This document shows, piece by piece, positions 1-25,111 of a stretch of 25,111 nt of DNA. The notes beneath the pieces were generated by a model. That model did no database searches and had not been told where the DNA came from. It was given only the letters and a program-made list of their open reading frames with translations. Origin of the DNA: a virus. The DNA lies in IMG/VR virus record IMGVR_UViG_3300031722_000155, positions 1 to 25,111 of that record. One strand, given 5' to 3'. The position numbers and the translations under genes were made by a program. Position 1 is the first letter of the stretch, and every line of letters begins with the position of its first letter.

Positions 1-552
1 TTAGAGGCAGAGTTGGCACAGGAAAGAATAAGCCTATCATCAGTTTCACGTGGCGAAACCTTTAAGGTTGGGGAACATGTCTTTATAAAGCTTAAGGAAG
101 AGTCAGGAAGCGCATATTGTGTTCTTAAGGGATTGCTTCCAAGTGAAAGAAAGTTTGATGCCAATTCGAATAATTGGGCAAAAAGCGAATTAAGAAAATA
201 TCTTAACTCTGAATTTTTAAAAGAATTGGAAAATGAAGTTTCTGCAAAAAACATCTGCGAATTTGAAATCGACTTAACTAGCTTGGACGGGTTAAAAGAT
301 TACGACAAGTGTATAGATAAAGTTTCATTAATGACATATGACCTCTACAAGCAAAATAGAGACATCCTAGAACCTCTAGGTGAATGGTTTTGGCTTTGTA
401 CTCCATTTTCCACCCCAACTGCTGATTATTCGCACGCCGTTTGCATTGTGCGCTCGGATGGTACTGTCGGCATCAGGAACTGCAGCTACGTTTACGGTGT
501 TCGTCCGTTTTGCATCTTTCAATCTGATATCTTAGTATCTTGTGAAGACTAA
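1..552 (+). CDS. DGR target protein, DUF6273-like (5' truncated by window)
   Basis: The reading frame is open through base 1, so the gene begins upstream; the first in-window TTG at 13 has no ribosome binding site and is unlikely to be the start. The visible 183 codons end in a DUF6273-like, C-type-lectin-type region: WFWLCTP near the middle of the last third, then SDGTV and GVRPF. The C-terminal variable repeat (431-509) is a near copy of the template repeat at 951-1029, so this is the protein diversified by the retroelement. Codons AAC, AAC, AAC, AAC, GAT and AAC in the template have become CGC, GGC, ATC, AGC, GTT and TAC here. In phages such targets are usually exposed receptor-binding or tail proteins, and that role is inference. 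The protein continues 14 residues past GVRPF. DGR target status is nearly certain; the virion location is not shown. Confidence 0.93.
   Translation, partial: LEAELAQERISLSSVSRGETFKVGEHVFIKLKEESGSAYCVLKGLLPSERKFDANSNNWAKSELRKYLNSEFLKELENEVSAKNICEFEIDLTSLDGLKDYDKCIDKVSLMTYDLYKQNRDILEPLGEWFWLCTPFSTPTADYSHAVCIVRSDGTVGIRNCSYVYGVRPFCIFQSDILVSCED
430..509 (+). repeat. DGR variable repeat (VR)
   Basis: This 80-bp segment near the 3' end of the target gene matches 950-1029. Nine positions differ, and at each the template has A and this copy has G, C or T (436, 451, 452, 469, 470, 473, 485, 491, 493). The first non-adenine difference is at 510 (T here, C in the template), which marks the 3' boundary where an initiation-of-mutagenic-homing element is expected. 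Confidence 0.95.
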
Positions 553-557
553 AGGTT

Positions 558-932
558 ATGAAAGAAAATAACGACTTGCAGGTGATTCTTAAGGCTAAAG
601 AGTTAGCAACTCATACATTTAAAGTCACTTCAAACAGTAATCATATTCCAAAGAAGTTTAGACATTCCTTAGTAGATAAGATGCAGATAAAAACCCTAGA
701 AATATATGAAAATCTGCTTGAAGCAAATAGGTTAGACTTAGCACTTTATAAGCCTCAAAGAATATCACTAATGAATGATGTAATTAACTACTGTGATGAA
801 CTCCTATTTTTTATTGAACTCACTCAAAGTTTAGGATTTCTCGGAAATATAAGCCTCGAATATTGGGTTAAAAAAGTTACTGACGTAAAATATATGACTT
901 TAGCGCTTAGGACAAAAGATAAGAACAGATAA
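558..932 (+). CDS. avd: DGR accessory variability determinant (Avd-like four-helix bundle)
   Basis: A 124-residue, all-helical, basic protein lies between the variable-repeat gene and the template repeat, the usual position for Avd. Sequence features match the Avd/S23-like four-helix-bundle family: an N-terminal helix with KAKELATHTFK, an IPKKFR turn near residue 30, a long helix with IYENLLEANR, and a C-terminal helix with CDELLFFIELTQ. Avd forms a pentameric barrel that binds the reverse transcriptase and the template RNA and is needed for adenine-mutagenic cDNA synthesis. The gene starts 5 nt after the target gene stop, so the two are probably co-transcribed. Confidence 0.85.
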   Translation: MKENNDLQVILKAKELATHTFKVTSNSNHIPKKFRHSLVDKMQIKTLEIYENLLEANRLDLALYKPQRISLMNDVINYCDELLFFIELTQSLGFLGNISLEYWVKKVTDVKYMTLALRTKDKNR

Positions 933-949
933 TTTGGTTATATGTTGCA

Positions 950-1029
950 TCGCACACCGTTTGCATTGTGAACTCGGATGGTACTGTCAACAACAGGAAC
1001 TGCAACTACGATAACGGTGTTCGTCCGTT
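950..1029 (+). repeat. DGR template repeat (TR)
   Basis: This non-coding template lies between the Avd gene and the reverse transcriptase. It is identical to the variable repeat at 430-509 except at nine template adenines. It is rich in AAC codons when read in the target frame, the design that lets adenine mutagenesis reach many amino acids without making stop codons. The RNA of this stretch is the template for mutagenic reverse transcription. Confidence 0.95.
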
Positions 1030-1134
1030 CTGGTGGAAAGTTAGTAAAAGTAGTGAATTATACGAAATCAATACGCCACTATCAAAAGAACATATAACCT
1101 TTCTCGAAGAGATAAAAACAAAGGATAGATATTT

Positions 1135-2163
1135 ATGGAAGATTTTAAAGATGTTGTTAGTTTTGATAATTTATATAAAGCCTATAGAGATTCTAAAAAA
1201 GGTAAGGGATATAAGAGAAGCTCTGCAAAGTTTGAAATTATGGCTTTAGAGGGAATTAGCCTTTTAAGGAGTCAGCTAGAAAACAAAACATATAAGGTTT
1301 CAAAATACAATGAATTTAAAGTTTTCGAACCTAAGGAGAGAGTTGTAAAGGCATGTGAATTTAAAGATAAGGTTGTTCAGCACAGCCTTTGCGACAACAT
1401 CCTTATACCTAAACTAAGCAAGGTTTTCATTAAAGATAATTGCGCAGGTCAGGTTGGAAAAGGAACTTTGTTTGGGTTGGATAGACTAAAAGAAAATATG
1501 CTTGATTTTTTTAAACATAATAAAAATGACGGATATATTTTGAAATGTGATATATCAAAGTTTTTCTACAATATAGACCATGAAGTCTTAAAAGACATGG
1601 TAAGGCGATACTTTGAGGATGAAGACGTAATTTGGCTATGTAATCTATTTATCGATAGCACAGAAGGCGTAGGGATTCCGTTGGGAAATCAAATAAGCCA
1701 AGTATTTGCATTAATGTATTTGGATAAAATGGACCATTATATTTTAGAAAACTTAAGAATTAAATATTATGGTCGGTATATGGATGATTTCTACCTCATT
1801 CACAAAGATAAGAAGTATTTACAAAAATGTTTAAGGGAGATTAAAAAAATTGTAGATGAATTAAAGCTTTCTTTAAACAACAAAACACAAATATTTCCAT
1901 TTAAAAACGGTATTAAGTTTCTTGGATTTCATACATATATAACCGACTCAGGCATTGCAATTAGAAAAATTGATAATCACAACAAAAGAATTGCAAAAAA
2001 GAAATTTACAAAGATGGCAAAGCTTCTTGTAGAAAATAAGATTTCGGATAAATGCTTCTATGAATCTTATAACTCATGGAAAAATCATGTTTCGCATGGG
2101 AATTGTAAAAAGTTGGTGCAGCAAATGGATTTACTTATTAATAATATTTTAGATGCGAGGTGA
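1135..2163 (+). CDS. DGR reverse transcriptase
   Basis: This 342-residue reverse transcriptase has the catalytic YMDD box (GRYMDDFYLI, about residue 215), the motif A aspartate in CDISKFF (about residue 140), and GIPLGNQISQ in motif 4. That I/LGxxxSQ form is typical of DGR enzymes rather than group II intron or retron enzymes. KFLGF follows in the thumb-proximal motif. There is no maturase, endonuclease or protease domain, and the length is normal for a DGR RT. It copies the template-repeat RNA into adenine-mutated cDNA that replaces the variable repeat. The start at 1135 is preceded by AAGGAT. The stop TGA forms part of the ribosome binding site of the next gene. Confidence 0.96.
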   Translation: MEDFKDVVSFDNLYKAYRDSKKGKGYKRSSAKFEIMALEGISLLRSQLENKTYKVSKYNEFKVFEPKERVVKACEFKDKVVQHSLCDNILIPKLSKVFIKDNCAGQVGKGTLFGLDRLKENMLDFFKHNKNDGYILKCDISKFFYNIDHEVLKDMVRRYFEDEDVIWLCNLFIDSTEGVGIPLGNQISQVFALMYLDKMDHYILENLRIKYYGRYMDDFYLIHKDKKYLQKCLREIKKIVDELKLSLNNKTQIFPFKNGIKFLGFHTYITDSGIAIRKIDNHNKRIAKKKFTKMAKLLVENKISDKCFYESYNSWKNHVSHGNCKKLVQQMDLLINNILDAR

Positions 2164-2167
2164 TTCA

Positions 2168-2890
2168 ATGCTCTGCAAGACAATAAATAGCGGAAGTATC
2201 GGAAATGGGTATGCATTGATTTGTAATGAAGAAATCTTGTTGATTGAGGCGGGATGTCGATTGTTGGATGTAAAAAAAGCTATCGATTTTCAAATTGGCA
2301 AGGTGGTTGGTTGTTTAGTTTCACACGAGCATGGTGATCATGCGAAGTATATAAAAGACTACATAAGGGCAGGCATTGAAGTTTTCACCTCAGATGAAAC
2401 ACACACTGCAATAAATACTATTACTGGAGAATGGACAAATTCCATTATAAAAGGGTTTCCGTATGTAATTGGTGGATTTACTGTGCAGGGCTTCGAGTTG
2501 CATCATGATTTGCCCTGTGTGGGATTTCTGATAACACATCCTGATTTAGGCAAGCTTATTTATGCAAGCGATACAGAATATATCAAGTATAAATTCACAG
2601 GGCTTAATCACATCTTAGTGGAGTGCAATTACTCAAAAGAGTTAGTTGATGAAAACTACCAAACTTCACTTAGAAATAGAATACTTGAAACACACATGGA
2701 ATTAAATACAGTAGTGGAATTTGTAAAGGCAAATGATAGCCCCGAATTGCGAAACGTTATCTTGATACATTTATCAGATAGTAACTCTAATGAAAAGCTT
2801 TTTGTTGAAAGTATAAAAAAAGTAACAAATGCAAATGTAGACATTGCATTAAAGGGTAAAGAATTTGAATTAATAAAAACACCGTTTTAG
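2168..2890 (+). CDS. MBL-fold metallohydrolase
   Basis: This 240-residue protein has the metallo-beta-lactamase signature SHEHGDH (H53, H55, D57, H58) plus later candidate metal ligands: a histidine in FELHHD, an aspartate in YASDTEYI and a histidine in LIHLSD. The N-terminus (SGSIGNGYAL) resembles YycJ-like phage and bacterial MBL proteins, which are hydrolases of nucleic acid or phosphodiester substrates; the exact substrate is unknown. I chose the ATG at 2168 because GAGGTGAT sits immediately upstream; an in-frame start at 2153 lacks a site. The gene begins 4 nt after the reverse transcriptase stop, implying translational coupling, though a DGR role is not established. Confidence 0.85.
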   Translation: MLCKTINSGSIGNGYALICNEEILLIEAGCRLLDVKKAIDFQIGKVVGCLVSHEHGDHAKYIKDYIRAGIEVFTSDETHTAINTITGEWTNSIIKGFPYVIGGFTVQGFELHHDLPCVGFLITHPDLGKLIYASDTEYIKYKFTGLNHILVECNYSKELVDENYQTSLRNRILETHMELNTVVEFVKANDSPELRNVILIHLSDSNSNEKLFVESIKKVTNANVDIALKGKEFELIKTPF

Positions 2891-2903
2891 GAGGAGATGC
2901 AAA

Positions 2904-3074
2904 ATGCAAATTTTGATAAAAGCAAATGTGAAATCTGACTTTTGGCAAGAGGGGGACATTAAAGAACATATCTATGGAATTGCCAGTGATTATCTGGCTG
3001 AAGCTGTAAATGTTGGATATGACATAGAAGTCGAAGAGGTAACTCTTGTTGCCTTTCAAAACAAATTGAATTAG
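2904..3074 (+). CDS. small hypothetical phage protein (56 aa)
   Basis: A 56-codon frame with a good ribosome binding site (GGAGG at 2890-2894) begins at ATG 2904 and ends 11 nt before SSB. The product is acidic (EEVEEV-type tail region) with a short beta-rich start (MQILIKANVK), a central helix (DYLAEAVNVGYD) and a beta-strand end. No domain is recognisable. Its spacing and position inside the SSB operon support a real gene, perhaps a small replication-accessory factor; that role is inference only. Confidence 0.7.
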   Translation: MQILIKANVKSDFWQEGDIKEHIYGIASDYLAEAVNVGYDIEVEEVTLVAFQNKLN

Positions 3075-3085
3075 GAGATATTTAT

Positions 3086-3523
3086 ATGAATAAAGTGATT
3101 TTAATGGGAAGGCTCACAAAAGACCCTGACATTAGATATTCAGGTGCAGAGAATAATATGGCGGTTGCTAGATATACCATGGCGGTTGACCGCAGATTTA
3201 AAAAAGACAATGAGCAAGGAGCAGACTTCATAAGCTGTGTCGCTTTTGGAAAGACTGCAGAGTTTGCAGAAAAGTATCTTCGCAAAGGAACTAAGATTCT
3301 TGTTGAGGGAAGAATACAGACAGGAAGCTACACAAATAAAGATGGTCAAAAGGTATATACAACTGACGTTGTAGTTGAAAATTCCGAATTTGCAGAAAGC
3401 AAAGCAGCATCAGGCGGAACTGATTATAACACTCAACCAATGCCTGAACCAGTAAGTTCAATGGGTGCTGACTTTATGAATATACCAGACGGAGTGGAAG
3501 ACGAAGGTCTGCCATTTAACTAG
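3086..3523 (+). CDS. ssb: single-stranded DNA-binding protein
   Basis: This 145-residue protein has an N-terminal OB fold starting MNKVILMGRLTKDP, with the classic RYTMAVDR, DFISCVAFGKTAE, KGTKILVEGRI and TGSY elements of bacterial and phage SSB. It ends in an acidic tail closing with LPFN, a variant of the DIPF tip that recruits partner proteins. It coats single-stranded DNA during phage replication and repair. It heads a replication block with the ERCC4-type nuclease and DnaD-like protein next door. Start ATG 3086 is preceded by TTAGGAGAT. Confidence 0.97.
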   Translation: MNKVILMGRLTKDPDIRYSGAENNMAVARYTMAVDRRFKKDNEQGADFISCVAFGKTAEFAEKYLRKGTKILVEGRIQTGSYTNKDGQKVYTTDVVVENSEFAESKAASGGTDYNTQPMPEPVSSMGADFMNIPDGVEDEGLPFN

Positions 3524-3539
3524 AGAGGGGGAATAAATC

Positions 3540-4277
3540 ATGCTTATCCTAGAAGATACTAGACAACAAGAATTTAAGCACGATTTAAAGCATAAATATT
3601 TTAGATCTGTTGGAGTTATGTGTAACCGAACAAAATTATATTGCGGTGATTATACGCTTCCAACTAATCAGACAGTTTGTGTAGATACAAAAAAAGATAT
3701 CCAGGAGTTAATTGGAGATATTCAGGTTAGAAAAACTCCAAAAAAAGATATAGAGGTTGCTTTATTAGAAATATTTAAATGTAACTCTTTAGACGGAAGA
3801 TATTCGGAGATTTTTCACATAATTTGTGACGATGACGATGGACGGTTTCCAGAAAGAGAAATTGCAGACTGGTGTTATGGAAATGGCTTTTCAGAAAGCA
3901 CAGATAGCCTCTTGCAAGGGCTTTATGTTAAAAGGCAAGGTTCATTCCATAGGGAACTAAAAAGAGCTGAGAATAGCAAAATTAAGCTTATTGTATTGGT
4001 TGAAAATAAAGACTCTGTTGGCTGTATAGAAGATTTGTTTTACTGGGTTAATCCTAGATTGATGATTTATAAAAATTCAGATCAGATTATTGGATATTTT
4101 AAAAATGGGAAGCCTAAGTATAAGAAAATACAAAAGTTTCCAACAGCAACTAAGGGTGAAATACTTGCAAAATCTTTATTTACAATGCAGTTAAGATATG
4201 GAGTTAAGTTCATGTTTTGTCGTCCTGAAGAGTCAGGGGAAATGGTAATTAAGTTATTAAGCGAACAGGTGGAGTGA
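3540..4277 (+). CDS. ERCC4-type nuclease domain protein
   Basis: The 245-residue protein carries the XPF/ERCC4-like nuclease signature in expanded form: EDTRQQ (residues 5-10), GDYTLP (about 37-42), a VDTKKDIQEL motif (about 48-57) replacing V-ERK, and IKLIVLVEN in the later core strand. These families cut branched or single-stranded DNA junctions. An acidic stretch DDDDGRF sits in the insertion. It lies between SSB and the replication initiator, consistent with a replication or recombination role; substrate specificity cannot be read from the sequence. A strong GGGGGAAT ribosome site precedes ATG 3540. Confidence 0.75.
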   Translation: MLILEDTRQQEFKHDLKHKYFRSVGVMCNRTKLYCGDYTLPTNQTVCVDTKKDIQELIGDIQVRKTPKKDIEVALLEIFKCNSLDGRYSEIFHIICDDDDGRFPEREIADWCYGNGFSESTDSLLQGLYVKRQGSFHRELKRAENSKIKLIVLVENKDSVGCIEDLFYWVNPRLMIYKNSDQIIGYFKNGKPKYKKIQKFPTATKGEILAKSLFTMQLRYGVKFMFCRPEESGEMVIKLLSEQVE

Positions 4278-4279
4278 TA

Positions 4280-5056
4280 ATGGATGGTTATATAAAATTT
4301 TATCGGAAAACTCTAGACAGTCCAATTATTTGTAAAGACAGTGATTATTTTGCAGTTTGGGGATATTTATTATTGAGTGCTACTCACAAAGAATATGAAA
4401 CTTTATTCAATGGAGAAAAAATTATTCTCTTACCTGGACAGCTAATTACTGGTCGAAAAGCGATTTCTAGCAAATTTAAAGTTGACGAAAGTAAAGTGCA
4501 AAGAATTTTAAAATCCTTTGAAAACGAACATCAAATTGAACAGCTAACTTGTAACAGAAATCGCCTAATTACAATACTTAATTGGGATATATACCAAAGT
4601 AATGAACAACAGATTAAACAACAAGTGAACAACAACTGCACAACCAGTGAACAACCAGTGAACACTAACAAGAAAGTAAAGAATATAAAGAATGTAAAGA
4701 ATAAAACATATGGCGATTTTTTTGAAGAAATATGGAAATTATACCCAATCAAAAAAGGCAAAGCTAGTGTTTCTGATAAACAAAAAAATATCTTGTTCAA
4801 AATTGGATATGAGGAAATTGAGCGAGCGATTAAAAGATACATTGATGATAGTAAAAATACTAACATAGAGTTTTGGAAATATGGGAGTTCATTTTTTAAC
4901 AAAGGCTATATTGATTACCTTGATGAAAATTATACACCAGTAGATCCCAATATGGTGACAATAAAAAAAGAATCTGCAAAACCAAAGAATAGTTTTACAG
5001 GATTTGGTCAAAGGACCTATGACTACAATGAACTTGAAAAACAATTATTAAAATAA
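4280..5056 (+). CDS. phage replication protein, DnaD-like/HTH N-terminal domain
   Basis: The 258-residue protein begins MDGYIKFYRKTLDSP, the opening typical of Firmicute phage replisome organisers. A winged-helix region follows (GQLITGRKAISSKFKVDESK, residues about 54-73), then a Gln/Asn-rich linker (residues about 104-130) and a C-terminal helical domain with IWKLYPIKKGK. That C-terminal segment is common in DnaD-like loaders that bind the phage origin and recruit helicase. I chose ATG 4280 over the in-frame GTG at 4274 because AGGTGGAG is correctly spaced for it. It starts 2 nt after the nuclease gene. Repeated ACCAGTGAAC units in the linker-coding DNA (4630-4665) could be an internal origin, but that is speculative. 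Confidence 0.75.
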   Translation: MDGYIKFYRKTLDSPIICKDSDYFAVWGYLLLSATHKEYETLFNGEKIILLPGQLITGRKAISSKFKVDESKVQRILKSFENEHQIEQLTCNRNRLITILNWDIYQSNEQQIKQQVNNNCTTSEQPVNTNKKVKNIKNVKNKTYGDFFEEIWKLYPIKKGKASVSDKQKNILFKIGYEEIERAIKRYIDDSKNTNIEFWKYGSSFFNKGYIDYLDENYTPVDPNMVTIKKESAKPKNSFTGFGQRTYDYNELEKQLLK

Positions 5057-5070
5057 GCGGAGGTATGAAA

Positions 5071-5349
5071 ATGAATGAAGTAAAACCAGTTGATAAATTA
5101 ACAGCATATAAACAAATTCAAAAATTGCTTAATACTTCTAAAGTTGGACTTACTGCTAGACAGATTGCTATCTCACTTTATAAGTCGGGGTTGAGAGTTT
5201 CTCCACATCGTCAGGAAGTACATCCAAGGCTTACAGAGTTGGTCAATATGGGATTGGTTGTTGAGTGTGGCAAACAATATGATTCTGATACTAAAAAAAT
5301 AGTGACAGTTTACAGGGAGGCTGACGTAAATGAAAAACCAAAAATATGA
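5071..5349 (+). CDS. winged-helix-like small protein (92 aa)
   Basis: A 92-residue basic protein with a likely winged helix: TARQIAISLYKSGLRV followed by HPRLTELVNMGLV. This resembles ArsR/MarR-like or RctB-like minimal wHTH domains in phage replication blocks. ATG 5071 is chosen because CGGAGG ends 7 nt before it, whereas an ATG at 5065 abuts the site. The 3' end overlaps the next gene by 20 nt. It may be a DNA-binding regulator or replication accessory; no family is certain. Confidence 0.7.
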   Translation: MNEVKPVDKLTAYKQIQKLLNTSKVGLTARQIAISLYKSGLRVSPHRQEVHPRLTELVNMGLVVECGKQYDSDTKKIVTVYREADVNEKPKI

Positions 5350-5593
5350 TTTGCTTCTTGACGGAAAGATTTTGGAAATAAATGTAACCACTGATCAGAT
5401 TTATGAAATAGTTGGAAATTCAAATATTGATATTGAAAACTATACAAGAACTAGAAATCCATATTTTGGTGAAGGGGTTAAGCAATGGACTTTTCAGTAT
5501 CACGAGAATAATTCTAGGGAAACTATATCTCATAAACCTAGTTATCAGAAATGGTTTACTGCTGAATGGGAAAAGGCTTGTGGTAGAGCGTAA
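5330..5593 (+). CDS. hypothetical phage protein (87 aa)
   Basis: An 87-residue frame starts at ATG 5330, preceded by an AGGGAGG site inside the upstream gene, which it overlaps. The product has a beta-rich N-terminus (YDLLLDGKILEINV) and an aromatic C-terminus (QWTFQY, KWFTAEWEKAC). I recognise no domain. Overlap and spacing fit translational coupling within the replication operon. Confidence 0.7.
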   Translation: MKNQKYDLLLDGKILEINVTTDQIYEIVGNSNIDIENYTRTRNPYFGEGVKQWTFQYHENNSRETISHKPSYQKWFTAEWEKACGRA

Positions 5594-5614
5594 TCCAAAA
5601 GTTGAGGTGATGAA

Positions 5615-6025
5615 ATGGAAAAACAAATAGTATCTTTTGAGTTAGCAAAAATAAATCGTGGCAAGCAGAAAATTTGTAAATGTGAAAATCCACACTATGA
5701 AATTGATACAACAAATAGGCTTGTAATGTGTTTGGACTGTGGTGCAATTATAGATCCTTTTGAGGCCTTATATAACTTTACAAAAAGAAATGAAGAAATT
5801 GAAGAAAAGCAGTTGCAAATGAAAGACAAGGCTAAATTTTATTATCAAGAAGCAAATAAAGAGATAAAACGGATGATAAAAAATAGGACGTTCCGTGAAA
5901 TGAACGAACAATACAAAAAAGGAATGTGGCCAGTGTGCCCTAACTGTGGAGAACCTTTTGACGCCATGCAAATAACTCAATGGACTAATAAGAATTTTAT
6001 TATCGAGAAAGTAAAGGGAGTGTGA
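5615..6025 (+). CDS. zinc-ribbon phage protein (136 aa)
   Basis: The 136-residue protein has two metal-binding pairs near the N-terminus (CKC at about 22-24; CLDCG at about 40-44) and a second ribbon element near the C-terminus (CPNCG). A charged coiled-coil-like helix lies between them (about residues 55-100). Such proteins are common in Firmicute phage early regions and may bind nucleic acid; function is unknown. GAGGTGATGAA places the start at 5615. It is one of about seven zinc-ribbon or Cys-rich small proteins in this window. Confidence 0.75.
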   Translation: MEKQIVSFELAKINRGKQKICKCENPHYEIDTTNRLVMCLDCGAIIDPFEALYNFTKRNEEIEEKQLQMKDKAKFYYQEANKEIKRMIKNRTFREMNEQYKKGMWPVCPNCGEPFDAMQITQWTNKNFIIEKVKGV

Positions 6026-6028
6026 GAT

Positions 6029-6340
6029 ATGGCAAAAGTAGTTATTCTTACAAGCGGTGGGAATGGTCTCAGAGAAGCAATTTTAAATATCCAAAATATG
6101 AAAGGCAATCATATGAGTAACGAGGAAGCAATACAAAGATTTTTAGATTTTAGTAATTCGTTTGAAATGTTAGGCGTGCCAACAGGAGCTTGCGAAGTTG
6201 CTATAAGCGCCATTGAAAAGCAGATAGCTATGAAACCTACCTATGATGGAAATTTCAAAATAACATTTTGCAAATGCGGAGCAAGAACTCTTCCAGGTCA
6301 AAATTATTGTAGTTATTGTGGTCAGGCATTAGAGGCTTAA
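6029..6340 (+). CDS. zinc-ribbon protein with MSNEEA domain, copy 1
   Basis: The 103-residue product has a C-terminal zinc ribbon (CKCG plus CSYCG). Its central region, MSNEEAIQRF through PTGACEVAISAIEKQI, is clearly related to the gene at 12273, so the two are paralogues. ATG 6029 adds 28 residues upstream of MSNEEA, a section absent from the second copy. An alternative start at 6113 is possible, but 6029 lies 3 nt after the previous stop and GTGAGAT is nearby. Function is unknown. Confidence 0.75.
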   Translation: MAKVVILTSGGNGLREAILNIQNMKGNHMSNEEAIQRFLDFSNSFEMLGVPTGACEVAISAIEKQIAMKPTYDGNFKITFCKCGARTLPGQNYCSYCGQALEA

Positions 6341-6366
6341 ATAAAAACCAATCGAGGAAAAACGTT

Positions 6367-6474
6367 ATGGATAAATCAATTGAGCAGGTATTAAAGAAAA
6401 TAAATAACAAGCGAGCTTCCGTTAAACGAGAGAAGACCGCTAAAGGAAATTTGATTAAAAAATATACTAAATAA
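6367..6474 (+). CDS. 35-aa basic mini-protein
   Basis: A 35-codon frame preceded by a GAGGAAAAA ribosome site encodes a very lysine-rich peptide (MDKSIEQVLKK... ending KKYTK) that probably forms one amphipathic helix with nucleic-acid affinity. It sits between the zinc-ribbon gene and the Myb-like gene with no other candidate on either strand. No homologue is recognised; its reality rests on the ribosome site, codon use and operon position. Confidence 0.5.
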   Translation: MDKSIEQVLKKINNKRASVKREKTAKGNLIKKYTK

Positions 6475-6490
6475 TTGAAAGGAGTAGAGG

Positions 6491-6518
6491 TTGCTGGCCA
6501 GCAATAAAGACGTCTTTA
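6491..6518. promoter_or_regulatory. two abutting 14-bp perfect palindromes
   Basis: TTGCTGGCCAGCAA (6491-6504) and TAAAGACGTCTTTA (6505-6518) are each perfect inverted repeats and touch end to end, 14 nt before the Myb-like gene. A strong GGAGTAGAGG site lies 5' of them, too far from ATG 6532 to serve it directly. They could be dimer operators or, in RNA, hairpins controlling access to the start. Chance is possible. Confidence 0.4.
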
Positions 6519-6531
6519 CTCTGGAAACAAA

Positions 6532-7359
6532 ATGGGAATTAATAGAAGTTGGAGCACACAAGAAGTAGAGTATCTAAATGATCACTGGGGACAAGTGGCC
6601 ATTCCATTTATGGCAAAAAAACTTAATAGAACAATAAATGCTATTAAGATAAAAAAAAATAAATTAGGTCTTGGAACATTTTTAGAAAGTTGGGAATATG
6701 CGACCTTTAATCAATTTTTGGAAGCTATTGGTTATGGTGGTGGTTATTCTTATAAGGCTATTTCATGGATAAAAAACAGAGATTTTCCAATACATAAAAA
6801 AAGAGTAAACAAATGTAGATTTAAAATTATATATATAACTGAATTTTGGAAGTGGGCTGAAAAAAATCAAGATATTTTAGATTTTTCGAAATTTGAAGAA
6901 AATAATTTAGGTGAAGAACCTACATGGGTAAAAGAAAAAAGAAAAAGAGATTTTAAACAAAATACAATTTTTAAAAACTCTCCTTGGACACCTATAGAAG
7001 ATAGCAAACTGATGAATTTATTATCACAACAAAAATATGGATATGCAGATTTATCAAAAATCCTTTATAGAACATCTGGAGCAATTCAGAGAAGATGTTT
7101 GGATTTAAATATTAAGGATAGACCAGTTAAAGCTGATAATCACATTCCTTGGACACAGGAAAAGATAAAACGATTAGAGGAAATGATAAAGGCTGGATGG
7201 AAGTATCCACTTATGGCTTTGGAGTTGAATTGTTCAGATAAAGCAGTTAGAGGGTACGTTTATAGAATGTTTAACACAGAGAATTTAGATAAAGTCAGAA
7301 TGTTGGTTAAAGATAAAGAGTCAGGATTTCTAAATTTGGAAAAGGGAGAGTTACTATGA
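6532..7359 (+). CDS. Myb/SANT-like DNA-binding protein
   Basis: The 275-residue basic protein has three Myb/SANT-like modules marked by spaced tryptophans and helix-turn-helix patterns: WSTQEVEYLNDHWG (residue about 7), SPWTPIEDSKLMNLL (about 150), and IPWTQEKIKRLEEMI (about 206). Between the first and second is a MerR/excisionase-like segment with KAISWIKNRDFPIH (about 77-90). These suggest sequence-specific DNA binding, perhaps as a phage transcription or replication regulator. The ribosome site near ATG 6532 is weak, while the strong upstream site would serve a TTG start at 6491 in another frame. The 3' end overlaps the methyltransferase gene by 4 nt. Confidence 0.8.
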   Translation: MGINRSWSTQEVEYLNDHWGQVAIPFMAKKLNRTINAIKIKKNKLGLGTFLESWEYATFNQFLEAIGYGGGYSYKAISWIKNRDFPIHKKRVNKCRFKIIYITEFWKWAEKNQDILDFSKFEENNLGEEPTWVKEKRKRDFKQNTIFKNSPWTPIEDSKLMNLLSQQKYGYADLSKILYRTSGAIQRRCLDLNIKDRPVKADNHIPWTQEKIKRLEEMIKAGWKYPLMALELNCSDKAVRGYVYRMFNTENLDKVRMLVKDKESGFLNLEKGELL

Positions 7360-9179
7360 GGGAAATAATAGTTGATAACTTTGCAGGTGGTGGTGGGGCT
7401 AGCACTGGAATTGAAATCGCCACCGGCAGAAGTGTAGATATAGCAATTAATCATGACCCTGAGGCAATTAAAATGCACAAGGCTAATCATCCTAGTACAG
7501 AACATTATTGTGAAAGCGTGTGGGATGTAAATCCAATTCAAGCATGTAAAGGAAGACCAGTAGGTCTAGCATGGTTTAGTCCTGATTGTAAACATTTTTC
7601 TAAAGCAAAAGGTAGTAAACCAAAAGATAAATCAATTAGAGGTTTAGCGTGGGTAGCACTAAGATGGGCAGGAACTGTAAGACCAAGAGTTATTATGCTT
7701 GAGAATGTTGAAGAGTTTAAAACATGGGGACCATTGAATCGCAGACATAGACCAATTAAGTCTAAGCAAGGCGATACTTTCACAAAATTTATTAATCAAT
7801 TAAAAAGTCTAGGATATGATGTTGAGTTTAATGAGTTAGTAGCTGCCGATTACGGAGCTCCAACAAAAAGAAAAAGGTTCTTTATGGTTGCAAGATGTGA
7901 CGGAATGCCAATAGTTTGGCCAGAACATACCCATGCACCACTTGGAAGCAAAGAGTTAGAAAAAGGACTATTAAAACCATATGTGGGAGCTCATACTCAG
8001 ATTGATTTTAGTCTTCCTTGCCCAAGCATATTTGATACTGCAGGTGAAATTAAAGAAAAGTACGGAATGAGAGCAGTTAGACCGTTGGCAGACAATACCA
8101 TGAAGCGAATAGCAAAAGGATTACAAAAATTTGTAATTGAGAATGCAGAACCTTTTATTGTCCAGATAGGTCAAACAGGGTTTAGCAAGGATAGAAGTTA
8201 TTCTCTAAGAGAACCATTAACAACAATAGTTTCAAAAAATGAACACTGCCTTATTGAACCGTTTATTGTTCCGGTTGGTTACGGAGAAAGGCAAGGGCAA
8301 GAACCTAGAACACATGACGTTAAAGAGCCTCTTCCAACAGTTGTGTCAAGTGGTAAGCATTATGTTTGTGCACCTTCGCTTATTCAATATCATTCTGAAA
8401 CCACACAGGACGGCGTTAGAGGTCAAGAAATAGTAGAGCCATTACTTACTGTAGATGGGTCAAATAGATACGGTTTAGTAAGTGCTTTTATCTCAAAAAA
8501 CTATGCCGGAGAAAGCAGATCTATAGCAAGTGACATAAAAGAACCATTGCATACAATAACAGCTATAAATGGAATGTCGGAAGTTTCAGTTATTCTTGAA
8601 AAGGATGGGATTCCAAAGGAAGGTTTAAAAGAGTTCTTTGATAAGTATTATGGGAAGCCGATTTTTGGGGACAGAATAAAAAAAGATGAACCTATTTTGG
8701 AAACATCTCATATTATCCAAATGAACCACAATTCAACTGGCCAACATATGAAAGAGCCTATTAATACTATTGTTGCAGGCGACGGACACTTTGGAGAAGT
8801 TAGAGCCTTTTTAATTAAATATTATGGTGATTGCACAGGTCAGAAGATTGAAAACCCTCTTGATACAGTAACTACTCATGACAGATTTGGACTTGTAACA
8901 ATACAAGGTATTGACTATCAGATTGTAGATATTGGATTAAGAATGCTAGAACCAAAGGAACTCTATGGATGTCAGGGATTCCCAGATGATTATATTATTG
9001 ATAGGGATTATGAGGGTAAGAAGTATTCTCGCACAGAGCAGGTTAAAAGATGTGGCAATGCAGTACCTCCGCCTTTTGCAGCAGCTTTAGTTTTAGCTAA
9101 CTTAATTGAACTTTGCACAGGTAAAAGAATGCCAAACATGAGAATAGATGATAGTCAGGAGCAATTAAAATTTGCATAG
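7356..9179 (+). CDS. DNA (cytosine-5) methyltransferase, orphan
   Basis: The 607-residue enzyme has motif I DNFAGGGGASTG (residues 7-18), motif IV FSPDCKHFSKAKG with catalytic C78 (PDC in place of PPC), motif VI ENVEEF (116-121), motif VIII KRKRFF (171-176), and motifs IX/X with CQGFPDDY and RCGNAVPPPFAAAL. It transfers a methyl group from AdoMet to cytosine C5. The long target-recognition region (about residues 264-515) contains roughly six units of the pattern (F/L)I-x(15-25)-(K/R)EPL-x-T(I/V). No restriction endonuclease is adjacent, so protection of phage DNA is the likely job. It overlaps the Myb-like gene by 4 nt. Confidence 0.95.
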   Translation: MREIIVDNFAGGGGASTGIEIATGRSVDIAINHDPEAIKMHKANHPSTEHYCESVWDVNPIQACKGRPVGLAWFSPDCKHFSKAKGSKPKDKSIRGLAWVALRWAGTVRPRVIMLENVEEFKTWGPLNRRHRPIKSKQGDTFTKFINQLKSLGYDVEFNELVAADYGAPTKRKRFFMVARCDGMPIVWPEHTHAPLGSKELEKGLLKPYVGAHTQIDFSLPCPSIFDTAGEIKEKYGMRAVRPLADNTMKRIAKGLQKFVIENAEPFIVQIGQTGFSKDRSYSLREPLTTIVSKNEHCLIEPFIVPVGYGERQGQEPRTHDVKEPLPTVVSSGKHYVCAPSLIQYHSETTQDGVRGQEIVEPLLTVDGSNRYGLVSAFISKNYAGESRSIASDIKEPLHTITAINGMSEVSVILEKDGIPKEGLKEFFDKYYGKPIFGDRIKKDEPILETSHIIQMNHNSTGQHMKEPINTIVAGDGHFGEVRAFLIKYYGDCTGQKIENPLDTVTTHDRFGLVTIQGIDYQIVDIGLRMLEPKELYGCQGFPDDYIIDRDYEGKKYSRTEQVKRCGNAVPPPFAAALVLANLIELCTGKRMPNMRIDDSQEQLKFA

Positions 9180-9190
9180 GAGGGTAATTT

Positions 9191-9355
9191 ATGGGAATTG
9201 AAGAAAAGAAAGCCTTGCTTACTAGAAAATATTATGAGCATTCAAAAGCAGTAGGCAAGGAAAGAATAAAAATAATTGAAGAGATTACAAAACTTGAAAG
9301 CGAGATTTTGGCAGACAAGAAAAGGGGGTTACAGGATGAAACCGATACTATTTAA
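9191..9355 (+). CDS. 54-aa coiled-coil mini-protein
   Basis: A 54-codon frame begins at ATG 9191 after TAGGAGGGT and encodes a highly charged helix (MGIEEKKALLTRKYYE, then KIIEEITKLESEIL) with heptad-like spacing, consistent with a short coiled coil. It starts 11 nt after the methyltransferase and overlaps the next gene by 20 nt, which supports operon membership. No function recognised. Confidence 0.6.
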   Translation: MGIEEKKALLTRKYYEHSKAVGKERIKIIEEITKLESEILADKKRGLQDETDTI

Positions 9356-10004
9356 TCAAGAAATGGTCAAAGCAATACTTGATGGCAGAAAGACAGTAAC
9401 TAGAAGAATAGTGAAACCGCAACCTGATAATAAACATCAAAGTCCTCTTGGCTATGTAATGAGTGGAATTAGTCAAGAAAACGAAGGTTGCTTTGGGTGG
9501 GGGCTTGATGAATATGGCGGTACCATTCAACATGCAAGACCACCATATAAAGTTGGAGATATTCTTTATGTAAGGGAAACGTGGTGTCGTGGAACGGTTG
9601 CTGTGGGCGAACTTGAAGATGGCAGAGGTGAAGAATTTATATCTCAATGCGATGCTGAAAAAGACTATGTTATTCCAAAAGAATGGGCTATAAGAAACAA
9701 TATTGGGATTGAGGATATTTTATGGAAACCCTCGATACATATGCCAAAAGTAGCAGCTCGTATTTTCCTAAGAGTAAAAACTGTTAGAGCTGAAAGGCTT
9801 ATGGAAATGTCAATCCAAGACATGATTGATGAGGGGATTAACACAGAGGGAATAATTAGTAATCAGGGTCCAATTAATTATCAAGTTATAAATCGCTTTG
9901 AAGAACTTTGGAACTCGACAATTAAAAAAGAAGATTTTGATAATTATAGTTTGGGCGCAAATCCTTGGGTTTGGGTTATCGAATTTGAAAGGGTAAAGGT
10001 GTGA
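9336..10004 (+). CDS. ASCH-like phage protein (222 aa)
   Basis: The product begins MKPILFNQEMVKAILDGRKT followed by VTRR, a hallmark of a phage protein family with an ASCH/PUA-like fold. Further matches include GDILYVRETWC, a MPKVAARIFLRVK strand-turn, and a C-terminal NPWVWVIEFERV. ASCH domains are proposed RNA-binding modules; the phage members have no firm function. I chose ATG 9336 because AGGGGG precedes it; a longer start at 9276 overlaps the previous gene too far. The FEELWNS element before the C-terminus is typical of the family. Confidence 0.8.
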   Translation: MKPILFNQEMVKAILDGRKTVTRRIVKPQPDNKHQSPLGYVMSGISQENEGCFGWGLDEYGGTIQHARPPYKVGDILYVRETWCRGTVAVGELEDGRGEEFISQCDAEKDYVIPKEWAIRNNIGIEDILWKPSIHMPKVAARIFLRVKTVRAERLMEMSIQDMIDEGINTEGIISNQGPINYQVINRFEELWNSTIKKEDFDNYSLGANPWVWVIEFERVKV

Positions 10005-10005
10005 T

Positions 10006-10323
10006 ATGAACGAAATTAGGATAGCTTTAGAGAATATCGAAAGAGATTGTAAAAAATGTATTAGCAATTGCAAAATTCCACCATGCTGTCTTACCTGCTC
10101 TATGTATTGGGCGAAAGAAGCTTTAAAAAAACAACTATCTGAGAATGGTATTGGAGAAGGTCAAGTGACCGTTAAACTTCATAAGTGTGTGACATATTAT
10201 AGAAAGGAATTTGAATGGTTTAAGTGTGACAAATGTCTTTGCGATGCCATCTTAAATAATTTCACTTTCTGCCCTACGTGTGGCAAAAAAATCAACTGGG
10301 AAGGTGGCAAAATAGATGGATGA
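10006..10323 (+). CDS. Cys-rich zinc-binding protein (105 aa)
   Basis: A 105-residue protein with an N-terminal cysteine cluster (CKKC, CKIPPCCLTC) and a C-terminal zinc ribbon (CDKCLC... CPTCGKK). Eleven or more cysteines suggest two metal sites. It begins 1 nt after the ASCH-like gene (GTGTGATATG) and overlaps the next gene by 8 nt. Function is unknown; it is part of the zinc-ribbon set of this phage. Confidence 0.75.
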   Translation: MNEIRIALENIERDCKKCISNCKIPPCCLTCSMYWAKEALKKQLSENGIGEGQVTVKLHKCVTYYRKEFEWFKCDKCLCDAILNNFTFCPTCGKKINWEGGKIDG

Positions 10324-10543
10324 ATTAATGGAATTAATAAAGTGTTTACCTGATAAATTTGTAATGAAGGAAGAATTGATCAAGTGTGCTTGCAGGGTTA
10401 AGAATCGTCATGCTGAAGAAGTAAATCAGGTGCGTGAATTAAGCCAAAGGGATGTATTAGAATTTATGAGAAAAAATAAAGCATTAGAAAAAGTTGTAAA
10501 TGTTTTAGCTGAACGTATTATGGAAAACGAAAATAGGGGTTAA
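10316..10543 (+). CDS. hypothetical phage protein (75 aa)
   Basis: A 75-residue mostly helical protein (MDELMELIKCLPDKF, then ELSQRDVLEFMRKNKALEKV) overlaps the previous gene by 8 nt, with AAGGTGG as ribosome site inside it. The last helix may form a coiled coil. No domain recognised. Coupling and phage-like arrangement support it. Confidence 0.65.
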   Translation: MDELMELIKCLPDKFVMKEELIKCACRVKNRHAEEVNQVRELSQRDVLEFMRKNKALEKVVNVLAERIMENENRG

Positions 10544-10571
10544 TCAAGCAAAAAGTTTGGAGGGAATTAAC

Positions 10572-10937
10572 ATGGAATCAGACAAAAGAAAAGTAAGATG
10601 TAAAAATATTTCTTGTGAAGAAAATGTAGAAGGCAATTGTATTTCATATACAGTGCAGATTGACGAAAGTGGTATCTGCGAAAAACAAGCCATGCCACCA
10701 ATTACGGTTAGGATAGGGTTGGATATTTCTAACGATAAGCCTAGAAAAATCGCTTGTAGAAGTAAAAACGATGAGGGAATGATGGCAAGTAGTGAAAATC
10801 ATTATATGTTAGAAATTGGAAAGATTTATAATCTTCAACTTCTTGAAGTGCATAGCTGGTATACGCTTGTGTATCTAGAAGAGTTTCCGGGTATATCATT
10901 TAATAGCGTTGTTTTTAACGACTTAGCCATAGGATAA
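10572..10937 (+). CDS. hypothetical phage protein with N-terminal Cys motif (121 aa)
   Basis: ATG 10572 follows TTTGGAGGGAATT; an in-frame TTG at 10557 lies inside that site and is rejected. The N-terminal third has spaced cysteines (CKNISCEENVEGNC, then GICEKQ), a possible metal or disulfide knot. The C-terminal part is beta-rich (YMLEIGKIYNLQLLEV, WYTLVYLEEF, SVVFNDLAIG), resembling a small SH3-like barrel. No family is certain. Confidence 0.65.
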   Translation: MESDKRKVRCKNISCEENVEGNCISYTVQIDESGICEKQAMPPITVRIGLDISNDKPRKIACRSKNDEGMMASSENHYMLEIGKIYNLQLLEVHSWYTLVYLEEFPGISFNSVVFNDLAIG

Positions 10938-10969
10938 ACAAAAAACTTAGAAAAGGGAGAGAACAATTT

Positions 10970-11266
10970 ATGCAGACAAGAACAATTTACAAATATCAAC
11001 TTAAAACAACGGATAGACAAACTATAAGCGTTCCAATACTCATATCAACCACTAATTTTAAAAAGCAAGTTTTGAAAGTTGATGTACAAAAAGGTGAGCC
11101 TTGTATTTGGTGCCTAGTTGATACTGAGAGAGAAAGCAGAGAAGTAAAAATTCGTATTGTCGGAACTGGACATCCAATGCCGGACTTATATCAAGAAGAC
11201 TATTTAGGTAGTTATATGCTGCAGGAAGAAAGTTTAGTGTTTCACGTTTTTTTAGAAGACTATTAA
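10970..11266 (+). CDS. DUF7352-like phage protein (98 aa)
   Basis: The 98-residue beta-rich protein has the order KYQLKTTDRQTISVP, then VLKVDVQKGEPCIWCLVD, then a GTGHPMPD loop, and a C-terminal LVFHVFLE. This matches a small phage family usually annotated DUF7352, of unknown function. The ribosome site AAAGGGAGAG precedes ATG 10970. Family assignment is from memory of the pattern and should be treated as probable. Confidence 0.65.
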   Translation: MQTRTIYKYQLKTTDRQTISVPILISTTNFKKQVLKVDVQKGEPCIWCLVDTERESREVKIRIVGTGHPMPDLYQEDYLGSYMLQEESLVFHVFLEDY

Positions 11267-11279
11267 AAATTATAATTAA

Positions 11280-11430
11280 ATATTTGGGTATGCGTGTTTA
11301 ATGCGTCGGTTGTTGGTGGTCACGTAAGGGCAGATTAATTTACAATAATTCCGATAGTAAACCATTGGTTCTGTTATGTGGGTAGCTGAAATGTCCACAA
11401 AAGACGCTATTTAATTATATTAAATTAAAA
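11280..11430 (+). ncRNA. candidate structured RNA/leader upstream of alpha-CTD gene
   Basis: The 182-nt interval 11267-11448 has no convincing frame and is less AT-rich than other gaps. GCGTC (11303-11307) can pair with GACGC (11403-11407), enclosing about 95 nt that contain GTGG/CCAC (11378-11381 with 11395-11398) and a G/T-rich run near 11308-11325. The multi-branched pairing suggests a leader or small RNA. The evidence is pairing only. Confidence 0.3.
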
Positions 11431-11448
11431 TTTAGGAGGTAAACACCT

Positions 11449-11637
11449 ATGTTAATAGAAGAATTAAAACTATCAACAAGAACAACGGACGCATTGAGAA
11501 ATAATAAGGTGTATTCAACAGAAGATTTAGCAAAACTAACGCAAGAAGATGTCATTCATTTTCGTAAATTTGGAAGAATGTCATTATTAGAATTGCTTGA
11601 AAAAATGAAAGAAATAAATGTATCATTTAGTGATTAA
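11449..11637 (+). CDS. stand-alone RNA polymerase alpha C-terminal-domain-like protein
   Basis: The 62-residue product aligns along its length with the C-terminal domain of bacterial RNA polymerase alpha: IEELKLSTRT at the start matches the IEEL-L-xR helix, KVYSTEDLAKLT matches the second helix, and FGRMSLLEL matches the GKKSLxEI helix-hairpin-helix. Of the residues that bind UP-element DNA in E. coli, R265, G296 and S299 have counterparts (R11, G42, S45); N268 is D14 and K298 is M44. It lacks the alpha N-terminal domain, so it cannot assemble polymerase by itself. A strong AGGAGGT site precedes ATG 11449, and AGGT/ACCT (11437-11448) could partly pair over it. Confidence 0.85.
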   Translation: MLIEELKLSTRTTDALRNNKVYSTEDLAKLTQEDVIHFRKFGRMSLLELLEKMKEINVSFSD

Positions 11638-11660
11638 ACTAAAAGTTAGGAGAGAGAAAG

Positions 11661-12026
11661 ATGAATAAAATATATTGTTATGGTTGGGATGAAGAAACCT
11701 TTTATGGAAAATTTGATACAGAACTTGAAGCAATAGAAGAGGCAAGGGGAGAACGCCCAGAGGCAGAAGAGGTCTACATAGGAACTTGTACAGAGCCTAC
11801 ACTTAGATGGTCGGCTGGAGAGGAATATATTATTGATTCAATTTTAAATAATCTAAGCGAAGATGTCGGAGAGGCTGCTGAAAACTTTGAAATCGAATTA
11901 GGCGATGAAAAAGAATTAGAACGAATGATTAATGAAACCGTAGAAACGTGGATTGAACAAAATGAAATTAAGCCATCATGTTATGCAGTTCTTGATGCGC
12001 ATGTAGTTGAGTTAAAAAAGGTTTAG
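11661..12026 (+). CDS. acidic hypothetical phage protein (121 aa)
   Basis: A 121-residue, strongly acidic protein. The N-terminus is a short beta hairpin (KIYCYGWDEETFYGKF) followed by helical EALEEARGERPEAEEVYIG-type sequence; the middle is Glu-rich (GEAAENFEIELGDEKELERM). This pattern occurs in small phage proteins of unknown role and is consistent with DNA mimicry, but that is speculation. GGAGAGAG precedes ATG 11661. Confidence 0.7.
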   Translation: MNKIYCYGWDEETFYGKFDTELEAIEEARGERPEAEEVYIGTCTEPTLRWSAGEEYIIDSILNNLSEDVGEAAENFEIELGDEKELERMINETVETWIEQNEIKPSCYAVLDAHVVELKKV

Positions 12027-12037
12027 GAGTGTGAGCC

Positions 12038-12262
12038 ATGAAACAATATTGTAGATACTGTACTAGCTTAGTCGTTGGAGACGTAAATTACTGTACGACA
12101 AAGAAAAAAACACTATCAGAGGGTTATTGTAAGGTAGTAAATACATGTGAAGATTTCGACCTAAATCCAATAGATGCCTTTGGAGAAAACCCCAAACTAT
12201 ATGCACCAAGAGTAAAGAAAATAGAACAGGAAGACAACCAAATCAAGCTAGATTTGAGTTAG
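12038..12262 (+). CDS. Cys-rich small protein (74 aa)
   Basis: A 74-residue protein with CRYCTSL, a cysteine in YCTTK, and YCKVVNTCEDF: six cysteines in the first 40 residues, suggesting one zinc site or cluster. The C-terminus is charged (VKKIEQEDNQIKLDLS). It starts 11 nt after the previous stop behind AGGAGTGTGAG, and the same AGGAGTGTGA site recurs before the following gene. Function unknown. Confidence 0.7.
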   Translation: MKQYCRYCTSLVVGDVNYCTTKKKTLSEGYCKVVNTCEDFDLNPIDAFGENPKLYAPRVKKIEQEDNQIKLDLS

Positions 12263-12272
12263 GAGTGTGAAT

Positions 12273-12551
12273 ATGAGTAATGAGGAAGCACTACAACGCT
12301 TTAAGCTTTTTAGTGAGGCATTTGAAATGTCAGGACTCCCAACAGGAGCGAGTGAAGTTGCTATAAAATCTATTGAAAAGCAGATACCACTACCTTCACT
12401 TAAAGATTCTTGTCCTGAAAGAACTTTACACAAATGTCCTGGATGTAAAAAATATATATTTGTCACAGAATACGCAGATGGAGCATTATGTGGTGGTAGA
12501 AAATCAAAATACTGTCCTGAATGTGGTCAGGCAATGGAATGGGAAAAGTAA
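12273..12551 (+). CDS. zinc-ribbon protein with MSNEEA domain, copy 2
   Basis: The 92-residue protein starts MSNEEALQRFKLFSEAFEM and shares PTGASEVAIKSIEKQI with the gene at 6029; the C-terminal zinc ribbon is CPGCKKY... CPECG. ATG 12273 is correctly spaced from AGGAG at 12261; an in-frame GTG at 12267 is too close. It is the last gene of the rightward run before a leftward repressor gene. Function unknown. Confidence 0.8.
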   Translation: MSNEEALQRFKLFSEAFEMSGLPTGASEVAIKSIEKQIPLPSLKDSCPERTLHKCPGCKKYIFVTEYADGALCGGRKSKYCPECGQAMEWEK

Positions 12552-12563
12552 GTTAAACCAAAA

Positions 12564-12588
12564 TTAAAAAGAGCCACATAGGTGGCTC
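12564..12588 (-). terminator. intrinsic terminator of the leftward XRE gene
   Basis: GAGCCAC-ATAG-GTGGCTC (12571-12588) is a perfect 7-bp stem with a 4-nt loop. On the minus strand it is followed by TTTTT at 12570-12566, so it terminates leftward transcription 12 nt after the repressor stop. On the + strand only a weak T content follows, so any bidirectional action would be partial. Confidence 0.85.
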
Positions 12589-12599
12589 ATATAGAAAAG

Positions 12600-12848
12600 T
12601 TATTCTTCATATTTACAAACAAAACTTAATGGATCAATTTCTAGCATGGAACAGATTGAAAGTACTGATCTTGCAGAAGCCTGTAAAAGAAACTTCTCGC
12701 CAGACTCAAAACGAATATATTGGCGAGTACTAATTTTTGAATAGTCAGCAACTTGTTGTTGTGTAAAACCTTTTGCAATTCTTTGTTTTTTTAAAGCGAT
12801 AAAGGCTGGAACAATTTCAATATAATCATCATAGTTAATGTTAGACAT
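12600..12848 (-). CDS. XRE-family HTH transcriptional regulator
   Basis: An 82-residue leftward protein with a lambda-Cro/cI-type helix-turn-helix: LKKQRIAKGFTQQQVADYSK (residues about 19-38) followed by ISTRQYIRFESGEK. No C-terminal protease or oligomerisation domain is present, so it is Cro-like in size. The start at 12848 has GAGAGGAG just upstream on the minus strand. It is divergent from the gene at 12987 and has a private promoter and terminator. Operator-like GACAT/GTGTC half-sites fill its promoter spacer, so autorepression is likely. Confidence 0.88.
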   Translation of the reverse strand: MSNINYDDYIEIVPAFIALKKQRIAKGFTQQQVADYSKISTRQYIRFESGEKFLLQASARSVLSICSMLEIDPLSFVCKYEE

Positions 12849-12860
12849 ATAATTCTCCTC

Positions 12861-12920
12861 TCATGTGACACACACGACATGTTACAAATTAATAATACGA
12901 CATCAGTGTCATGTTGTCAA
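12861..12920 (-). promoter_or_regulatory. XRE gene promoter with embedded operators
   Basis: Read on the minus strand, TTGACA (12920-12915), a 17-nt spacer, and TATTAT (12897-12892) form a near-consensus sigma-70/A promoter for the XRE gene. The spacer carries GACATCAGTGTC (12899-12910), a 10/12 palindrome. A related element, CATGTGACACACACGACATG (12862-12880 region), lies near the transcription start. This layout fits autorepression. Confidence 0.75.
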
Positions 12921-12986
12921 GGGGGAATTTAGATAGGGAACTCATAGTTAAATCAAAATTTAGAAAAGAAAAAGGAGAAAAAAGTT

Positions 12987-13748
12987 ATGACATTAGAAGA
13001 AAATATAAGTGGAATTATTGCAAAGAAGTTAGAGGATGGGACTATAGAAAAAATCGTTGAAGAAAAATTCACTACAGCAATTGATTCAGCAATAGGAGAT
13101 ATATTCCGTTATGGAGATGGCTCACAAGCAATAAAAGAAAAATTAAAAGAGGTTATGATTCCTGTAATTGAGCAGCATAATTTTAACAACTATGCATTAA
13201 AGTTAGATGCCGTACTTACAAATATTATTAATCAAACCTCTTTAGTTGATAACAAAAACATATTAGAAAGTTTTAAAGAGTTAATGATTGAGCCTAAGGT
13301 AAAAGAAATAAATTTATCTGAAATATTTGAAGCCTATAAAAAATATGTTGCTGCAAATGTTGATGTAGATGGGTTAGAAGCAAACCAAGAAGATGGCGAG
13401 CCATACTATGATTTTGTAGATGTTGTTGTCGGTGTTGAGTATGACAACAAAAGATATTTTACATCAAGTTTTGAGAATGCAAAAATAATGTTTTCGTGCG
13501 GACACGATGAAGATGAAAAACTTGACTATACAATTGATGTATATAGAAAAAAAGACTCAAACGACAATTGGAGCTTACTTAGCACAGGCTTAATTGAAAG
13601 CATTAATATTAATTCTCTAAAAAACTTGTCAGAGTTTGAAATATTACTATTAAAATTATGCAGATCATTTTCAAAAGTAAACATTGATATTGAAGATGAA
13701 TCCGATGAAATCGAGCCAGATGCAAAGCCAGAGTGGGACTTGCGTTAA
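12987..13748 (+). CDS. hypothetical phage protein (253 aa)
   Basis: A 253-residue acidic protein; the N-terminal half is helical (EENISGIIAKKLEDGTIEK, then long helices), and the C-terminal half is beta-rich (YYDFVDVVVGVEYDNKRYF) ending in an acidic tail (IEDESDEIEPDAKP). No domain is recognised. AAAAGGAG precedes ATG 12987. The long leader to the divergent repressor suggests it is the first gene of the second rightward transcript. Confidence 0.75.
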   Translation: MTLEENISGIIAKKLEDGTIEKIVEEKFTTAIDSAIGDIFRYGDGSQAIKEKLKEVMIPVIEQHNFNNYALKLDAVLTNIINQTSLVDNKNILESFKELMIEPKVKEINLSEIFEAYKKYVAANVDVDGLEANQEDGEPYYDFVDVVVGVEYDNKRYFTSSFENAKIMFSCGHDEDEKLDYTIDVYRKKDSNDNWSLLSTGLIESININSLKNLSEFEILLLKLCRSFSKVNIDIEDESDEIEPDAKPEWDLR

Positions 13749-13826
13749 ATCAAAGTTTTGGTTGCGTATTTAAAAAGCAACTAGAAACAGTTGCAAATTT
13801 AGATTATAGAAAGTAGGTAGGATTTT

Positions 13827-14144
13827 ATGGCGTTAGCTCAAGAAGATAAAACCAGATTATATGACCAACTTGTAAAGTTGGGGGATATGATGGGAGATAG
13901 CTTACACCTAGAGCCGGATGGAAAATGGATTTCAAGGGAATATAGACAGGTATTAAAACAGTTAGGTCTTACTCCGAAAATAAGTACAGACGTTATTGAT
14001 AAGTTTATGAATGAGAGAATATTGGTTGTTAAATGCTCATGTGGTAAAGACTTAAAGCAAGTAAGAAAAGGTTCTTTTGTCGCAAAATGCACCGTTTGTG
14101 AAAGCAGGTATCGTCTTGGTAAAAAAGCTAAACAATTAAGTTGA
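13827..14144 (+). CDS. phage protein with C-terminal zinc ribbon (105 aa)
   Basis: A 105-residue basic protein with a helical N-terminal two thirds (TRLYDQLVKLGDMM..., EYRQVLKQLGLTP) and a C-terminal ribbon CSCGKDLKQVRKGSF then CTVCESRYRLGKK. That ribbon resembles those ending SprT-like or nucleic-acid-binding phage proteins. A GTAGGTAGGATTTT site precedes ATG 13827. It is the last gene before the inverted-repeat islet at 14162-14440. Confidence 0.7.
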   Translation: MALAQEDKTRLYDQLVKLGDMMGDSLHLEPDGKWISREYRQVLKQLGLTPKISTDVIDKFMNERILVVKCSCGKDLKQVRKGSFVAKCTVCESRYRLGKKAKQLS

Positions 14145-14161
14145 ATCAAATTTTAAAATGA

Positions 14162-14440
14162 TGTGGACCCTCAAGAAAATGATGATTATCGTTTTGGCAA
14201 AGACCTATAGTAAGCGTCAACATGTTCCCAAGTTCCTAGACGAAATCTATCGTACTCCCTGACAAAAACTGGAGTAGCAAATGTCCATGTGTTACTCATT
14301 GTATTCCTCTTTTCACACGTGCTAAACTTTCTGCAACTATGTACGTCCGTTAGGACCTGTATAAATAAATATATTTTTTGGATAACAATGATTTTATAAA
14401 TTAATAACAATTTTTGAGGTTTACAATCTTTTGGGTCCAC
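14162..14440. repeat. 279-bp islet bounded by 8-bp inverted repeat GTGGACCC
   Basis: GTGGACCC (14162-14169) and its exact complement GGGTCCAC (14433-14440) bound an AT-rich segment whose only credible gene runs leftward against the surrounding operon. No flanking target-site duplication is visible and no transposase is present. It may be a tiny mobile unit, a non-autonomous element, or a long-range hairpin. Confidence 0.45.
14186..14299 (-). CDS. 37-aa leftward mini-protein inside the islet
   Basis: A 37-codon minus-strand frame starts at 14299 behind AAAAGAGGAA and encodes MSNTWTFATPVFVREYDR through YYRSLPKR. The motif V-R-x-Y-x-R ... V-x-x-YYRS-x-P resembles small conserved peptides I have seen in Firmicute mobile DNA, function unknown. 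A longer frame to 14440 has no ribosome site and reads through the inverted repeat, so I reject it. It is opposite in direction to its neighbours. Confidence 0.5.
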   Translation of the reverse strand: MSNTWTFATPVFVREYDRFRLGTWEHVDAYYRSLPKR

Positions 14441-14506
14441 GGTTTCATTATATTAAACATTAACAGAGATTTCAATGATAAGTTGAATTTTGAGAGGAGC
14501 AGATAT

Positions 14507-14686
14507 ATGGATGAAATTAATAAAATTCATTGCTGTGAAAATGTGAAAAATGAGTATTGGTTTATAACAATAGAAAATAACAAAATTAAATTGAACGAAG
14601 ATTACAGCGTTCACAACATAGAAAATGCTAAGTATTGTCCTTGGTGTGGAAAAATTCTAAGTATATTATTAGAAAATAAGAGTTAA
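14507..14686 (+). CDS. small zinc-ribbon protein (59 aa)
   Basis: ATG 14507 follows GAGAGGAGCAG; the 59-residue product MDEINKIHCCENVKNEYW... has a cysteine pair near residue 9-10 and a CPWCGK ribbon near residue 45, probably one zinc site. It restarts the rightward operon after the islet. Function unknown. Confidence 0.7.
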   Translation: MDEINKIHCCENVKNEYWFITIENNKIKLNEDYSVHNIENAKYCPWCGKILSILLENKS

Positions 14687-14714
14687 AATAATTCGGATTT
14701 GAAAGGGTGACGAA

Positions 14715-14879
14715 ATGAACGAAAATGATTTATTAGAGGTAATAATAGAATCAATCGAAAATAAAGTAATAAAAGAGTGGAAGCATAAAGGCTATATTGA
14801 TTTACTACATACTGATGATGTAACAATGGTGATTGATGGAAATAGATATTTGATTTCCGTTAAAAAACTATTAAGTTAG
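14715..14879 (+). CDS. hypothetical mini-protein (54 aa)
   Basis: A 54-codon frame after GAAAGGGTGACGAA encodes MNENDLLEVIIESIEN followed by DDVTMVIDGNRYLISVKKLLS. A helix followed by three short strands is predicted from the pattern. It lies 28 nt after the zinc-ribbon gene and 12 nt before the hybrid-binding-domain gene, which begins behind GAAAGGAAAAAC. No family recognised. Confidence 0.6.
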   Translation: MNENDLLEVIIESIENKVIKEWKHKGYIDLLHTDDVTMVIDGNRYLISVKKLLS

Positions 14880-14891
14880 AAAGGAAAAACA

Positions 14892-15233
14892 ATGTCTAAA
14901 ATATATGCAGTTAGAAAAGGTATTACACCAGGTATTTATTATAACTGGGAAGATTGCGAAAATAATATAAAAGGTTTCTCAGGAGCAGAGTTTAAGAAGT
15001 TTGCTTGCGTTGAAGATGCTGAAGACTATCTTAGAGGAAATTCAAACCTAGCAGAGGAGTCAAAGGGAGAATATAGGAAAATTAATATTACTTTTGAAGA
15101 TGTTGACGCTACGCTAAATGAAATTGAAATGGCAGTCGATGAAATCAGATATAATGTTGAAGTTTGCTTTGACAGGGATGCTGCATTGGAGCTGATTAAA
15201 GAATTAGCAGAAAAGCTGGCAAAGAGCAAGTAA
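14892..15233 (+). CDS. stand-alone RNase H1 N-terminal (hybrid-binding/viroplasmin) domain protein
   Basis: Residues 5-47 (YAVRKGITPGIYYNWEDCE, GFSGAEFKKF, VEDAEDYL) match the small domain at the N-terminus of eukaryotic and some bacterial RNase H1 enzymes, also called the caulimovirus viroplasmin domain, which binds RNA:DNA hybrids. The catalytic RNase H domain is absent; the rest (residues 60-113) is a charged helical tail (ALELIKELAEKLAK). It probably binds hybrids or structured nucleic acid rather than cutting them. GAAAGGAAAAAC precedes ATG 14892. Confidence 0.8.
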   Translation: MSKIYAVRKGITPGIYYNWEDCENNIKGFSGAEFKKFACVEDAEDYLRGNSNLAEESKGEYRKINITFEDVDATLNEIEMAVDEIRYNVEVCFDRDAALELIKELAEKLAKSK

Positions 15234-15252
15234 GTTATTTGTGGGAGGTTAT

Positions 15253-15429
15253 ATGACAAGAGCAGAGATAAGAGCCAAATATGGAGTTAGAACATTTGAA
15301 GACCCTAAAATTTCAAATAAAATCCTTACCGAAAAAGAAGCAGAGAATTATGAAATATTTATCAAAAGTTTTGTTGATAACTTCCAGATGCTTTTAGAGG
15401 AAAGTGAGGAAAATGATGAAACTATTTGA
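15253..15429 (+). CDS. hypothetical phage protein (58 aa)
   Basis: ATG 15253 follows GTGGGAGGTT; an in-frame GTG at 15241 lies within that site. The 58-residue product MTRAEIRAKYGVRTFEDPK... is helical and acidic at its C-terminus (EESEENDETI). It overlaps the next gene by 17 nt. No family recognised. Confidence 0.65.
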   Translation: MTRAEIRAKYGVRTFEDPKISNKILTEKEAENYEIFIKSFVDNFQMLLEESEENDETI

Positions 15430-15817
15430 AATGGTTAAATGTAATGGCTACCTAAATAAAGCTAAAGATAGTATATGGATAGAGATATTAAGTGAAAAGG
15501 ACACGCCTGATAATATTCCGGACTTCTGTATTTGGAAGAATGGGAAAGCAGAAGATAATGATGTTGAAGATATTGAGAAAACCTACTTTGAATTAAAAGA
15601 AAAGGTTTTTAATGGATTTATTGTTGGGTATAAAGACATTATTATAAAGGGTATTTTAGGTGCAAGCTATGAAGAGCCTGAATATGGAAGAGACTATATC
15701 AGATTGTACAAAGAACCTAAAGAAATAATAAAGTGTGCTATTGTGTATTATGGCAATAATAGAAAAAGATATGTGCCAGTAGAGAATATTATTTGGGAGG
15801 AAAAAAGCAATGGATAA
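15413..15817 (+). CDS. hypothetical phage protein (134 aa)
   Basis: ATG 15413 (or ATG 15416) follows GTGAGGAAA within the preceding gene. The product is a mixed alpha/beta, acidic protein with aromatic-rich segments (CNGYLNKAKDSIWIEIL, NGFIVGYKDIIIKGIL, CAIVYYGNNRKRYVPV). No domain recognised. It overlaps the downstream DUF5131 gene by 8 nt, so the three genes are translationally linked. Confidence 0.65.
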   Translation: MMKLFEMVKCNGYLNKAKDSIWIEILSEKDTPDNIPDFCIWKNGKAEDNDVEDIEKTYFELKEKVFNGFIVGYKDIIIKGILGASYEEPEYGRDYIRLYKEPKEIIKCAIVYYGNNRKRYVPVENIIWEEKSNG

Positions 15818-16610
15818 AACAAAAATAGATTGGTGCGATTCCTCTTGGAATCCAATAACTGGATGCTTACATGATTGTCAATATTGTTACGCTAGAAGTA
15901 TGGTTAAAAGGTTTGGAGAAGAAAGTCTTGGTGGTGAAGCCTTGGTTGAGCTTGAGACCCCAGTAAGAAAATATGGTTCAAAAGTTACGCCATATCCTTA
16001 TGGATTTACACCTACATTTCACAAATATAGACTAAATGACTATTTGAATAAAAAAGGAAGAAACATATTTGTTTGTAGTATGTCAGATCTATTTGGTGAT
16101 TGGGTACCTATTGGATGGATTGAGGAGATATTTGATTATTGTAAGGCATCACAACAGCATAATTATTTATTTCTTACAAAGAATCCTAAAAGATATTCGG
16201 ATTTAGACTTTAAGCTTGACAATAACATTTGGCTAGGAACAACAATTAATACTTTAGAAGATAGACAAAGAGCATGGGATTTATGCACATTTACAGACAA
16301 GACTACAAACAGATTTTTAAGCATTGAACCTATACATGGGGAAATTAGTCTTAATTCTTTAGAGCTGCTTCATAAAGATTATCGAAGCAAGTATACGATT
16401 GGTCGTTATATTGATTGGGTAATAATCGGAGCTGAGACAGGAAATCGAAAGAACAAAATAGCGCCTAAGAGAGAATGGATTGAAGCAATTGTAAATGAAT
16501 GTAAAGCTGCAGAAGTTCCTGTATTTATGAAATCAAGCCTTGAAGCAATTTGGGGAGAAGATTTAATTCAAGAATTTCCGAAGTTACTAAAACAAGAAAA
16601 ACAATTATAG
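15810..16610 (+). CDS. phage Gp37/Gp68 family protein (DUF5131)
   Basis: The 266-residue protein begins with WCDSSWNPITGCLHDCQYCY, the WNPxTGCxxxCxxCYA signature (C19, C23, C26) of the phage Gp37/Gp68 family, whose three-cysteine motif resembles the iron-sulfur ligand set of radical-SAM proteins. Other family blocks are NIFVCSMSDLFGDW, FLTKNPKRY, IWLGTTINT, FLSIEPIHG and DWVIIGAETG. The reaction is unknown. Length is normal. The start overlaps the previous gene by 8 nt, with GGGAGG just upstream. Confidence 0.9.
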   Translation: MDKTKIDWCDSSWNPITGCLHDCQYCYARSMVKRFGEESLGGEALVELETPVRKYGSKVTPYPYGFTPTFHKYRLNDYLNKKGRNIFVCSMSDLFGDWVPIGWIEEIFDYCKASQQHNYLFLTKNPKRYSDLDFKLDNNIWLGTTINTLEDRQRAWDLCTFTDKTTNRFLSIEPIHGEISLNSLELLHKDYRSKYTIGRYIDWVIIGAETGNRKNKIAPKREWIEAIVNECKAAEVPVFMKSSLEAIWGEDLIQEFPKLLKQEKQL

Positions 16611-16621
16611 GGGGCAGAAAA

Positions 16622-17146
16622 ATGATAAAAGATTCAGGAGATAGAAAAGAATTTGATACAGGAGCTGTTAGAGGTATACAGGAAGGCAAGGGAAGAATGG
16701 ACCTTGTGCCTATGGATGTAATAGGCTCTATTCTTCATCATCTAAATAATAACTATGAAGGATTTTCTACAGAAGATGAAGTGGAATATCTAATTTATGA
16801 ATTGATAGAGTTATACAAAAGAGAAGGAAACTTAGAACATCTAAAAAAATCAATAAACTTATTCATAGAATGTAACTTTGATAATTTTGAAGAAGCTATA
16901 TTTGAACTCTCTAAACATTACGAGGAAGGTGCTAAGAAATACGAATTAAGAAATTGGGAAAAAGGTATTCCGCTAAGCAGCTTCATAGGAAGTGCCAGTA
17001 ATCATTTCTTGAAGCACAATAGAGGAGATGAAGACGAAAGACACGACAGAGCCTTCCTGTGGAACATAGTATGTGCTATATGGACTCACGAACATAAACC
17101 TGAAATGAACGACCTGCCGTTCGGAGAAGAAAAATATGTGGAATGA
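16622..17146 (+). CDS. dATP/dGTP diphosphohydrolase-like protein
   Basis: ATG 16622 follows AGGGGGCAGAAAA. The 174-residue product has GKGRMDLVPMDV (residues 22-33), GAKKYELRNWEKGIP (103-117) and DRAFLWNIV (142-150), the pattern of the phage dATP/dGTP diphosphohydrolase N-terminal domain family (DUF5664-like). Such enzymes alter the deoxynucleotide pool in phage infection. Here a 50-residue insertion separates the first and second blocks. Enzymatic activity is inferred from family only. Confidence 0.75.
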   Translation: MIKDSGDRKEFDTGAVRGIQEGKGRMDLVPMDVIGSILHHLNNNYEGFSTEDEVEYLIYELIELYKREGNLEHLKKSINLFIECNFDNFEEAIFELSKHYEEGAKKYELRNWEKGIPLSSFIGSASNHFLKHNRGDEDERHDRAFLWNIVCAIWTHEHKPEMNDLPFGEEKYVE

Positions 17147-17321
17147 TAAATTAAAGCTATTCTGTAGTGAACAGAAGTCAATTGATGGTGGTTTTATTTA
17201 TTACCTTCATTAAAAAGCTAACATACAGGATTCGGAAACTATTTGGAAAATTACAGCAACAGGTTTATATATAAGTTGTGATTATGGATTTACTTTTAAA
17301 GAAATATCGGAACATTGTTAA
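17136..17321 (+). pseudogene. small gene interrupted by in-frame TAA
   Basis: ATG 17136 overlaps the end of the previous gene by 11 nt and opens a 25-codon frame (MWNDKLKLFC...) closed by TAA at 17211-17213. The same frame then continues open, with protein-like composition (QDSETIWKITATGLYISCDY...), to a TAA at 17319-17321. Read through, it makes about 61 residues. A single nonsense change is the simplest explanation; a genuine 25-aa gene is the alternative. Confidence 0.45.
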
Positions 17322-17364
17322 ATTGGGGAATTTAACTTGCAAATGGCACGTTTAGGAGGAAGCA

Positions 17365-18366
17365 ATGGTTAAGGAGAAGGTAATAAAAGATATAATGTTG
17401 TCTATGTCAGAGGAATTAAATTCAAAGCAGTTAAGGGCACTAGAAGACACTTTAAGGATAAATCTTCATGGGGTGAAGATGGAGCAGGAGTCAACAGAAA
17501 TCAGTACATATTCGGATGATAATGATTATATTTTAAAACTTTTTGTAGCAAACAAGAAGTTAGAAAACAAATCAGATAAATCAATCAAGCAGTATGTAAA
17601 CGATACTAAGAAAATGCTCCAAGCATTAAATAAAAACTATAAAGATGTTACCACTGATGACATTAAATATTACTTAGCATTATACCAGACACAGCATAAA
17701 GTATGTCCAACAACCATTGCAAACATGAAAAGATTTATAAGTTCATTTTATTCGTGGGCAAGTGATGAAGATTACGTTCCAAAAAATCCTGTTAGAGCTA
17801 TTAAAGCAATAAAACAGATTGAAAAGGAAAAGGATTTTCTGACAAACGAGGAAGTTGAGTTGATGAGAGATAACTACTCAACTCTTAGAGAAAAAGCTAT
17901 ATTTGAGTTTCTCATGAGTACTGGTCTGAGAGTTTCTGAATTGGAAGCTCTAGATATTGACCATGTGAACTTTCGAACAGATGCGGTAAGAGTTTATGCC
18001 CCAAAAACAAGGAAATATAGAACTGCATACATGAATGCCAAAGCAAAGTTAGCACTTAAAAAGTATTTGAAATCAAGAAAAGATAATAACATTGCTTTGT
18101 TCGTTTCAAAAATAGGTGCTCACAGAAGACTTGGAACAGGATCCATTCAAAAGGAATTACAGAAAGTTGCTAAAAGAGCAGAATTAAATAAACATGTTAC
18201 AGTTCATTTAGTGAGAAAAACTTTTGCTACAGTATTGAGTTCAGGTGGAGTTAAAATCCAAATTATTCAGGAATTATTAGGACATGCTGATATTTCTATG
18301 ACGGCAAGGCATTACATTACAGTTGACCAAGATGATATTAGAATGGCCCATAAGAGATGTGCTTAA
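17365..18366 (+). CDS. int: tyrosine recombinase/integrase
   Basis: The 333-residue protein has an N-terminal SAM-like core-binding domain (about residues 52-150, YILKLFVANKKLENKS...) and a C-terminal catalytic domain. The active-site set is visible: R189 in TGLRVSELEAL, a lysine around 217, H281 and R284 in HLVRKTFA, H307 in LLGHADI, and nucleophile Y317 in RHYITV. It resembles XerC/D-type phage integrases and would drive integration and excision. A TAGGAGGAAG site precedes ATG 17365. A convincing att core was not found; see the repeat region at 19083-19212. Confidence 0.95.
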   Translation: MVKEKVIKDIMLSMSEELNSKQLRALEDTLRINLHGVKMEQESTEISTYSDDNDYILKLFVANKKLENKSDKSIKQYVNDTKKMLQALNKNYKDVTTDDIKYYLALYQTQHKVCPTTIANMKRFISSFYSWASDEDYVPKNPVRAIKAIKQIEKEKDFLTNEEVELMRDNYSTLREKAIFEFLMSTGLRVSELEALDIDHVNFRTDAVRVYAPKTRKYRTAYMNAKAKLALKKYLKSRKDNNIALFVSKIGAHRRLGTGSIQKELQKVAKRAELNKHVTVHLVRKTFATVLSSGGVKIQIIQELLGHADISMTARHYITVDQDDIRMAHKRCA

Positions 18367-18371
18367 TTATA

Positions 18372-18400
18372 TTTATAAATATTTAATGTAATTATATAAT
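18372..18400 (+). promoter_or_regulatory. promoter for the M50 protease gene
   Basis: TTTATA (18372-18377), a 17-nt spacer and TATAAT (18395-18400) lie in the 69-nt gap between integrase and the membrane protease gene, giving that gene a likely independent promoter. The -10 is consensus; the -35 matches 4 of 6. Confidence 0.5.
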
Positions 18401-18435
18401 ATGTTACAATATTAAAAAAAGATGGGAGATTTATT

Positions 18436-19011
18436 ATGATAGGATTTTTTATTTATTTGACAATTTCTATATTTTTATTAATAAGTTTTGTGTTTATTAA
18501 AACTTTATTTCATGAACTTGGACATTCATTTATCGCATCAAGGTATAAATTAACAGCTGCTGAAATAATGGTTTTTTCACCATGGAAATTCAGTTTAAAA
18601 ACTAAAAACACGAAATTTTATTTTAAAAATCTTAAAACTATTCAAAAAGGTGGTTATGAACCAGATAATAACTTCCAAGTTTATAGCAACGAAGAGATTA
18701 AAAAAATTGCAATGGCTGGTCCTATATTTGCTTGGTTCTATAGCTTTGTTTGTGTATTGTTACTTTTATCATACTCTTTTTATATTTTTTTAGTATACGA
18801 AAATTTCTTGATGTGCTTAATTGGAATGGCGGTAATTTTTGGAATAATATATATAACTATACATAGTCATTTTATGCTTGTGAATAGAAAATTTGATAAA
18901 AAATGGATTGACTATGAAATATATAAAGACCCTTCAGGATTTAAAGAATATCGAAATGAACTTGAAATAAATGGGAAATTACCTAATTTTAAAGAAATGT
19001 TTCAACAGTAA
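18436..19011 (+). CDS. M50/S2P-like membrane metalloprotease
   Basis: The 191-residue protein has an N-terminal membrane segment (residues about 3-22) leading directly into HELGH (26-30), the zinc-binding HExxH motif of the site-2-protease family. Two further hydrophobic helices lie at about 99-121 and 124-143. The AMAGPIFAW element (92-100) matches the second conserved M50 region near the active site. It would cut a transmembrane substrate inside the membrane, for example an anti-sigma or signalling factor; substrate unknown. It has its own promoter and terminator next to the integrase, typical of an accessory or lysogenic cargo gene. Confidence 0.75.
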   Translation: MIGFFIYLTISIFLLISFVFIKTLFHELGHSFIASRYKLTAAEIMVFSPWKFSLKTKNTKFYFKNLKTIQKGGYEPDNNFQVYSNEEIKKIAMAGPIFAWFYSFVCVLLLLSYSFYIFLVYENFLMCLIGMAVIFGIIYITIHSHFMLVNRKFDKKWIDYEIYKDPSGFKEYRNELEINGKLPNFKEMFQQ

Positions 19012-19022
19012 CTTTGGGGAGT

Positions 19023-19057
19023 AGGGCAGATTACATTTGCAATACTGCCCTTTTATT
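19023..19057 (+). terminator. intrinsic terminator after the protease gene
   Basis: AGGGCAG (19023-19029) pairs with CTGCCCT (19045-19051) around a 15-nt loop and runs into TTTTATTT. It lies 12 nt after the protease stop and closes the integrase/protease block. Confidence 0.8.
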
Positions 19058-19082
19058 TAGGGGTTAGAGTGGCTAGGCGTTC

Positions 19083-19212
19083 TATATACATATCTTATCA
19101 GAACGAGCAAAGATTTGTATATATAGATAGTCTAAACGGTTTTAAAGTAGCCTTAACGGTTAAATTTACTAAAATATTTAGTGCTTATTCATGCACATGA
19201 TAAACGTTAAAT
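19083..19212. repeat. gap with inverted repeat and three AACG(G)TT motifs
   Basis: This gap holds CTATATACA (19082-19090 region), matched by the inverse TGTATATATAG near 19116-19126, and three related direct motifs: AACGGTTTTAAA (19135-19146), AACGGTTAAATT (19155-19166) and AACGTTAAAT (19203-19212). Clustered direct repeats close to an integrase could be arm-type attP sites or operators. There is no gene on either strand. Confidence 0.3.
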
Positions 19213-19452
19213 CTATGCTGCGGATTCTTTAAGCTCTCTTGACGCTCGGAACACTGGCGCCATGCTGTAACGATCAGGAACTATATATTCTGAATCTGTA
19301 TCATCTAACTTTATGATTGAGCGCCTTATATGCCCATCGTATTTATAAGATATGCTCTTTGCTGCTCTTCCAATAACCTCTATATCAAATATAGCATTAT
19401 GGTCACAGATACTTGTAAAAAAATACTTTTTACCAACTTCAAATTGTATCAT
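19213..19452 (-). CDS. hypothetical leftward protein (79 aa)
   Basis: The 79-residue product MIQFEVGKKYFFTSICDHN... ends with a YSMAPVFRA motif, as in a small family I associate with Firmicute plasmids and phages, of unknown function. On the minus strand AGGAGG lies 7 nt upstream of the start at 19452 and overlaps the stop region of the 34-aa gene upstream, so the two form an operon. It is likely a small soluble beta-rich protein. Confidence 0.75.
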   Translation of the reverse strand: MIQFEVGKKYFFTSICDHNAIFDIEVIGRAAKSISYKYDGHIRRSIIKLDDTDSEYIVPDRYSMAPVFRASRELKESAA

Positions 19453-19463
19453 CTTAATACCTC

Positions 19464-19568
19464 CTATTTTGAAAATTTTCGATTAATCCCAAGTTTTATC
19501 AAGTATCCAATTACAAAGATGTCAAATACTATATTTACTACTTTTAAAATCATGCCCATGCTCTCCAT
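19464..19568 (-). CDS. 34-aa single-pass membrane peptide
   Basis: A leftward 34-codon frame starts at 19568 after AAAGGAGCAAAGAGC. It encodes a short N-terminus, a hydrophobic helix (MILKVVNIVFDIFVIGYLIK, residues 6-25) and a basic tail (NRKFSK). It lies 11 nt upstream of the 79-aa gene and downstream of the hydrophobic 39-aa gene on the same strand. It may be a membrane partner or toxin-like peptide; no homologue is recognised. Confidence 0.55.
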   Translation of the reverse strand: MESMGMILKVVNIVFDIFVIGYLIKLGINRKFSK

Positions 19569-19603
19569 GCTCTTTGCTCCTTTCTGCTTAAACCTGCTAT
19601 ATA

Positions 19604-19630
19604 TTGACAAATGTTAAGAAATGTTATACT
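19604..19630 (+). promoter_or_regulatory. antisense RNA promoter
   Basis: TTGACA (19604-19609) is a perfect -35; TATACT (19625-19630) is a good -10. The spacer is 15 nt, shorter than ideal. It points rightward into the 3' end of the leftward 39-aa gene, with the predicted start near 19637, just at the 5' hairpin. Confidence 0.55.
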
Positions 19631-19635
19631 ATTTT

Positions 19636-19657
19636 GGTAAGGGCTTACGCCCCTACC
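19636..19657. other. 9-bp hairpin between the antisense start and toxin stop
   Basis: GGTAAGGGC-TTAC-GCCCCTACC pairs over 9 bp with one G-T. It lies 2 nt beyond the stop of the leftward 39-aa gene and at the predicted 5' end of the opposing RNA. It has no T-run on either side suited to termination, so an RNA-stabilising or kissing role is more likely. Confidence 0.5.
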
Positions 19658-19762
19658 AGTTACTCAATTAAATGTCGTATGATTTCAAATATCGTATCTA
19701 TTAAGTTGAGTAAGGCTGTGGCAAATACTATCTTTTCGAGAGGTGAGTATTTGCTTTTTTTT
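19637..19762 (+). ncRNA. candidate type I antitoxin antisense RNA
   Basis: A rightward transcript from the 19604-19630 promoter would start near 19637, open with the 19636-19657 hairpin, and end at the strong terminator at 19721-19762. It would be about 125 nt and complementary to the 3' two thirds of the 39-aa hydrophobic peptide gene and its 3' region. This is the layout of 3'-overlapping type I antitoxins such as RatA opposite txpA. No protein frame is credible on this strand. Confidence 0.6.
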
Positions 19763-19779
19763 GTGGATTTCTTAACCAT
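19660..19779 (-). CDS. 39-aa hydrophobic peptide, candidate type I toxin
   Basis: A leftward 39-codon frame starts at 19779 after AAAGGAGAAAATATC. The peptide has a basic start (MVKKSTKKSKYSPLEK) and a hydrophobic helix (IVFATALLNLIDTIFEII) ending RHLIE. This composition fits small membrane toxins of the TxpA/BsrG/Fst-like type: a short charged N-terminus, one helix and a short charged tail. The 3' region is opposed by a convergent antisense transcript with its own promoter and terminator. The promoter at 19827-19855 is overlapped by an iteron. Toxicity is not shown by sequence alone. Confidence 0.65.
   Translation of the reverse strand: MVKKSTKKSKYSPLEKIVFATALLNLIDTIFEIIRHLIE
19721..19762 (+). 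terminator. intrinsic terminator of the antisense RNA
   Basis: GCAAATACT (19721-19729) and AGTATTTGC (19746-19754) form a perfect 9-bp stem with a 16-nt loop, followed immediately by eight Ts (19755-19762). It lies inside the coding sequence of the leftward 39-aa gene, and on the opposite strand the same stem is preceded rather than followed by the run, so it acts rightward only. Confidence 0.85.
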
Positions 19780-19826
19780 TGATATTTTCTCCTTTGAGTT
19801 ATTTAGCAATCCCTTGCTATGTATAT

Positions 19827-19855
19827 ATTATATAACGATAGCGTTATATATACAA
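19827..19855 (-). promoter_or_regulatory. promoter of the leftward 39-aa gene, with iteron in spacer
   Basis: On the minus strand TTGTAT (19855-19850), a 17-nt spacer and TATAAT (19832-19827) form a promoter about 45 nt before the 39-aa gene. The spacer is almost entirely the iteron at 19831-19848. A TTGACA lies just upstream (19861-19856) but at 23-nt spacing. Confidence 0.55.
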
Positions 19856-20037
19856 TGTCAATCATGTAGAAAATATCCCAAATAAGTATACAAAGTATAT
19901 AACGATAGCGTTATTTTGGATTAATAACAATAGCGATATATGGTAAATGTTACTAAATTCTTTTGTTAATTATAACGATATCTTTATATAATTCTTGACT
20001 AACGTATCACCAGGTGATATTATAACGATATCTTTAG
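19831..20037. repeat. five iterons related to TATAACGATAGCGTTATA
   Basis: Near-palindromic TATAACGATAGCGTTATA occurs at 19831-19848 and, one base shorter, at 19898-19914. A degenerate copy AATAACAATAGCGATAT is at 19923-19939. TATAACGATATCTTTATA is at 19971-19988 and a close copy is at 20021-20037. They flank and overlap the promoters of the 39-aa gene and the RHH gene. An isolated half copy lies at 21466-21478. They look like binding sites of a dimeric regulator, most simply the RHH protein. Confidence 0.75.
19995..20023 (+). promoter_or_regulatory. RHH gene promoter with palindromic operator
   Basis: TTGACT (19995-20000), 17 nt, then TATTAT (20018-20023). The spacer and -10 contain the perfect odd palindrome TATCACCAGGTGATA (20005-20019). 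Iterons lie directly upstream of the -35 and across the start site. This is a classic autorepressed promoter. Confidence 0.8.
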
Positions 20038-20066
20038 AAACAATATTAAGAATCGAGGCGATAAAA

Positions 20067-20246
20067 ATGACTGTTTCTCAATCCCAAATAAAGGCAACTA
20101 AGAAGTATGAAGATAAAGCATATTTTAAAGCCTTAGTTAGATTTAAAAAAGATGATGAAGATAGAATCAGAAAAGCATCTAGAGGAAATCTAAATAAGTT
20201 TATTACAGATGCAGTTATGGAAAAAATGAAAAGAGAAAATCTCTAG
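20067..20246 (+). CDS. ribbon-helix-helix (Arc/CopG-like) regulator, 59 aa
   Basis: ATG 20067 follows TCGAGGCGATAAA. The 59-residue protein has a basic N-terminal arm, a strand KALVRFKK (residues 21-28) that would enter the DNA major groove, helix DDEDRIRKASRG and a second helix NLNKFITDAVMEKMK: the ribbon-helix-helix layout. Such dimers bind repeated short operators, matching the iterons and palindrome in its own promoter, so autorepression is likely. A longer frame from 19995 would read through the promoter and is rejected. Confidence 0.82.
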   Translation: MTVSQSQIKATKKYEDKAYFKALVRFKKDDEDRIRKASRGNLNKFITDAVMEKMKRENL

Positions 20247-20256
20247 AAGTTTTTTA

Positions 20257-20286
20257 TTGACAATATATAGGTTATATGTATATTAT
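20257..20286 (+). promoter_or_regulatory. promoter of the structured leader
   Basis: TTGACA (20257-20262), an 18-nt spacer and TATTAT (20281-20286) form a strong promoter 11 nt after the RHH gene. Transcription would start near 20293 into the structured RNA at 20294-20452. Confidence 0.7.
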
Positions 20287-20293
20287 AATAATA

Positions 20294-20452
20294 GATATGG
20301 TACTTATTTAATTAAATAATAAAGTGTATATATAACAGTTCCTTTGAGCCATGACGATATATACAGACTGCTAGATAAAGAGCAGGACAACGAGAGCGTA
20401 AGCCTTGACCGTTGTACAGATTAATTTCTGTATGATGTTCAGGGCTTTTTTT
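20294..20452 (+). ncRNA. structured leader RNA or small RNA ending in a terminator
   Basis: The transcript contains CTGCT/AGCAG (20368-20372 with 20381-20385), ACG/CGT (20390-20399), and an outer stem AAGCCTTGA/TCAGGGCTT (20400-20408 with 20439-20447) that encloses TACAGA/TCTGTA (20415-20420 with 20427-20432). The outer stem is followed by TTTTTTT to 20452. This could be a free small RNA of about 160 nt or an attenuator/riboswitch-like leader for the Cys-rich peptide gene at 20479. No known riboswitch consensus is evident to me. Confidence 0.55.
20400..20452 (+). terminator. intrinsic terminator with nested hairpin
   Basis: A 9-bp outer stem (one G-T pair) encloses a 6-bp inner hairpin and is followed by seven Ts. 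It lies 27 nt before the start of the Cys-rich peptide gene, so it would stop most transcription from the 20257 promoter before that gene. Confidence 0.8.
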
Positions 20453-20478
20453 ATTTTGAATATTGGAGGGTGATCAGG

Positions 20479-20625
20479 ATGAGTAATGATTGTGGAAAGT
20501 TTAATTGTAACTTATTAAACAACGGAGAATGTGAAGAGCTGGGCGAGGAATGCATCGGTGATTTATGTGAGCAATATGGCACTTGTGGGAGCTGTGTAGA
20601 CGCCACAGACTGCGACCAGGCATAA
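20479..20625 (+). CDS. Cys-rich mini-protein (48 aa)
   Basis: A 48-codon frame starts at ATG 20479 after TTGGAGGGTGATCA. The product has eight cysteines (positions about 5, 10, 18, 25, 30, 36, 39, 45) and many acidic residues (ECEELGEECIGDLCEQ), suggesting a metal-binding or disulfide-rich fold. It follows the terminator-bearing leader, so its expression may depend on readthrough. Function unknown. Confidence 0.65.
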   Translation: MSNDCGKFNCNLLNNGECEELGEECIGDLCEQYGTCGSCVDATDCDQA

Positions 20626-20701
20626 ACCTATATATTATATATAAAGAGTATATATAGGCATTATAGATATATTAAATAAATTATAGGAGGTAAATATATA
20701 C

Positions 20702-21316
20702 ATGGATAATATAGATTTTAATAATGATATTGATAATATGTATCTCAATGATATGAAGAGTATATTAGAGCAATATGTATATAATTTAAGAGATAAAGAT
20801 GATATATATAAAACCCCTATATTTAAAGGTCTTTTAAAGAGTATGTATATTAATATATTTAAAAGAAAAGATAATCAGATTAATTATAATAATAAATGTA
20901 GTTGTTTAGATTATTCAGATATAGATACTATATGTCTTATTTGGGAAGCATATACAGAGATGTGTTATAAGTTTAAGCAACACCCTACACTGTTAAACTT
21001 TGCTATCTTAACAGGTATCAATACTAGTACTTTTGACTCATGGAAGAGAGGGGAATATAGGAACGATAATGGCTCGGAGTTCTGCTCCTCACACTCCCTC
21101 TCCGTTAAAAAGTGGCTTGAAGAATGCGAAGCAGCAGCCTATGATGTGGCACTATCTGGGAACCCTGGTGGGATGTTTATTCTAAAATGTGCATATGGCT
21201 ATCATGAGGACGTGCAAGTCAATATAAATCACATAACAACATCAAGAGAGCCTGAAAGAATAGCCCTAGATTATGTTGAGAATGAGTTGATAGAAGCCCC
21301 AAAAGCAGACTTTTAA
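20702..21316 (+). CDS. possible phage terminase small subunit (HTH protein)
   Basis: The 204-residue protein has a low-complexity, Asn/Asp-rich N-terminus (residues 1-20), then an HTH-like segment (FAILTGINTSTFDSWKRGEY, about 101-120) and a C-terminal AAYDVALSGNPGGMFILKCAYGYHED block. That pairing of an N-terminal HTH and a GxxFxLK-(x)GY block resembles small-terminase-like phage proteins that recognise packaging sites. An AGGAGGT site precedes ATG 20702. Its N-terminal half is unusually AT- and ATA-rich compared with its end. Other DNA-binding roles remain possible. Confidence 0.45.
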   Translation: MDNIDFNNDIDNMYLNDMKSILEQYVYNLRDKDDIYKTPIFKGLLKSMYINIFKRKDNQINYNNKCSCLDYSDIDTICLIWEAYTEMCYKFKQHPTLLNFAILTGINTSTFDSWKRGEYRNDNGSEFCSSHSLSVKKWLEECEAAAYDVALSGNPGGMFILKCAYGYHEDVQVNINHITTSREPERIALDYVENELIEAPKADF

Positions 21317-21828
21317 ACACTACATCTTGTGGTTACACATATAAAACGTTTAATGCGAATAGTTTTAACAACACTTAAAAGGGCAACAAACCCAGTGTTT
21401 ACAAGGGTTGTAGCGATTTAAAGTATATATTACAACAATGTAATAAACTGTAGTTTAACGAAATGTTATAACGATAACAAGCAAAATACCCAGTAAATAT
21501 AATAAGCATAAATTAATATAATCAAGGTTTAACATCAGCTTACATGGTCCACATCCACAGAGGGGGTGGGGGGGGTCTAGTAGGCAGATACACACCCACT
21601 ACCTCAGCCCCTCACCCAACCAAAAAACAAAAAAGGATACTAATCGTCTATAAGGCATTGTATAAGCTAACCGTCCAAGCAATGCAAAAAACTTTAATCA
21701 GGTTACATGAAGTAAATCTATCTGACTTGGCGGTTGAGGGTAGAGCCTGATTAACTCACGGAAGTAAAGTTTTGGTATGAACTAAGACAGGCGTTTTATA
21801 AGTGGGGTTTTGATTGAGGAGATATGAG
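21317..21828 (+). other. 512-nt non-coding gap with G/C-rich island (possible cos/packaging region)
   Basis: No convincing gene is seen. The left part holds imperfect inverted repeats (AACCC near 21388 with GGGTT near 21402) and an isolated iteron half at 21466-21478. At 21562-21575 there is a run of five Gs, a T and eight Gs. About 32 nt later CCCCTCACCC (21608-21617) can pair with part of it over 10 bp with one G-T. Such a GC island is striking in this AT-rich DNA and lies between the putative small and large terminase genes, a plausible cos position. The interval 21640-21828 shows nothing else. Confidence 0.4.
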
Positions 21829-22113
21829 ATGCAAAACGAAAATAGAATTGAAGAACTTATGAGTTGTTCTGATGGCATCGGAGATACGGAAGCTTTAAAG
21901 CAACTAGGAATAACCCTAGATCAACCGACTCTCCTAGAATACGCAAAGCAACATTCCGAAATCGAATTACAGAAATGGCAAATAGACTACCTGTCGTTAT
22001 ACGATAAATGTATGAAAACAGGAAAGCGAATGTTTTGTATTCTTCCAAGTCTTAACGGAAAAACTATGGTGAACAAAATCATAAACGAATATCGAAAAAA
22101 ATTTAAAATTTAA
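21829..22113 (+). CDS. hypothetical protein with GKT-containing motif (94 aa)
   Basis: ATG 21829 follows TGAGGAG; a TTG at 21814 and an out-of-frame ATG at 21824 are rejected. The product is helical in its first half (ENRIEELMSCSDGIGD...) and has ILPSLNGKTMVNKIINEY at its C-terminus, a P-loop-like short motif too small for a full ATPase. It might be a fragment or small regulator of terminase. Function unknown. Confidence 0.6.
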   Translation: MQNENRIEELMSCSDGIGDTEALKQLGITLDQPTLLEYAKQHSEIELQKWQIDYLSLYDKCMKTGKRMFCILPSLNGKTMVNKIINEYRKKFKI

Positions 22114-22168
22114 AAAGGAATATGCGAAATTTCAAAAAAAATTTTAAAAATCAAAAAGAGGTGTTTCT

Positions 22169-22333
22169 ATGTACCAACTAAAAATAATAGTAACTTTCGT
22201 TAATGCAGTCCTTGCGATAGGGATGTTGGCAATGGAACGAAAAGAGAAAAATACAAATACGAATATAAGATTTATCTCATACGGATCTGCAGCGTTACTT
22301 GTAGTCAATTCAATCTGCATATGGTTGGGTTAG
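22169..22333 (+). CDS. 54-aa two-helix membrane protein
   Basis: ATG 22169 follows AAAAGAGGTGTTTCT. The peptide has two hydrophobic helices (KIIVTFVNAVLAIGMLAM, residues 5-22; SYGSAALLVVNSICIWLG, 37-54) linked by a charged loop. The pair of adjacent 54-residue membrane proteins suggests a holin-like or small accessory role, but this is inference. Confidence 0.6.
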   Translation: MYQLKIIVTFVNAVLAIGMLAMERKEKNTNTNIRFISYGSAALLVVNSICIWLG

Positions 22334-22336
22334 CTT

Positions 22337-22501
22337 ATGGAAATAAAACAAATACTTTATGGCTTGGCTCCGTTCATAATAATTGGATGGATTAAGTATA
22401 TAAAAAATAAACCAACAGATAGCTTCAAGGGTTACGGGATTTTCCTTTTGCTACTGTTGAGTGATAGATACGTCAAGCGTAAGCCTGCATTAAGAAAATG
22501 A
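22337..22501 (+). CDS. 54-aa membrane protein
   Basis: ATG 22337 begins 3 nt after the previous stop. The peptide has hydrophobic QILYGLAPFIIIGWIKY (residues 5-21) and GIFLLLLLS (34-42), then a basic tail (DRYVKRKPALRK). It is coupled to the preceding membrane protein. Function unknown. Confidence 0.6.
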   Translation: MEIKQILYGLAPFIIIGWIKYIKNKPTDSFKGYGIFLLLLLSDRYVKRKPALRK

Positions 22502-22577
22502 GTTGGAATATACCAAATACAAAAGTAAAGTAAAAATCCTGAAGACTCAAAGTACTTGGTGCAGGCTAAACAACTTC

Positions 22578-22663
22578 GGAAACATACTCAAGAGGCTAAA
22601 GAGATTCGGTTGCTAACCGAACAGCACTGTATGGTGGCGAAGGTTCGAATCCTTCTGTTTCCG
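22578..22663 (+). tRNA. tRNA-Ser(GCT)
   Basis: A class II tRNA: acceptor GGAAACA/TGTTTCC, D arm CTC...GAG, anticodon stem TTCGG/CCGAA with loop TTGCTAA giving anticodon GCT, an extended variable arm of about 17 nt, and T arm GAAGG-TTCGAAT-CCTTC. The discriminator is G. No CCA end is encoded. It reads AGC/AGT. Confidence 0.93.
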
Positions 22664-22750
22664 TTGGTTCTGCCTAAAGAACCACATTTTGCTTTCATTC
22701 CCCTTTTTGCAATACTGTTTTGTGCGTTTCAGTCCAAAAAATGCATACCC

Positions 22751-22822
22751 TGTAATGTAGCTCAATGGCAGAGCGCTCGACTGATATTCGAGAAGTTGGT
22801 GGTTCAAGTCCATCCATTACAA
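22751..22822 (+). tRNA. tRNA-Ile(GAT)
   Basis: Acceptor TGTAATG/CATTACA, D arm GCTC...GAGC, anticodon stem CTCGA/TCGAG with loop CTGATAT giving anticodon GAT, and T arm GGTGG-TTCAAGT-CCATC (one G-T). No CCA is encoded. It would read ATC/ATT. Confidence 0.9.
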
Positions 22823-22840
22823 TTATTTGGAGGTATTAAA

Positions 22841-23146
22841 ATGAGCAACTCAATAGAAACTGCAAAAAAAGAATTTATAAAAATATTAAATGAATCCTTC
22901 GAAGAAACTTTTGATTCTGAAGTATTCGATGAAAAAGACAAAATACTTTTAAAAATAACAAGAGATATTATCGAAGAAAATTGTGCTGAAGAATTTAATA
23001 CAGAAGAAAACGCAAAATTCTTTCTAGATAATATAGAAACGTACAAAGGCTTTTTTAAAGCGGTGCTTATGGATGATAAAGAAAAACAAACTCGGCACTT
23101 ATGTAAGTTGATAAATAAAAAGAAATACCAAATGCAGGAGGGATAG
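22841..23146 (+). CDS. hypothetical phage protein (101 aa)
   Basis: ATG 22841 follows TTGGAGGTATTAAA, 18 nt after tRNA-Ile; an upstream in-frame start at 22556 would run through both tRNAs and is rejected. The 101-residue acidic helical protein (NSIETAKKEFIKILNESFEE..., YKGFFKAVLMDDKEKQ) has no recognised domain. It heads a run leading to TerL. Confidence 0.7.
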   Translation: MSNSIETAKKEFIKILNESFEETFDSEVFDEKDKILLKITRDIIEENCAEEFNTEENAKFFLDNIETYKGFFKAVLMDDKEKQTRHLCKLINKKKYQMQEG

Positions 23147-23148
23147 CT

Positions 23149-23577
23149 GTGGGAAAATTATTTTTTCAGAAAAAAATCAAAAAAAATTACATAGCTGAAG
23201 GATTGATAAAAGGTATTGAATCTACATTGAAATCAGACAGTCTAGGATTAAAACTTAAATTGGCACTTGTAGAAAAGGAAAACAATTTGCTTAGGGAAGA
23301 ATTATCCTTGAGACTTATAGAAAAGATGGATGAAGAACAGTTCAACAAGCTTCAAACCGAGGTGAAAAAGTTACAAGAACAAAATGAGATTTCAAAATAT
23401 TTCGAAATTGACTTAGATAAGTTTTGTTGTGGGTGTGATAAGTTCGATGCTGTTCATATTAGTGGATGGGTTAGTGATAAGTGTGATTGCCAAACTCTAA
23501 ACATCATATCGTGTAAACATTATGGAACATGTAAGAGAGTATCGGATATGGCAGAAACCAAAGAGGATGATACATGA
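23149..23577 (+). CDS. hypothetical phage protein with coiled coil and Cys-rich tail (142 aa)
   Basis: GTG 23149 follows GGAGGGATAGC and starts 2 nt after the previous stop. Residues 10-75 are basic and then coiled-coil-like (KLALVEKENNLLREELSLRL... KLQTEVKKLQEQNE). The C-terminal third has FCCGCDKFD, KCDCQTL, SCKHYGTCK: about eight cysteines, likely a zinc site. Function unknown. It precedes a broken small gene and TerL. Confidence 0.7.
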   Translation: MGKLFFQKKIKKNYIAEGLIKGIESTLKSDSLGLKLKLALVEKENNLLREELSLRLIEKMDEEQFNKLQTEVKKLQEQNEISKYFEIDLDKFCCGCDKFDAVHISGWVSDKCDCQTLNIISCKHYGTCKRVSDMAETKEDDT

Positions 23578-23707
23578 AGAGCACTTGCAACAAAAATCTA
23601 TATTGAGTTATTAAAAAAATAGAATTAGGCAAGAATATCACGAATATCAAAGCCTGTTTAAATCATATTTATATCATGGTCTAAATAAAGGAGTTGATAA
23701 AGGGTGA
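23567..23707 (+). pseudogene. small gene before TerL interrupted by in-frame TAA
   Basis: A 46-codon frame starts at ATG 23567 (after AAAGAGG) inside the previous gene and ends TGA 23705-23707, overlapping the TerL GTG start as GTGA. Codon 16 is TAA (23612-23614), after which the frame continues in protein-like fashion (NRIRQEYHEYQSLFKSYLYH). The GTGA coupling with TerL suggests it was translated. No good restart codon follows the TAA. Confidence 0.4.
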
Positions 23708-25111
23708 TATCCAAAAAAAATCAGAACATTATAGAGGCGATAAAGCAAAAAGACTTAACAAGTCCAAAAGTCTTAGCTGATTTGCTTGATATGGCAAAAG
23801 CTGTATTGAGGGAAGATGAATCAGAAACGGAATATTGCTTTAAAATATCCAAATTTGTTAAAGAATCTGTTCAGATGCTTCCACCTACTGAAACTTATAA
23901 CGAAATTTACTGGAATGCGCTATTGTTTGAAGCTCCATATATATTTGATAGCTATGTTTTATACATGGAAAAGAATAGAGAACCCAAAAAAAGATTTTAT
24001 CAACCAAGAAGAAAGACATTAAAAATTATTGCAGCAGACTTACAAGACCTTGAAGATGGTGTAATAGATTTTTTAGGAGTATCTCTACCACCGAGAACTG
24101 GAAAATCCACTCTGTGCATTTTCTTTTTATCCTGGATAATGGGGAAAAGACCAAATAGTCATAATGCTATGTCTGGCCATAGCGGAATACTTGCAGATGG
24201 GTTTTATAGTGAATCATTAAACCTTACAACATCAGCTGATTATACATTTGGAACTGTTTTTCCAAATGTAAAGCTTCAAAATAAATCTGCTGAGAAAAAC
24301 GAAATCACTTTAGACAAGCCAGATAGGTTTGCAACACTAACCTGCAGAGGTATAGACGGAACGTGGACAGGTGCGGTAGATATTTCAAATGATGGGTACC
24401 TATATGTCGACGATTTAGTTAGAGATAGAACTGAATCATTAAGTCCAGTTAGACTAGAAGGACGATACCAAGATTATTTAAATGTTCTAGTAGATAGAAA
24501 AAATGACGGTTCGAAAGAATTAATGGTTGGTACCAGATGGAATGTTATAGATCCTTTGGGTAGGGTTGAAAAAGAAAATAAAGATAATCCCAAATATAGA
24601 TTTAGAAAAATACCTGCTTTAAACGAAAATGGCCAATCAAATTTTGAATATGAATATAGAGTGGGGTTCTCAACAGAATATTTTGAGGCAGCAAAAGCAA
24701 GGCTTGATAAAAATGAGTGGGAAGCCAAGTATCAGCAAAATCCATTTATCAGAGAAGGATTATTATTCCCAGAATCTGAATTAAGAACCTATAACGGAGT
24801 TTTACCAGAATTTGGATTGATTAGAAAAGTTGGTGTAGGTGATATTGCTTGGGGTGGCGGAGATTCTTTATCATTGCCCTTTGGATACGAGTATGATGAT
24901 GGGTTTATATATATACCTGATTGGATATTTAACAAAGGCGATAAGGAAACAACCTACCCTATAGTAACCGGACGAAGCCTCCATCACCAACCAAGTCAAT
25001 TACATTTTGAAGCCAATAACGGTGGGGATGTTTACGCTGATGAAATAGATAGAAGATTACGGATAGAAGGATTCAAAACAAACATTACGAGCAAAAAAGC
25101 AGATAACCAAA
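23704..25111 (+). CDS. terL: phage terminase large subunit (partial, runs off right edge)
   Basis: The frame opens at GTG 23704 and stays open to the window end (469 codons). It has the Walker A element PPRTGKST (residues 129-136), a Walker-B-like YVDDL (residues 234-238), and a nuclease-fold motif VGDIAWGG (D380), all features of large terminases. This protein packages DNA into procapsids using ATP and cuts concatemers. Start choice: GTG preceded by AAAGG, with the TGA of the upstream small gene overlapping it, indicating translational coupling. The C-terminus is outside the window. Confidence 0.95.
   Translation, partial: MISKKNQNIIEAIKQKDLTSPKVLADLLDMAKAVLREDESETEYCFKISKFVKESVQMLPPTETYNEIYWNALLFEAPYIFDSYVLYMEKNREPKKRFYQPRRKTLKIIAADLQDLEDGVIDFLGVSLPPRTGKSTLCIFFLSWIMGKRPNSHNAMSGHSGILADGFYSESLNLTTSADYTFGTVFPNVKLQNKSAEKNEITLDKPDRFATLTCRGIDGTWTGAVDISNDGYLYVDDLVRDRTESLSPVRLEGRYQDYLNVLVDRKNDGSKELMVGTRWNVIDPLGRVEKENKDNPKYRFRKIPALNENGQSNFEYEYRVGFSTEYFEAAKARLDKNEWEAKYQQNPFIREGLLFPESELRTYNGVLPEFGLIRKVGVGDIAWGGGDSLSLPFGYEYDDGFIYIPDWIFNKGDKETTYPIVTGRSLHHQPSQLHFEANNGGDVYADEIDRRLRIEGFKTNITSKKADNQ

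Follow-up and report, generated by a model that had tools for sequence, protein, structure and literature searches.

A diversity-generating retroelement lineage in the early gene module of phages that probably diversifies small DUF6273 proteins

Analysis of the window, by which we mean the whole 25,111-bp stretch of viral DNA studied here, an IMG/VR record, revealed a genuine diversity-generating retroelement (DGR), and this call is secure. The cassette probably represents a distinct DGR lineage, located in the early module, in which the diversified gene encodes a small, free-standing DUF6273/C-type-lectin-like protein and not a tail protein. No description of this early-module DGR clade was found in the literature searched.

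Identification of the DGR

The template repeat (TR; positions 950-1029, plus strand) was aligned without gaps to the variable repeat (VR; 430-509, plus strand), and a scan of the entire window yielded no other VR matching it. The two 80-bp repeats differed at nine positions (436, 451, 452, 469, 470, 473, 485, 491 and 493 of the VR), and all nine were adenines in the TR, with no non-adenine difference within the 80 bp; the substitutions from TR to VR were five A>G, three A>T and one A>C. The TR contained 20 adenines among its 80 bases, 9 of which were altered in the VR, and the probability that nine random differences would all fall on A was about 7e-7. In particular, AAC triplets held seven of the nine differences, and all nine lay at codon position 1 or 2, with seven amino-acid changes. 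A preliminary description of this DNA had reported nine differences over 80 bp, each from a template adenine to G, C or T, together with a boundary difference at 510/1030; our alignment agreed on each point, with T/C at the boundary, and the adenine-only differences demonstrate past homing. A second VR was not found within the 25,111-bp window, and the phage tail region lies outside this fragment.

The order of target (1-552), Avd (558-932), TR and reverse transcriptase (RT; 1135-2163), all on the plus strand, was also found to be as first described. The RT matched phrog_1423 (2e-113) and contained YMDD and LGNQISQ, the latter replacing QGxxxSP. Its top PDB sequence match was 8ub7, 'Reverse transcriptase' (5e-34), which we take to belong to the BPP-1 DGR RT series, and group II and other RTs matched at 3e-13 or weaker; these matches identified a DGR-type enzyme. 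Defence RTs (PADLOC families) were rejected, as they showed only generic RT homology that was weaker than the DGR-type match. Avd matched phrog_3206, 'Avd protein of DGR' (1.6e-16), with a match to NCBIfam NF033474 that fell below the family cut-off, and showed an identity of 48-58% to the Avd proteins of early-module relatives. An ordinary duplicated sequence would likewise present two similar 80-bp copies, but this origin is extremely improbable for a pair in which 9 of 9 differences are on template adenines and which lies next to Avd and an RT of the DGR type. The DGR had also been called complete, which holds for the machinery (Avd, TR and RT) only, because the target ORF continues past the beginning of the contig.

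Structure of the target protein

The target gene encoded a DUF6273/C-type-lectin-like protein (Pfam DUF6273, 4e-12; phrog_9958, 6e-46). Its 5' end was cut by the contig end, with approximately 11-12 residues missing compared with the target of a related locus (L026), and the visible 183 aa comprised DUF6273 only, without an Ig domain; the tentaclin architecture, in which an N-terminal C-lectin domain is followed by Ig-like domains, was therefore not present. The AlphaFold2 model (24 sequences; m133679007d4d) revealed a confident single domain with a pLDDT of 92, in which the VR mapped to strands 146-150 and 156-160 of a hairpin. The DUF6273 match, the model and the Foldseek matches to DUF6273 proteins all placed the VR in a C-terminal C-type-lectin-like domain. 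Foldseek matched the model to phage DUF6273 proteins and to an IgA peptidase of solved structure (9qa6). This gut-bacterial enzyme was the top solved-structure match, and its N-terminal domain has been named DUF6273 (PMC12402451).

Early-module setting of the cassette

Directly behind the RT, on the same strand, was a metallo-hydrolase gene (phrog_392; 2153-2890), and family searches identified genes for SSB (3086-3523), an ERCC4-type nuclease (3540-4277) and a DnaD-like helicase loader (4274-5056) further downstream, also on the plus strand. Members of phrog_392 also occurred close to the cassette of several relatives, L025 and L028 among them. In the relatives, PHROG family tallies and a direct scan of the ten genes on either side showed that the cassette neighbours include a replisome organizer, RecT, SSB, SbcC, DnaB, exonuclease VIII, a DnaC-like loader and DNA methyltransferases, and terminase genes lay close behind the cassette in at least one relative (L082). 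Gene order and neighbours are evidence for, and not proof of, early expression of the cassette. In the window, genes for tRNA-Ser (GCT; 22577-22664) and tRNA-Ile (GAT; 22751-22822) separated the small terminase gene from the large one.

Integrase genes were present in the window (17365-18366), in the relative L109 and in Roseburia phage Shimadzu, and the host phages of the clade are probably temperate. With integrases in several contigs and a lectin-like fold suited to ligand binding, the product might be placed on the lysogen surface for superinfection exclusion or adhesion. We consider this very unlikely, as hydropathy analysis revealed no peak typical of a signal peptide or transmembrane segment in any of the 122 small targets, and a sortase-type C-terminus was not seen in the alignments.

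The early-module DGR clade

A scan of IMG/VR with the target alignment revealed 77 relative loci; the RT alone as a query retrieved only distant loci. Most relatives with a nearby RT showed a contiguous target-target-Avd-TR-RT arrangement, and a single TR served both targets in 24 dereplicated loci. The window showed this order too; its visible target corresponded to the second of the two, and the sequence upstream of it lay beyond the contig start. Across 55 VRs, 717 of the 810 core mismatches were at TR adenines, while adenines made up 37% of the core bases. In the unrooted RT tree, 30 dereplicated RTs from cassettes of this type, including that of the window, lay on one side of a branch with support of 98/95, separate from 13 others.

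Exactly two VRs, both in small targets, were found in 11 of the 12 longer contigs (25-55 kb), and none of these 11 contigs contained a VR in a tail gene; several of them carried terminase, portal, tape-measure or tail genes at other places. The twelfth (L046) contained both targets, Avd and the RT with a TR-like region of few adenines (approximately 10873-11060), and no VR that recognisably matched its TR was found. The template of this locus has probably decayed, or it has possibly overwritten itself. We also observed tandem small targets without an adjacent Avd or RT in three records (L031, 9279-10504; L035, 9297-10507; L039, 9297-10504). No RT was found in the whole records of L031 (174 kb) and L035 (34.7 kb), and that of L039 (201 kb) contained an RT approximately 22 kb from the tandem targets. 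In comparison with the L028/L030 TR, their VRs matched mainly at adenines, and these targets may accordingly be served in trans or be relics.

Two groups of near-identical contigs provided strong evidence, from sequence comparison, of recent adenine-directed diversification within the clade. L043 differed from L045/L049 at 12 positions in 14,983 bp, and L036 differed from L032 at 13 positions in 6,053 bp; in both comparisons, every difference was at a template adenine of the second target's VR. For the window itself, the phage records contained no near relative and the viral and genome contigs contained no sibling detectable by its VR/TR pattern; by analogy with the clade relatives, the window copy is presumably active. 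The window DGR might instead be a relic, with old TR/VR differences and a system that no longer works here: only 9 of the 20 template adenines differ, and no sibling genomes showing current change were found. A relic is quite unlikely, however, given that the RT, Avd and the target each have an open frame, YMDD is intact, not a single non-adenine difference has accumulated within the 80 bp, the stem enclosing the TR is perfect and the clade relatives are diversifying.

Comparison with other phage DGRs

The window cassette shared with BPP-1 (mtd-avd-TR-brt) the target-Avd-TR-RT order and the adenine-specific differences between TR and VR. In BPP-1, a tail-tip receptor-binding protein is diversified, unlike our reading of the window clade. 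A tblastn search with the window target revealed homologs in phages nd4, nd12, Toutatis and Brigit, far from their RTs, and genome scans for adenine-directed repeats revealed one TR and two VRs in each of these phages. The VR pair comprised one in a large tail-side/Hoc-like gene beside the RT and one in a small early DUF6273 gene. In Roseburia phage Shimadzu (L101), the second VR (33477-33599) was located in an early gene, orf43, that scored as DUF6273 and adjoined genes for a methyltransferase, Erf and SSB. Acutalibacter phage Fontainebleau (L104) contained one TR and two VRs (9796-9896 and 34380-34481), the former in a small gene that separates DNA polymerase I from a helicase; neither 'DGR' nor 'reverse transcriptase' was found in the main text of the corresponding paper (PMC10197239). 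The small DUF6273 gene was thus the second, early-module target of a late-region DGR in six complete gut phages.

In particular, nd4 and nd12 (Baykov et al. 2023, PMC10743442) resemble the window in having a small DUF6273-only target with the VR at its 3' end, the Avd-TR-RT order and a stem enclosing the TR, and their target2/tgt2 proteins are homologous to the window target, with 37% and 33% identity in the alignment. In contrast, their cassette lies in the late region beside tentaclin, a large target with Ig domains, and the small target is remote, whereas in the window the cassette itself adjoins the small target, within the early module, and the RT belongs to a separate clade. Faecalibacterium phage Lelie/candidate prophage CP11, for which a large and a small DUF6273 target are described (PMC11792537), Toutatis and Brigit also have a small DUF6273 second target with a VR, and we located the second VRs of Toutatis and Brigit in the early region. 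These systems nevertheless differ from the window in their late-region cassette, their two dissimilar targets and their RTs, which lie outside the window's clade.

Small second targets have therefore already been published, and the portions of PMC10743442 and PMC11792537 consulted here read them as likely receptor-binding and contain no comment on their early position. The window target could be a virion surface or receptor-binding protein whose gene merely lies away from the tail genes, and the preliminary description had called it a phage surface protein. The C-type-lectin-like VR domain is common to all DGR targets and is also used by tail proteins, tail-annotated proteins are among the Foldseek relatives, and a role like that of Mtd was proposed for tgt2 in PMC10743442. 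However, the same paper reports that an N-terminal beta-prism was not found in tgt2, and the targets of 180-235 aa have no tail-attachment or Ig-like domains. They were found repeatedly between replication and recombination genes and have no signal peptide or transmembrane segment. Neither a tail-module location nor a virion-attachment domain was found for the DUF6273-only window target with its early-module neighbours, and VRs in tail genes, judged from the relatives, numbered zero across the whole contigs of the clade. We consequently do not retain the surface-protein designation and regard a receptor-binding role as unlikely. As the window lacks the tail region, a further VR may be present in a tail gene outside the 25-kb fragment.

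A stem enclosing the template repeat

Folding of the TR region revealed an 11-bp perfect stem that encloses the TR, with a left arm (GGTTATATGTT, 936-946, plus strand) that is the perfect complement of the right arm (AACATATAACC, 1089-1099, plus strand). The single-sequence fold of the TR region overall was not significant (z 0.32), and the significance of the stem itself was shown by alignment only. The stem was found at the equivalent place in most relatives. In an alignment of 33 sequences built without structural information (A8), a strongly covarying 12-bp stem around the TR was 94.4% paired, compared with 81% in shuffles, and showed 65 two-sided changes, compared with 16 in shuffles; slid versions of the stem were at most 54% paired. 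Besides the stem, most relatives shared a conserved motif in the spacer, GAGTAGGC-loop-GCCGAAATCA.

Similar stems enclosed the TR in nd4, nd12, Toutatis, Brigit, Shimadzu and Fontainebleau, and the consulted part of PMC10743442 contains no discussion of a stem. BPP-1, subjected to an equal test, showed no comparable long stem around its TR and gave no significant result. The stem had no Rfam match at the gathering score, and no description of it was found in the literature searched, a search that did not extend to the BPP-1 RNA-structure papers. The hairpin that lies behind the VR in BPP-1, and that is reported to be helpful there without being strictly required (PMC12875486), was not present in the window (fold of 505-580, z = -0.84) and was not enriched in this group (55 VRs).

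Proposed mechanism and implications

Based on the location and size of the targets, the lack of export signals and the lack of tail VRs, the most economical reading is that small early proteins other than tail fibres are diversified, and the target is more like a small lectin-like family encoded early, next to DNA-replication genes, than like a tail fibre, which would point to variation of something apart from the outer coat in this phage lineage. The stem enclosing the TR would hold the Avd-TR-RT transcript in shape, and the RT and Avd would reverse-transcribe the TR RNA, making errors at its adenines, by analogy with the enzymatic steps of BPP-1. The mutated cDNA would then take the place of the VR, which lies at the 3' end of the neighbouring target gene, and would thereby alter an exposed hairpin in the lectin-like domain. 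The product is predicted not to be a virion tail protein and would more likely act inside the infected or lysogenic cell.

More tentatively, and with somewhat less than even confidence, we propose that this DGR lineage was redirected from attachment of the virion to an early task within the cell, in which small soluble lectin-like proteins, produced together with those of the replication and recombination genes, are hypermutated, perhaps to bind variable factors of the host or of rival phages, defence proteins for example. The phage's own RecT/SSB/exonuclease set, encoded nearby, might assist homing. Both an intracellular ligand and help in homing from the annealing protein next to the cassette are hypothetical; the reported link between retrohoming and DNA replication (PMC12875486) fits such help without showing it.

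Phage DGRs are habitually read as tail-fibre switches. A clade with no recognised targets other than small proteins that lack export signals and are encoded among recombination and replication genes raises the question of what else phages hypermutate, and against whom. Cultured phages with a comparable early target, namely Roseburia phage Shimadzu, Acutalibacter phage Fontainebleau and Faecalibacterium phage Lelie, allow this to be tested, and the covarying TR stem provides a structural handle on DGR template RNA beyond BPP-1.
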